A DNA stretch of 50,395 nucleotides, taken from Phycisphaerales bacterium (GTDB lineage: Bacteria; Planctomycetota; Phycisphaerae; Phycisphaerales; SM1A02). A program made the translations under genes and the position numbers. This document shows, piece after piece, positions 1-50,395 of the stretch (position 1 is the first letter of the stretch; each line of letters opens with the position of its first letter). The DNA is taken from assembly GCA_028823105.1 (NCBI GenBank), contig JAPKCC010000010.1:1-50395 (forward strand). The letters are read 5' to 3'. The notes below the pieces were generated by a model. It did no database searches, had not been told where the DNA came from, and saw only the letters and a list, made by a program, of their open reading frames with translations.

Positions 1-1856
1 ATGCGCCGCCGGCCCGAAAGGTACATACCGGTAAGAGAATCTTCGGTCGCTTCGACTTCCGCCGGCGTTCCCTGGGCGACGATTCGACCCCCGTGCTGGC
101 CGGGACCGGGTCCAACGTCGACGACGTGATCGGCTTGTCGGATCACGTCCTCGTCGTGTTCGACCACGAGCACGGTGTTGCCGATGTTGGTGAGATGACG
201 GAGGGTCGCGATCAGACGATCGTTGTCGCGCTGGTGAAGGCCGATGGTCGGTTCGTCGAGGACGTAGCAGACGCCGACCAGTCCGGATCCGACCTGGGTC
301 GCGAGGCGGATTCGCTGTGCCTCGCCACCGGAGAGGGTTCCACTCGCGCGATCGAGCGTGAGGTAGTCGAGGCCGACCGATCGGAGAAAGCCGAGGCGGG
401 ATTGGACCTCGCGGAGAATCGGCGTCGCGATCGCCTGACCCTCGGCGTTGAGCTTGAGGTCGTCGAAGAATTCCATCGCACGCTCAATCGTGAGATGGGT
501 CACCTCAGTGATATCCAGGGTTTCCCGGGCGCCGTCCATCTTGACGGCACGAGCCGCGGGTTGAAGGCGACCGCCACCGCAGTCCGGGCATTTGGACGAG
601 GTCATGTAGCCGTGCATCCGCTCGCGGACAAACTGGCTCTCACTGGTCTCGTATCGACGGCGGAGGTTGGGGAGCACGCCCTCGAACTTGAATCCGAGGG
701 AGGCCGATTCAGCGTCGTCCACGCCGTGGAGGAGATGGTGGAACGCCTTTTTCGGCATGGTGGAGACGGCGGCCTTCGGGTCGACGTCAAAGGCTTCGAC
801 GAATTTCCGGATCAGACGGCCGTAGTAGATGTTCATCCGGCGGCCGCTCTTCCGCCATGGCTCGATGGCCCCCTCCTTGAGTGACCGCGTTCGATCCGGC
901 ACGACGAGCTCTTGGTCGAATTCATTGACCGTTCCAAGTCCGGCGCAGGCAGGACAGGCACCGTGCGGGGAGTTGAAAGAGAAGAGTCGGGGTGCGAGTT
1001 CCTCGATTGAGCAATTCGGATGGTCGGGGCAGGCGAAATGTTCACTGAACCGATGCTCGGTCCAGTTGCCATCGGACTCGACGAGCATGAGCAGGGAACC
1101 CGAACCGATCTTCAAGGCCGCCTCGACGCTCTCGGCGAAACGCTGGCGTCCTTCGGAGTCGATCTTGATGCGATCCACGACGGCCTCGATGTCATGCATC
1201 TCGTAGCGGGCCAGTCCGAGGGGGTTCTCGCCTTCCTCCTTGAGCGACTCCCGGAGATCGACGATCTCGCCGTTGACCCGGGCTCGAACGAATCCCTGTT
1301 TCTGGAGTCCTTCGGCGATCTCGCGATGGAATCCCTTCCGCCCCCGGATCACCGGACCACAGATCATCGCACGCGAGCCGGACCATTGATCCAGCAGCAT
1401 GTCCACGATCTGGCTCGGGCTCGTCGCCGTGATCGCCTGTCCGCAGACTTTTCCCTGGTCGTCTCGATGCCAGCAGGTCGGTCGGCCGGCACGGGCGTAA
1501 AGAAGTCGGAGGTAGTCGTAAATCTCGGTGGTGGTGGCGACGGTTGATCGCGGGGTGTGCCCGCCACCGCGTTGTTGAATCGCGATGGTGGGGGGGAGGC
1601 CGTCGATTGAATCCAGATCGGGCTTCCGCATCTGATCGAGGAACTGCCGCGCGTAGGCGGAGAGCGACTCCATGTACTTCCGCTGGCCTTCCGCGAAGAT
1701 CGTGTCAAAGGCGAGGGAACTCTTCCCGGAACCGGACACCCCGGTCATCACCACCAGCTGATCCCGAGGAATACGGAGATCAAGGTCTTTGAGGTTGTGT
1801 TCGCGAGCGCCGCGAATCTGGATGAAGCCGGCGGTAGGGGAAGGTGGGACTGGCAT
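1..1856 (-). CDS. uvrA: Excinuclease ABC subunit A (UvrA), C-terminus cut off by window edge
   Basis: UvrA is the ATPase that scans DNA for bulky lesions and loads UvrB in nucleotide excision repair. Reading from an ATG at 1856 down to base 1 gives about 618 codons without a stop, starting MPVPPSPTAGFIQIRGAREH. A Walker A motif GVSGSGKSS lies at residues 39-47. Zinc-module cysteines are seen in HFACPDHPNC, NSPHGACPACAGLG and KCPDCGGG. The ABC signature LSGGEAQRIRL is near residue 505, the Walker B segment VLDEPTIGLHQRDND near 530, and VEHDEDVIRQADHVVDVGPG near the edge. This covers the first nucleotide-binding half with its inserted domains; the second half should lie left of the window, since full UvrA is about 940 residues. 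It is co-directional with uvrB, 487 bp downstream of it, with its own promoter-like element. Identity is certain; only completeness is unknown. Confidence 0.97.
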   Translation of the reverse strand, partial: MPVPPSPTAGFIQIRGAREHNLKDLDLRIPRDQLVVMTGVSGSGKSSLAFDTIFAEGQRKYMESLSAYARQFLDQMRKPDLDSIDGLPPTIAIQQRGGGHTPRSTVATTTEIYDYLRLLYARAGRPTCWHRDDQGKVCGQAITATSPSQIVDMLLDQWSGSRAMICGPVIRGRKGFHREIAEGLQKQGFVRARVNGEIVDLRESLKEEGENPLGLARYEMHDIEAVVDRIKIDSEGRQRFAESVEAALKIGSGSLLMLVESDGNWTEHRFSEHFACPDHPNCSIEELAPRLFSFNSPHGACPACAGLGTVNEFDQELVVPDRTRSLKEGAIEPWRKSGRRMNIYYGRLIRKFVEAFDVDPKAAVSTMPKKAFHHLLHGVDDAESASLGFKFEGVLPNLRRRYETSESQFVRERMHGYMTSSKCPDCGGGRLQPAARAVKMDGARETLDITEVTHLTIERAMEFFDDLKLNAEGQAIATPILREVQSRLGFLRSVGLDYLTLDRASGTLSGGEAQRIRLATQVGSGLVGVCYVLDEPTIGLHQRDNDRLIATLRHLTNIGNTVLVVEHDEDVIRQADHVVDVGPGPGQHGGRIVAQGTPAEVEATEDSLTGMYLSGRRR

Positions 1857-2343
1857 GGCGGTTTGGAGTGTACGGGTGCGGGACGTGGGTGCTCGGGAGT
1901 GCTGCGGACCTCGGTCCGGAAACATCGCAAGATTCGAATATCGAGCCGCCTTCGACGTCAGAAATCACGAAGATTGCAGAAATATGAAAATGTAGGGGCA
2001 CAATTGGCGGATTCGGACGAATAGTAGATCACGACTGGCTTACTCGTAGTAGAACGAAGAGTTCACTGGAGATCGCTCGCATGGCCCGATTGGTGACACA
2101 TCCGAAGTTGCGTGGAACGACGACGACGACGACCGTCCCGCCGGAGAAGTCGTGGATCCGAGTCGACTCCATGAGGGTCCTCCAGAAAGCCTCGACCGGA
2201 TTTCGACTTCGAGGCACCGCCGTGAAGCCTCGAGCCCCTCGAAACTGACCGCACATTCCAGCTTGAAGCCCCCAGATGCCGCCAAGACCGCGGCGTTTTT
2301 CGTTTTTGGACATGCTGATCGATGCGGACCGCCGGTCTTAGGG
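1857..2343. other. Intergenic region between uvrB and uvrA
   Basis: This 487-bp gap lies between the end of uvrB and the start of uvrA, both on the minus strand. It holds the possible uvrA -10 element and a small palindrome ATTCGAAT near 1932-1939. A 94-codon minus-strand reading frame (2029-2313) begins 30 bp after uvrB; it has a run of six valine codons, weak wobble-position GC bias, no recognisable family and no clear ribosome binding site, so I do not call it a gene. I see no LexA-type box that I can recognise and no terminator with a T-run after uvrB. Confidence 0.5.
1867..1872 (-). promoter_or_regulatory. Possible -10 element for uvrA
   Basis: On the minus strand the hexamer TACACT (within CGTACACTCC) ends 10 bases before the uvrA ATG. 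The same type of hexamer precedes several other genes in the window. A start site 6-7 bases downstream would give a 5' leader of only a few bases. No convincing -35 box is visible, so this is inference from a recurring motif. Confidence 0.35.
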
Positions 2344-4497
2344 TCATTTCGACTTCTTGTTCTTCCGACTCTGTTTGCCTCGAGTCTTGCCGGCGCTGGA
2401 GCCGGCTTTGCCGGCGGCGGTCCGAGGAGCACCCGCTTCTTCGAGGCTGAGTTCGCCGCCCTCGGGAAGCGCCTTGAGCCGATCCACCCGGTCCCGAAGA
2501 TCAGCGGCCTTCTCGAATTCCAGCTTCTCGGCGGCCTCCAGCATCGCCGCTTCGAGGATCGAGACGAGTTCATCTCGACCGTAGGTCTCCGCCGATCCAT
2601 CTGATGCGTCTCCGACCGCCTTTCGTGCCATCCGCGCGGCGGAGAGTTCGCGTTCCATGCCGCGGCGAATGGCCTTCTGAATCGTGGCCGGCGTGATGCC
2701 GTGTTTTTTGTTGTGCGCGAGCTGCTTCTCCCGACGTCGTTCCACTTCGTCGATGGCGTCTCGCATCTGGGGGGTGACGGTGTCGGCGAACATGATCGCC
2801 TCCGAATTCGCATTACGAGCGGCACGCCCCATGGTCTGGATCAGGCTCGACGTAGACCGGAGAAAACCCTGCTTGTCGGCATCGAGGATGCAGACCAGCG
2901 ACACCTCGGGGAGGTCCAGACCCTCCCGAAGGAGATTCACGCCGACCAGCACGTCAAAGGTGCCTTCTCGGAGTTCCGCAAGGATCTCAAGTCGTTCGAG
3001 GGTGTCGATTTCTGAGTGCAGGTAGCGGACACGGACACCCTGCCGGTCGAGCCAGCCGGTCAGTTCCTCGCAGAGCCGCTTGGTCAACGCGGTCACGAGC
3101 ACCCGTTCCTTGCGTTCGGCCCGGACCTTGCAGAGTTCAAGCAGATCCTGAACCTGGCCTCGCGCGGGTCGGATCTCGATCGGCGGATCAACCAGGCCAG
3201 TGGGGCGGATCACCTGTTCCACGACCACCCCTTCGGTCGATTGGAGTTCGAATTCGCTGGGCGTGGCCGAGACGTAGACGGTCTGGGGTGAGAGATCCTC
3301 GAATTCGTCGAACTTGAGCGGCCGGTTGTCCATGGCGCTGGGAAGCCGGAACCCGTGGTCCACCAGGGTCTGCTTCCTGGCCCGGTCGCCGAAGTACATG
3401 CCACGGATTTGCGGGAGCGTCACATGGCTCTCGTCGATGAGGACCAGCCAGTCTTCGGTGTCGTCGCCGCCTTCGCCGATCGCGGCGCCGGAGAATCCAT
3501 GTCGGAAGTAGTCGAGCAGGCAGAACGAACGGACGCCAGGCAGTCGACCATCGAAATGGCGGGCGTAGTTCTCGACCCCCGAGCAGTAGCCGACCTCCTC
3601 GATCATCTCGAGGTCGTATCGGGTCCGGCCCAGGAGCCGTTGCGCCTCGAGAAGCTTGCCTTCTCCCTTGAGCGACTCGACCCGTTCAACAAGTTCTGCT
3701 CGGATCGAAGCGAGGGCTGCGGCCTTGTGGTCCTCAGGCATGACGTAGTGCACCGCGGGGAACACGAAGACGCGGTCCTCCTCCGCCAACTGCTCCCCGG
3801 TGAGCGGGTCGAAGAGCTGGAGTGAATCGACGTCATCGCCGAAGAGATCGATGCGGATTCCGAATTCTTCGTAGGCGGGGTAGACCTCGATGCAGTCGCC
3901 TTTTACGCGGTACTGCCCGCGGACCGGGTCCACCTCGTTCCGTACGTACTGCATGTCTGCGAGGGCCAGTAGGAACTTCCGTCGGTCGAGGGATCGTCCT
4001 TTCTCGACCATGACGATCTTCTTCGCATACTCGCTGGGCGAGCCGAGTCCGTACAGGCAGGACACGCTCGCGACGATGATCACGTCCCGACGACTGAGCA
4101 GGCTGCTCGTCGCGGCGAGTCGGAGGCGATCAAGGTCGTCATTACGGGCCGCATCCTTCTCGATGTAGATGTCCCGGGCCGGAATGTAGGCCTCCGGCTG
4201 GTAGTAGTCGTAGTAGGAGACGAAGTAGGAGACCGCATTGTCAGGGAAGAGTTCGCGGAGTTCCTCGAACAACTGAGCGGCCAGGGTCTTGTTGTGGCTC
4301 ACCAAGAGCGTGGGACGTCCGATGCGTTCGATGACATTGGCCATCGTGAACGTCTTTCCAGTCCCGGTCGCGCCGAGGAGCACCTGTTTCCGGCGGCCGG
4401 CTTCAATGCCGGCCACGAGCTGTTCGATGGCCACCGGCTGATCGCCGGTCGGGGAGAACTCGCTCTCGATTCGGAAGGGATTGGACACGACCTGCAT
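2344..4497 (-). CDS. uvrB: Excinuclease ABC subunit B (UvrB)
   Basis: UvrB is the helicase-like core of nucleotide excision repair: it receives damaged DNA from UvrA, verifies the lesion and recruits UvrC. The 717-residue product is slightly longer than usual UvrB (about 670). It starts MQVVSNPFRIESEFSPTGDQ, with the Walker A motif GATGTGKT at residues 42-49. The tyrosine-rich beta-hairpin that clamps DNA (SYYDYYQPEAYIPARD) is at about 94-109, the DESH box (VLIDESHVTLPQIRG) near 352, and the helicase motifs LREGLDLPEVSLV and QTMGRAARN follow in the C-terminal RecA domain. A UVR motif for UvrC contact is at about 630-665 (LEFEKAADLRDRVDRLK). The extra length is a lysine-rich tail ending KTRGKQSRKNKKSK. 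It starts 74 bp after the ABC permease gene and is co-directional with it. Confidence 0.98.
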   Translation of the reverse strand: MQVVSNPFRIESEFSPTGDQPVAIEQLVAGIEAGRRKQVLLGATGTGKTFTMANVIERIGRPTLLVSHNKTLAAQLFEELRELFPDNAVSYFVSYYDYYQPEAYIPARDIYIEKDAARNDDLDRLRLAATSSLLSRRDVIIVASVSCLYGLGSPSEYAKKIVMVEKGRSLDRRKFLLALADMQYVRNEVDPVRGQYRVKGDCIEVYPAYEEFGIRIDLFGDDVDSLQLFDPLTGEQLAEEDRVFVFPAVHYVMPEDHKAAALASIRAELVERVESLKGEGKLLEAQRLLGRTRYDLEMIEEVGYCSGVENYARHFDGRLPGVRSFCLLDYFRHGFSGAAIGEGGDDTEDWLVLIDESHVTLPQIRGMYFGDRARKQTLVDHGFRLPSAMDNRPLKFDEFEDLSPQTVYVSATPSEFELQSTEGVVVEQVIRPTGLVDPPIEIRPARGQVQDLLELCKVRAERKERVLVTALTKRLCEELTGWLDRQGVRVRYLHSEIDTLERLEILAELREGTFDVLVGVNLLREGLDLPEVSLVCILDADKQGFLRSTSSLIQTMGRAARNANSEAIMFADTVTPQMRDAIDEVERRREKQLAHNKKHGITPATIQKAIRRGMERELSAARMARKAVGDASDGSAETYGRDELVSILEAAMLEAAEKLEFEKAADLRDRVDRLKALPEGGELSLEEAGAPRTAAGKAGSSAGKTRGKQSRKNKKSK

Positions 4498-4571
4498 GCT
4501 AGACCCTTGGCGGGTTCATGTCGTTGCGAGACCGATGGCATCCTAAAAGAGCCGACGGGGGCGACGGCGGA

Positions 4572-7178
4572 TCAACCGCCGCGACCGCTGGCGAGAAGCT
4601 CGCGCGGGGATCGTCGTCGCAAGGACATGCTGGCAGGAATCGACGCGAGCAGGGCCGCCATCAGGACGGCGAAGCTCCCGATAAGCGTCGGCAATACTGG
4701 AATGGCCAGGGCCAGTTGGAGCCCTGCCAGATCGTGATAGAGCCCGACTCCCATCCAGGCAAGGTGGACGCCGAGTGCGATGCCGACCACGATCGCGGCC
4801 AGCGACGCCGCGGTGATTTCCGCCAGAACCAGCCGTGGAGCGACGTTCGGACCGCCACCCACCGACCGGATCACTCCGAACTCGAAGCCTCTGGCGGTGA
4901 TTCCCGCCGCAACCACGTTGCCAACGCCGAGGCAGGCCAGAAGAAGGGCTGCGATCGCGATCGAGGCCATCACGGTCAGGATCCGACTGCCGATGTCCTC
5001 GACGAGCAACTTGATGTTGCGGCCACTGGCGAAGACAGCGCCTGGGATCTTGTCGCGGAGTTCCTTCGCGAGCAATTCTTCCGCCGCATCGGCGGCGGCG
5101 GGGTCGGCGGGGAGGTCGAGGTCCATCTGCATGATGAAGGCCTCGCGGGTTCCGTATTTCTCGGCGACCGTGTCGAAGTCCATGAAGACGCAGCTGACCG
5201 CGTGTTCCATGTAGACATTCCGAACCCCGAAGATGCCGGTGGCCATGTCCAGGCCGGCCGCCCCGACCACGCCCACGATCTTGAACGTGCTCTCATCTCC
5301 CTCCGCACCGAGGGAAATTGAATCGCCGACGCCGAGGCCGCGAGCGATGAGGAATTCCTTGGCGACCAGCACCGAATCACCCGCTTCGAGCTGTGGAATG
5401 GCGGTGCGCGGATCGCCTTGGATCCAGTCGAGTCGGTTCAGGGACAGGAACTCGCGTGGATTGAATCCGACGCACACCACGTTGGGTGATGACAGGTCGC
5501 CGGTTCCCAGTCGCTGATCGACCGCGACTCGAAGCGGGAGGTAGCCGATCGGGCTCGCAAAGGCGACTCCCGGCATCTTGCTGATCAGGTCTTGCTCGAC
5601 GCTGCCGATGCCCCCGGTCTTCATGACGAACGCGTCGGCGAATCGGACCCGCTCGCGGAAATCGTTGACGATGGCGAGTCCGTTGCTCCAAGTGGAGACG
5701 AGCACCGAGAGTCCGACCATCAACGCGCCGGCGGTCAATCCAAGCCGGAACGAGCCACTTCGAAGATTGCCGGTCACCAGAGGGCGAGGAAGTCGCCAGA
5801 GCGCTGCCAGGCCCGGGCCGAGAAGGCGGGCGATGATCACGAACACCGGCACGGCCAACAGGAAGTACCCGAGGTGAAGGACCGGAAGCCCGAGGAAGGC
5901 GTAGAGCGTGAATCGCAGGTCGGGATCCGGAACGGCAAGAAGAATGAGCTGAAAGCCGATCAATGCCAGGCCGATGCCCCCGCATGCGACGATCGCGAAG
6001 GTTCGAATGGGACGGGCTCGATTGGCCAATGCCTCGAGCGGACTGGTTGACGCGGCCCGCCACGCCGGCCATGCGGCACCGAGGAGGCCCGCGCCGGTCG
6101 CTCCGAGAAACGCGAGCAGGATGCCTTCGGACGGAATGGCGAGTCCGCCGGGGAGCAGGGGGCTGAACCACCACGCCAGGATCGCGGCGAGTCCGACGCC
6201 GAGCGGTGGTCCAAGGATTCCCCCGCCACCTCCGATGACCAGCCCGACGAATGCCTGGGAACCGGCGAGTTGCGACCGGCTCGCACCGATGCACCGGAGC
6301 ATGGCGAGTTGTCTGATCTGCTCGCCGATCGCGGTGGTCATTCCGATCGCGACGATGAATGCACACGCGAGGAAGGCGACGATGGTTCCGGTTCGGAAGC
6401 CCACGCGGCTCGCCCGGACCTGTCGGTCGTAGCCGGCTCGAGCCCGTTCGGCCGATTCCAGACGGAGTGGAGGTTCGAGCCGATCCTCGAACCGCTCGAC
6501 CCATGCCAATACGTCGGTGCCCTTCGCCAGCACGATCGAGATCACTGCGGCCTCGCCGCGTCGTCCGGTCGCCTCTTCGATCACCGAACGATCGACCTGA
6601 ACCCGGGGCTTCTGCAGCGCGCCGAGTTCGGGACGATCTCTGATTCCAACCACCGTGAGATCGATCGTCGGTCCGAAACGTTCGACCCGCACCACGTCGC
6701 CGAGGCCGTACTGGAGTCTTCGCGCGGTCAGCGGATCGAGCAGGATCTCCGCCGGGTCGGTCGGAAAACGGCCTTCGAGCAGATCGTATTGGTCGAAGGC
6801 GCCGTTGCGGGCAACGTCGATCCCCCGTGCTTGGACGGTCAGTCGGAGTCGACGTCCATCCTCGTCACGGCGATCATCGCTCCGGGCGAGGGTCAGGCCG
6901 CCTTCGATTCTGGCGGCGGCTTCCGTAACATCGGGCCAGGTTTGCACCACATCCGCGAGGCTTGCGTCGAAAGGCGAGCCATATCGGTGCACCACGCGAG
7001 CGTCCACCGCACCGATCGCTCTGGAGATCCGATGTTCGATGCTCGCCTGCACCGTACGCATACCGGTCGCGACCGCAGCCACCAGCGCGGATGCCATGGC
7101 GACCGCGACCACCAGTAGTGCGGTTCGGACCTTATGCCCGAACAGGACGTGTTGCGCGATGTGCCAGCTCGGCTTCAT
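4572..7178 (-). CDS. FtsX/MacB-family ABC transporter permease, two fused FtsX halves
   Basis: This is a membrane subunit of an ABC exporter of the MacB/LolCE/FtsX superfamily, which works by transmitting ATPase movement to periplasmic domains. The 868-residue protein has an N-terminal helix at about 17-39, a periplasmic domain to about 255, and a helix cluster at about 257-455. A further helix follows at about 475-503, then a second periplasmic domain to about 725 and three terminal helices (about 730-757, 787-815, 825-850). FtsX hallmarks are EQIRQLAMLRCIGASRSQL after the first helix of the cluster and EFGVIRSVGGGP near the end. The layout is two FtsX-type permease halves in one chain, as in other 800-850 residue permeases of this class. 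Its start overlaps the ATPase gene by 47 bp; a later Met at residue 28 falls inside the first helix, so the long start is preferred. Substrate unknown. Confidence 0.88.
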   Translation of the reverse strand: MKPSWHIAQHVLFGHKVRTALLVVAVAMASALVAAVATGMRTVQASIEHRISRAIGAVDARVVHRYGSPFDASLADVVQTWPDVTEAAARIEGGLTLARSDDRRDEDGRRLRLTVQARGIDVARNGAFDQYDLLEGRFPTDPAEILLDPLTARRLQYGLGDVVRVERFGPTIDLTVVGIRDRPELGALQKPRVQVDRSVIEEATGRRGEAAVISIVLAKGTDVLAWVERFEDRLEPPLRLESAERARAGYDRQVRASRVGFRTGTIVAFLACAFIVAIGMTTAIGEQIRQLAMLRCIGASRSQLAGSQAFVGLVIGGGGGILGPPLGVGLAAILAWWFSPLLPGGLAIPSEGILLAFLGATGAGLLGAAWPAWRAASTSPLEALANRARPIRTFAIVACGGIGLALIGFQLILLAVPDPDLRFTLYAFLGLPVLHLGYFLLAVPVFVIIARLLGPGLAALWRLPRPLVTGNLRSGSFRLGLTAGALMVGLSVLVSTWSNGLAIVNDFRERVRFADAFVMKTGGIGSVEQDLISKMPGVAFASPIGYLPLRVAVDQRLGTGDLSSPNVVCVGFNPREFLSLNRLDWIQGDPRTAIPQLEAGDSVLVAKEFLIARGLGVGDSISLGAEGDESTFKIVGVVGAAGLDMATGIFGVRNVYMEHAVSCVFMDFDTVAEKYGTREAFIMQMDLDLPADPAAADAAEELLAKELRDKIPGAVFASGRNIKLLVEDIGSRILTVMASIAIAALLLACLGVGNVVAAGITARGFEFGVIRSVGGGPNVAPRLVLAEITAASLAAIVVGIALGVHLAWMGVGLYHDLAGLQLALAIPVLPTLIGSFAVLMAALLASIPASMSLRRRSPRELLASGRGG

Positions 7179-7905
7179 CCATTCCTTCCGTCTGGAAGTC
7201 GTCGGCGACTCTTCCGTCCTGCAGAACGATCACGCGACGGCAGTGGGTCGCCGCAGCAGGTTCATGCGTGACCATCACGATGAGGACGCGCCGTGACGTG
7301 CCTAGTTCGTCGAGGAGTCGCCAGAGGCGATCGCTCGCCGCGCTGTCCAAGGCACCGGTCGGCTCATCGGCGAGAAGAACTGGCGGAGAGAAGAGCAACG
7401 CTCTCGCGATCGCCACCCGCTGTTGCTCGCCACCGGAGAGCGCGTCGGGTCGGTGGTTCATCCGATCACTGAGTCCGAGTTCTTCGAGGAGCGAACGCGC
7501 TCGATCATCGATCTCCCCGGGACTTTGGCCGTCGAGGACCCCAGGAAGCGCGACGTTCTGCAACGCGGTCATCGAGGCAAGCAGGTTGAACTGCTGAAAG
7601 ACGATGCCGAGTCCTCGTCTTCTAAATTTGGTCAGGTCCCGCTCGCTCATCGCGTCGATTCGGGAATCTCCAACCCGGATCGTGCCCTCGTCCGGTCGAT
7701 CCAGACCGCCGAGAAGATGAAGGAGGGTCGATTTCCCGCTGCCGCTCGGCCCCATGATGGCGCAGAGTCCGGGTTCGTGGAGGTCGAGATCGATTCCGCG
7801 AACGGCGTCCACCCGGCGTTCGCCCAGTACGAACGACTTGCGGAGCCCACGGATCTCGATCCCGCTGAATTCCGAGGTCGTCTTCATGGGGGGGGATTGG
7901 GTCAC
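7132..7905 (-). CDS. ABC transporter ATP-binding protein, LolD/MacB type
   Basis: This 257-residue ATPase should power the FtsX-like permease encoded directly after it, whose start it overlaps by 47 bp. It shows Walker A GPSGSGKST, Q-loop FQQFNLLASMTALQNV, signature LSGGEQQRVAIARALL, Walker B VLLADEPTGALD and the H-loop in VMVTHEPAAATHCRRVIVLQDGR, all in the expected order for the LolD/MacB ATPase group. The first codon is a GTG at 7905 followed by a run of eight C bases and then an in-frame ATG at 7887; neither has a clear Shine-Dalgarno sequence, so the exact start is uncertain by six codons. The gene follows gcvH by 78 bp but no functional tie to glycine cleavage is evident. Confidence 0.93.
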   Translation of the reverse strand: MTQSPPMKTTSEFSGIEIRGLRKSFVLGERRVDAVRGIDLDLHEPGLCAIMGPSGSGKSTLLHLLGGLDRPDEGTIRVGDSRIDAMSERDLTKFRRRGLGIVFQQFNLLASMTALQNVALPGVLDGQSPGEIDDRARSLLEELGLSDRMNHRPDALSGGEQQRVAIARALLFSPPVLLADEPTGALDSAASDRLWRLLDELGTSRRVLIVMVTHEPAAATHCRRVIVLQDGRVADDFQTEGMDEAELAHRATRPVRA

Positions 7906-7983
7906 GGATGGTGTCTTCGTCGAACGTTCGATCTGGATGCGATCCGGTCGCCATCGCGACCGATCAACGATGACTCGCCTCGA

Positions 7984-8361
7984 TCAGTCGTTCATCTGGT
8001 CGTACGCCGCTGCATCCATCAGGCCTTCGAGCGGACTGGTATCCGCGGTCTTGATGCGGACCAGCCATCCCTCGCCAAAGGGGTCGCTGTTTACCAGCGA
8101 GGGATCGTCCACCACGGCGGCGTTGGCCTCGGCAACTTCACCCGCGACGGCGGTGTACACGTCGCTGGTGGTCTTCACGGATTCCACTTCACCCGCCGAG
8201 TCGCCGGCCGCAAGCGTCTTACCGGCGGTCTTCATCTCGACGTACGTGATGTCGGTGAGGGCATCCGTGGCGTGCGTCGTGATTCCGATCGTGACCAGAT
8301 CACCCTCGACGAGGAACCATTCGTGGGATTCGGAGTAACGTCGATCGGCGGGGCTGGACAT
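7984..8361 (-). CDS. gcvH: Glycine cleavage system H protein
   Basis: GcvH is the small lipoylated carrier that shuttles the aminomethyl group between the P, T and L proteins of the glycine cleavage complex in the cytosol. The 125-residue length is normal. The sequence begins MSSPADRRYSESHEWFLVEG and has GITTHATDALTDITYVEM, then the lipoyl motif GEVESVKTTSDVY with the lipoyl-accepting lysine at residue 63, and the conserved end NSDPFGEGWLVRI. No other gcv gene is next to it, so the P and T genes must be elsewhere. I looked for a glycine riboswitch in the upstream 160 bases on the minus strand and did not recognise one. Confidence 0.97.
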   Translation of the reverse strand: MSSPADRRYSESHEWFLVEGDLVTIGITTHATDALTDITYVEMKTAGKTLAAGDSAGEVESVKTTSDVYTAVAGEVAEANAAVVDDPSLVNSDPFGEGWLVRIKTADTSPLEGLMDAAAYDQMND

Positions 8362-8534
8362 GGGGGTGGATCCGGGATCTTGGAATGGATAAAAGCATGG
8401 AACGAGCGGAGCGGAAGCGGTCGAAATCGTTCGTGACCCTTTTCGGCTGACGGCGGATCATACCGATCTCGGGAGGGATGGCGCTTCCACGGGGACGCTC
8501 GAAGAAGGCGGTGCCGAGGGTAGGTACTTACCCC

Positions 8535-8690
8535 ATTCGTCCATCACGACTGGAACAGGCCCTTCCGGTCGGACGAATAGCCGGGTACGGTCCCTGATTG
8601 CCCGGGTTCAGATTCCCGTGGCAACTCTTCCACTTGTATCTTTCTCCCCTCTGGCAAGTGCCGGTCTTCATGGCCGGCACTTGCTTTCTT
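8535..8690 (+). ncRNA. Candidate structured leader or small RNA ending in an intrinsic terminator
   Basis: The plus strand can form a two-part hairpin: 8 perfect pairs (8535-8542 with 8571-8578), a five-base bulge, then six pairs (8548-8553 with 8565-8570) around an 11-base loop. A second small hairpin pairs 8581-8585 with 8601-8605, or alternatively 8603-8606 with 8615-8618, and a third pairs GTGG 8618-8621 with CCAC 8629-8632. The segment ends in a strong terminator. CACTTG at 8631-8636 can pair with CAAGTG at 8655-8660, which is part of the terminator's left arm, so a terminator/antiterminator switch is possible. I do not recognise a known RNA family (6S, SRP, tmRNA, T-box and glycine riboswitch features were looked for). 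The 5' end is unknown. Confidence 0.45.
8654..8690 (+). terminator. Intrinsic terminator hairpin, plus strand
   Basis: An 11-bp perfect stem (GCAAGTGCCGG at 8654-8664 with its complement at 8674-8684) encloses a nine-base loop and is followed by TTTCTT. There is no T-run on the minus-strand side, so it acts on plus-strand transcripts. No plus-strand protein gene lies upstream, so it must end a small RNA or attenuate the operon that begins 150 bp downstream. Confidence 0.75.
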
Positions 8691-8841
8691 GCGGCTTGGA
8701 CCCGGCGTTCTTCGGGAATTCGGATCGCCGTCGCCGACACCCCGATCTCGGCCGCCTTCCCCCTGCCGCCGGTCGGAGAGGGCTGCTTCGCTACACTTCG
8801 AACTCTTCTATGTCCCTGAAGGTCCCTCGGAGGTCCGGTTC

Positions 8842-9675
8842 TTGGCCCAGATGCAACTGCTTGTGACGGTCTCCGCGGCCGCTTTTCGAGGACGGCTGGA
8901 GTCGTCCGAAGACTCGCTCGACCTCGTCGATATGCCCACTCTCGCGGTCAATGAGCTCGGCGTTCGCGGGATTTCGATCCCGGCGTCTCTGCTCTCCGGC
9001 CGTGATTCGTCCGCTCTGGAACGAATTCGGGACGAAGCAGATCGGGCCCGATGCCCGACCCTGCTCCTCTACGAAGAGACACCCTTTGACGTGGGAAGTG
9101 CCGATCCTGACGTCCGGGCTGCGGCGTCTGAGCGAATCGGCCGACTCGCTCGAGCAGCAAGCATGCTTGGCTGCGCGAATCTCGGCATCGCCTGCAGCGG
9201 GGTCGACCAGGGGGATTGTTTCGATCTCGCCGCGGCGACTCTTCGGGAGATCATGAAACGCATCGATCGTCAGGAGGTCAACCTCCTCATCCAGTCGACG
9301 CGGGGAATCACTGAGAAACCGGATCGACTCACCGAGCTCATCAAGAAAATCGGCGGATTTCGTATCGGCTCGCTGCCGGACTTCCGCATCGCCCACGACT
9401 CAGGTGATTTCACTGGCGATCTTCGCCGGTTGGCGCCGTATGCCGGGACCATCATCGCGACGGTCGGCGGTGGCAAGCTCGGAGGGAAGCCGGCGACGGG
9501 GCCCAAGGACAAGTCGCCGTACGACATCGTCGAAGGCCTCAAAGCGGTTCTCGCCGTGGGATATCAACATGCGATATCCCTCAACCATGCGGGTGGGAAG
9601 CACGCCACGAAGGCGATCATCGAAGCTCGTGAACTGCTTGAGAAGGGGCTGGAATCCCACGCGGAGGGCGAATGA
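8842..9675 (+). CDS. TIM-barrel protein, sugar-phosphate isomerase/epimerase-like
   Basis: The product looks like the AP-endonuclease-2/xylose-isomerase-like TIM-barrel superfamily, a cytosolic fold common in planctomycetes. Alternating strand/helix segments include LAVNELGVRGISIPASLL, ARCPTLLLYEE, SMLGCANLGIACSG, EVNLLIQSTRG, FRIGSLPDFRIAH and AVLAVGYQHAISLNHAGG. The usual metal-binding acids of the family are not obvious: the position where Glu-Asn-His is common reads LIQSTRG, so catalysis is uncertain. I chose TTG at 8842 because GGAGG sits eight bases upstream; ATG at 8851 (MQLLVTVSAAAFRGRL) is the alternative. The frame is open further upstream to 8689, but that part is proline/arginine-rich and overlaps the terminator. 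Its stop overlaps the cmk start (ATGA). Confidence 0.72.
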   Translation: MAQMQLLVTVSAAAFRGRLESSEDSLDLVDMPTLAVNELGVRGISIPASLLSGRDSSALERIRDEADRARCPTLLLYEETPFDVGSADPDVRAAASERIGRLARAASMLGCANLGIACSGVDQGDCFDLAAATLREIMKRIDRQEVNLLIQSTRGITEKPDRLTELIKKIGGFRIGSLPDFRIAHDSGDFTGDLRRLAPYAGTIIATVGGGKLGGKPATGPKDKSPYDIVEGLKAVLAVGYQHAISLNHAGGKHATKAIIEARELLEKGLESHAEGE

Positions 9676-10418
9676 GAGCCATGGCGGCGTCATCAAACGA
9701 ACCCATCGAGTCCATGGGGGAGCCGAATCGAGTTCTCTCGGGGCGGTTGATCGTGACCATCGACGGGCCGGCAGGAACCGGAAAATCAAGCGTAGCCCGA
9801 GATGTCGCGAAGAGGCTGGTCCTGACGGTGTTAGATACGGGGGCCATGTATCGGGCTGCCGCGCTACTCACCCTTCGTCTGGGAATCACCCCGACCGACG
9901 GTGCCGGGATCGCCAAAGCGCTCGGAACTCATCACATCGAGATGGACTTCGACGCCGAGACTCCGAACGTTCTGTTGGATGGAAGTGATCCTGGGGAAGA
10001 GATCCGGGGACGTGAGGTCGAGTCGATCGTCTCCTTGGTCGCGGCCCATCCCCAAGTGCGGAATCGGCTCGTGGCGGTCCAGCGTGCGGTCGCAGCGTCG
10101 CATTCGAGGTTGGTGACCGAAGGTCGAGACCAGGGCTCCGTCGTCTTCCCAGATGCGGATGCCAGGTTCTACCTGAATGCATCCAGTCAAGTCCGCGCCA
10201 ACCGCCGCGTCAAGCAGCTTCGGAAGAAGGGCCACGAGGTCGATGTGGAATCGGTGCTTGAGGGCATCGAGGCGCGGGACCGGCTCGACGCTGGTCGCGC
10301 CGATGGGCCGCTGATTCGCCCGGACGGGGCGATTGAAATTGAGACTGACCAACTGCAGCTCTCAGAAGTGGTCGATCGCATCGTGGAGGCGGTTCGCAAG
10401 ACGGGCCGTGATTCATGA
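9672..10418 (+). CDS. cmk: Cytidylate kinase
   Basis: Cmk phosphorylates CMP and dCMP with ATP in pyrimidine nucleotide recycling. The 248-residue product has the P-loop GPAGTGKSS at 32-40, LDTGAMYRAAA at about 55-65, the CMP-contact and lid motif TEGRDQGSVVFPDADARFYL, and the KQLRKKGHEVD segment. Usual Cmk has GRDIGT at the site that reads GRDQGS here, a mild change. Length is normal apart from about 20 extra residues before the first strand (RLIVTIDGPAG), so a later start (Met15) is possible. The ATG overlaps the previous stop and the final TGA overlaps the next ATG, so translation is probably coupled. In many bacteria cmk neighbours rpsA; here it neighbours lipid and tRNA enzymes instead. 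Confidence 0.95.
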   Translation: MRAMAASSNEPIESMGEPNRVLSGRLIVTIDGPAGTGKSSVARDVAKRLVLTVLDTGAMYRAAALLTLRLGITPTDGAGIAKALGTHHIEMDFDAETPNVLLDGSDPGEEIRGREVESIVSLVAAHPQVRNRLVAVQRAVAASHSRLVTEGRDQGSVVFPDADARFYLNASSQVRANRRVKQLRKKGHEVDVESVLEGIEARDRLDAGRADGPLIRPDGAIEIETDQLQLSEVVDRIVEAVRKTGRDS

Positions 10419-11149
10419 GGCGTTTCCAATTTCGGAGACGCGCCCCGGGCCGACCGCCGATGGCCACGTTCTGGTGGGATATCTGCCAGTCGATGAGCGA
10501 GATGTTCCTTCGGCTGGCCTTCGGACTTCGGGTGACCGGGCGAGACCGAATACCCCGCGAGGGGCCGTTGCTCTATCTCTCGAATCATCAGTCCTTCGTC
10601 GATCCGGCGATCAACGGGGCATTGATCAACGACCGCCCGTTTCGCCCTTTTGCTCGGGAGACGCTCTTCAAGGGGCCGTTCGGCTGGTTGATCCATTCGC
10701 TTGGAGCGCTTCCGGTCTCCGGTGGGGGGGCGGACAAGGCGGTGATGCGGGCGGCGATCTCCGAATTGCAGTCGGGTCGCTGTGTGTTGATCTATCCCGA
10801 AGGAACCAGAACGCCGGACGGAACGGTCAAGCCCTTCAAGTCCGGCGTCGCGTTGCTGCTCAAGCGGGCGGACGCCATGGTGATTCCGATCGGCATCGAC
10901 GGGGCGTTCGACGCGTGGCCGAGAAACAGGTCCCGGCCTCGATGGCGTCGAGCAATCGAATGCGAAGCCGGAGACCCGATCGCGTCCGCTGAGTTACTCG
11001 CAGATGGCGTTCCTACGGCGATGAAGCGGCTGGAGAAGGAAGTCGAGGTACTTCGTCTTCGATGCCGGGCCCGACTTCGAGCGAGATTTGGCCCGGAGTA
11101 TCCGGCCGCCGGACCGGGTGATCAATCGCGTTCGGAGTCTGCGACGTGA
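10415..11149 (+). CDS. plsC: 1-acyl-sn-glycerol-3-phosphate acyltransferase (PlsC family)
   Basis: PlsC-family enzymes transfer an acyl group to lysophosphatidic acid at the inner membrane. The hallmark HX4D motif is in LSNHQSFVDPAINGAL (His58, Asp63), and the second acyltransferase motif is YPEGTRTPDGTVKPF at about 127-141, with FARETLFKGPFGWLIHSLGA between them. The 244-residue length is typical. Only a weak hydrophobic stretch (about 52-56 and 84-100) suggests membrane association. The start ATG overlaps the cmk stop. A cmk-plsC order is common in other phyla, which supports the call. Substrate specificity among lysophospholipids cannot be read from sequence. Confidence 0.92.
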   Translation: MRRFQFRRRAPGRPPMATFWWDICQSMSEMFLRLAFGLRVTGRDRIPREGPLLYLSNHQSFVDPAINGALINDRPFRPFARETLFKGPFGWLIHSLGALPVSGGGADKAVMRAAISELQSGRCVLIYPEGTRTPDGTVKPFKSGVALLLKRADAMVIPIGIDGAFDAWPRNRSRPRWRRAIECEAGDPIASAELLADGVPTAMKRLEKEVEVLRLRCRARLRARFGPEYPAAGPGDQSRSESAT

Positions 11150-12393
11150 GCCCGCGGAGCGAGTCGCCCGAGGAGCCGAGAGCCGCCGCACGCGAAGTCG
11201 CCGAGGTTCTTCTGGAGCATGGGCACGAGACATACTTCGCCGGTGGGTGCGTCCGCGATCGTCTGCTCGGTCTTGAGCCGACGGACATCGACGTGGCGAC
11301 CGAGGCGGTTCCGGATCGGGTTCTCGAGTTGTTTCCGGGCGCTCGAGGCGTCGGGGCGAGTTTCGGAGTCATGCTCGTACCTCGTCGGGGTCGGATGATC
11401 GAGGTCGCGACGTTCCGGTCGGACTTCGCATACGAGGACGGTCGCCGCCCTGGCCGCGTGAGTTTCGGCTCGGCGGAGGCCGATGCCCTGCGACGGGATT
11501 TCACCATCAACGGGATCTTCGAGCATCCGGTTACCGGCGCGATCATCGACTTCGTCGGCGGTCAGGACGATCTCGACCGGAGGGTGTTGCGGGCGATCGG
11601 CGAACCGGAAGACCGGTTCGAGGAGGATCGGCTTCGAATGCTGCGGGGGATTCGGTTCGCCGCGAGATTCGATCTCACGATCGATCCCGCCACCGAAGCC
11701 GCGATCACCGCTCGAGCGGATCGCCTTGCCGGGGTAAGCCGCGAACGGGTCGGCCACGAATTGCGACGAATGCTTGTGGATCCGGGCCGCGTGAGAGCTG
11801 CCCGGTTGGCGGAGTCGACGGGGCTCGATGGTACGATTCTTGGGAGTTCCCGGCCGGGGCCGGCGACCTTTGATCGTCTCTCGGGGCTTCCTCCCGAAGT
11901 GGCTTGGATCGATGCCCTCGTGGCGTGGGAGTTGGATCGATCTTCGGCCGCCGACATGACCGACATGGCAGATCGTGTCACCGCCCATCTGGTTCTCTCG
12001 AACGAGGAACGGTTGGAGGTCACGGAGTTGGTCGCGACGCGCCGGAAGTTGTTGCACGAATGGAAGAACCTCGCCGTCGCCGGTCGCAAGCGACTGGCGT
12101 CGACGAATCTGTTCGATCGGACGTTGAGCCTGGTGAGGCTCGAAGCCCCCGACCTCGCGATCGGAGTCGGCGCTGCGGTCGTGGAACTCCGGAAGACGGG
12201 CCTCGATCCTCCGCCATTGCTCCGCGGTGACGATCTGATCGACGCGGGGATCTCACCCGGACCCGCGTTCGGGCAGGTCCTTTTTTCGGTGTACGATGCA
12301 CAACTTGAAGGTCAAATCCACACCCAGGAAGAAGCGATGGAGTTCGCTCGAAGAGCCCTGAATCCTGATTCTGGGGATCTGAACGCCGATTGA
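11146..12393 (+). CDS. CCA-adding enzyme / poly(A) polymerase family nucleotidyltransferase
   Basis: Class II nucleotidyltransferases of this family add CCA or poly(A) to RNA 3' ends. The catalytic head shows FAGGCVRDRLLGLEPTDIDV at about 31-50, with the GG-VRD motif and the carboxylate pair DID, then RRDFTINGIF near 115-124 and the nucleotide-recognition region EDRLRMLRGIRFAARFDL at about 160-177. The 415 residues include a helical C-terminal body. The GTG start at 11146 overlaps the acyltransferase stop (GTGA). The encoded tRNA-Ser in this window lacks a genomic CCA, so a CCA-adding activity is needed in this organism. Whether this enzyme adds CCA, only A, or only CC cannot be decided from the motifs seen. 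Confidence 0.92.
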   Translation: MSPRSESPEEPRAAAREVAEVLLEHGHETYFAGGCVRDRLLGLEPTDIDVATEAVPDRVLELFPGARGVGASFGVMLVPRRGRMIEVATFRSDFAYEDGRRPGRVSFGSAEADALRRDFTINGIFEHPVTGAIIDFVGGQDDLDRRVLRAIGEPEDRFEEDRLRMLRGIRFAARFDLTIDPATEAAITARADRLAGVSRERVGHELRRMLVDPGRVRAARLAESTGLDGTILGSSRPGPATFDRLSGLPPEVAWIDALVAWELDRSSAADMTDMADRVTAHLVLSNEERLEVTELVATRRKLLHEWKNLAVAGRKRLASTNLFDRTLSLVRLEAPDLAIGVGAAVVELRKTGLDPPPLLRGDDLIDAGISPGPAFGQVLFSVYDAQLEGQIHTQEEAMEFARRALNPDSGDLNAD

Positions 12394-12422
12394 CCCGCCC
12401 TCGGCGCGTGGGATGCGAAGCG

Positions 12423-12438
12423 TACGAATATATTCGTA
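12423..12438. promoter_or_regulatory. 16-bp perfect palindrome, possible operator
   Basis: TACGAATATATTCGTA is its own reverse complement and lies 124 bp before the first secreted ClpP-like gene, just after the nucleotidyltransferase gene. TTGAAG at 12452 followed 17 bases later by TGATAT is a weak promoter candidate right downstream, so the palindrome could be a binding site for a dimeric regulator. No regulator gene is adjacent. Confidence 0.4.
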
Positions 12439-12561
12439 GGCAAGGGAACAATTGAAGGCTACGAGGTATCTACTTGATATCCTCAACTTTGCGGGATTCA
12501 CTTCTCCTGCAATCAAGAATCGACTTTCTCGTTCCCGAGGCAGTCTCATCCGGAGTTCAAC

Positions 12562-13713
12562 ATGATCCACATACCCCTGAAGAAGATGTCCATGTCCTTG
12601 CTCGGCCTTGCAATGGCAGGTCTCACCGTCTCTCTCACGGGGGTGGCCAACGCTACCGACAACCGGGTTCCGGTTGTCTACGTCGTGCCGATGAGCGGTC
12701 AGATGGGAACGGATATTCATCCCTCGATTTATGACGAGGTGATCAAGGACGCGTTGAAGGTTCAGCCTGACGTGATCGTCTATCAACTCAAGTCTGCGGA
12801 CATCGACAACAATTTCTATCTCGCCGGAAACGATGATCGTCGCGAGTTCGGAATGGCAAAGATGGGGGAGTATCGAGAGCTCGTCCGGGCGTTGCACCAG
12901 AAGCTCGATGCCCGACAGGTCATGTGGGTCGAGGATTCGGTCGGTTTGGGAAGCCTCCTCGCATTGTCCTGGCCAGAAATGTACATGTCCGAAGGAGCCC
13001 GTCTCTGGGGCCTTGCTCGCGTCTCAATGATGGCCGCAGGTTGGAGTGATCCCGACGTGGCATCGAAGATGCTCAACGCGTGGGTCGGCATGGGCAACGG
13101 GTTCCTCCAGCTCGGTGGTTATGACCTGGAGATCGGTTGGGCGATGATGCGTCCCGAGTACACGCTGAGTGCGAGTTTCAAGGGACGCGAAGTGACCTGG
13201 ACCAACAACACCGGCGGACAGTGGGTCGTCGATTCGAACAAGGAGGGCGTCGCGAACTTCAGTGCGAGTCTTGCCGAAGACATGGGCCTTTCGGAGGGGA
13301 CGGTCGCGAATCTCGACGACCTGATGTTCCTCCTCGGGTATCGCGAGTACGACGAGGTCGAGAGTGGCAAGAAGATGGTGGAGAAGTACGTCGAAGACTG
13401 GCGCCGTACGTTCGATCGATGCAAGTCTTGGTATGCCGATGCACAGCAGAAGCTCGGCTGGGCGAGCGGAGACGACGCGATTCGCTACCTCGGCGCCGCC
13501 AAGACCGACCTTGAAAAGATCCTCCGGGCCTGCAAGCAGTATCCCGCGGTCGCCGCTCGTTGGCAGCAGGACTACGGCACGAGCATCCTCCAGCTTGAAC
13601 TCCAGATCGAAGGCATCAAGGATCAGATCGGCGACATGCGTCGTGGCCGGAACGGTGGCGGACGCAAGGGCGGCAATCCCGGACGTGGCGGCGGCGGCGG
13701 ACGAGGGCTCTGA
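12562..13713 (+). CDS. Exported ClpP/NfeD-like protein, probably catalytically inactive
   Basis: The 383-residue product starts with a signal peptide (hydrophobic core about 10-25, ANA-like cleavage site near residue 31) and a good GGAG site six bases before the ATG. After it, VPVVYVVPMSGQMGTDIHPS and VIKDALKVQPDVIVYQLKSAD match the first strand and helix of ClpP-class/NfeD-type proteases, and WVEDSVGLGSLLAL followed by EMYMSEGA matches the active-site helix and the next strand. The glycine-rich SPGG motif is replaced by KSADID, and the serine position of the active-site helix reads glycine, so it is probably a pseudoprotease. The C-terminus is a Gly/Arg tail (GRNGGGRKGG and onward). The fold call is from pattern similarity only. 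The next gene encodes a related protein with an intact motif. Confidence 0.7.
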   Translation: MIHIPLKKMSMSLLGLAMAGLTVSLTGVANATDNRVPVVYVVPMSGQMGTDIHPSIYDEVIKDALKVQPDVIVYQLKSADIDNNFYLAGNDDRREFGMAKMGEYRELVRALHQKLDARQVMWVEDSVGLGSLLALSWPEMYMSEGARLWGLARVSMMAAGWSDPDVASKMLNAWVGMGNGFLQLGGYDLEIGWAMMRPEYTLSASFKGREVTWTNNTGGQWVVDSNKEGVANFSASLAEDMGLSEGTVANLDDLMFLLGYREYDEVESGKKMVEKYVEDWRRTFDRCKSWYADAQQKLGWASGDDAIRYLGAAKTDLEKILRACKQYPAVAARWQQDYGTSILQLELQIEGIKDQIGDMRRGRNGGGRKGGNPGRGGGGGRGL

Positions 13714-13804
13714 TCACCGGAGACTCCGTCTCAACTCCGGCTCGACCGGATCAAGTATCGATTTTACACTGGTCTTCAAAGGCCTTTTCTGAGAAAACGC
13801 ACTC

Positions 13805-15127
13805 ATGCAGATTCGAATCGTCACGATCCTCATGCTCTTCATCGGCCTCCTCGCCGGAGGGAGTGTTGCGACGGCCGAGCAATACGAGTTGACCTTCTCC
13901 AACGGCTCGAGTTGGCGAGGAGATGACGGCGCGATGGTCGATGTCGTGTTCAACGAACAAGGCATTGAGCAGTCGATCACTGGGGTGATCAAGAAGATCG
14001 ATGGACGGCCGGGATTCCAGATCGTGTTCATCCGCGGGCAGATCGCCGGTCGTGAGGCGACCAAGGGGATCTTCGCACCCGACATCGTGAGTATGAAGGC
14101 CACCGGCGGAACGAATGCCTCGACGAAGTCGACCGCCGACGCGACGACTTCAGGTTCCAAGAAATCCGACCCCGGAAAGCCTGGTGGCACCGCATCCAAG
14201 CCGGCCACGACGACCATGGGCGATGACGGGTACCTCAAGTCCTCCAAGCCCGGCGTCTTCTTCATGCCGTGGGAAGGACCGGTCGGCATCGAAGCCCGTC
14301 ACGACGAGATCCAGGCGATCATCGCGGAGGCCGACAAATACGGCCCCGGCCAGATCATCGTGCTCCAGATCAACTCGCCTGGCGGACTGGTGATCGAAGG
14401 CGACAAGATCCACGAGACCCTGAAGGACGTGAAGCAGCGTCATCGTGTCGTGGCGTGGATCAAGGAAGCGATCTCCGCGGCGGCCTTCACGTCGCTTCAC
14501 TGCGACGAGATCTACTTCATGAAAGTCGGTGCCATGGGTTCGGCGGTGATGTTCGCCGGGCAGACCGCCATCTCGGGTGGGGAATTAGAGGCCTGGCTGA
14601 AGAAATTCAGCGAGGTCGCGGACATCGGTGGACGTGATCCGATCATCGCCCGCTGCATGGTCACGCGAACCGCCATGGCAAGTTACGACAAGGACGAGGA
14701 CACCGGCAAGGTGACCATCTATCCGGACATGCAGGGCGAATTCAATCTGTCGGACGACCAGAACGTGCTCACCCTCAACGTCGACAACGCGATGGACTGC
14801 GGCTACGCCGACGGGATCGCGGACACCACGGATGAACTTGCGGTACTGCTGGATCTCCCGGAATGGCACGAAGTGAACGACTCGGGCCGGAAGATTCACG
14901 AACGATGGCAGCGAAACGTCAAGCAGTGCCGAGCGCGTATTCCGCGGCTCCAAGCCGAGCTCCAACGGAACCCGGAGAAAGCCATCACGCTTCTGAAGGA
15001 ACTGCTTGGCTGGTACAACCGGTGCTATCCGGTTCTGGTCTACGAGATGAACCTTCCTCCTGATCCTGATCCGATCCGACGTCAGATCGAGGAACTCCGA
15101 CGGCAGCGTGCGCTCCAACGGAACTGA
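13805..15127 (+). CDS. Exported ClpP/NfeD-like serine protease
   Basis: The 440-residue product has a signal peptide (MQIRIVTILMLFIGLLAGG, cleavage near TAEQ), then a small beta-rich region (about 24-100), a Ser/Thr/Lys-rich linker (about 103-140) and a ClpP-class domain. This domain carries KYGPGQIIVLQINSPGGLV, with INSPGG at 189-194, and WIKEAISAAAFTSLHCDEIY with Ser224 in the position of the NfeD/SppA-type nucleophile, then KVGAMGSAVMF. A Ser/Lys dyad as in NfeD proteases is likely but the lysine is not assigned. The C-terminal 100 residues are helical and charged. No NfeD membrane partner is adjacent. It follows the related inactive-looking protein by 91 bp and is closed by a strong terminator. 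Confidence 0.8.
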   Translation: MQIRIVTILMLFIGLLAGGSVATAEQYELTFSNGSSWRGDDGAMVDVVFNEQGIEQSITGVIKKIDGRPGFQIVFIRGQIAGREATKGIFAPDIVSMKATGGTNASTKSTADATTSGSKKSDPGKPGGTASKPATTTMGDDGYLKSSKPGVFFMPWEGPVGIEARHDEIQAIIAEADKYGPGQIIVLQINSPGGLVIEGDKIHETLKDVKQRHRVVAWIKEAISAAAFTSLHCDEIYFMKVGAMGSAVMFAGQTAISGGELEAWLKKFSEVADIGGRDPIIARCMVTRTAMASYDKDEDTGKVTIYPDMQGEFNLSDDQNVLTLNVDNAMDCGYADGIADTTDELAVLLDLPEWHEVNDSGRKIHERWQRNVKQCRARIPRLQAELQRNPEKAITLLKELLGWYNRCYPVLVYEMNLPPDPDPIRRQIEELRRQRALQRN

Positions 15128-15199
15128 TCCAAGGCGGCGAGGCCGGTCCGGAGTCGCCGGATAAGGCCATTGGTTTGCAACAAACGCCATGTTCAACGG

Positions 15200-15230
15200 G
15201 GCTCCGAATCCACTCGGAGCCTCTTTTTTT
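15200..15230 (+). terminator. Intrinsic terminator after the ClpP-like pair
   Basis: GGCTCCGA (15200-15207) pairs perfectly with TCGGAGCC (15214-15221) around a six-base loop, followed by TCTTTTTTT. It lies 73 bases after the protease stop codon. Confidence 0.92.
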
Positions 15231-15305
15231 CTCTGATCTGAGGTCATCGACTTCTCGACGGGCGATTCGCCGGCGACGAGCCGTGGATCCTCTGGGCGTC
15301 GTGGC

Positions 15306-15313
15306 GGTACGAT
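15306..15313 (+). promoter_or_regulatory. GGTACGAT, possible -10 element of a leaderless gene
   Basis: TACGAT ends six bases before the ATG of the membrane protein gene at 15320. With usual spacing, transcription would begin at or within a base or two of the ATG, and no Shine-Dalgarno sequence is present, so a leaderless mRNA is likely if this is the promoter. The motif recurs upstream of other genes in the window. Confidence 0.45.
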
Positions 15314-15319
15314 CAATTC

Positions 15320-15952
15320 ATGAACACACCAGATGAACAGGTCGGCGCTACGCCTTCCGTCCTTCCGCCGGATGATTTGGAAGCGAAGGTGGTCCGTTGG
15401 CCCACCGTGCTCGGCGTGATCTCGATGATCTATGCCGGTTTGGGGTTCATCGCCAACGGATGCGGCGGCGCATCACCGTTCTTCACGCCTTACCTCCTGC
15501 AGATAAGCGGCCTCGACATGGGCGACTTCCAGATGGCTCCCTGGCTTGTCTGGATCACCGTCGGGAACGGGGCCATCGGGCTCGTCATGGCCGTCGTCCT
15601 GTTTGTAGGCGGCATCGCACTCCTTCGTCGACGACCGAACGCGTTGGCGATCCTCAAGGCCTGGGTCGGCATCACCGTCGTTCTGACGATCTTGGGAATT
15701 GGAGTCGGATTCGCCGCGATCGAACCAAACGTCCAGATGCAACTGGAGATTCAGGACGCGACCGTCAGGCTGGTCAAGGAGCGGGGTGGGAATGCGGCGA
15801 ACATGCCCCAGAAGACGGCGGATGAAATGAGATCGCAGAGCAAAGTCATGCTCGCGATCTTCGGACTGCTGCCGGTCATCTATCCGGTCATCGTCGGATT
15901 CGTCATCACGAGTCGGAAACGAGTTGATGACGCCGAGGCGTGGTCGGCATGA
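15320..15952 (+). CDS. Uncharacterised four-helix membrane protein
   Basis: I do not recognise a family. The 210-residue protein has a soluble N-terminus of about 25 residues and four hydrophobic segments: about 28-45 (VLGVISMIYAGLGFIANG), 72-98 (WITVGNGAIGLVMAVVLFVG), 109-133 (AWVGITVVLTILGIGVGFAA) and 176-196 (LAIFGLLPVIYPVIVGFVIT). A charged loop of about 40 residues separates the last two, and a short charged tail follows. Repeated Gly-Ala-Ile patterns are like small planctomycete integral membrane proteins of unknown role. It sits alone between a terminator and a convergent ABC permease gene, with a promoter-like element almost touching its ATG. Confidence 0.75.
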   Translation: MNTPDEQVGATPSVLPPDDLEAKVVRWPTVLGVISMIYAGLGFIANGCGGASPFFTPYLLQISGLDMGDFQMAPWLVWITVGNGAIGLVMAVVLFVGGIALLRRRPNALAILKAWVGITVVLTILGIGVGFAAIEPNVQMQLEIQDATVRLVKERGGNAANMPQKTADEMRSQSKVMLAIFGLLPVIYPVIVGFVITSRKRVDDAEAWSA

Positions 15953-16000
15953 TCTGTCATGATCAGGCATGATCAGGCTTGATCAGGCTTGATCTGACCA
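15951..16000. repeat. Five tandem 10-bp units between convergent genes
   Basis: Five decamers follow each other without gaps, with consensus GATCAGGCWT; the first and last units differ in the second half. The array starts at the stop codon of the membrane protein gene and ends 17 bp before the end of the convergent permease gene. GATCA and TGATC cores make short stems possible on either strand, so it could act as a bidirectional transcription barrier, although no T-run follows. Confidence 0.75.
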
Positions 16001-16016
16001 GACGGCCTCTTGCGGG

Positions 16017-17054
16017 TCAACCGACTTCGCGACGCTGGAACAGCATCACTGCGACGGCGAGGGCCACGAGCACGAGGGTCAGCCCGTACGGGATCGTCCA
16101 GGCAAGATATCCCAGCGGAATCGAAGCATCCTGAGTGATCGCGTCGGCCAGCCAAAAGACCTGAAAATTCGGCACGATGGCGTAGGCGGTCTTGAGTGCC
16201 CAGTACTGAGACTGGATGTCGAGGCCGATCTCGCCGCCGGCCTTGAGCAGGGCCGCGGAAATCTCATCCAGTCGTGCGATTCGACGGGCGATGAGCCAGT
16301 CGGAGAGCAGGCCGAGAATGAAGAATCCGATCGTCGTCACGAGGGTCAACACTTGGCCCAGTCGCGTGCTCGCCGCGAGGGCGATCGCCGTGAGCACCAT
16401 CTCGCCGAGGAAAAGTACGGCGACCGCGATCCAGAGATTGCCTTCGAACTGCTCGCTGATGGGGACCGGTGTGAAGTCTGGGCCGAGCAGGAGGCAAAGC
16501 CCGTAGGCCACGACGAGCAGCGGTGTGCCGATGGAGATGAAGGTGCTGGAGAAGGCATATCCGTAGAAGAAGTTGCACCAGACTCCGCCCGCGACCGCGA
16601 GGATCATGACCCCGAATCCGAGGATGATCACCGGGAGGTGGTACGGGGTGGTCACGGTCTGCTGCACGCCGTGGATCTCCACCATCATGAAGACGAGGGC
16701 GAGGAAGATCATCACGAGCAGTTGGGCGGCAGCCACCCCGAGATACTTGCCGATCACGAAGACCGGTCGAGAGACCGGTTTCGAAACGACGGTGAGGACT
16801 GTTCGATTGTCGATTTCTCGGGTGAGGACGTTGGAGGCCACGAACGCCGAGAGAATCGCTCCGCCCATGAAGATCGTGGACAGCCCGATGTCCACGTACA
16901 TCCGCTGGTCGTCCTGCAGCGTGAAGGCGCTGAGGGGGTTGCTTAGCACCACGAGAATCGTCGAGACGACCAGAACGACCAGGAGGACCGGCTGGCGGAT
17001 GCTCTCGAAGAAGGTGTTCCGAGCGATGGCCAGAAGCTGTTCGAAGACGGCCAT
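16017..17054 (-). CDS. ABC-2 type transporter permease
   Basis: This 345-residue membrane protein resembles ABC-2 permeases of the NosY/GldF kind. Hydrophobic segments are near 20-40, 58-80, 115-140, 150-205, 220-250 and 318-340. Between the second and third lies REIDNRTVLTVVSKPVSRPV, a signature-like stretch also present in variant form (FEVRDRQIWHLVTKPMGR) in the permease at 23255. Translation is taken from ATG at 17054 (MAVFEQLLAIARNTFFES); the frame is open to 17399 but that extension is Arg/Ser-rich and not membrane-like. No ATPase gene is adjacent on this strand; the nearest is in the divergent operon at 22011, which may serve both permeases. Confidence 0.87.
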   Translation of the reverse strand: MAVFEQLLAIARNTFFESIRQPVLLVVLVVSTILVVLSNPLSAFTLQDDQRMYVDIGLSTIFMGGAILSAFVASNVLTREIDNRTVLTVVSKPVSRPVFVIGKYLGVAAAQLLVMIFLALVFMMVEIHGVQQTVTTPYHLPVIILGFGVMILAVAGGVWCNFFYGYAFSSTFISIGTPLLVVAYGLCLLLGPDFTPVPISEQFEGNLWIAVAVLFLGEMVLTAIALAASTRLGQVLTLVTTIGFFILGLLSDWLIARRIARLDEISAALLKAGGEIGLDIQSQYWALKTAYAIVPNFQVFWLADAITQDASIPLGYLAWTIPYGLTLVLVALAVAVMLFQRREVG

Positions 17055-17397
17055 GGGTGGAAATGGATCCGATCTGGGTGGGATCGAGGCGCGGCGCCGA
17101 TCCGGGGCGGGGAAGGGGAGACGCGGGTCCATGACCGACTGATTCGGTCGGTCAGGATGAAATCCGCGCCACGAGGTATGATTATGACCAGCGGGTCCGA
17201 ACTCGTCGACCTCGGCATCGTACCTTCGGGACGAGTTGGAGATCGGCCTTCGGCTCGACCGGAACCGTCTTGACGACTTTCCTGATGGAACGTCGGGACA
17301 CACTTCCCGTTTCGGTACCTGTTTCGACCGTCGATGCGAACATCGACCGTCCTCACTTGACTTGCGATCATTCAGCGATCTCATCGGATCGAGGCTC
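17055..17397. other. Divergent control region between ABC permease and SPFH operon
   Basis: This 343-bp stretch lies between the starts of two divergent transcription units. It holds an 8-bp perfect inverted repeat (TGACCGAC at 17132-17139, complement at 17147-17154). It also holds a GGTATGAT element on the plus strand at 17175-17182 and a second 8-bp inverted repeat (AACTCGTC at 17200-17207, GACGAGTT at 17230-17237) that would form a hairpin in the SPFH operon leader. If GGTATGAT is the -10 box, that leader is about 210 bases. Open frames running through the region on both strands look non-coding (Arg/Ser-rich). Confidence 0.5.
17132..17154. promoter_or_regulatory. 8-bp inverted repeat, possible operator in divergent promoter region
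   Basis: TGACCGAC and its exact complement are separated by seven bases and lie 78 bp upstream of the minus-strand permease ATG and 21 bp upstream of the plus-strand GGTATGAT element. The position between divergent units suggests a shared operator, but no regulator is encoded nearby. Confidence 0.35.
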
Positions 17398-19545
17398 ATG
17401 AGAACCGACCATCTCGCCTATCAGCAGGCCACTCGAGTAGCCGGCATGGGGTTCCTGCTCCAAGCCGCCATCGGCCTGATCATGCTGGTGTACGGGTTCA
17501 TCTTTAAGGATTCCGCATTCCAGGTGGCGAGCGAGCCAATCCTGGTTGGAACCCTTGTCTGGATCGCGCTGATCGTGGTGTTCCACCAGCACCGGCTCGA
17601 TCGACTCGAAGCACTCGAACGCGATGACCTCGCCGCCGCGAGAGGCGAAGAAGCGGCGGGGATCTTCGAAGAAGGCGAGACCGACGTCGCGGCTCGTCGG
17701 CTCCGGATCATGCACACCTGGCTGATGCCGATCGCCAGTCTTCTGGTGGCCGGTCTTCTGGTCTTCTTCGGCTGGCGAACGCTGGCCTGGTTCGAATGGC
17801 AGAAAAATCCCGAACTGGATGTGACACCATTCCAGGTGGGCGGGCATCTCGGCTGGCAACTCGCCATTGCACTGGCCTTGGCCCTCTTCGCCTTCATCTT
17901 CTCGCGATTCGTCGCGGGGATGGCGGCACGCCCCGCTTGGGGCAACCTTCGCGGCGGTGCCGGCCACATGGTCGGCAACGCGCTGGTGCTTCTGGCAGTC
18001 GCGGTCGGCATCGCCTTCCGATTCTTCGAGAACCCGGCGGTGCTCGAAGGGGTCACGTGGGGGCTTTCGATCTACATGCTGCTGGTGGCGGCGGAGATCG
18101 TGCTCAACTTCATTCTGAACCTCTATCGACCGCGGCGGCCCGGTGAAGTGCCGAGACCCGCGTTCGACTCGCGCGTTCTGAGCCTCTTTGCAGCGCCGGA
18201 TTCGATCGTCAGGTCCATCAACGAGGCCGTGAACTACCAGTTCGGCTTCGACATTACGAGTTCGTGGGGCTATCAACTGCTCCTGCGGAGTTTCGCATGG
18301 CTGCTCGCCTTCGCCTTCGTGGTGCTGGTCGGCCTCAGTACGGTGGTGATCGTTGAACCTGGTCAGCAGGCGGTCCGTCTTCGTGGCGGCCGCATCGTCG
18401 GCCCGGTGTACGAAGGATCGACGATGTTCAAGTGGCCTTGGCCGCTGGAGACCGTCACCATCGTCGACTCAGCCCGGGTGCGGGAACTCAGCCTCAACGG
18501 AACGCCTCGAGAGGTGAAGGAGACCGATCTCTGGGATCCCGCCGAGGAACCGATCAACGAACTCTTCCTCGTCTCTGCGAACCCGCTTCCGGCCGAGGTG
18601 ACCCGGTCGGTCGATCAGTTGGAGATCGCTCAGGATCGCCTCGACGAGGCGGCAGGATTCTCTTCGTCGAGTGAACCCACGCAGGCGGTGACCAATCAGT
18701 TCGCCCTGCTCGACGTTGATGTGATCCTCCGTTACCGGGTGAAACCCGGAGCGCTGGTCGACTACCTCAACTTCAGCAACGACGTGAAGCTCAAGCGAAG
18801 CTCTTTGGACATGCGTCAGCAGGCGCTTCAGGAGATCGCGCTGCGGGTCGTCACTCAGACTTTTTCGCAACTGCCGTTAGAGGACGTTCTCTCGCCGCAG
18901 GGCTCGGTGCTCCCCACCGAGCTTCGAAAGCGGATTCAGATGGAGTTCGACGCCGGCAACACGGGCGTCGACGTGGTCTCAATCGCGATTCCCGCCCTGC
19001 GACCTCCCGGCGAATCGGTCTCGATGTTCGAAGAACTTGCGATCGACACGCAGAACGTACGAAAACTCCTCGAAGAAGCCCGCCGCACGTCGAATGCCGC
19101 ACTCGCGGGGCTGGTCGGCGACTCGGATCGGGCGCTGAAGATCGTCTCTTTGATCGAACGATACCGGTCGCTCGAACGAGCGGAAGGTCCGGACGCGCCG
19201 GTCACGATCGAGGCTCGCGTGGAGGCGGAGCGAATGGTCCGCGAGAGTCAGGGCTTCATCGCCTCGTTCATCGCCAGTGCACGGAGCCTCCGTTGGAAGA
19301 TCCACATGGATGCACGTCGAAACGCGGCCGAGGTCCTCGGGCAGGTTGGACCTTATGAGGCTGCGCCGGAGCTCTATCAGGAGCGTCGGGTGATGGAGAT
19401 TCTCCGAGAGGTGCTCCAATCAGTGCGATCGAAGTACATATTGGCCGTTGATCCGAGTCGAACGGATCTCGATATTGAAATGCAGGAACCTGATGCGGGG
19501 CTGAACCTCCGTGACTATCTCGAAGATCCGGTTCCAGGCAACTGA
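17398..19545 (+). CDS. SPFH/Band-7 protein with seven-helix N-terminal membrane domain
   Basis: SPFH proteins form ring-like scaffolds at membranes, for example HflK/HflC around FtsH. This 715-residue protein is unusual in carrying a long membrane part before the SPFH domain: hydrophobic segments near 17-35, 45-62, 107-126, 152-175, 190-210, 220-240 and 300-320. The SPFH core follows from about 318 (VEPGQQAVRLRGGRIVGPVY, then MFKWPWPLETVTIVD), includes LLDVDVILRYRVKPGALVDY near 435 and RKRIQMEFDAGNTGVDVVSI near 520, and ends in a helical region rich in Glu/Arg. ATG at 17398 (MRTDHLAYQQATRVAG) is chosen because the open extension upstream has no membrane or domain character; the ribosome site is weak (GAGG only three bases away). 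First gene of a seven-gene operon with two more SPFH genes. Confidence 0.85.
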   Translation: MRTDHLAYQQATRVAGMGFLLQAAIGLIMLVYGFIFKDSAFQVASEPILVGTLVWIALIVVFHQHRLDRLEALERDDLAAARGEEAAGIFEEGETDVAARRLRIMHTWLMPIASLLVAGLLVFFGWRTLAWFEWQKNPELDVTPFQVGGHLGWQLAIALALALFAFIFSRFVAGMAARPAWGNLRGGAGHMVGNALVLLAVAVGIAFRFFENPAVLEGVTWGLSIYMLLVAAEIVLNFILNLYRPRRPGEVPRPAFDSRVLSLFAAPDSIVRSINEAVNYQFGFDITSSWGYQLLLRSFAWLLAFAFVVLVGLSTVVIVEPGQQAVRLRGGRIVGPVYEGSTMFKWPWPLETVTIVDSARVRELSLNGTPREVKETDLWDPAEEPINELFLVSANPLPAEVTRSVDQLEIAQDRLDEAAGFSSSSEPTQAVTNQFALLDVDVILRYRVKPGALVDYLNFSNDVKLKRSSLDMRQQALQEIALRVVTQTFSQLPLEDVLSPQGSVLPTELRKRIQMEFDAGNTGVDVVSIAIPALRPPGESVSMFEELAIDTQNVRKLLEEARRTSNAALAGLVGDSDRALKIVSLIERYRSLERAEGPDAPVTIEARVEAERMVRESQGFIASFIASARSLRWKIHMDARRNAAEVLGQVGPYEAAPELYQERRVMEILREVLQSVRSKYILAVDPSRTDLDIEMQEPDAGLNLRDYLEDPVPGN

Positions 19546-19612
19546 TGGGGATTCGAATTTTCCTCGAGCTTCCAGTTTCTTCCCTACGACCCGCGTCTGA
19601 GCAAAGCGAACC

Positions 19613-20551
19613 ATGAGCAAGACAATCACCGCCGTCGTCGCCCTTCTCCTCGTGTTCGTGTTGATTCTCTTCAACACGACCTTCACGGTGAACTTCCATG
19701 AAGTGGCGATCAAGACGAGGCTCGGCCGTCCGGCCGGGATCATTCGTGAACCGGGGCTTCACTTCAAGCTTCCGTTCTTCATCGATTCGGTGGCGAAGTT
19801 AGATACCCGGCAGCAGTTCGTGAAATCGCCGATCAAGACCGTGCAGACCCGTGACGGACAGCAGGTCATGGTCCAGGCGTTCATGCTCTGGAAGGTCGGC
19901 GAGGACGACGAGCAATCGCAGTCCTTCTTCAACAGTTACGGATCTCTGGCCGGCGCGCAACGTGATCTCGAGACGCTCCTGCAGGGGTCGCTTGGTCAGG
20001 TCGGCGGCTACCGATTCGACCAGTTGATCGGTACGGACAGCAAACTTCCCGAAGCGGAGCAGGCGATCCTCGACGATGTCCAGGCGAATGCCACCAGCGG
20101 GGTGGTTCCGATCTCCGTGGGGATCAGTCGAGTGGCTTTCCCCCCGAAGACCACCACGGCGGTGATGCGCCGGATGTCGGCAGTGCAAGAGACCCTCGCG
20201 AATCTCGAGGAGGCTCGCGGCAACTCCGAGGCGAGCACCATCAAGCAGCGGGCCCAGGCGCAGGCGCAGATCATTCGCGACTTCGCGGAACAGTGGGCGG
20301 CCGTCATCGAGGCCCGTGGAAACCAGGAAGCGACCCGGTACTACGAACAGATGCGTGACCACGCGGATCTCGCGATCTTCCTCACCTGGCTCGACACGCT
20401 TCGAGCCGGTCTTCGTGGATCGACGACCTTCGTCACCGACATGACCAAGGCTCCGTTCCATCTCATCGACCTCGATTCGAAAGCTGGTCCGAGCGGAATC
20501 CCCCAGCCGGACTCGAAGTACATCGAGAACGGATCGGGGGAATCACAGTGA
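19613..20551 (+). CDS. HflC-like SPFH/Band-7 protein
   Basis: The 312-residue product has one N-terminal helix (about 5-22, AVVALLLVFVLILFNTTFTV) and then a Band-7 domain: HEVAIKTRLGRPAGIIREPG, LHFKLPFFIDSVAKLDTRQQ, TRDGQQVMVQAFMLWKV, and a helical zone with SAVQETLANLEEARGNSEAS and RAQAQAQIIRDFAEQWAAV. This order is that of HflC, which with HflK controls the FtsH protease from the periplasmic side. No ftsH gene is near, so the classical role is not assured. It starts 67 bp after the 7-TM SPFH gene, and its stop overlaps the GTG of the next SPFH gene, so the two are probably made in fixed ratio. Confidence 0.9.
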   Translation: MSKTITAVVALLLVFVLILFNTTFTVNFHEVAIKTRLGRPAGIIREPGLHFKLPFFIDSVAKLDTRQQFVKSPIKTVQTRDGQQVMVQAFMLWKVGEDDEQSQSFFNSYGSLAGAQRDLETLLQGSLGQVGGYRFDQLIGTDSKLPEAEQAILDDVQANATSGVVPISVGISRVAFPPKTTTAVMRRMSAVQETLANLEEARGNSEASTIKQRAQAQAQIIRDFAEQWAAVIEARGNQEATRYYEQMRDHADLAIFLTWLDTLRAGLRGSTTFVTDMTKAPFHLIDLDSKAGPSGIPQPDSKYIENGSGESQ

Positions 20552-22014
20552 GCGAAGAGACTCCATCCGATTCAATCGATCCGGTTCGCGAAGAGGACGG
20601 TGTGATCGACGAGGCGCCACGTCGCGAGAAGTCCGCGGAATTCACGGTGGTCGCCGATCCGGCGTCAGAAGCGGACCTTCGCGATGCGATGGATCCCGCC
20701 AACCAGAGCCTTACGGAAGCGCTGCGGCTCAGCTACCGCGTCCTTCAGTTTTCGATTCTTGCACTCGCCGTGGTGTTCATCTTCAGCGGATTCCAGACGG
20801 TGCGCGAGAACCGGACCGGGATCCGAACGCTTTTTGGCGCGATCGAGGGCGAAGGCGCAGACGCGCAGATCTCCGCGGGCCTGCAGCCATTCTGGCCGTA
20901 TCCGGTGGGTGAGATCGTGACCGTCCCGCTCAAGAGAACGGTGTCGGTCGAACAATCCTTCTGGCCGAACTTCGGTGCCCGCACGCTGACGCTCGAAGAG
21001 GCGACCGCGGGTGCGCAGTCGAATCGTCCGCTTCGGCCCGGCCCGGTCGGAAAGGGCGACGGCACGCTCATTCTGGAAGGGGGCGACCTTGCCCATTGTC
21101 GGATGACCGGCGAGTACTCGATCGAAGATGCCGTTTCCTTCTTGGTGCGATTCACGCCAGAGCAAGGTGATGAAGTCGTCAAGCTGATGCTTGAGCAGGC
21201 TGCCATCCATACCGCCGCGACCATGACGTTGGCCCAATTCGTGGATGGCGATGAAGCCGCCTTGGAGATCAAGAGACGTGCACAGGAATCGCTCAACACG
21301 CTTCAGAGCGGTATCAGGCTCGTGGCCATCTCGGTGACCGATCGCATTCCGCCACTGACGGTTCGGAAGAACATGCAGAACGTGCAGGGGGCGAGGGAAC
21401 GAGCGAAGATCGCCGTCGAGGTCGCTCGTCGTGAGAGCACGACCATTCTCGATGGTGCCGCAGGAGCCTCGGCCCTTGCGGATCTCATCTCGTTGATCGG
21501 TGACTACGAATCGGCATTGAGCGGCGGAGACGAAGTCGAGGGGGAAGCGGTGCTGGCCCGGATCGGAGCGCGATTCGAAGCGCCCGATATCGGTGGACAG
21601 GCGGCCAAGATCATGACCGAAGCTCGCGCATTCCGATCGATGATCGAAGCGGGAATCGGAAACGACGCCCGTCGACTCGCAAGCCTCGTCCCGGCCTTCG
21701 CCGAGAATCCCCAGCAACTCGTCCGACAGCTCTGGCTCGACGCCTACCGCGACGTGCTCAACGGGCCCGAGGTCGAAGTGATCTCCGCGCCTCCCGGCCT
21801 CCGAGGATTGGCGCTTCGCATGAAGAGTTCGATGGACATCACCACGCGGCGGCGGGATGCCTCCACCGACCGGCGTCGTATGGAGTCGATGCAGGGCGGC
21901 ATCGACGGCAACGCTTGGCAACTCGGTTCTCGACAGATCAGTATCGACAAGGCGGGGCGTCGTTTGAACAAGGATGCCACCGGCGGCTTCGGACGTGAAG
22001 GAGCGGGCGAATGA
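20548..22014 (+). CDS. HflK-like SPFH/Band-7 protein
   Basis: This 488-residue product starts at a GTG overlapping the previous stop. It has an acidic cytoplasmic N-terminus (about 1-60), one helix at about 65-86 (LQFSILALAVVFIFSGFQTV), and a Band-7 domain with VRENRTGIRTLFGAIEGEGA, PFWPYPVGEIVTVPLKRTVS and GIRLVAISVTDRIPPLTVRK, followed by ARERAKIAVEVARRESTTIL. The pattern is that of HflK but the acidic front is not the Gly-rich one of proteobacterial HflK. The C-terminal 150 residues are helical, ending in a Gly/Arg/Asp-rich tail. It is the third SPFH gene in a row. An ABC ATPase gene overlaps its stop by 4 bp, tying the scaffold genes to a transporter. Confidence 0.87.
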   Translation: MSEETPSDSIDPVREEDGVIDEAPRREKSAEFTVVADPASEADLRDAMDPANQSLTEALRLSYRVLQFSILALAVVFIFSGFQTVRENRTGIRTLFGAIEGEGADAQISAGLQPFWPYPVGEIVTVPLKRTVSVEQSFWPNFGARTLTLEEATAGAQSNRPLRPGPVGKGDGTLILEGGDLAHCRMTGEYSIEDAVSFLVRFTPEQGDEVVKLMLEQAAIHTAATMTLAQFVDGDEAALEIKRRAQESLNTLQSGIRLVAISVTDRIPPLTVRKNMQNVQGARERAKIAVEVARRESTTILDGAAGASALADLISLIGDYESALSGGDEVEGEAVLARIGARFEAPDIGGQAAKIMTEARAFRSMIEAGIGNDARRLASLVPAFAENPQQLVRQLWLDAYRDVLNGPEVEVISAPPGLRGLALRMKSSMDITTRRRDASTDRRRMESMQGGIDGNAWQLGSRQISIDKAGRRLNKDATGGFGREGAGE

Positions 22015-23258
22015 TGACGAATCTGGAGAAGCCGATCGTGAACATGGCCGGGCGGCCCTCGGTCGGAGAGCCGGTCGTCGAAGCGGTCGGCCTGACCAAG
22101 ATTTTCACTGATTTCTGGAAGCGTGCGAAGGCACGAGCCGTCGACGGTGTCGACTTCGAAATTCATCGGCACGAGATCTTTGGTCTCCTTGGCCCGAATG
22201 GATCCGGCAAGAGCACGACGATCAAGATGATCCTCGGACTCTTGCACAAGTCATCCGGACGATTGAGCGTGTTCAATCGAGATCCGTCCGACGTCGCGGT
22301 CAAGGGTCGGATCGGGTACCTCCCCGAAGAGTCCTATCTGTACCGCTACCTCAACGCGCAGGAGACGCTCGACTACTACGGCCGAATCTTCGGCCTCGAC
22401 CGTCGAACCAGGAATCGCCGGATCGACGAGCTCCTCGACATGGTCGGGCTGGCGCAGGTCAAGCGTCGAGCGGTCGGTGAATACTCCAAGGGAATGAGTC
22501 GTCGCCTCGGGCTGGCTCAAGCCCTGATCAACGACCCCGAACTACTCATTCTCGACGAGCCGACGTCCGGCCTCGATCCGATCGGCACCCGCCAGGTGAA
22601 GGATCTGCTGCTTGAACTGGGGCGGCGGGGCACGACGATCCTGTTGAGTTCGCATCTGCTCGCCGACGTCGAGGACGTCTGCGACCGCATGGTCATTCTG
22701 TACGGCGGGAAGATCCGAAGGGAAGGCCGGACCGAGGATCTCTTGGCGGACTCCACGCACACCGTCATTCGGACGCCAAGGTTGGACGACGACACGGTGA
22801 ACCAGATTGAAGGGGTTCTCCAGAGACGGGGCATCGGGATCGACTCGATCGAACAACCCCGGCAGCGACTCGAAGAACTCTTCATGGGGATCGTCGAACA
22901 AGCCCAGTTGGAGGCCACGGACACCTCCGGCGCCCTCCAGGGCGGCGAGACCGCGGCGTTCCTCACTCGCGACGAAGTCGTGGACTCCGGCGAGGGCGAC
23001 TCGCTGATCGATGCGCTTCAAGAGACGGCTCCGGCCGCCGCGGTCCGCTCGGTCGAGAAGACGAGTGACGACGCCAGCGTGAAAGCAGCCTCTGATCAGC
23101 AGCACGCCGAAGTGCTGGGCGATCTGCTCAAGGAACCCGAAGCCGCCGCTCCCGCGGCGCCTGCCACCAATGTCCCCTCGAAGCCCGAAGGCCACGATGA
23201 CTCGATCATCGATGACCTTCTCGGCGATTCGGACGACTCGCGGAGTTCAAACGGGTGA
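22011..23258 (+). CDS. ABC transporter ATP-binding protein with acidic C-terminal extension
   Basis: The ATPase domain covers residues about 22-260 with Walker A GPNGSGKST at 61-69, GYLPEESYLYRYLNAQETLD, signature EYSKGMSRRLGLAQAL, Walker B LLILDEPTSGLDP and the H-loop in LLSSHLLADVEDVCDRMVIL. This is the CcmA/NatA-like group that drives ABC-2 permeases. Beyond about residue 310 comes an acidic low-complexity tail of 100 residues (Ala/Glu/Asp/Ser-rich, with SIIDDLLGDSDDS at the end), which is not part of the usual ATPase and may be a docking segment. It overlaps the HflK-like gene before it and the permease gene after it by 4 bp each, so the permease at 23255 is the natural partner. Confidence 0.94.
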   Translation: MMTNLEKPIVNMAGRPSVGEPVVEAVGLTKIFTDFWKRAKARAVDGVDFEIHRHEIFGLLGPNGSGKSTTIKMILGLLHKSSGRLSVFNRDPSDVAVKGRIGYLPEESYLYRYLNAQETLDYYGRIFGLDRRTRNRRIDELLDMVGLAQVKRRAVGEYSKGMSRRLGLAQALINDPELLILDEPTSGLDPIGTRQVKDLLLELGRRGTTILLSSHLLADVEDVCDRMVILYGGKIRREGRTEDLLADSTHTVIRTPRLDDDTVNQIEGVLQRRGIGIDSIEQPRQRLEELFMGIVEQAQLEATDTSGALQGGETAAFLTRDEVVDSGEGDSLIDALQETAPAAAVRSVEKTSDDASVKAASDQQHAEVLGDLLKEPEAAAPAAPATNVPSKPEGHDDSIIDDLLGDSDDSRSSNG

Positions 23259-25378
23259 CCGCGATCAAGAAGATTTGGCGGGTTCTGGAGGACCTCCAGA
23301 CGAGAATGGCGACGAAGCTCGTCCTTTCCGGACTGGCGCTGGTGGCGACGATTGTCGTCTTCGGCTCGATCTGGAGTCAGGCCACCGAGGCGCGTACCCG
23401 CTTCGACGCCGTGGTTGCGGTGCTACGAGAGGCCGATGCCGTTTCGGAGAATGCCGTTGCCACCAGACTGCTAGAGACCGGCGAGATCGAAGTGGGGGGC
23501 GAGGTCTACGGAGGCCCCAACGTGAAGGCCGGGATTGCCGCCTTCTTCGATGAGGAGACCGGTGGTCTCATGGAGATCGCCCAACTCGGTGCACTCTTCG
23601 TCGCCGAGTCGATTCCGGAGTGGATGCCGAGCCTCCTGATCGACCGACCCGATTTCATCCAGTGGGCCGCGATCGCGGTCCTGATGTGGCTCCTCATGGT
23701 CATCTGGACGGAGATCACCGTCCCGGTCGCGCTCACGATTCTCGGAACCATGGCGATTGCGGCGATTCCATGGACGCGGGGCTACACCGGTATCGTGGTG
23801 TCCGTGCTCGGGGTGGGCCTCCTGATCATCACCTTCGTGCTGCTGATCAGGCTTGTCCTGCTGATCCTTGCGGGATTCGCGTCACCTCGGTCATCATCGA
23901 GTCGGCATGGTCAGCCCACGGTCATCGTCAGCATCGCCGCGGTCGCGCACACCCTGATCCGAGAGAGCATTCGGCTCCGGATCTCGTTCGCATTCATCGT
24001 GCTGATGCTCGTGACGCTTCCGTTGATTCCCCTTTGGATCGATTCGGACGAGCCGGTTCGATACCAGTTGCAGAACTTCCTCAGCGACTCGATGAGCCTC
24101 GTCTACACCCTGGCCGCATGTATGACGCTGGTTCTCGCCTGTGCCACCGTCAGTTTCGAGGTTCGGGATCGTCAGATCTGGCACCTCGTCACCAAGCCGA
24201 TGGGCCGCCTCGAGTACATGCTCGGGAAGTGGGTCGGACTGGTATCACTCAACTTGATCCTACTGATCATCGGTGGCATCTCCATCTTCTCGTTTACCCA
24301 GTATCTCGGGACTCGAGCCGACGATCCACAGCAGGCGATCGAAGTGCACGACGAGGTGCTGACCGCCCGGGTCGGCGTACTTCCGACGTTCGACCAGCTC
24401 ACGGAGGATGAAGTCCGTGAGAAGGCGACCTCCGAATACGACGGAGACGCGATCCTTCGAAGCGAGGTCGATGCGGGTGAACGAACCTACGCGGACACCA
24501 TCCGATCGATCGTCCGCAGGCTCCGCAAGGAGCATCTGGACACGCAGCGAATGGTCTCGCCCGGCGGCTTCACCGAGGGCAAAGAGTTCGACGCGCGGGT
24601 GTTCGAGTTCCGCGGACTCGGTCCCGCCAAGGAAGGCGGACAGAATCTCACGCTTCGCTATCAGTTCCACATCGGTCGATCCGAGCCCACCGATCGGTAT
24701 CCAATCCTCTTCCGCTTTCCGTCATCCGGCGAGCAGGTGAGTCAGGACTTCGTGCCTGAGCAATGGCATCGCCTCCTCATCCCGGCGGGGCTCATCGACG
24801 AAGACGGGGTCTTGCGCATCCAGATCCTCAACGGAGGGTTTTCGTTCAGCCCCAGCGACGCGACGGAGCGGTTCTTCGCCAACGGCGCTACGCTTTTCTT
24901 CGATGCCACCGACCTCGAAGTGCTCTGGCAGGCGGCGTCGTTCGAAGCCAACTTCACTCGAGCGATGATCGTCAACTGGACGAAACTCGCGTTCCTCGCG
25001 ATGCTCGGCGTTTCGACCGCCACGTTCCTGAGCTTCCCGATCGCGGTGCTGCTTTCGTTCACCGTGTTCATCGGTGGATCGATGACCTCCTTCATCACCA
25101 ACAGCGTGACGCTGTTCCGACCCGACGCCGACGCGATCCTGCCCATTCAGATCGTGCAGGTGGGTATCGCGTGGATCGCCTCGACCGTGGCATTCCTGCT
25201 CGAGCCATTCGGTCGTGCGAGCCCGAACAGCATGGTGATCGAAGGCCGTCTGGTGGCTTGGTCCGGCGTCCTGCGGGATCTGCTGGTCCTCGGGCTGCTT
25301 TGGTCGGGCCTCGTGCTCAGCGTGGGCTGGGCCATCTTTCGACGCCGCGAACTCGCCACCTACAGCGGCCACGGCTGA
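23255..25378 (+). CDS. ABC-2 type transporter permease, large
   Basis: The 707-residue protein starts at a GTG overlapping the ATPase stop. Hydrophobic segments lie near 20-42, 130-145, 147-168, 177-205, 245-262, 285-303 and 325-345. A soluble domain of about 210 residues follows (about 350-560, with a jelly-roll-like look: NLTLRYQFHIGRSEPTDRYP and HRLLIPAGLIDEDGVLRIQI), then four more helices at about 575-615, 630-655 and 675-697. The stretch FEVRDRQIWHLVTKPMGR links it to the ABC-2 permease encoded divergently at 16017. The large extracytoplasmic insertion could bind substrate. What is exported is unknown. Confidence 0.85.
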   Translation: MTAIKKIWRVLEDLQTRMATKLVLSGLALVATIVVFGSIWSQATEARTRFDAVVAVLREADAVSENAVATRLLETGEIEVGGEVYGGPNVKAGIAAFFDEETGGLMEIAQLGALFVAESIPEWMPSLLIDRPDFIQWAAIAVLMWLLMVIWTEITVPVALTILGTMAIAAIPWTRGYTGIVVSVLGVGLLIITFVLLIRLVLLILAGFASPRSSSSRHGQPTVIVSIAAVAHTLIRESIRLRISFAFIVLMLVTLPLIPLWIDSDEPVRYQLQNFLSDSMSLVYTLAACMTLVLACATVSFEVRDRQIWHLVTKPMGRLEYMLGKWVGLVSLNLILLIIGGISIFSFTQYLGTRADDPQQAIEVHDEVLTARVGVLPTFDQLTEDEVREKATSEYDGDAILRSEVDAGERTYADTIRSIVRRLRKEHLDTQRMVSPGGFTEGKEFDARVFEFRGLGPAKEGGQNLTLRYQFHIGRSEPTDRYPILFRFPSSGEQVSQDFVPEQWHRLLIPAGLIDEDGVLRIQILNGGFSFSPSDATERFFANGATLFFDATDLEVLWQAASFEANFTRAMIVNWTKLAFLAMLGVSTATFLSFPIAVLLSFTVFIGGSMTSFITNSVTLFRPDADAILPIQIVQVGIAWIASTVAFLLEPFGRASPNSMVIEGRLVAWSGVLRDLLVLGLLWSGLVLSVGWAIFRRRELATYSGHG

Positions 25379-25457
25379 CCAGCCGTCATGAACCGGGTTT
25401 GCCCGGCGTTCGTACCCTTCCGGTCCGGTTCCTTTCTCCAGTCATTCGCGAAGTCCC

Positions 25458-27668
25458 ATGAGCAGAGACCGAATCACCCAGATCATCGCCCTTCTCATCG
25501 CCGTTGCCGCGGTGGTCGCCGCCGGCCAGCTGTTGCCGACGATTGTGGAGAAGGCGGGACAGGAGCATCTGATCCTGACCACCGTCGATCCCGAGACGGG
25601 GCTTCCCGCACCGGGGGCCGAGGTCGAGCGGGTCTTCACAAGTTTGATTCGTTCGATGGACACGGTGCTTCCCTCGGGTAGCGACCGTCCAATTGAAATC
25701 ACCTTCGACGCCGGTAGCCGCGACTGGAGCGGGGCGATGGAAGACGTGGTCGACGTCTCTTGGCGAGACGGTTCCGCGACGCGTTCCGTGGTCGGCCGAC
25801 TAGACAGCATCGACGGGTATGCGTTGCGATACACGGATACTTCGATCGAAGGGGCGCCTCCGATCGTGGTGCTTGGCACGGCGATCGGCGCGCTCCGCGG
25901 GCTTATCGTCGATTACCTGTGGATCAAGATCAACATGATGAAGGAGGAGGGGCAGTTCTACGAAGTGATGAGCGATGCGGATCTCATTACGAAGTTGCAG
26001 CCTCGTTTCGCGGAAGTATGGGGATTCCACGGCCACAACATGGCCTACAACATCTCCGTGCTCACCAACACTCCGGAAGAGCGATGGGACTGGGTCAAGG
26101 CGGGGATCAATCTCGTCCGGAACGAGGGGCTCCGCCACAACCCCAACGACGTGGTGCTTCACAAGGAACTGGCCTTCTGGTTCGCCCACAAGGTGGACGG
26201 GGTCTCAGACGATGGGCACCTCCACTACAAGCGTGAGCTCGCGAAGGAATGGCATTACCTCCTCGGGAAGCCTCCCTTCGAAGCGGAGGATCGGGCGTCC
26301 TGGATGAAGGAGATCGCCGACGCTCCCGAGTCGATCGAGGAAGCGGATCTCTTGGTGCCTGGGACCAGGGCCCTGATGGATGAACTCGCCGGCGCGCTCG
26401 ACGAGACGGGGTCTTCCTTCCGACTAGATCTTGATAAGGAATTCATGCTCAACATCGGGAAGTGGAACGCGGTGAAAGGCTCCCCCTACGCGAAGATCCT
26501 TGGGCTTGATGCGACCTTCGCGAAGAATGACCCGGTATATGCGACCTTCGACCAGATCCTCGGTGATCCCACTCGGAAGGACCAGGCTCGGACCTTCGTC
26601 AACTTTCTTCGTAAGAAGGTGCTTCGCGAGTCGTACAACATGGACCCGGAACTCATGTACGAGTACACCAGGGACCTGGGACCCATCGACTGGCGGCATC
26701 CGCAGTCGCATGCCCTCTATTGGGCAAAGCTCGGTTCGGAACGGGGTGCGAAGCGATTCGAAGATGCGGACGAGATGTACAAGGTCATGAACAACGACCG
26801 CATCTGGATCCAGGCCATGCAGGCACTTGCTCGCTCCGGCTTGATGAACGTCGATCCGTTCAGTGGCGATAACCCCGGGCGTCTGAATGACTCGCGTTGG
26901 ATCCGCTCCATCGACCGGTACTTCCGCGAGCTCTACGGCAAGCACTACAACTCGCGCGGCGGCGGCGGAGATACCTTCGCTAACTTCCACGAGAACTTCA
27001 TGAAACAGGCGGTCCGCGAGCTCTGGCGAGCCGGTGAATATGAAGATGCGAAGGAGATCTACGCCTATCTCAACACGCTCTACGGAGAGGGCGGCGTGAT
27101 CCCCAACCTCGCATACAAGGCACCGATCGACATCTTCGTGAAGGATCAATCGACCGGCGAGTACGAGATGCAGCCCGAGGTCGCTCGCAGCGACGTGTAC
27201 TCCGCGCTCCGTCGTGGCTTCCGCGAAGGACTGCTACTCAACCGCCCCGAGATTCTCGAAGAAGCGATCACATTCGCCGGTGATCTCACGCTCTACTTTC
27301 GGCAGAACGAATCCAACGACTACGTCAGTAAGTTCGGTGAGAGCCGGATGGCGGACCTCCTTGGTGATCTCGAGTCGAGTGTCCGGGACGTGTTCCGGAT
27401 CGTCTTGCTCGATCGCTCACTCCCGCTGATCGACCGCCTCACGATCTACGCCCGTGCCGGAGACGAGCAGAAACGGATGGCGTTCGATTCGGTTCGCGAA
27501 GAGTTGAAACTGGAATTCGAACAGAGCAGCCTGGCCAGTGCGGTGACATTCGATCGAGCGTTTCCGGAGCCGCCGGGCATGGCGGCGTACCGACAGGTAC
27601 AGGCGACGGCCGCCGCGGCGGAGGCCAAGCGTCGGGGCTCCATCGGTGCGACGGCGGAGCAGCGGTGA
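25458..27668 (+). CDS. Membrane-anchored helical protein of unknown function
   Basis: The 736-residue protein has one N-terminal helix (about 7-29, IIALLIAVAAVVAAGQLLP), an extracytoplasmic beta-rich part to about 130, and then a helix-rich body. The conserved-looking core is RGLIVDYLWIKINMMKEEGQ, LITKLQPRFAEVWGFHGHNM and AYNISVLTNTPEERWDWVKA, with TPR-like helix pairs (GINLVRNEGLRHNPNDVVLH, KELAFWFAHKV). From memory, proteins with this core occur beside ABC-2 permease genes in planctomycetes and related phyla; I know no function for them. It starts 79 bp after the permease gene. The helical scaffold and the gene position suggest it is an accessory subunit of the SPFH/ABC system. Confidence 0.8.
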   Translation: MSRDRITQIIALLIAVAAVVAAGQLLPTIVEKAGQEHLILTTVDPETGLPAPGAEVERVFTSLIRSMDTVLPSGSDRPIEITFDAGSRDWSGAMEDVVDVSWRDGSATRSVVGRLDSIDGYALRYTDTSIEGAPPIVVLGTAIGALRGLIVDYLWIKINMMKEEGQFYEVMSDADLITKLQPRFAEVWGFHGHNMAYNISVLTNTPEERWDWVKAGINLVRNEGLRHNPNDVVLHKELAFWFAHKVDGVSDDGHLHYKRELAKEWHYLLGKPPFEAEDRASWMKEIADAPESIEEADLLVPGTRALMDELAGALDETGSSFRLDLDKEFMLNIGKWNAVKGSPYAKILGLDATFAKNDPVYATFDQILGDPTRKDQARTFVNFLRKKVLRESYNMDPELMYEYTRDLGPIDWRHPQSHALYWAKLGSERGAKRFEDADEMYKVMNNDRIWIQAMQALARSGLMNVDPFSGDNPGRLNDSRWIRSIDRYFRELYGKHYNSRGGGGDTFANFHENFMKQAVRELWRAGEYEDAKEIYAYLNTLYGEGGVIPNLAYKAPIDIFVKDQSTGEYEMQPEVARSDVYSALRRGFREGLLLNRPEILEEAITFAGDLTLYFRQNESNDYVSKFGESRMADLLGDLESSVRDVFRIVLLDRSLPLIDRLTIYARAGDEQKRMAFDSVREELKLEFEQSSLASAVTFDRAFPEPPGMAAYRQVQATAAAAEAKRRGSIGATAEQR

Positions 27669-27669
27669 G

Positions 27670-28344
27670 ATGAACTCGACGGACCGCTTCCCCGCAATCT
27701 GGTGCGTCGGCCGCAATTACGCGGATCACGCGGCGGAGCTCGGGAATCAGCGGCCGGAACGCCCCTTGGTCTTCATGAAGAATCCCGCGTCGGTGATCGG
27801 GGATGGCGAGGCCATCGTCATCCCGGAGATCTGCCGTTTCCCGCATTCTCAGGTGGACTGGGAGGCGGAACTCGGCGTGGTGATCGGCCGGGACGTCCGG
27901 GATCTCGCGGTCGAGGATGCGATGGACTGCGTGTCGCATTTTCGCATCGCCAATGACGTGACGGCGAGGTGGTGGCAGAAGGAGGGGTCCGGTGGCCAGT
28001 TCTGCCGCGGAAAGAGCTTCGATACCTTCTGTCCGGTCGGCCCGGCGGTGTCCGCGGACACCATCGCGGATCCCCACTCGCTGGCGATCGAGACTCGTCT
28101 CAACGGCGAGGTCGTGCAGTCATCAAACACCTCCGCCATGCTCTTTACGATCTCCGGACTACTGGTCGAACTCACTCGAGGAACGACGCTTCTGGAGGGG
28201 ACGCTGTTGCTCACCGGAACGCCGGCTGGGGTGGGAGCAGGCATGACGCCGCCGCGATTTCTGGAAGCCGGGGACGTCGTCGAGATTGAGATCGAAGGAT
28301 TGGGTCGCCTCCGGAATCCCGTCGAGGCCGCACCAAAGGAATGA
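27670..28344 (+). CDS. Fumarylacetoacetate hydrolase family protein
   Basis: FAH-family enzymes cleave or decarboxylate beta-keto acids and acylpyruvates using a divalent metal. The 224-residue product shows CVGRNYADHAAELG at 12-25 with the catalytic His20, the metal ligands Glu65 and Glu67 in WEAELGVVIG, Asp96 in ANDVTAR, GKSFDTFCPVGP and the C-terminal LLTGTPAGVGAG. This is the short acylpyruvase/oxaloacetate decarboxylase type. ATG at 27670 is used because it aligns with the usual N-terminus; the frame extends 24 bases into the previous gene. The gene begins one base after the stop of the membrane-anchored protein gene, so it is read as part of the operon although no metabolic link is apparent. 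Confidence 0.92.
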   Translation: MNSTDRFPAIWCVGRNYADHAAELGNQRPERPLVFMKNPASVIGDGEAIVIPEICRFPHSQVDWEAELGVVIGRDVRDLAVEDAMDCVSHFRIANDVTARWWQKEGSGGQFCRGKSFDTFCPVGPAVSADTIADPHSLAIETRLNGEVVQSSNTSAMLFTISGLLVELTRGTTLLEGTLLLTGTPAGVGAGMTPPRFLEAGDVVEIEIEGLGRLRNPVEAAPKE

Positions 28345-28403
28345 TGGAAGCATGATGTTCCACGGTGGCTCGGCGCCGAATCGGAGCGGAGTCGGGCGTT
28401 GGT

Positions 28404-28667
28404 TCAGTCTTCGGGAACTTCGTCGATTCCGCTACCGCCGCCGGGCCGACATCGTGCGATCCGCCGGGTCGCCATCCAGCCTCCGCGAACAGCGCCATGT
28501 CTCTTCACCGCTTCGATGGCGTAGTTCGAGCAACTGGGTTCGAACCGGCAATGGCCGCCAAGGAAGGGCGAGCCGATCCGCTGGTAGATCCGGAACAGGA
28601 AAATTAGGAGACCGGCGGCGGGGGTTCTTCGTTCGATTCCGAGGTCGCCGGGTTTCGTTTCCGCCAT
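28404..28667 (-). CDS. yidD: Membrane protein insertion efficiency factor YidD
   Basis: YidD is a small inner-membrane-associated protein that aids YidC-dependent insertion. The 87-residue product contains GLLIFLFRIYQRIGSPFLGG and the diagnostic HCRFEPSCSNYAIEAVKRHG (two conserved cysteines), then GGWMATRRIARCRP. Start ATG at 28667 gives the usual length; the start lies inside the rnpA gene (64-bp overlap), as is common for the rnpA-yidD pair. yidC does not follow; the next gene downstream is convergent, 59 bp away. Confidence 0.93.
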   Translation of the reverse strand: MAETKPGDLGIERRTPAAGLLIFLFRIYQRIGSPFLGGHCRFEPSCSNYAIEAVKRHGAVRGGWMATRRIARCRPGGGSGIDEVPED

Positions 28668-29014
28668 GTCTGATCCAGTCGGCCGATGGTGTCTTCGAGA
28701 TGTCCTGCGTACTCGGTGACCGTGAGTTCCTCGTGAGGTCGGATCACCACCATCAGATCGTAGCCGCCCGGCCACTCGGCCCGATGGAGTCGAAATGCCT
28801 CGCGAAGCAGCCGTTTGAGACGGTTTCGACGGACGGCGTTTCCGCATCGCCGACCGATGGAGAGCCCCAGACGGAGATGATCGGCCTCGTTCGGGAGGGC
28901 ATACACGAGGAGCGGGCCGGATTCGCGACGAGTTCGTGCAGCATGAACCGCGGCGAAGGCGCTTCGACCCTTTAGCCGATCGTTCGATCCGAACGTGAAT
29001 CGGGGAGGCGTCAT
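28604..29014 (-). CDS. rnpA: Ribonuclease P protein component
   Basis: RnpA is the basic protein cofactor of RNase P, which matures tRNA 5' ends. The 136-residue product begins MTPPRFTFGSNDRLKGRSAF and has GLSIGRRCGNAVRRNRLKRL, holding the family's RNR-type signature, followed by REAFRLHRAEWPGGYDLMVV. ATG at 29014 is preferred over an in-frame ATG at 29050, because the extra 12 residues are unrelated to the family. Its start is 4 bases after the clc stop codon, and yidD overlaps its end. The usual upstream neighbour rpmH (ribosomal protein L34) is absent here. Confidence 0.95.
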   Translation of the reverse strand: MTPPRFTFGSNDRLKGRSAFAAVHAARTRRESGPLLVYALPNEADHLRLGLSIGRRCGNAVRRNRLKRLLREAFRLHRAEWPGGYDLMVVIRPHEELTVTEYAGHLEDTIGRLDQTWRKRNPATSESNEEPPPPVS

Positions 29015-29018
29015 CGGG

Positions 29019-30887
29019 TTACGATTCCGCCAGTGCATGTTGGTATTCACGCATCAGTCGCGTGCGGGTCAGGACGCCGATGACTCGGCCGTCGCCGGGA
29101 TGACTCAGCACGGCCAGTGACGCAGCATCGTGCTCGCTAAAGCGGTCAAGCGCCACGTCGAGCGTGTCGTCCAATACGACGCTGGGAAGATCCGTGCGTT
29201 CGATCTCGTTGACCTGCAACAACGGAATCGCTTCGCGGAAGACCAGGGCCGCCTGCAGATCCGTACCGGTCACCATCCCAAGGTAATTGTCCTTCTCGTC
29301 GACGACTACGAAATCGCTGACGGCGAATCGTTCGCTGAGTTCCAGGAGGCGTTGTCCGCTGTCGTTGGGTCGCACGGTCACCGGGGGCATCAGCGGCACG
29401 TCGCGGACCGTGAGCTGGCGAAGCAACGTGAGATCGGACGTGCTTCCGACGCGGATTCCCGCGGCGGCGAGTTCTGCGGTGTAGACGCTCTCGCGATAGA
29501 GAAGGCGTCCGACGATGACGCTCAGTACCGCACAGAGCATCAGCGGGACGATCAGGCTGTAGGTCTGGGTGATTTCGTAGACCAGCATCACACCGGTCAT
29601 CGGTGCGTGCGTGGTGGCCGCGACCATCGCCGCCATGCCGACCAGCGCGAAGTGTGCAGGGTTCACGGTCGGGAACCAGCCCGTCTGAACCACCAGCAGA
29701 CCGAAGAGGCTTCCCACGATCGCGCCGACCACCAGGGCTGGTGCGAAGAGGCCGCCGGCACCGCCGGAACCGAGGGTCAGGCTCGTGGACACGATCTTCA
29801 GGACGGCCCAGAGCAGGAGGATGCCGATCAGAATCCAAGGGCCGTTGGCCAGCATCGAGCCCGCGGCGTCCGAGTACGACTCCGTCTCGAGGAGCCGGAA
29901 GATCACCATGTACCCGTTTCCAAAGAACGGAGGTACCGGGTCTGCATCGCTGGCAGTGGCCCACGGGGCGACCATCAGCATGTACCCGACACCCAAGAGT
30001 CCGAGCATGAGGGCGCCGACTCCCGGTCGGATCATCGCCGGAACGGGAATCCGCGAGAAGCACCGTTCGCTCCATTGCATCGTCCGGATGAAGGAGACCG
30101 CGACGAGGCCGCACACCACGCCGAAGACCACGAACGCGGGAGTCATGCCGATGGTGAAGGGGATCGGATTGTCCGCGAAGAAACTCGGTCCGACGCCGAA
30201 GAGGGGTTCGTTTGAGCCGATGATCGTCTGAGTGGTGGCGGCCGCCAAGACCGAGGCGACCACGATCGGCGTGAAGGTTCGCAGCGAGAAGTCACGAAGG
30301 AGGACTTCAAGCACAAAGAAGATGCCGGCGATGGGGGCGTTGAACACCGACGCCAGTCCGGCTGCGGCGCCACAGCCCAGCAAGGTCGTGCCACTCTTGG
30401 CATCGAGCCTGAGGAGTCGTGCGACATTCGAGCCGATCACCGCGCCAATGGTGACGATCGGACCTTCGGGACCCGCGGAACCGCCACTGCCAATGGTCAG
30501 GGTCGAGCCGATCCATTGACGGGCCAGCAAGCGGAGTCGAAGTTTGGATTGACGCCGAGTAACGCCAAAGATGACGTTGGAGACGCCATGCCCGTTGAAC
30601 TCGCTGGGAAGCAGCCACGCGAGCACGCCGGTCAGAACGGCACCGATCACTGGAATCACCGGAAGCAACCAGAGGAGCATGGAAGGGGATTCCATGCCGA
30701 AGACCTCGGCCTGATGCTCCAGCATCTGGATTGGCTTGATGAAGAGGTAGCCGGCGACCCCCATCAGGAGGCCCACTCCAGCGGCCACCACCAACATCCA
30801 CCATTCGCGGCTGAAGCCGAGGCGGGTGGCGGTACCAAGAACGAGGTTCCAGAGTCGGGTGGCCATGCGGCCTCGGTCTCCTGGCAA
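29019..30887 (-). CDS. CLC-family chloride channel/antiporter with C-terminal CBS pair
   Basis: CLC proteins are dimeric chloride channels or Cl-/H+ exchangers of the inner membrane. The 622-residue product carries the selectivity-filter region GSGGSAGPEGPIVTIGAVIG with the gating glutamate at 141, then CGAAAGLASVFNAPIAGIFF and LGSGGAGGLFAPALVVGAIV. The more usual GREGP reads GPEGP here. Around a dozen hydrophobic segments lie between 30 and 460. Residues about 490-615 form two CBS domains (VPLMPPVTVRPNDSGQRLLE; DTLDVALDRFSEHDAASLAV), which often sense adenine nucleotides. A second start (MATRLWNLV, residue 8) is possible. It is the first gene of a clc-rnpA-yidD unit. Confidence 0.94.
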   Translation of the reverse strand: MPGDRGRMATRLWNLVLGTATRLGFSREWWMLVVAAGVGLLMGVAGYLFIKPIQMLEHQAEVFGMESPSMLLWLLPVIPVIGAVLTGVLAWLLPSEFNGHGVSNVIFGVTRRQSKLRLRLLARQWIGSTLTIGSGGSAGPEGPIVTIGAVIGSNVARLLRLDAKSGTTLLGCGAAAGLASVFNAPIAGIFFVLEVLLRDFSLRTFTPIVVASVLAAATTQTIIGSNEPLFGVGPSFFADNPIPFTIGMTPAFVVFGVVCGLVAVSFIRTMQWSERCFSRIPVPAMIRPGVGALMLGLLGVGYMLMVAPWATASDADPVPPFFGNGYMVIFRLLETESYSDAAGSMLANGPWILIGILLLWAVLKIVSTSLTLGSGGAGGLFAPALVVGAIVGSLFGLLVVQTGWFPTVNPAHFALVGMAAMVAATTHAPMTGVMLVYEITQTYSLIVPLMLCAVLSVIVGRLLYRESVYTAELAAAGIRVGSTSDLTLLRQLTVRDVPLMPPVTVRPNDSGQRLLELSERFAVSDFVVVDEKDNYLGMVTGTDLQAALVFREAIPLLQVNEIERTDLPSVVLDDTLDVALDRFSEHDAASLAVLSHPGDGRVIGVLTRTRLMREYQHALAES

Positions 30888-30914
30888 GGGCCGGAATCCG
30901 GTCCGAATTCCGCG

Positions 30915-30942
30915 ACACTAACCATTTCTCAGCCAAGGTCAA
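30915..30942 (-). promoter_or_regulatory. Promoter candidate for clc-rnpA-yidD
   Basis: On the minus strand TTGACC (30942-30937) is followed after 16 bases by TAGTGT (30920-30915), 27 bases before the clc start. The -35 box matches the consensus in five of six positions, the -10 box in three of six. Confidence 0.5.
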
Positions 30943-30969
30943 GCCCAGCCGTGGGATCCGGGCCTCAGA

Positions 30970-31000
30970 TTGGCATCAAAGGGGTTAGATCGGGTATCAT
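30970..31000 (+). promoter_or_regulatory. Promoter candidate for rpoZ-coaC
   Basis: TTGGCA (30970-30975) and TATCAT (30995-31000, within GGTATCAT) are separated by 19 bases, 50 bases before the rpoZ ATG. The spacing is long, but the -10 element matches the GGTA-type motif found upstream of several other genes here. Confidence 0.4.
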
Positions 31001-31050
31001 GCCCCGTTCGGCCATGTTTCTGTCAGAGTCATCCAAGAGGTTCCATTTCC

Positions 31051-31260
31051 ATGATCGAAGCCCTCAAGAGCGACGATATCGTCAACAAGGTCGGTGGTCG
31101 GTTCCGTTTGACCGTCCTCATTCAGAAGCGGATCGCTCAATTGATCGATGGTTCTCGTCCGCTCGTCGAGCGGAACGGGATGTCCGATCTTGAAGTGGTG
31201 ATCGAAGAGATCATGCAGGACAAGATCACGATCGAGGATCCGCACCAACTGGAAGCCTGA
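31051..31260 (+). CDS. rpoZ: RNA polymerase omega subunit
   Basis: Omega is a small subunit that helps assemble RNA polymerase by holding the beta-prime subunit. The 69-residue product (MIEALKSDDIVNKVGGRFRL, then TVLIQKRIAQLIDGSRPLV and DLEVVIEEIMQDKITIED) has the length and helical layout of short omegas outside Proteobacteria. ATG at 31051 has AGAGG 10 bases upstream; the open frame upstream is not omega-like. It is followed 42 bp later by a CoaC-like gene. The gmk-rpoZ-coaBC order is widespread in bacteria, which supports the call, although gmk is not present here. Confidence 0.88.
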   Translation: MIEALKSDDIVNKVGGRFRLTVLIQKRIAQLIDGSRPLVERNGMSDLEVVIEEIMQDKITIEDPHQLEA

Positions 31261-31302
31261 TCGTCCGACGTCGCCGAATCGACTTCGGATACGGAGCGAT
31301 GC

Positions 31303-31908
31303 GTGTCGGATTCATCGCAGGAAAACACTTCTTCGGAATCACTCGTAGACCGTTCGGTCTTCGGGGGACGTCGCATTTTGATCGCAATCTGCGGCGGGAT
31401 CGCGGCCTACAAGGTTGCTTCCGTCGTCTCGGCCCTCGCACAGTCCGATGCGGAAGTGACGGTGGCGATGACCGAGTCGGCGACGCGATTCGTCACGCCG
31501 TTGACCTTCCAAGCTTTGAGTGGACGGCCAGTGTTCACGAGTCAGTGGGATCAGTTCGAGGCGGCCGATCCACAACATGTCCGATTGGCCACCGATCTCG
31601 ACGCGGTGCTGGTGGCCCCCTGCACGATGAACAGTCTCGCCCGAATCGCCGGTGGATTCGCGGATGACGCGGTCACTTCGGTTCTCGCGGCGATCGATCG
31701 GAGCGTGACGCCGGTGCTGCTGGCGCCGAGCATGAACACCGAAATGTGGGGACAGCCAGCGACTCGTCGCAATCTCGAGCTGGTGCAGGCGGACGGATAT
31801 CGCATCGTCGAGCCGGGAGTCGGCTGGCAGGCGTGTCGCCGCTCCGGAGCGGGGAGACTCCCCGAGCCCAAGGTGCTTCTTCGAGCGATCTCCGAGGTTC
31901 TCGGCTGA
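31303..31908 (+). CDS. coaC: Phosphopantothenoylcysteine decarboxylase, stand-alone flavoprotein
   Basis: CoaC decarboxylates 4'-phosphopantothenoylcysteine in coenzyme A synthesis, using FMN. The 201-residue product has ILIAICGGIAAYKVASVVSA at the FMN-binding front, HVRLATDLDAVLVAPCTMNS with the active-site His, PSMNTEMW with the conserved Asn, and QACRRSGAGRLPEP holding the catalytic Cys region (usually ACGEEGxGRLPEP). In most bacteria this domain is fused to the CoaB synthetase; here the frame ends after the decarboxylase and no CoaB follows. GTG start at 31303 has GGAG six bases upstream. A role in modifying other peptides (as in EpiD-like proteins) is less likely given the rpoZ neighbour. 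Confidence 0.88.
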   Translation: MSDSSQENTSSESLVDRSVFGGRRILIAICGGIAAYKVASVVSALAQSDAEVTVAMTESATRFVTPLTFQALSGRPVFTSQWDQFEAADPQHVRLATDLDAVLVAPCTMNSLARIAGGFADDAVTSVLAAIDRSVTPVLLAPSMNTEMWGQPATRRNLELVQADGYRIVEPGVGWQACRRSGAGRLPEPKVLLRAISEVLG

Positions 31909-32111
31909 TTTCGAGTCGATCAGGAACCGTCACGACCTTGTTTTCGGACGTATGAGCGAAGTAATTCTGGTCTCACTTCGGTCCGGAGGTAGTCTCTGAA
32001 GAGATCCTGCGGATTCGGGCTGGTCACCAGTGGGGAGCCTGTATCCCGCGGGTTTCTGTCGGACCGCGTTCTATGGCACGTAACCTCGCCGAATCACCCC
32101 TAGGCTTATTC

Positions 32112-33602
32112 ATGTGGAGATCAGCCGTGCATCGGAAATTCTCGATCCTTCTATCTTCCACGTTGCTCGCCGGAATCGCCTCGCCAGTTCTCGCGGGGCC
32201 GCCGTCGCCGCTCGATGTTCGGATACGTGGTGTGCATCAGCAGCGAGTCGTGCTGGATCGGAGTGACGCCTCGGGTGGAGGGATCGCCGGAGGGTGCGAC
32301 CCAGTCGTGGTGGCGCACACCGCCAGCGACTTCGGAGCCGGCCAGTACGTGGCGCAAGGAGGATTCATCGAGCGGGAGATCGCGGCGACCAGTTTCCAGC
32401 TTCCTCCCGATGCCTTTCCCATTCGACTCGATCTCTTCGAGGCGATGTTCGCGACCAGCGGCGCCGCGACCTCGACGACCACCGAATACGCGATCCATGC
32501 CTGGTCCGGTTTCCCCGACACCGGAACGCTCGAGTTCAGCGTCGCTTCCGATGGTGATCTGCTTCCGCACATCGTGCTGCCTCCCGGTACCACCGGTCTT
32601 CATCTGCAGTTCCTCGTTGATCCGGATGATCCCGATCAGATCTGGATTCCCGACAACGGGAGTCATGTCGTGACGGTGGGAATCGAGATCATGGAGCACC
32701 ACCAGCCCGCGTCGAATCAGTGCATCACGCCCCCCGACCCGCTCTTCAATGCATTTCCCTGTACCGACGTCGACGGTCTGCAGTCTTCGAACGGAAACTG
32801 GATCTTCGTCCAGGACTGCGGAATCTTCGGATGCCCCGCGGGATGGAAGCGATTCTCGGATCTCCCCACAGTCTGTCGCCCCTCTGGCGACTGGGTCCAG
32901 CGATTCACCTGGTCGCCGAGCGATTGTGATGCGCTGGGAGCGTGCTGCATCGGTGGAACGTGCTCGACCCTCGACGAACTGACCTGTCTTGATGCGGGAG
33001 GGATCTTTCAGGGCGTCGGCGTCGATTGTGGAAGCGTGAACTGCGAAGAGACCGTTCCCTGCTGCTTCCCCAGCACCGGAGGTTGTGTTCAGCTCACGGC
33101 TGCGGACTGCTTGTCGGTACAGGGGATCCCCGGCCCCGCCGGTGAGACCTGCGACTCCCACATTTGCTTCCCGCAAGGGGCGTGTTGCCTGCCGGATGGG
33201 ACGTGTTCGGGCATCATCACGCCTGAAGAATGCGCGGCCTTGGGAGGTGTCTTCCAGGGTGACGGGACCGACTGCGGGAACACGGATTGTCCGGAGCCGG
33301 TGGGCGCGGCGTGTTTCGGCAATGGTTTCTGTCTGGTGCTGACCGAGGCGGATGCGATTGCGGCGGGGGCGACCTGGAAGGGCATCGGAACCACCTGCGA
33401 GGATCTGGACGGCAACGGCGTGGCGGACGCCTGCGAAGCGCCCGATCTGCCCGGTGACCTGAACGGTGACGGGCTGGTCAACGGCGAGGATCTGGGACTC
33501 TTCCTCGTGGGATGGGGCCAACCCGGCCCGACCGATTTCAACGGGGACGGCACGACCAACGGCATCGATCTCGGGATTCTCCTTGTCGACTGGACCGGGT
33601 GA
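32112..33602 (+). CDS. Secreted protein with GACC-type cysteine repeats and dockerin-like C-terminus
   Basis: The 496-residue product starts MWRSAVHRKFSILLSSTLLA, a signal peptide with likely cleavage after VLAG. Residues about 30-270 form a beta-rich domain ending with two close cysteine pairs. From about 275 come four repeats of 35-40 residues, each opening with a GACC-like motif (GACCIGGTCSTLDELTC; PCCFPSTGGCVQLTAADC; GACCLPDGTCSGIITPEEC; AACFGNGFC) and closing with a Cys-x-x-x-Cys-like pair. The end holds two calcium-loop motifs, GDLNGDGLVNGEDLGLFLVG and DFNGDGTTNGIDLGILLVDW, as in type I dockerins. Such repeat-plus-dockerin proteins are typical of Phycisphaerae. The open frame begins at 32073, but ATG 32112 gives the proper signal peptide. 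No partner cohesin is in the window. Confidence 0.88.
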   Translation: MWRSAVHRKFSILLSSTLLAGIASPVLAGPPSPLDVRIRGVHQQRVVLDRSDASGGGIAGGCDPVVVAHTASDFGAGQYVAQGGFIEREIAATSFQLPPDAFPIRLDLFEAMFATSGAATSTTTEYAIHAWSGFPDTGTLEFSVASDGDLLPHIVLPPGTTGLHLQFLVDPDDPDQIWIPDNGSHVVTVGIEIMEHHQPASNQCITPPDPLFNAFPCTDVDGLQSSNGNWIFVQDCGIFGCPAGWKRFSDLPTVCRPSGDWVQRFTWSPSDCDALGACCIGGTCSTLDELTCLDAGGIFQGVGVDCGSVNCEETVPCCFPSTGGCVQLTAADCLSVQGIPGPAGETCDSHICFPQGACCLPDGTCSGIITPEECAALGGVFQGDGTDCGNTDCPEPVGAACFGNGFCLVLTEADAIAAGATWKGIGTTCEDLDGNGVADACEAPDLPGDLNGDGLVNGEDLGLFLVGWGQPGPTDFNGDGTTNGIDLGILLVDWTG

Positions 33603-33686
33603 TCGATCATCGATACCGGCTGGCATGCTTCCATCACGATCGGCGTTCCGAAGGTGCGGAAGTGGTTCCATCCACCCGTTCATCCC

Positions 33687-33694
33687 GGTACAAT
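33687..33694 (+). promoter_or_regulatory. GGTACAAT, likely -10 element of tRNA-Ser
   Basis: TACAAT matches the bacterial -10 consensus in five of six positions and ends 31 bases before the mature tRNA 5' end. It carries the GGTA start seen at other genes here. No good -35 box is visible 16-18 bases upstream. Confidence 0.5.
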
Positions 33695-33725
33695 TCCGGC
33701 CCACGGACAATGGTTCCGATGGATT

Positions 33726-33812
33726 GGAGAGGTGGCAGAGCGGTTGAATGCGCTAGTCTCGAAAACTAGTATGGCCTCCGGGTCATCGTGGGTTCGAATC
33801 CCACCCTCTCCG
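33726..33812 (+). tRNA. tRNA-Ser, anticodon CGA
   Basis: An 87-base cloverleaf is visible. The acceptor stem GGAGAGG (33726-33732) pairs with CCTCTCC (33805-33811), with discriminator base G at 33812. The anticodon stem CTAGT/ACTAG encloses loop CTCGAAA, anticodon CGA reading UCG. A long variable arm typical of tRNA-Ser follows, and the T arm is GTGGG-TTCGAAT-CCCAC (33788-33804). The 3' CCA is not encoded. A terminator follows 10 bases later. Confidence 0.97.
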
Positions 33813-33821
33813 CTTGCAACG

Positions 33822-33860
33822 ACCGCCGTGCCCCACCCGGGCCCGGCGGTTGTTCTTTTT
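33822..33860 (+). terminator. Intrinsic terminator after tRNA-Ser
   Basis: ACCGCCG (33822-33828) pairs with CGGCGGT (33844-33850), with further G/C pairs inside after one mismatch, followed by TGTTCTTTTT. Confidence 0.85.
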
Positions 33861-33897
33861 CCGCGTGTTCTCGCATGCTTGCATTCACACGATCAGA

Positions 33898-34806
33898 TCA
33901 GACCGATTCGCCATCTTTCGACTCGATCCATCCGTTCGTGCCGTCCGGAAGTCGGATTCTCCACCACCCTGGGCGTCGCTCGAGAATTCCGAATTCGACG
34001 CCTTCGGAAAGCGGTTCATCGATGGCGGGTTCGAAACTCAGACCATTTCCGGTTCGGAGTTCCACATCCGCACGGGTGAGCACGCCGGCGGTCCCTCCCT
34101 CGGGGAGTAGTCGATCAATAACGATGGTCCCGGCAGAAAGGACACCGGCCATGGCCGTGATGATGATGATCGATCTCCAGATCACCGTCGTCGATTCCCG
34201 TTCCGTAATTCGGCGTTCGACGGGGCGGCTTCGCCTCCACAGGAGGAGGAACCAGAGGCAGGTCCAGGTGATCGCCGCGGTTCCGAACCGGGTCGGCTCC
34301 GAGATCACGTTCCACCATCGGTTGAGATTGGCGAAGGTGAGATCCGTCGCGTCGGCTTCGATCGGGCGAGCAACCCGCCGTCTCGCTTCCGCCAGATTCG
34401 CGGCGATGTCGTCGTCGATCGGATCGAGACGCTCAGCGCGACGGTAGGCCGCGATGGCCTTTCCCAACGTGCCCGCTCGCAACTCGGCGTTTCCCAAGTT
34501 AAACCACGCGGCCGGGCCATTTCCGCCTTCGGCGATTACCCGACGCCAGTCGTCGGCGCTGCTGCGAAACGCCGCGAGGGCGTCGGTTGAGCCGCCGACG
34601 AGTTCGAGACCTCGGCGATAGGCGGCCTCGGCGGACTCCGCGAGCACGACTCGATCCGATGGCGACGGAGAGGGGATCTCCGCATCGGCCAACGAGTGGC
34701 TTGTCATGGTGATGAACACGAAGAGCAGCACGCACCGCTGTAGGATCGAGACCATGCTTGGGCTCTGGGAGAGATGCCTCCTCCAAGGCTCGAGATGGCG
34801 CTTCAT
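33898..34806 (-). CDS. batE: BatE-like TPR and SH3-type membrane protein
   Basis: The 302-residue product closes the bat operon. It has an N-terminal hydrophobic signal segment (about 22-38), a TPR region (WFNLGNAELRAGTLGKAIAA, YRRAERLDPIDDDIAANLAE at about 95-135), two membrane helices near 180-198 and 215-235, and a C-terminal SH3-like part with GVLTRADVELRTGNGLSFEP and RRPGWWRIRLPDGTNGWIES. TPR plus two helices plus SH3 is the BatE plan in Bacteroides-type aerotolerance operons; the function is not established biochemically. Its ATG overlaps the stop of the previous gene by 4 bp. Confidence 0.82.
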   Translation of the reverse strand: MKRHLEPWRRHLSQSPSMVSILQRCVLLFVFITMTSHSLADAEIPSPSPSDRVVLAESAEAAYRRGLELVGGSTDALAAFRSSADDWRRVIAEGGNGPAAWFNLGNAELRAGTLGKAIAAYRRAERLDPIDDDIAANLAEARRRVARPIEADATDLTFANLNRWWNVISEPTRFGTAAITWTCLWFLLLWRRSRPVERRITERESTTVIWRSIIIITAMAGVLSAGTIVIDRLLPEGGTAGVLTRADVELRTGNGLSFEPAIDEPLSEGVEFGILERRPGWWRIRLPDGTNGWIESKDGESV

Positions 34807-36722
34807 GCGTTCCTCCCCGTCATCTTCAAGCGTGGTCGAAGCCCATCGAGTGCGGGCATCAACGCTTCAGCGCGGCTTCGAAGCTCGGAAGGGTCCGTCG
34901 CTGCCGGAGCGTAGCGACCAGCTTCGGCCGCATCGAGCACGGCTCGAAGTTCACGACGTGGTTCGTCGGGCAAGCCGGCCGTGGTCACCGCCTCGTCGGC
35001 TTCCCGCGCGGTCAGGGTGCCATCCGCAAGATGCAGTCTGGCGGCGATCAATCCGCAGAGGGCGGCATGCACGCGATCTGCCATCGTGCCTTCCCCATTC
35101 AAGATGCCTATTGCTCGCCGACGAGCCCCGACTGCGCGGCCGTGCTCCGGATTGGCGGTGCGGAACTCGCGTCGTCGGATCGCGGCGAATCCCACCAGGA
35201 ATACGATCGGACCTCCAAGGGCGAACACGATGATGGTCCAGTCGTCTTTGATGCGGCGATACCGAACGACCGCCTCAGAAACCGGGTGATTCGCACGCAG
35301 GCCGCCGGTCGTGGCGGTCAAGGATGTGGTTCTTCGAGGACCGGCTTCGTTCCCGCCTTCGCTTCGAACCACGGCGCCGAGATCGAGCCGTTCGCTCGCC
35401 TTGACGGTGATGCGAATCGGCTTGCTGCTGGCCGTGACGTATCGACCGAGCTCAGGATCGAAACTCACGAAGGGGATGGCGGGGATCTCGGTGAGACCGT
35501 CTCGTTCGGGCCGGAGCGTCTCGGTGAACGTCTTGGTTCGTCCTTCGACGACGCCTGTGGTCGGGTCGTCCGGCACTCGAAAGTCGGCCAGTGCCTCGAG
35601 TTCACGGAGCGGCGGTGGTCGGAGGTTCGCGAGATCACCGGGAATTGCATCGGCCTCCTCGGTCACTTCGAAGCGGAGGGTGATTGGATCACCGACGGAG
35701 ACCTCTCGTGGCTCGGCGGACGCCCGCACCGTGAATCGTCCGACGGCGCCGGTGAAGGTCGCTGGTCTTCCCGTTTCGGGAAGTGGGCGAACGCTGATGG
35801 GTCGGATCCTCGCGGTCTGCATGACCGGTCGAAATCCCTCCACCGCGATCTGGCGGCGATTGAAGATGTCGCGTTGAACCACGAGCCCGGTCGGTTGCCT
35901 CAGAACGATGCGAACCTCGCCGGGATCGATCGCCCCGACCCTTACCGGATGATCGATGTACTCAATCTCGTAGAGGAAGTAGGTCCGGTCACCTCGCTCG
36001 ACTCGTCGGCCGGAAGGTCGTCTTCGATTCCGGCTCAGTTCCTCGAGCGGCTCCTTGAAGACCCCCCAGGAGGAATCCCCGAGCGACAGAAGTCCCCACA
36101 TGTCCGCTTCGTCGAGACGGACGTTGTTCTTCCGATCGACGAATTGTTCGACCCAGATCTGCAGGTTCAGTCGGACTGGCTGGCCGACCCAAGCATCGTC
36201 GGGCGTTCCGATGATCTCTACGACCAGTAGGTCGCCGACCTTGCTCTGCGATGCGATTACTCGCCAACTCCGACTGGTAATTCTTCGTCCGTCAACCATC
36301 ACCGAGATACTCGGGATCTCGATGATCCCGCTCTTTTCGGCGACCATTCGGATCACGAAGGTTCGGGTGGACCGCGTGGTGGCCACGCCGTTGACGATCT
36401 GGGTGAACGTACTTTCGCGGGCGCTGGGCAGCACCGTGCTCGACACGCCGTCAATCTCGGGAACGATCGGGTCTTCCCACGTCGCGGCATTGACCACGTC
36501 GACCTCGATCAGGAAGGGCTGGCCGACCCAGACTTCTCGGTTTGAGAATCGAAACTCTGCTTCGCCGTCCGCAATCGCGGTTGCGGTGGTCGACGCCAGT
36601 GCGACGAACATCCCGAAAAGGAGCCGGCTCATCCACTGGTAATGGAGCTTCGCCTTCGCGTACGAGTCGATCGTCGACGTGCGGTGATGGGTGGGGTGAT
36701 GGTTCCTTCGCATCGTGATCAC
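34803..36722 (-). CDS. batD: BatD-like protein
   Basis: This 639-residue exported protein has a hydrophobic segment at about 33-52 preceded by 30 polar residues. Repeated immunoglobulin-like beta domains follow (NREVWVGQPFLIEVDVVNAA; GTPDDAWVGQPVRLNLQIWV; SAEPREVSVGDPITLRFEVT). The LRPERDGLTEIPAIPFVSFD signature of BatD lies near 410-430, a membrane helix near 500-520, and a cytoplasmic helical tail of about 110 residues follows. A later start at residue 31 (MSRLLFGMF) would give a cleaner signal peptide. The GTG start overlaps the batC stop (GTGA). BatD is thought to be part of a periplasmic/membrane complex with the VWA proteins BatA and BatB. Confidence 0.88.
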   Translation of the reverse strand: MITMRRNHHPTHHRTSTIDSYAKAKLHYQWMSRLLFGMFVALASTTATAIADGEAEFRFSNREVWVGQPFLIEVDVVNAATWEDPIVPEIDGVSSTVLPSARESTFTQIVNGVATTRSTRTFVIRMVAEKSGIIEIPSISVMVDGRRITSRSWRVIASQSKVGDLLVVEIIGTPDDAWVGQPVRLNLQIWVEQFVDRKNNVRLDEADMWGLLSLGDSSWGVFKEPLEELSRNRRRPSGRRVERGDRTYFLYEIEYIDHPVRVGAIDPGEVRIVLRQPTGLVVQRDIFNRRQIAVEGFRPVMQTARIRPISVRPLPETGRPATFTGAVGRFTVRASAEPREVSVGDPITLRFEVTEEADAIPGDLANLRPPPLRELEALADFRVPDDPTTGVVEGRTKTFTETLRPERDGLTEIPAIPFVSFDPELGRYVTASSKPIRITVKASERLDLGAVVRSEGGNEAGPRRTTSLTATTGGLRANHPVSEAVVRYRRIKDDWTIIVFALGGPIVFLVGFAAIRRREFRTANPEHGRAVGARRRAIGILNGEGTMADRVHAALCGLIAARLHLADGTLTAREADEAVTTAGLPDEPRRELRAVLDAAEAGRYAPAATDPSELRSRAEALMPALDGLRPRLKMTGRNA

Positions 36723-37816
36723 CAGTCTTTCTTCACCGGCGTCCGAGGGCCGGACGCGTCTTTCTTCGCCTTTTCCTGACGCCGCTGACGCTCCTTGTCT
36801 CGAACGGACTGGAGGAGTCGCTCCGCCTCCTCCTTGGTCATTCGAGGTGTTTCCGGCGCCGCCTTCGAGTCCTCGGGAGATTGTTCGTTCTCCGCGGCGG
36901 AGGCGTCCTTTTCTTCTTGCGCTTGCTTCTCTTCCTGCTCTTGCTGTTGGTCCTGCTCTTGCTGTTGGTCCTGCTCTTGCTGTTGGTCCTGCTCTTGCTG
37001 TTGGTCCTGCTCTTGCTGCTGGTCCTGCTCTTGCTGCTGGTCCTGCGCTTGCTGTTGGTCCTGCGCTTGCTGCTGGTCCTGCTCTTGCTGTTGGTCCTGC
37101 GCTTGCTGCTGGTCCTGCTCTTGCTTCTGGTCCTGCTCTTGCTTCTGGTCCTGATCTTGTTCTTGTTGCTGCTGCTGTTGAATCTCACGGAGTTGCCGGA
37201 GGAGGCGAGATGCCAGTTCGGCATTCACTCGGGCGTCGCGATTGCGTCCATCGGCGTCGATCGCATCTCGAAAATGATCCAACGACGATTCGACTCGGTC
37301 GATCGTCTCCTGCATCGGGTCGCTCTGCTTCGAGGGGTCGGCTGATGGGTCGTCGACGGGTGGGGTGGCGCCCGGCTGTGCGGCGTCGATTCGTTCGAGC
37401 GCATTTGCGTAACGGGCGGTCCCTTCGTTGTACATCGACTGCGCGGCCAGGTCCGCGTCTCCCAGTTCCGCAGCGCGCTGGAAACTCTCCGCGGCTTCTT
37501 CGAATGCGCCCGATCGGTACCGGGCGACGCCCCGGTTGTAGGCCGCCCCCGCGAGCGTTGGATCGAGACGGGCGACTTCGGCCCACGCTTCCGCCGCGGT
37601 GGACCATTCCTCCGAGGTCATGGCCGACTCGGCAAGCGTGATTGCGGCGCCGATTTCTGCGGCACTCCCGCGGGCCGCAGGTGGTTCAGTGGTCGCGCCA
37701 GTATCCTGCGCGGCGATCGGAATCGAGATGATCGACGCAAGAATGAGGGCGATCATTCTCTGCAACCGGATCGCTCGATGAATCGGCAACAGATTCGTGG
37801 TGAGTGGATGGGTCAC
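36719..37816 (-). CDS. batC: BatC-like TPR protein with long Gln/Asp/Glu repeat tract
   Basis: The 365-residue product starts at GTG 37816, overlapping the batB stop, which gives a short front and a signal-like segment (MIALILASIISIPIAAQ, about 21-37). TPR helices follow at about 60-135 (WSTAAEAWAEVARLDPTLAG, AAYNRGVARYRSGAFEEAAE), then a linker and NAELASRLLRQLREIQQQ. Residues about 223-294 consist of twelve hexapeptides of the type QQEQDQ, predicted to be disordered or coiled coil. The tail is Glu/Lys-rich and ends VKKDW. BatC in other bacteria is a TPR protein; the repeat tract is an addition. The open frame extends to 37942, but that part lies inside batB. Confidence 0.85.
   Translation of the reverse strand: MTHPLTTNLLPIHRAIRLQRMIALILASIISIPIAAQDTGATTEPPAARGSAAEIGAAITLAESAMTSEEWSTAAEAWAEVARLDPTLAGAAYNRGVARYRSGAFEEAAESFQRAAELGDADLAAQSMYNEGTARYANALERIDAAQPGATPPVDDPSADPSKQSDPMQETIDRVESSLDHFRDAIDADGRNRDARVNAELASRLLRQLREIQQQQQQEQDQDQKQEQDQKQEQDQQQAQDQQQEQDQQQAQDQQQAQDQQQEQDQQQEQDQQQEQDQQQEQDQQQEQDQQQEQEEKQAQEEKDASAAENEQSPEDSKAAPETPRMTKEEAERLLQSVRDKERQRRQEKAKKDASGPRTPVKKDW
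36935..37150. repeat. Twelve tandem 18-bp units inside batC
   Basis: Consecutive units of the form CTGCTCTTGCTGTTGGTC repeat twelve times without gaps (216 bp), with substitutions at a few fixed places (CTGCGC, CTGCTGG, CTTCTGG). Six units at the left side are nearly identical, which suggests recent slippage or unequal crossing over. It encodes the Gln/Asp/Glu tract. Confidence 0.95.
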
Positions 37817-38880
37817 GCCGGCATTCTCTCCGGATTTTGACTCGAAGTGCGAGTTCGGGGTGTTCCGTTCAAGGGTCGCCGCCGCCGTTCGGCGATCAGG
37901 CTCTCGAGTACGAAGCAGATGAGCGAGATCCCTGCGAACCACTGGAATCGAGGGATCAACTGGCGGGCGACCCCCTCCTCCTGATCCTGGAGATCAATGG
38001 TGGTGATCCAGCCTTTGAAGAATTCGCCGAGATCGACGAGGCTCGTGCCCGCGGGGACGAACACGCCGCCTCCGGCGTCCGCCACGGACTGCAACAGATC
38101 TGGATTCATCCGGGTCCAGACTTCCTGATTCTCGTGGAGAAGCCAGCTCGGTTGACCATCGATCAAGGTGGGAATCCTCGCCCCTTCGGCCGCATCGCCG
38201 ATTCCGACGGTGTAGACCCGGACGCCATGGTCGCGTTGTGCGGCTTCGGCCGCTTCGATCGGAAAGCTCTCCATGTCCTCGCCGTCGCTGAGAATCACGA
38301 TCGCCTTGCCGCCGGGTTCGTCGTTTCCGAACGCGTCTGCCGCCACGCGAATCGCGTCCCCGAGCATGGAACCGCCGCGAGTGGCGCTTCGCGGCGAAAG
38401 CTCTTCGATCGCATTCTCGAACGCATCGTAGTTCAAGGTGAGCGGACTCTTGATCGCGGCATCACCGGCGAAGTCGACGAGACCCACTCGATCACCGGCC
38501 ATCGAGTCGACGGCGCCTTCGATGAAGAGCCGGGCGCGATCAAGTCTGGAGGGTGACGCATCCCGGGCCAGCATGCTGCGAGAGACGTCCACCACGAACA
38601 TCACGTCCATGCCACTGCGGTTGACCTCAACGTATCGAACGCCCCAACGCGGGTCGGCGAGGGCCAGGACCAAGAAGAAAAGTCCCAGTACTGCGAACAC
38701 GCTTCGAACCGCTGGTCGGAAGATGCTCAATCGAGGGGCGAGGCGAGCCAGCATTGGGACGTCCGCGAATCGCCTGATCGCTCGTCGACGCGCGAGCACA
38801 CCCCACCAGGCAAGGATGCCGACCCCGGCGACGAGCCAGAGCCATGCGAGTGAATCGAGATGTTGGAAGTTGAGATCCAT
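37813..38880 (-). CDS. batB: BatB-like von Willebrand factor A protein
   Basis: The 355-residue membrane protein has helices near 10-29 and 60-76, a VWA domain from about 92 to 260, and a last helix near 320-340. The MIDAS metal site is visible as DVSRS at 98-102, with the later acidic part in VILSDGEDMESFPIEAAEAA. SPLTLNYDAFENAIEELSPR lies between. This is the BatA/BatB plan, in which the VWA domain faces the periplasm. It follows batA by 21 bp, the only non-overlapping junction inside the eight-gene operon, and overlaps batC by 4 bp. Confidence 0.9.
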   Translation of the reverse strand: MDLNFQHLDSLAWLWLVAGVGILAWWGVLARRRAIRRFADVPMLARLAPRLSIFRPAVRSVFAVLGLFFLVLALADPRWGVRYVEVNRSGMDVMFVVDVSRSMLARDASPSRLDRARLFIEGAVDSMAGDRVGLVDFAGDAAIKSPLTLNYDAFENAIEELSPRSATRGGSMLGDAIRVAADAFGNDEPGGKAIVILSDGEDMESFPIEAAEAAQRDHGVRVYTVGIGDAAEGARIPTLIDGQPSWLLHENQEVWTRMNPDLLQSVADAGGGVFVPAGTSLVDLGEFFKGWITTIDLQDQEEGVARQLIPRFQWFAGISLICFVLESLIAERRRRPLNGTPRTRTSSQNPERMPA

Positions 38881-38901
38881 GAGTCGTCAAGCAAGCGGTA
38901 T

Positions 38902-40020
38902 TCAGGGGAGCGTGCGAAAGCGGGTGTGTACGAGAATCTGCTCGCTCGCGAGCAGGAGCAGTGCGATGAGCAGGAGCGGAGGAAGTTCCAGCCCACCGAG
39001 GGACAGTGGTTGCACCGCGAGATCGCGATAGGAGCGATAGCGGCGCTGCTCCGTGGTGGTCTTCTCAAGGTCGTCGATTTCGGTGTAAATGCGACGAAGA
39101 CTGTCGGTGTCCGTGGCGCGAAAATACTTGCCGCCGGTCGCGTCGGCGACCGCTTCAAGGGTTTTTTCATCGATCGAGACCCGTTGCCGACCCATGATCT
39201 GCCGACCGAAGGGGTCGCGAGCGGGAACCGGCGCCACTCCGTTGGATCCAACCCCGATGGCGTAGATGCGGACGTCGAAGGCGCTGGCAATCTCGGCTGC
39301 CACCAACGGATCAAGGTCGCCGGCGTTGTTTTCGCCATCGGTCAACAGCACGATGACCCGGCTCTTGATTCTTCGGCCCGCTGCATCACCTCGCTCGTCG
39401 AGCTCGCGAAGCCGTTCGACTGCGAGCGCAATCGCATCGCCGATCGCGGTTCCGTCTTCGCTCTGCTCCGTGGCGATCCGGACCTTGTCGAGGGCGTCGA
39501 TGACGTAGGGATGATCAAGGGTCAGCGGACTGACGGTATCCGCGAAACCAGCGAAGGTGATTAACCCCACGAGGTCGTCGGGGCGGCCCATGAGATCGTC
39601 GTCGCCTTCGATAAAGTCGGTGAGCACCTTCTTCACGGCGGTGAGTCGGTTGACTCGACCGCCCGCGAGTTCGAAGTCCAGGGCCCGCATGCTGCCAGAC
39701 CGGTCGATGACCGACTGGATCGCGATTCCTTCGACGAAAACTTCGCTCCGCTCGTTGGCTTTGATCGGACGGGCAATGCAGATGATCAACAGGACGATGC
39801 CTGCAACTCGGAGGCTCGGGGGAAGCCAGCGGATCCGGCCCACCCAGCTGCGTCCGGCGGCGGCGAGATCTCTGGTCGACGCGTGCACGAGCGTCGCGCG
39901 TCGACGCCACCGAGGGAGCACCGCCAGAAGGGCGAGAGGCAGTAGGAGCAGCCACCATGCAGAACCGGGATGGAACCCGAGTCGTTGAAGCTCGGGGAGC
40001 CAGTCGAAGAGGGCGTTCAT
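38902..40020 (-). CDS. batA: BatA-like von Willebrand factor A protein
   Basis: The 372-residue protein has helices near 20-36 and 68-83, then a VWA domain with the MIDAS motif DRSGS at 106-110, DDLVGLITFAGFADTVSPLT and VIVLLTDGENNAGDLDPLVA, followed by a helix near 345-362. BatA and BatB are paralogues and likely form a pair at the membrane. The start overlaps the stop of the preceding gene (ATGA). In this copy the residue after the MIDAS Asp is Arg rather than the more usual Val or Thr. Confidence 0.92.
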   Translation of the reverse strand: MNALFDWLPELQRLGFHPGSAWWLLLLPLALLAVLPRWRRRATLVHASTRDLAAAGRSWVGRIRWLPPSLRVAGIVLLIICIARPIKANERSEVFVEGIAIQSVIDRSGSMRALDFELAGGRVNRLTAVKKVLTDFIEGDDDLMGRPDDLVGLITFAGFADTVSPLTLDHPYVIDALDKVRIATEQSEDGTAIGDAIALAVERLRELDERGDAAGRRIKSRVIVLLTDGENNAGDLDPLVAAEIASAFDVRIYAIGVGSNGVAPVPARDPFGRQIMGRQRVSIDEKTLEAVADATGGKYFRATDTDSLRRIYTEIDDLEKTTTEQRRYRSYRDLAVQPLSLGGLELPPLLLIALLLLASEQILVHTRFRTLP

Positions 40021-41186
40021 GATCGATCCTCCAGATCGTCAAGGCCGTCGACGGCGCGATGGATGGCCGATGCTCGGGCGTTGACGTGTCCGGATCGTGG
40101 TGATCGTGGAGGATCGATGGCGTCGCGTTGGGGTGACGTTTCGTGTTCGATTCGGGGGCCGGCCTCGACCACGAATTCGCGAGTGATCTCGAGCGCCCGG
40201 TCGCACTCCGTGACCATCGGTCGGTCACCGGCGAACTTCACCAGGTCGGCGGCCCGAAGCAGTTTTGCGAGGCGTCGGGCCTGGTCGACGGTCAGTTCGG
40301 GATGGCTCCCGGCTTCGGTGATGAACTCTTGGGTCGTCCGTTCGGGGGCTGCGATGTGGAAGCGTCGTTCGATGAAATCGCGGGCGATATCGGTTAACTC
40401 GGTGAAGAAAGGTTCAATCTCGCCGGCGTACGGGAGTCGACGGGAAGCCAGCTGCTCCAGGGCCGAAAGAGCCCATCGATCCGCCGGCTCCGGTGGTGCC
40501 GGTGATCCGGGCCGTCTCGCCCGCCACCAGAAGAAGGCGAGGATCGCGAGCGTCGCAATGGAGCCGGTGACGACCAAGGACACGAACCACCAGTCGATCG
40601 GTGCCTTCACTTTGACCGGATCGGAGATGTCGCGAAATTGCTCAGGTCCGGCGTCGAGTCCGGCTACCGACGCCACCTCGATCGTGCGGGACGGGAACGT
40701 CACACTCGCGGTACCGAGGCGGATGGTGATGGGGGGGAGTTCCAGACGCCCGGCATCGAAGGTACGCAGCGTGAAAGATGGAGGCTGGCGGCTCGACCCC
40801 GATGCCGTGGGATTCGATCGACGTCGGTCATCGAGGACTTCGAAGCGTCCCAGCACTTCTCCGGGCCGAGGAAGTTCTAGAGACTGACCTGTTTCACCCA
40901 CCACCGTGAGGCGGAGGATGATCGGGACCCCGGACTCGGGTCTTTCCGTCTCAAGCGTGAGCGAGATGTGGTGTGAGTCGAGGTCGACCGTCATGGTCTG
41001 ACCGGCGACGAGGAGAGGTGCTGTTTCGGTCGCTTCCGATGTGGCGTCTTCCTGAACTCCGGTCGCCGCGGATGCCATCGCGGATCCTGAGCCAACGCAC
41101 AGACCGAAACACAGACCCAAAAGCAGACCGAAGCGCAGACCGAAACACAGACCGAAGAACCGGCAAGAGAGAATTCGATTGGTCAT
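40017..41186 (-). CDS. Membrane protein of the moxR-bat operon, BatD/DUF4381-like
   Basis: This 389-residue product sits between the DUF58 gene and batA, a place often taken by a DUF4381-type protein. It has a repeat-built hydrophobic signal segment (about 9-40), a beta-rich exported region (about 60-180, with HHISLTLETERPESGVPIIL and LRTFDAGRLELPPITIRLG, a BatD-like pattern), a membrane helix at about 195-218 and a cytoplasmic helical part. The cytoplasmic part includes GEIEPFFTELTDIARDFIER and RRLAKLLRAADLVKFAGDRP, the second resembling the C-terminal end of related operon proteins. Both junctions overlap neighbouring genes by 4 bp. Family name is from position and pattern only. Confidence 0.8.
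   Translation of the reverse strand: MTNRILSCRFFGLCFGLRFGLLLGLCFGLCVGSGSAMASAATGVQEDATSEATETAPLLVAGQTMTVDLDSHHISLTLETERPESGVPIILRLTVVGETGQSLELPRPGEVLGRFEVLDDRRRSNPTASGSSRQPPSFTLRTFDAGRLELPPITIRLGTASVTFPSRTIEVASVAGLDAGPEQFRDISDPVKVKAPIDWWFVSLVVTGSIATLAILAFFWWRARRPGSPAPPEPADRWALSALEQLASRRLPYAGEIEPFFTELTDIARDFIERRFHIAAPERTTQEFITEAGSHPELTVDQARRLAKLLRAADLVKFAGDRPMVTECDRALEITREFVVEAGPRIEHETSPQRDAIDPPRSPRSGHVNARASAIHRAVDGLDDLEDRS
41098..41157. repeat. Five tandem 12-bp units encoding a signal sequence
   Basis: Five consecutive 12-base units with consensus CACAGACCGAAA lie in the first 30 codons of the gene at 40017-41186 and encode FGLC-like tetrapeptides, so the hydrophobic core of the signal sequence is itself a minisatellite. 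Confidence 0.9.
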
Positions 41187-42115
41187 CGCGACCGCCTCCT
41201 CTCCCGGCGTCGAAAGTAGGCCGTGAGGGGTTCGACGAAGTCGATACCAGTTTCGATTTCGATGGGATCGACCTTCATTCGACGGAACATCGTTCTTCGC
41301 TCGAGGGTACGGGCGGTCACCTGTTCGGCAAAACGGCGTCGGACGGCTCGTCGTCCCGTGTCGACGAGGATCCTCTCACCGGATTCCGGATCGGTGAATT
41401 CCACGAGTCCCATGGAGGGGATCTCTCGTTCGCGACGATCGTCGACCACCACTGGGACGACGTCGTGGCGACGGCGGGCCGCTCGAAACGGAGTCTCCCA
41501 GTTGGTATCCATGAAATCGCTTGCGACGAAGACCACCGATCGCTGCCGCAGCACGCGATCAAGTTCCTTGATCGCGGGGCCGATCGCCGTTCCCCGTCCT
41601 TGCGGACGGAGGGCGAGCAACTCTCGAACGATCCGCATGATGTGCCGCGTTCCCTTTCGGGGCGGGACGTACTTTTCGACGCGATCGGTGAACGCGAGAA
41701 GGCCGACCTTATCGTTGTTGAAACTGGCGCTGAAGGCGAGGGTGGCGACGATCTCCGCGATCAGATCCCTCTTGAACTGGCCTTGCGTGCCAAATCCGAG
41801 CGATCCAGAGACATCGACGGCGAGCATCACCGTCAACTCCCGTTCCTCGCGGAAGAGCTTGATGTGTGGATCGCCGAGACGAGCGCTCACGTTCCAATCG
41901 ATGGATCGGACGTCGTCGCCAATCTGGTACGGGCGGACCTCCTCGAACTCCATGCCTCGGCCTTTGAAGGCAGAGTGATACTGGCCGGCCAAGGCTGCAC
42001 TGACGACGTGTCGCGTACGGAGTCGTATTCGTCGCACTCGGCGCAGCAAGTCCTTGGCGTCTTCCGCCGGAAGCGAGCCGTCGTCGATCGAGATGGTGTC
42101 GGGGTTTCGTTTCAC
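41183..42115 (-). CDS. DUF58 domain protein
   Basis: DUF58 proteins almost always follow moxR genes and carry a VWA-like fold. The 310-residue product has the diagnostic GRGMEFEEVRPYQIGDDVRS then IDWNVSARLGDPHIKLFREE at about 53-92, followed by MLAVDVSGSLGFG with the MIDAS-type DVSGS at about 100-104. No membrane segment is seen, so it is cytosolic, unlike BatA/BatB. The ATG overlaps the moxR stop and the stop overlaps the next gene, so it is translationally coupled to both. It may be the client or adaptor of the MoxR ATPase. Confidence 0.93.
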   Translation of the reverse strand: MKRNPDTISIDDGSLPAEDAKDLLRRVRRIRLRTRHVVSAALAGQYHSAFKGRGMEFEEVRPYQIGDDVRSIDWNVSARLGDPHIKLFREERELTVMLAVDVSGSLGFGTQGQFKRDLIAEIVATLAFSASFNNDKVGLLAFTDRVEKYVPPRKGTRHIMRIVRELLALRPQGRGTAIGPAIKELDRVLRQRSVVFVASDFMDTNWETPFRAARRRHDVVPVVVDDRREREIPSMGLVEFTDPESGERILVDTGRRAVRRRFAEQVTARTLERRTMFRRMKVDPIEIETGIDFVEPLTAYFRRRERRRSR

Positions 42116-43158
42116 GGGACCGGAACGTGATCAAGTAGCGAGGAGACAAGGTCGTCAGCGGTCTTCTCTTCGGCTTCGGCCTCGTAGGAGAGACCGAGCC
42201 GATGCCGGAGGACATCCGGCGCCGCATCCTTGACGTCCTGAGGGACGACATAGCCCCGGCCCGCCAGGAAGGCGCGGGCCTTCGCGACAAGGAGGAGCGC
42301 GATGGTCGCCCGTGGGGACGCGCCGAACTCCACGAGTTCGGCGAAGTCGAGGCCGGCCGCTGCAGGATCTCGCGTGGCCACGACGAGGTCCACGACGTAC
42401 TCGCGGATTCTCTCGTCGACGTGGATTCGATCGACGAGCGTCCGCGCTCGGGCGATGTCACTCGGGTCGACGACGGCTTCAATCTCGAGATTGGTCGAGG
42501 TCTTCGCCATCCGATCGAGAATCTGCCGCTCCTCAGCGCGATTGGGATAGCGGACCAGGAGTTTCATGAGGAACCGATCGACCTGCGCTTCGGGAAGGGG
42601 ATAGGTCCCTTCCTGCTCGATCGGATTCTGCGTCGCGAGCACCATGAACGGCTCGGGAAGGGGATGGGTCTCGTCACCGATGGTGACTTGTCGTTCCTGC
42701 ATGGCTTCGAGCAATGCCGACTGCACCTTCGCTGGCGCGCGGTTGATCTCGTCCGCCAGAATCAGATTCGAGAAGATCGGGCCGGTCTTCACCACGAAGT
42801 CGCCCTCGGAAGGGCGGTAGATCAGGGTGCCGATCAGGTCGGCGGGGAGGAGATCCGGTGTGAACTGGATCCGCTTGAACTCAGTGCGGATCCCCTTCGC
42901 GAGGCTGGCGATGGCCGTCGTCTTGGCCAGCCCCGGGACCCCTTCGATGAGCAGATGCCCATTCGCAAGCAGACCGACGATGAGGCCGTCGAGGAGCTCC
43001 TGCTGGCCCACGATCACCCGGTGCATCTGCTCCTGAAGTCGACGGAAAGGCTGGCTGGCCTCGGCGACTTCCGCTTCAAGACGAGCGGTGTCGTCGGTGG
43101 TCGGGACGGTCGTGGTGTTGTCGTTGGTCATTTGGACAGGACCTGTTTGGGGGTTCAC
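42112..43158 (-). CDS. MoxR-family AAA+ ATPase
   Basis: MoxR ATPases are chaperone-like and are thought to act on VWA-domain partners encoded beside them. The 348-residue product shows Walker A GVPGLAKT at 73-80, QFTPDLLPADLIGTLIYRPS, Walker B and following LILADEINRAPAKVQSALLE, MQERQVTIGDETHPLPEPFM, sensor 1 VLATQNPIEQEGTYPLPEAQ and DRFLMKLLVRYP, all typical. The C-terminal lid follows. The GTG at 43158 starts the open frame but has no ribosome site; the ATG at 43131 (residue 10), with AGG about nine bases before it, may be the true start. It leads the eight-gene operon down to batE. Confidence 0.95.
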   Translation of the reverse strand: MNPQTGPVQMTNDNTTTVPTTDDTARLEAEVAEASQPFRRLQEQMHRVIVGQQELLDGLIVGLLANGHLLIEGVPGLAKTTAIASLAKGIRTEFKRIQFTPDLLPADLIGTLIYRPSEGDFVVKTGPIFSNLILADEINRAPAKVQSALLEAMQERQVTIGDETHPLPEPFMVLATQNPIEQEGTYPLPEAQVDRFLMKLLVRYPNRAEERQILDRMAKTSTNLEIEAVVDPSDIARARTLVDRIHVDERIREYVVDLVVATRDPAAAGLDFAELVEFGASPRATIALLLVAKARAFLAGRGYVVPQDVKDAAPDVLRHRLGLSYEAEAEEKTADDLVSSLLDHVPVP

Positions 43159-43346
43159 GGGGAAAGGAGCTCGAGGGTCGAGTTCGGCAGGCTCCGGAAA
43201 GTGCGTCCGGGCGTCAAGCGTACAACGAAGACGAACTTCCGTTGCATCGATGCCGGAGCCTCCGAGGTACGATTTCAGTATCTTCCGGGTTCGCGATGCG
43301 GCGGATCTTCGACCAGATTCGTGAGCCCGGAAATAGGAGCACCACC

Positions 43347-44219
43347 TTGCGAATTGGATGGATCGGATGCGGCGTGATGGGGACCTCGATGGTCGGCCAT
43401 CTCTTGGAAAACGGCCACGGAGTCCGGATCTTCACCCGAACCCGGGCCCGGGCTGAATCGGTGCTGGAGAAGGGGGCGGACTGGGCGGAGAGTCCGCGGG
43501 AAGCGGCGGAAGGAACCGATGCCGTCGTCTCGATCGTCGGCTTTCCAGAGGATGTCGAATCGGTGCACCTGGGGACAGAAGGGACGCTCACCGCGACCCG
43601 GGTCCCGCCGATCCTCATTGACATGACGACCAGCGACCCCGCACTGGCGATCAGGCTCCATGCCGCGGCGGCCGAGCGAGGGGTTGCCGCCATCGACGCC
43701 CCGGTGTCTGGCGGTGATGTCGGGGCCCGAAACGGAACACTCTCGATCATGATCGGCGGAGATCTCGCCGCGGTTGAGAAGGCACGCCCCATCTTCGAGG
43801 CATGTGGAGAGACCATCGTGCACCAAGGCGGCCCAGGGGCCGGGCAGAAAACGAAGATCGTCAATCAGATCCTGGTCGCCGCCTCGATGATCGGGGCCTG
43901 CGAGGCAATTCTCTTTGCGGCTCGAGCCGGCCTCGACGCACGCACCGTTCTGGCGTCGGTGGCCACCGGCGCGGCTGGCAGCTGGACGCTTTCCAATCTC
44001 GTTCCCCGCATGTTGGATGGAAACTTCGAGCCGGGGTTCTTTATCGATCACTTCGTGAAGGATCTGGGAATCGCGGTGGGTGAGGCTCGCAAAAACGGTC
44101 TGGATCTCCCGGGTCTCGAAATGGCGGAACGTTTCTATCGAGAGGCGAAGACCGAGGGGCTCGGATCCAAGGGAACCCAAGCGCTCCTCTTACTCCTAGA
44201 GGCCAGGCAGCAGGACTGA
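43347..44219 (+). CDS. 3-hydroxyisobutyrate-dehydrogenase-like oxidoreductase
   Basis: Enzymes of this beta-hydroxyacid dehydrogenase family oxidise small hydroxyacids with NAD(P). I take TTG at 43347, because AGGAG lies seven bases upstream and translation then begins exactly at the Rossmann strand, RIGWIGCGVMGTSMVGHLLE. The 290-residue product has the substrate motif DAPVSGGDVGARNGTLSIMI at about 117-136 and the catalytic lysine at 170 in GAGQKTKIVNQ. The C-terminal helical dimerisation domain with FFIDHFVKDLGIAVGEARKN follows. An upstream in-frame ATG at 43296 is possible but adds residues unlike the family. Substrate (3-hydroxyisobutyrate, tartronate semialdehyde or other) cannot be told. 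It is divergent from moxR. Confidence 0.93.
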   Translation: MRIGWIGCGVMGTSMVGHLLENGHGVRIFTRTRARAESVLEKGADWAESPREAAEGTDAVVSIVGFPEDVESVHLGTEGTLTATRVPPILIDMTTSDPALAIRLHAAAAERGVAAIDAPVSGGDVGARNGTLSIMIGGDLAAVEKARPIFEACGETIVHQGGPGAGQKTKIVNQILVAASMIGACEAILFAARAGLDARTVLASVATGAAGSWTLSNLVPRMLDGNFEPGFFIDHFVKDLGIAVGEARKNGLDLPGLEMAERFYREAKTEGLGSKGTQALLLLLEARQQD

Positions 44220-44378
44220 CCGAAAAAGCGAGTTTCCAGAGCCAAGAAGGGTTGTTTCCTCGATTTCTCGTCATCGAATCGACCCGCGGGACGCGAATGG
44301 AGCCGAGACGGACAGAGGTGTATCCTCTAGAGATGGTGGTTTCCGGGGGGTAAAGGTCTGGAATATCACCAGATGCTT

Positions 44379-44386
44379 GGTACACT
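44379..44386 (+). promoter_or_regulatory. GGTACACT, possible -10 element of the small basic protein gene
   Basis: TACACT at 44381-44386 lies 66 bases before the ATG at 44453. It is followed in the leader by a short hairpin, GGCCAC-GAG-GTGGCC. The rest of the 233-bp gap after the dehydrogenase gene shows nothing else recognisable. Confidence 0.4.
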
Positions 44387-44452
44387 TCTCGATCCGAAGT
44401 TCGGCCACGAGGTGGCCGGCTCCAGTTTCACGCCACGCCGGACCGATCTGCC

Positions 44453-44767
44453 ATGGATCTCACCCCGTCCACCACCGTCACTTTCACGATCACCTCGATT
44501 CCTAAGAACGAGCGTGGTGTGAAGACCCTGAACCGACTCATGAAGATGCAGCCGGAGGTCCAGAAGGGCCTCTCGATGCTCGCACGCCGTCGTCGGCAGA
44601 AGGACAACGTTCCGACGAGTCGAGCCGGTCGAATCTGGATCAGCCGAAAGCGGCCGACCCAGCTCACTCGCGTCGAGGTCGGCGAGAGCTTCACCCTTCG
44701 GGTGAGCCCGCACATCATTCCCGACATCAAGAGTGTTGCCGCCTACCTTGAGATGAAGGCTGCCTGA
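44453..44767 (+). CDS. Small basic protein of unknown function
   Basis: The 104-residue product is strongly basic in its centre (RLMKMQPEVQKGLSMLARRR, RQKDNVPTSRAGRIWISRKR) with beta-like ends (STTVTFTITSIPKN and VEVGESFTLRVSPHIIPDI). It has no signal peptide or membrane helix. I recall similar short proteins in planctomycetes but no function. Wobble positions are GC-rich, as in neighbouring genes, and it stands alone between a promoter-like element and a 13-bp perfect terminator, so it looks like a real, independently expressed gene. Charge and compactness suggest nucleic-acid or ribosome binding; this is inference. Confidence 0.8.
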   Translation: MDLTPSTTVTFTITSIPKNERGVKTLNRLMKMQPEVQKGLSMLARRRRQKDNVPTSRAGRIWISRKRPTQLTRVEVGESFTLRVSPHIIPDIKSVAAYLEMKAA

Positions 44768-44819
44768 TCCATCGAAATCGGTCCAACGGATCGATGAGAC
44801 GGTCAATGAACAAATGATA

Positions 44820-44860
44820 GAACGGCATCGTGCAACGCACGATGCCGTTCTTCTTTTCTT
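44820..44860 (+). terminator. Strong intrinsic terminator after the small basic protein
   Basis: GAACGGCATCGTG (44820-44832) pairs over all 13 positions with 44838-44850 around a five-base loop, followed by TTCTTTTCTT. It also lies at the 3' end of the convergent gene, whose stop is at 44877. Confidence 0.93.
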
Positions 44861-44876
44861 CTGAGCCGTCGTTGGT

Positions 44877-45992
44877 TCAGTCCGCTCTCGCGGTGAGCAG
44901 CAACGCCAGCGGACGCTGGTCGGCGAGGGCGGGCACCAGCATGACGCTCGCCGCGACGGGCATGACAAGGTCGATGTCGGTTTCGATTTTTCGGGTGCCG
45001 CCGACCGCGGCGCCGATCAGCGTCGCACGGAGACCACAGCGAAGTCGATGTCGAGCGGCATCCCAGCGAAGGGTCAGGGTGATCGATGTCTCGAGTGCCG
45101 CGTCAGAGGCTCCGATGGTCGCGGATCCTCCGGGTTCGACGTTCAACTCACCGTCGAACACCTTGGTGGCCAGTGGCGACTTTCTGATGGCAATGATCGA
45201 TGCGGGCGCCTTCGGCCCGTGGGCGAGTCGGAGTCGATCGAGTTCGGAGGCTTGGATTTCGACGACTGAGATCGAGAAGGCGACCCGGTCCGGGTGGGCG
45301 ATCCGAAGCGACTCGAGGAGTCGGCCGACTTCGAGTTGCACGAAGGCGGGTGCCATGATCAGCAATGATCGCGGATGAGTTTCGACCCGGCCGACGGATC
45401 CACCGACCTCGTACCAGTCGTCCGTGATGATGAGGTTGCGAATCAAGGCGGTGATCTCGGCCGCATTCTGGAACGGCGTACTCGCGGAGTCTGAGGCAGC
45501 AAGCGGGACGCGAGGCTCGAAGAGATCCGCGACGGGGTGGAGGAGTGGCGATGCATGCCGACCGACGTTGCTCACGGTGGTGAGCCGGAGGCCGTCGGGG
45601 CTGCCGTCGATCACTGGACGCTCGTAGTCTGCGCCGACCTGGGTCAGGATCTGATCCAGCACGATCCGAAGTGATCCGGGTTGGGGATCCAGGGTGACGC
45701 GATCGTCGGGATTGATTCCGATCGTCCCGAGCGCGGTCCAATCCGCATCGATGCGCAGTCCGCCGAGACCGGCCAGGATTTCCAGAACCTCCTCTAGTTG
45801 GAGTTCTCGAGCCGGAGGTGACACTCGAACCCGCTCCGCGTCCTGCAGGCGTTGGATGGACCGGACGATCGGATCCGGAGTCATGTTCAGTGCGACGGTG
45901 GATTCGACGGCGGGGGCCGGGGCATTCTCGGGCCCGGTTTGGGGCGACGTGAAGGCCATCATGCCGACGAGTAGGGCACCGAGGGACATCAA
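44877..45992 (-). CDS. Exported protein with secretin N-domain-like repeats
   Basis: The 371-residue product has a short signal-like front (MMSLGALLVGMMAFTSPQTG). A domain resembling the secretin/TonB short N-terminal (STN) fold lies at about 60-140 (LEEVLEILAGLGGLRIDADW, LRIVLDQILTQVGADYERPV). A second N-domain-like part is at about 170-235 (AAEITALIRNLIITDDWYEV, RSLLIMAPAFVQLEVGRLLE), followed by a beta-rich C-terminal domain of about 130 residues. It lacks the secretin pore region, so it is not itself a secretin; planctomycete genomes carry several such proteins. It overlaps the preceding HD-GYP gene by 4 bp. Function unknown. Confidence 0.75.
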   Translation of the reverse strand: MMSLGALLVGMMAFTSPQTGPENAPAPAVESTVALNMTPDPIVRSIQRLQDAERVRVSPPARELQLEEVLEILAGLGGLRIDADWTALGTIGINPDDRVTLDPQPGSLRIVLDQILTQVGADYERPVIDGSPDGLRLTTVSNVGRHASPLLHPVADLFEPRVPLAASDSASTPFQNAAEITALIRNLIITDDWYEVGGSVGRVETHPRSLLIMAPAFVQLEVGRLLESLRIAHPDRVAFSISVVEIQASELDRLRLAHGPKAPASIIAIRKSPLATKVFDGELNVEPGGSATIGASDAALETSITLTLRWDAARHRLRCGLRATLIGAAVGGTRKIETDIDLVMPVAASVMLVPALADQRPLALLLTARAD

Positions 45993-46738
45993 GACTCGAT
46001 CTCCCGATGTTGTGCCAGTTCGATGATGGCGTCGATGCGTTGGTGATCCGCGGTGTTGAGGCTGGACTTCAGCAGTGCATCACGAGCCATCTCGATGACC
46101 TCCCTCGAGAGTGGCGCTCCCCGAGTCTCTAGGCCCGCCTGGTCATTGAGGTGTTCGAGGATAGAGTCGAGACGACCGGCGTCGTACAGTTCCTTGAAGG
46201 CGTCGATCGCACGCGGTTCATACCAGGTACCGGCATGGGCTTGAAGGTCCTCAAGCGCGAGTGCGGGGGCGTTGTCGCGGATGTCGTCGCGATAGGGTCG
46301 ACGGCCCGTCATCGCGTCGAATGCGTCGATGACTGCGAACCAACGTGCTTCGATGGGGATGTTCATGCCGCGTAAGCCGTCGGGATACCCCGTTCCATCC
46401 ATCCGTTCATGATGGCTGCGGACCACGTTGAGCACGAACGGATCCTCGACCCCGAGACGTCGCAGTCTCTCCCAGCCGTCGACGGGGTGCCGCTTCATCG
46501 TGAGGTACTCGACGTCCGTCAGGCCAGTGGGTTTCGAGAGGATGTCGCTGGGGACATCGATCTTTCCGAGATCGTGGAGCACCGCGCCGAGCATGAAACT
46601 CATGATGTCGGAGATCGGCATTCGATCGGCTTCGGCCATCGCCTGTGCGTACATGGTCACCCGCCAAGTATGGGCGCCAGTGCTGCGATCCTTGAGTTCC
46701 ACGATGCGGCCGAGCGCGTTGGCAAGCTTGAAGTCCAC
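45989..46738 (-). CDS. HD-GYP domain protein, cyclic-di-GMP phosphodiesterase family
   Basis: HD-GYP enzymes hydrolyse cyclic di-GMP through a bi- or trinuclear metal site. The 249-residue product is almost only the catalytic domain: HDLGKI at 55-60, RHPVDGWERLRRLG near 83-96, and HHERMDGTGYPDGLRGMNIP at 109-128 with the GYP motif intact, then AVIDAFDAMTGRRPYRD. No sensor, receiver or membrane segment precedes it, so control must come from outside or from the N-terminal 30 residues. The last 80 residues are helical. Its stop overlaps the start of the secretin-N-like gene, suggesting the two act together. Confidence 0.93.
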   Translation of the reverse strand: MDFKLANALGRIVELKDRSTGAHTWRVTMYAQAMAEADRMPISDIMSFMLGAVLHDLGKIDVPSDILSKPTGLTDVEYLTMKRHPVDGWERLRRLGVEDPFVLNVVRSHHERMDGTGYPDGLRGMNIPIEARWFAVIDAFDAMTGRRPYRDDIRDNAPALALEDLQAHAGTWYEPRAIDAFKELYDAGRLDSILEHLNDQAGLETRGAPLSREVIEMARDALLKSSLNTADHQRIDAIIELAQHREIES

Positions 46739-46843
46739 GGGATCAGCCTAGCAAGGTCGTCGTCCCGAGGGCTCAAGAAATCTTCGTTTCGAACGCCATT
46801 CGCCAAGCGCCCGGTCACGCGGGGCGAGCGGGGGAGAGCGGGC

Positions 46844-47668
46844 TCAGCAGGGTCGGGAGAGGATCGCTCGTCGGATGGGAACCAGCACCGACGGGATCAG
46901 TCGCTCTTCGACGAGTCTCTCGCCGTGACCCGCGAGGCGGGCAAAGAGTGCCGGAAGTTCGTCGAGTTTCTTGATCGGGCCGCTCGACCGGACCGTCAGA
47001 TAGACGCTGATCGGATCGTGGCCGTCCAGCGCCGGGGTTCCTCCCGCAACGCGTGCGGGCCTCGACTTTACTTCGAAAAACGCCTGCATTCTCGGATCGT
47101 CGTCGAGGGAAATTCCGATGAACGGCTGCGCTTCCACCAGTCGCTCGCGATCCCGATCCACGAGATCGGCGAGAGGTGATTCGGCCAAGAGTGCTTCGAA
47201 GACGATCTCATCACGATCTCGATCCACTTCGAAGTCGAATCCGAATACGAGTTCGAGGTGATCGAGATCAAGCGGACTCACCGAGAGGAAATACGGCGCG
47301 ACCTCAAGGATCTTTCGATGTAGCTTGTACGCCTCTTCCAACGAAGAGGGGTTCACGGTGCCGCTGCGCAGCGTCGTCTGGCGGAGGGCGACCCAGGAGT
47401 ACGTGCCGTCGATGTCTTCCGATTCGAGCGCGCATTCTCCCTCGTACCTCTTCAGCCGTTCGAGTCTCGGAAACTCTCGCTGGATTCGCTGGAAGAGATC
47501 CAGAACCGACTCCCGGCCTTCGGGAATGTCCATGGTCAGCGCGATCTTCTGATTCAGATAGAAGTCGGAGCAGAGGGCAGTGATATTTGAATCCACGTGA
47601 CGTATCGCTCCGGTCTGGTCAGGGTCGTTCTCGGGGGCGGGGTCGTTCCGCTGCATCCCAGAGACCAA
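46844..47668 (-). CDS. Uncharacterised soluble protein
   Basis: I do not recognise a domain. The 274-residue product is acidic (many Asp/Glu), without signal or membrane segment, and has a clear coding composition. Striking stretches are ALCSDFYLNQKIALTMDIPE, LERLKRYEGECALESEDIDG, LDLDHLELVFGFDFEVDRDR and GHDPISVYLTVRSSGPIKKL. The layout suggests an alpha/beta protein. Met5 at 47656 is an alternative start. It lies 83 bp after a DUF418 gene and 105 bp before the HD-GYP gene, all on the minus strand. Confidence 0.7.
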   Translation of the reverse strand: MVSGMQRNDPAPENDPDQTGAIRHVDSNITALCSDFYLNQKIALTMDIPEGRESVLDLFQRIQREFPRLERLKRYEGECALESEDIDGTYSWVALRQTTLRSGTVNPSSLEEAYKLHRKILEVAPYFLSVSPLDLDHLELVFGFDFEVDRDRDEIVFEALLAESPLADLVDRDRERLVEAQPFIGISLDDDPRMQAFFEVKSRPARVAGGTPALDGHDPISVYLTVRSSGPIKKLDELPALFARLAGHGERLVEERLIPSVLVPIRRAILSRPC

Positions 47669-47751
47669 CCTGATCCTCGGCGGCGTGGAGCGTAGACCGC
47701 GGAGCCTGTTTTCGGTGCTCTACGACGTGTTTTCCACCAGACGAACCACGA

Positions 47752-48999
47752 TCAGGGGGCTGGCGCTGGTCGTCCCAGATACGAAGCGGTCCGCCAAAGC
47801 CATTCCAGTGGTCCCATGCGGAATCGACGCAGCCAGAGTACGCAGAAGGTCGCGACGAGGCCGTAGACCCCGATCGAAGCGAAGAGAAGCTCGGCGTATC
47901 CGAGGTTGCCGAACTGCTGGAGCCCCCAGAAGGACACGAGCCAGAGGAAGACGACGCTCTCGAGGATGTAGGCACTGAGCGACATGCGGCCCACCGACGC
48001 AAGTCCGCTCGCGAGGGGCATGCGCCCCGCGGCGCAGGCTCGGCCGACCAGGCCGATGATGCCGAGGGCGAGAATGGCGGAGGAGAGATCATGTGCCGCC
48101 CCCATCGCCGATCCCAGCCACGGACCGGCGTCCCCGGACAGTTGCCCAAATGCCAGCAGCACTTCGACCGGCAGGCCGATCGCGATGCCCCAGATTGCTA
48201 GGTTGCCGAGAAGTCGGCGGCCTTCGGGGCGGAAGAGACCGACGTCGTGGAACCACGATCCGACGAGGACCAAGCCGAGGACATGCCAACCGTAGGTCAG
48301 GAAGAAGAACACGTTCGTGAAAAGCCAGATAGTCGTCCGGAACAGGAACGCATCGGCGAACGGACCGTCGCGAAACGCCACGGTCTCTGCGTTAGTCCAG
48401 ATCGGACTGGCGGGATCGAAGTTTGCGGCCTGCATCGCCGCGAACCCTCGAAGCGTCAGGTCGGGATCCCCAACTTCCGGCGATGAGATCATGGCGAGCA
48501 GACCAAAACCAAACGTCGCCACCATCGACACCACGAGGCAGGCGAGACCGAGTCCGAGTCGGACCTTGGTAGGAAGTTGGATGAGTAGGATCATCATCAT
48601 TCCCACGATGGCGTACTGGAACAAAATGTCTCCGTACCAGAGGAGGAGTGCGTGCAGCAGGCCGAAGATCCCGAGGATGGTCATTCGACGGGCGAGGAAT
48701 CCCGCCGAACGCCCGGTTTGCGCGATGAGTCGCGCACACTGCATGGCGATGCCGAATCCGAAGAGGACCGAGAAGATCGAGATGAACTTGAACTGGAAGA
48801 AGGCCGAGACTACGAAGATGGCGGCCGTGTCGAGGTCGCTCGCCTCAGCGTTCAGATCCACTGCGGTCGTCATCGGGAAGGCGAAGAACCAGGCGTTCAC
48901 GACCACGATTCCGAATAGGGCGAGACCTCGGAGCACGTCGATCGACGCGATCCGCTCCCGCGGATCGGCCAGCATCGAGGAAATGGGCGGTGCAGTCAT
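47752..48999 (-). CDS. DUF418-type membrane protein
   Basis: The 415-residue protein has about ten hydrophobic segments and the family front SIDVLRGLALFGIVVVNAWF at about 19-38, KFISIFSVLFGFGIAMQCAR at about 70-90, RRMTILGIFGLLHALLLWYG, ILFQYAIVGMMMILLIQLPT, and the C-terminal GRMSLSAYILESVVFLWLVS and GPLEWLWRTASYLGRPAP. These are hallmarks of the DUF418 / YeiB-like family, related to acyltransferase-3 membrane proteins. Function is not established; YeiB-like proteins are often placed near cell-envelope genes. ATG at 48999 fits the family N-terminus. Confidence 0.9.
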   Translation of the reverse strand: MTAPPISSMLADPRERIASIDVLRGLALFGIVVVNAWFFAFPMTTAVDLNAEASDLDTAAIFVVSAFFQFKFISIFSVLFGFGIAMQCARLIAQTGRSAGFLARRMTILGIFGLLHALLLWYGDILFQYAIVGMMMILLIQLPTKVRLGLGLACLVVSMVATFGFGLLAMISSPEVGDPDLTLRGFAAMQAANFDPASPIWTNAETVAFRDGPFADAFLFRTTIWLFTNVFFFLTYGWHVLGLVLVGSWFHDVGLFRPEGRRLLGNLAIWGIAIGLPVEVLLAFGQLSGDAGPWLGSAMGAAHDLSSAILALGIIGLVGRACAAGRMPLASGLASVGRMSLSAYILESVVFLWLVSFWGLQQFGNLGYAELLFASIGVYGLVATFCVLWLRRFRMGPLEWLWRTASYLGRPAPAP

Positions 49000-49058
49000 T
49001 GATGGATCCCTTCTTTGATCGGGTCCGAACGATCAAGTAACGAGGCGTTCTTGAGACG

Positions 49059-50395
49059 TCATGGTTTCGAGGCGGGCGGTCGCAGATCCAGAGTGCCTGC
49101 GTTCGAGGTCGGGTTGGCGTACCGGCGAATCGGAGGTCGTTGAAGGTAGGTGAACCAGCGCCAGAGCCACTCGGATGGGCCGAGCAGGAAACGGCGGTTC
49201 CACAGGAAGCAGGCACCTAGGACACAGGCGTAGACCGCAACCGCGATCGCAACCGCCGTCGTATGACCGACCGACCCGAACCAGCCGAGTCCCCACCATC
49301 TGAAGATCGCGGCGAGCAGGAGCGACTCGAGGAGGTAGGCGGTCAGAGACATGCGTCCCGCGGCGGCGAACCACTTTGCCAGCGGAAGTCGTCCACGTTC
49401 GACCAGGTTGGCCACCACGCCGGCGTAGCCCACGGCGACCGCCGCCGCGGCGATCGGGTGGATGAACGCCCACCACGCCGCCCCGGCGGCGCTGCTGCCT
49501 CGAAGATCCGGCGGAAGCGCGTGGATGATCTCGAGCGGTAGTCCGATCATCAAGCATCCGAGGATCACTCGAGATCGCCATGATGCAGCTTCGGGCCGGA
49601 AGAAACCTCGTTCGTGAAGCACCGTTCCGAGGAGGACGAGTCCGAAGAGAAACCAGCCATAGAACCGGACCGCGTAGCCCATCGATCCTCGCCACGACAT
49701 GAATCGCTGCTGCACCACGTCGGTCCAGGGACCGACCGCAGGAAGCGGCGGGCGCTCGAGATCCGATTCCGCAGTCAGAAGCGGAGGCAGATCGACGGTG
49801 TCTTTCGGAGCGGCCGTTTCGATCGGTGGGTTGGCCACGACCAAGGTGGTTCGTTCGCTCGACGGAGCGAGCCATTGTTGCAGCGGAGTTTTTGCGACGA
49901 GCACGCCGGACAGCAGGATCAGGAAGAGGCCGAGGGTCAGTCGCAGTCGCATCGAACGGCCGAGGAGCGGAAGGGTCATCACGCCGATGCCTGCGAAAAC
50001 AAAGAGGATGTCGCCGAAGAAGAGACCGAAGGCGTGCAGGAGCCCGATCGTGCCGAGCCAGACCAGGCGCCGGACTTCGAAGCGGATTGATCGGGCCTTG
50101 GTGGACATCAGGCGGGTTCGTTGGGCCGCGAGGCCAAAGCCGAACAGCAGCGTGAACAACGCTAAGAATTTCTGGTGGCCGAAGGCGAGATCGAAGGCGG
50201 CGACGATTCGGTCGAGGGTGTGTCCTTCGAGTCTCCAGGGGCCCGCGATCGCACGAGTGAACGGCATCGAGAAGAACCGCACGTTCTCGATCACGATGCC
50301 GAGCAACGCGATTCCTCTGATCACGTCGATGCAGACGAGCCGGCCGCGGCGTTCGATGGGGTGGACTTCGCTGATGGCGTCGTTCCCTGGAGAGT
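49059..50395 (-). CDS. DUF418-type membrane protein, N-terminus cut by window edge
   Basis: A second DUF418 protein lies upstream of the first. The frame is open to the right edge: codons before the GTG at 50324 read SEVHPIERRGRLVCID, continuous with VIRGIALLGIVIENVRFFSM, so the true start is outside the window and the visible part is about 445 codons. It shows HQKFLALFTLLFGFGLAAQR, RRLVWLGTIGLLHAFGLFFG, GRMSLTAYLLESLLLAAIFR and GPSEWLWRWFTYLQRPPIRR, parallel to the first copy, with an extra soluble loop of about 60 residues near the middle. It ends 59 bp before the first copy starts. Duplication of one ancestor is likely. Confidence 0.88.
   Translation of the reverse strand, partial: SPGNDAISEVHPIERRGRLVCIDVIRGIALLGIVIENVRFFSMPFTRAIAGPWRLEGHTLDRIVAAFDLAFGHQKFLALFTLLFGFGLAAQRTRLMSTKARSIRFEVRRLVWLGTIGLLHAFGLFFGDILFVFAGIGVMTLPLLGRSMRLRLTLGLFLILLSGVLVAKTPLQQWLAPSSERTTLVVANPPIETAAPKDTVDLPPLLTAESDLERPPLPAVGPWTDVVQQRFMSWRGSMGYAVRFYGWFLFGLVLLGTVLHERGFFRPEAASWRSRVILGCLMIGLPLEIIHALPPDLRGSSAAGAAWWAFIHPIAAAAVAVGYAGVVANLVERGRLPLAKWFAAAGRMSLTAYLLESLLLAAIFRWWGLGWFGSVGHTTAVAIAVAVYACVLGACFLWNRRFLLGPSEWLWRWFTYLQRPPIRRYANPTSNAGTLDLRPPASKP

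Follow-up and report, generated by a model that had tools for sequence, protein, structure and literature searches.

A stretch of about 93 nt on the plus strand of the window (8598–8690) is probably a gene for a small RNA, copy A of a family distributed over the class Phycisphaerae, in which a leader is followed by an unpaired C/U-rich seed and an intrinsic terminator, and which we infer to be transcribed and to act in trans through the seed without Hfq. The window is the whole 50,395-nt stretch of the Phycisphaerales contig JAPKCC010000010.1 (assembly GCA_028823105.1) analysed here. Most likely, judging from its sequence and that of its relatives, the locus is a stand-alone sRNA gene rather than a regulatory switch preceding an enzyme operon. 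The sequence comparisons support an independent locus with a constant seed, a compensated stem, sibling copies and changing neighbours. The family is apparently undescribed, although of a known functional kind. The features concerned are as follows.

7984–8361, minus strand: gcvH, divergent neighbour (PF01597, E 5.4e-39)
8586–8591, plus strand: TACGGT, weak -10-like hexamer (best sigma70-like pair at the window, 5/12)
8598–8690, plus strand: putative sRNA, copy A, of roughly 93 nt; conserved core 8638–8690, 5' end tentatively placed from the position-matched -10-like hexamer
8598–8624, plus strand: 5' hairpin, TTGCC.GGG / CCC..GGCAA, directly upstream part of the locus
8631–8636, plus strand: CACTTG, the alternative pairing partner proposed in the initial annotation; can pair with CAAGTG (8655–8660)
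8640–8651, plus strand: seed CTTTCTCCCCTC, complementary to GAGGGGAGAAAG and predicted to be unpaired; does not vary among the 34 aligned loci
8654–8690, plus strand: intrinsic terminator, 11-bp stem and T-tract, read from the sequence; 97% of cells paired over 34 relatives
8842–9675, plus strand: TIM-barrel gene, start uncertain, first in the downstream operon (PF01261, E 8e-10)

The initial annotation had described a perfect 11-bp plus-strand terminator with no plus-strand gene before it, and both points hold. Its arms, GCAAGTGCCGG (8654–8664) and CCGGCACTTGC (8674–8684), are perfectly complementary over 11 bp, with TTTCTT (8685–8690) directly 3' of the stem; gcvH lies on the minus strand, and the plus-strand ORFs between it and the TIM-barrel gene are mechanical only. 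The downstream operon, divergent to gcvH, comprises in order the TIM-barrel gene, cmk, plsC and the gene for a CCA-adding enzyme. Folding of 8520–8705 (plus strand) gave a z-score of -4.52, and none of 200 shuffles was equally stable. A mechanical terminator scan of the window reported two other sites and missed 8654–8690, probably, at a guess, since the stem can extend into the T-tract. Among the upstream hairpins noted initially, the one at 8598–8624 sits directly upstream in the locus, and the one at about 8536–8577 falls outside the portion common to relatives. In close congeners (L003–L005), the hexamer at the place matching 8586–8591 is TAGATT. Farther along the window, 3' of the CCA-enzyme gene, a 383-aa frame (12562–13713, plus strand) is without a Pfam match, and the next frame (13805–15127) matches NfeD1b/Clp protease.

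A DNA search of 101 genomes (the window's own and 100 relatives) yielded matches in 13, the aligned parts in ten relatives falling within 8633–8699. Conserved are the unpaired C/U block CUUUCUCCCCUC (8640–8651), directly 5' of the terminator, and the terminator stem. The same block was present in 11 of the 13 loci and absent from L011 and L013; in relatives it reads ATCTTTCTCCCCTCTGG or a near variant and is followed by the terminator. Across 34 aligned loci all 12 seed columns are invariant, and none of the preceding 47 columns is. Part of this invariance follows from the search itself, 23 of the 34 loci having been retrieved with the seed pattern; all eleven loci retrieved by DNA similarity keep the seed too. 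In the terminator stem, two-sided changes affect 8 of the 13 pairs over the 34 relatives, and covariation is 0.329, whereas shuffles give 0.191 and slid positions no more than 0.133. The compensatory changes that the initial annotation had named as a check lie in the terminator stem; the near-invariant part is the unpaired block, on which it had not remarked. The seed is predicted to be unpaired at a mean of 0.70 in copy A, 0.78 in copy B and 0.73 in the other type (both described below). The region matching the 5' hairpin is not conserved in sequence over 38 copy-A loci; its median fold z-score is -1.56, with 66% of loci below -1.

The seed recurs on other stems. A second copy in the window's genome (L074), on another contig, has the same seed and a different terminator stem. 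The relaxed pattern CTTTCTCCCCTCNG was detected in 123 of the 181 genomes of the window's family, in many of them twice (reversed pattern, 4 matches). All 20 copy-B places fetched have a predicted hairpin behind the seed, often CCGCCCCG...CGGGG. With L074 and L092 added, 11 of 22 copy-B loci lie behind a gene of one related group, identified by Pfam as a glycosyltransferase in one of two tested. In these 11 loci (L320–L325, L332 and others) the gene is on the same strand and shortly before copy B, so copy B may derive from a 3' untranslated region. In families f8, f17 and f19 the variant CTTCTTTCCCCTCCGG was found in 16 of the 17 loci displayed (20 fetched). That unrelated stems follow one and the same seed is the best indication that function resides in the seed.

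The copy-A search pattern, CTTTCTCCCCTCNGG, occurred once each in 47 of the 181 family genomes (reversed-pattern control, 4 matches), including one chance match (L026) that has neither the gcvH/TIM context nor a terminator; the places read were a subset of these. In the window's family 38 distinct places were read; 37 adjoin gcvH and/or the TIM-barrel gene, and in 36 the element is directed towards the latter. In L036 it is inverted and points at gcvH; L037, from the same genus, has the usual orientation. A covariance model (R1) built from these aligned loci, a search already suggested in the initial annotation, retrieved relatives in 279 of 397 class genomes (202 of 275 genera) at E ≤ 0.01 and in 164 at E ≤ 1e-8. 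Some weaker matches are bare terminators, such as two of the four at E ≤ 0.01 in the window's own genome, which lie behind tRNA genes. At E ≤ 1e-5, R1 matched 24 of 392 genomes of the phylum, seven of them outside the class; six of these seven matches start only at model position 11, 17 or 19, and the seed was absent from the three inspected for it (L093, L094 and L095).

An 18-mer of the core occurs in at least 119 stretches of named genomes. Of the 80 matches listed, the 53 with a strong hairpin behind the 18-mer all bear a label of Planctomycetota, Phycisphaerae, Sedimentisphaerales or similar, and no terminator hairpin follows it in the remaining 27, which come from other phyla or are unplaced. 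Several matches in other phyla (L113, L115, L149, L167, L181 and others) look like the sufC ABC signature on the opposite strand. Given this resemblance to sufC antisense codons, sufC mRNA could by chance be complementary to the whole seed.

A further 74 distinct loci, found mostly outside the window's family, constitute the other type. In 28 of them a SEC-C motif is encoded on the opposite strand within 300 nt downstream, in 5 it lies farther away, and in 41 none is present in the stretch. The 28 loci run towards the 3' end of secA (one such gene was verified as SecA by Pfam), and further loci adjoin unrelated genes. Since the neighbours differ outside the window's family, and since the window's genome has a second copy with another terminator, we regard the element as an independent sRNA family.

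Promoter motifs divide these loci. Within 110 nt, 58 of the 74 other-type loci contain TAAAGT-N13..17-GCCGATAA at 11 or more of 14 positions (dinucleotide shuffles, 4.1%), and 34 score 13 or 14 of 14; the spacer of the sRNA sites is 14–15 nt. Sites of 13–14/14 with a spacer of 14 or 15 occurred only once in 676 kb of other class DNA, both strands counted. The motif resembles the FliA consensus of E. coli, its spacer being longer by one or two bases. At the same threshold (≥11/14) it was present in none of the 48 loci with the window's seed type, window included. Several of these have a sigma70-like pair, for example TTGGCA-N17-TATTAT in L030. Over all 122 loci, such pairs at 9 or more of 12 positions are found in 25% versus 12% in shuffles, a modest signal, and the window's own score marks a poor promoter. 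No clear promoter was found at copy B or at the f8/f17/f19 variant. Where the sigma28-type promoter occurs, which is in part of the class, synthesis of the sRNA would depend on a FliA-type sigma factor; the promoter in the window's family would be of a different type.

Flagellin genes in the class typically have TTAAGT-N13-TCGATAA-like sites (flagellin loci among L258–L285). With spacers of 13–16 allowed, 25 of 33 flagellin starts score at least 11/14, nearly all with spacer 13, a count that has no shuffle control; sites with 14–15 nt spacers were found at only 2 of 30 loci. As the flagellin sites differ from the sRNA sites, the same factor need not serve both. Several flagellated genomes encode two or three FliA-type factors over the cut-off, so, together with the spacer difference, the promoters may be shared out between two factors.

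A FliA/WhiG factor above the cut-off was detected in 21 of 22 genomes tested, the exception being G035. In 20 stretches around FliA, the 11 flagellin-bearing genomes all have flhG, six have flhF and five flhA. No flhA, flhF or flhG lies beside the FliA factor in G354, G344, G517, G455, G382, G048 and G024 (L334–L336, L343, L344, L352, L353). Flagellin was searched for in these seven genomes and not found. G290 retains flhG; in G045, where flagellin was not found, flhA- and flhF-like genes persist. In flagellin-less genomes the FliA-type factor may serve a non-motility regulon. Four of them (G354, G344, G382 and G455) have the sRNA with a 13-of-14 sigma28 motif. The retention of this motif in flagellin-less genomes links the RNA to a sigma28-type factor in part of the class and not strictly to flagella. 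Both flagellin (3 matches) and a FliA factor were found in the window's genome, whose sRNA copies are nevertheless without the sigma28 motif.

In the window's family, flagellin occurs in 39 of the 47 genomes with the copy-A pattern versus 40 of the 134 without it (p 2e-10). At class level it occurs in 146 of the 164 genomes with R1 matches at E ≤ 1e-8 versus 165 of the 233 others (p 1e-5, relatedness ignored). The relaxed seed also occurs in genera without flagellin matches (e.g. g42, g19 and g18), so the association is not strict and is confounded by ancestry; a strict tie of the RNA to flagella was rejected. We tentatively propose, as a conjecture that may well not hold, that this Hfq-free, class-wide sRNA family is partly in the regulon of a FliA-type sigma factor retained after the loss of flagella, that this regulon is no longer about motility, and that the siblings share their seed and differ in their terminators.

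The C-rich seed, predicted to be unpaired, is complementary to GAGGGGAGAAAG, which is an extended ribosome-binding site. RNA transcribed from the locus would act in trans and independently of Hfq, its seed pairing with the purine-rich, GGAGGGGAGAAA-like ribosome-binding sites of mRNAs and thereby lowering translation or altering mRNA stability. Hfq (PF17209) was detected in none of 41 genomes, the window's own included, while the same search was positive in 5 of 14 control genomes; an Hfq-dependent sRNA was rejected on this count. Of 8 congeneric genomes, 7 contained a strict target pattern, GAGGGGAGA-N0..14-ATG, at 34 places in total, 30 of which were fetched; the reversed control gave 0 and is not relied upon. 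Six of the 34 are sRNA copies read antisense. No convincing common gene start emerged among these places, and three sites recur in two genomes each, inside longer frames. Near fliA (319 mechanical ORFs in 20 stretches) the search returned only scattered long matches, of which a single one repeated, for the same gene in two congeneric genomes, and flagellin starts showed ordinary Shine-Dalgarno complementarity and nothing consistent.

That these limited searches found no mRNA target, and that short constant unpaired blocks can be protein sites, would suit a decoy or sponge RNA whose C/U block binds a protein without pairing to mRNA. We consider this unlikely, though it is the best of the alternatives: the block is complementary to an extended Shine-Dalgarno sequence, where the C-rich blocks of known sRNAs pair according to the relevant passages of PMC8216469, and GGA, a possible CsrA-type site, stands at the stem base of copy A and is absent in copy B.

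The initial annotation had offered both a small RNA, which the comparison with relatives supports, and an attenuator or metabolite-sensing leader of the TIM-cmk-plsC-CCA operon. A cis-acting attenuator or riboswitch fits the prevailing orientation towards the TIM-barrel gene (36 of 38 places) and the presence of a terminator and of CACTTG in the window, yet we now find it improbable. Pairing of CACTTG with the left arm is possible in the window but is kept only at chance level in relatives: over 38 copy-A loci the longest match between linker and left arm averages 4.3 nt versus 4.2 in shuffles, and a match of 6 nt occurs in 4 loci (the window among them) versus 7% of shuffles. A conserved anti-terminator pairing is thus lacking, as is a fixed position in cis, the element being inverted in L036 and having other neighbours elsewhere, often in convergence with secA. 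The same seed also precedes a different stem on another contig (L074), and there was no Rfam riboswitch match.

Housekeeping RNAs, of which the initial annotation had named 6S and SRP as possible matches, were rejected along with tmRNA and RNase P, as none matched at the Rfam gathering level. At this threshold the window and 14 loci of several types yielded no sRNA family; the sole matches were tRNAs, one in the window and one in L291. A mere conserved terminator, e.g. a two-way one, without a functional RNA is very improbable: its mechanics would be those observed, and the element lies within 300 nt of a convergent secA 3' end in 28 of the 74 other-type loci, but in the window's family it stands between divergent genes, with no gene upstream whose transcript it could end, in other families it is preceded by promoters, and the block persists even where the stem behind it is entirely different.

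The preferred reading, a trans-acting sRNA, would add to a short record. Few regulatory sRNAs of planctomycetes have been described, and a literature search for this RNA gave no description among the matches listed. For the PVC group as a whole, the relevant part of a review counts 8 distinct annotated sRNAs (PMC9029176). The best weak Rfam match is SorX (RF02784), which has a CUCCC stretch before its terminator; its 19.4 bits (E 0.038) fall short of the gathering score, 46.6. If the reading is correct, a class-wide seed, sibling genes with unrelated terminators and the lack of Hfq would make a clean system for Hfq-independent base-pairing regulation. A sigma28-promoted RNA in flagellin-less genomes would likewise make the role of that sigma factor directly testable.

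Sigma28-dependent sRNAs of E. coli such as MotR and FliX depend on Hfq, which was not found in the 41 genomes here. As in part of this family, MotR and FliX are under sigma28 control, and they differ in being UTR-derived, as stated in the pertinent section of PMC10578931. RoxS and FsrA of B. subtilis, and RsaE, share with this RNA an unpaired C-rich stretch suited to Shine-Dalgarno pairing and a terminator, and RoxS pairs extensively with the Shine-Dalgarno sequence of ppnKB, in the passages concerned of PMC8216469. They belong to another phylum, the stretches tried here gave no gathering-level Rfam match, and we claim no membership. In Campylobacter jejuni, according to excerpts of PMC11187230, FlmR/CJnc170 is FliA-dependent and has a paralogue, CJnc10. 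In the same excerpts FlmE/CJnc230 is processed from the RpoN-dependent flgE mRNA and has the motif CCUU, in both of which it differs from the RNA described here. FlmE/CJnc230 nevertheless consists of two stem-loops around a 12-nt single-stranded stretch, a putative anti-Shine-Dalgarno sequence (PMC11187230), a layout close to that of this RNA; the likeness is one of description and not of compared sequence, and implies no membership. The simplest account of the family would be base pairing in trans at the starts of genes, as with RoxS and FlmE.
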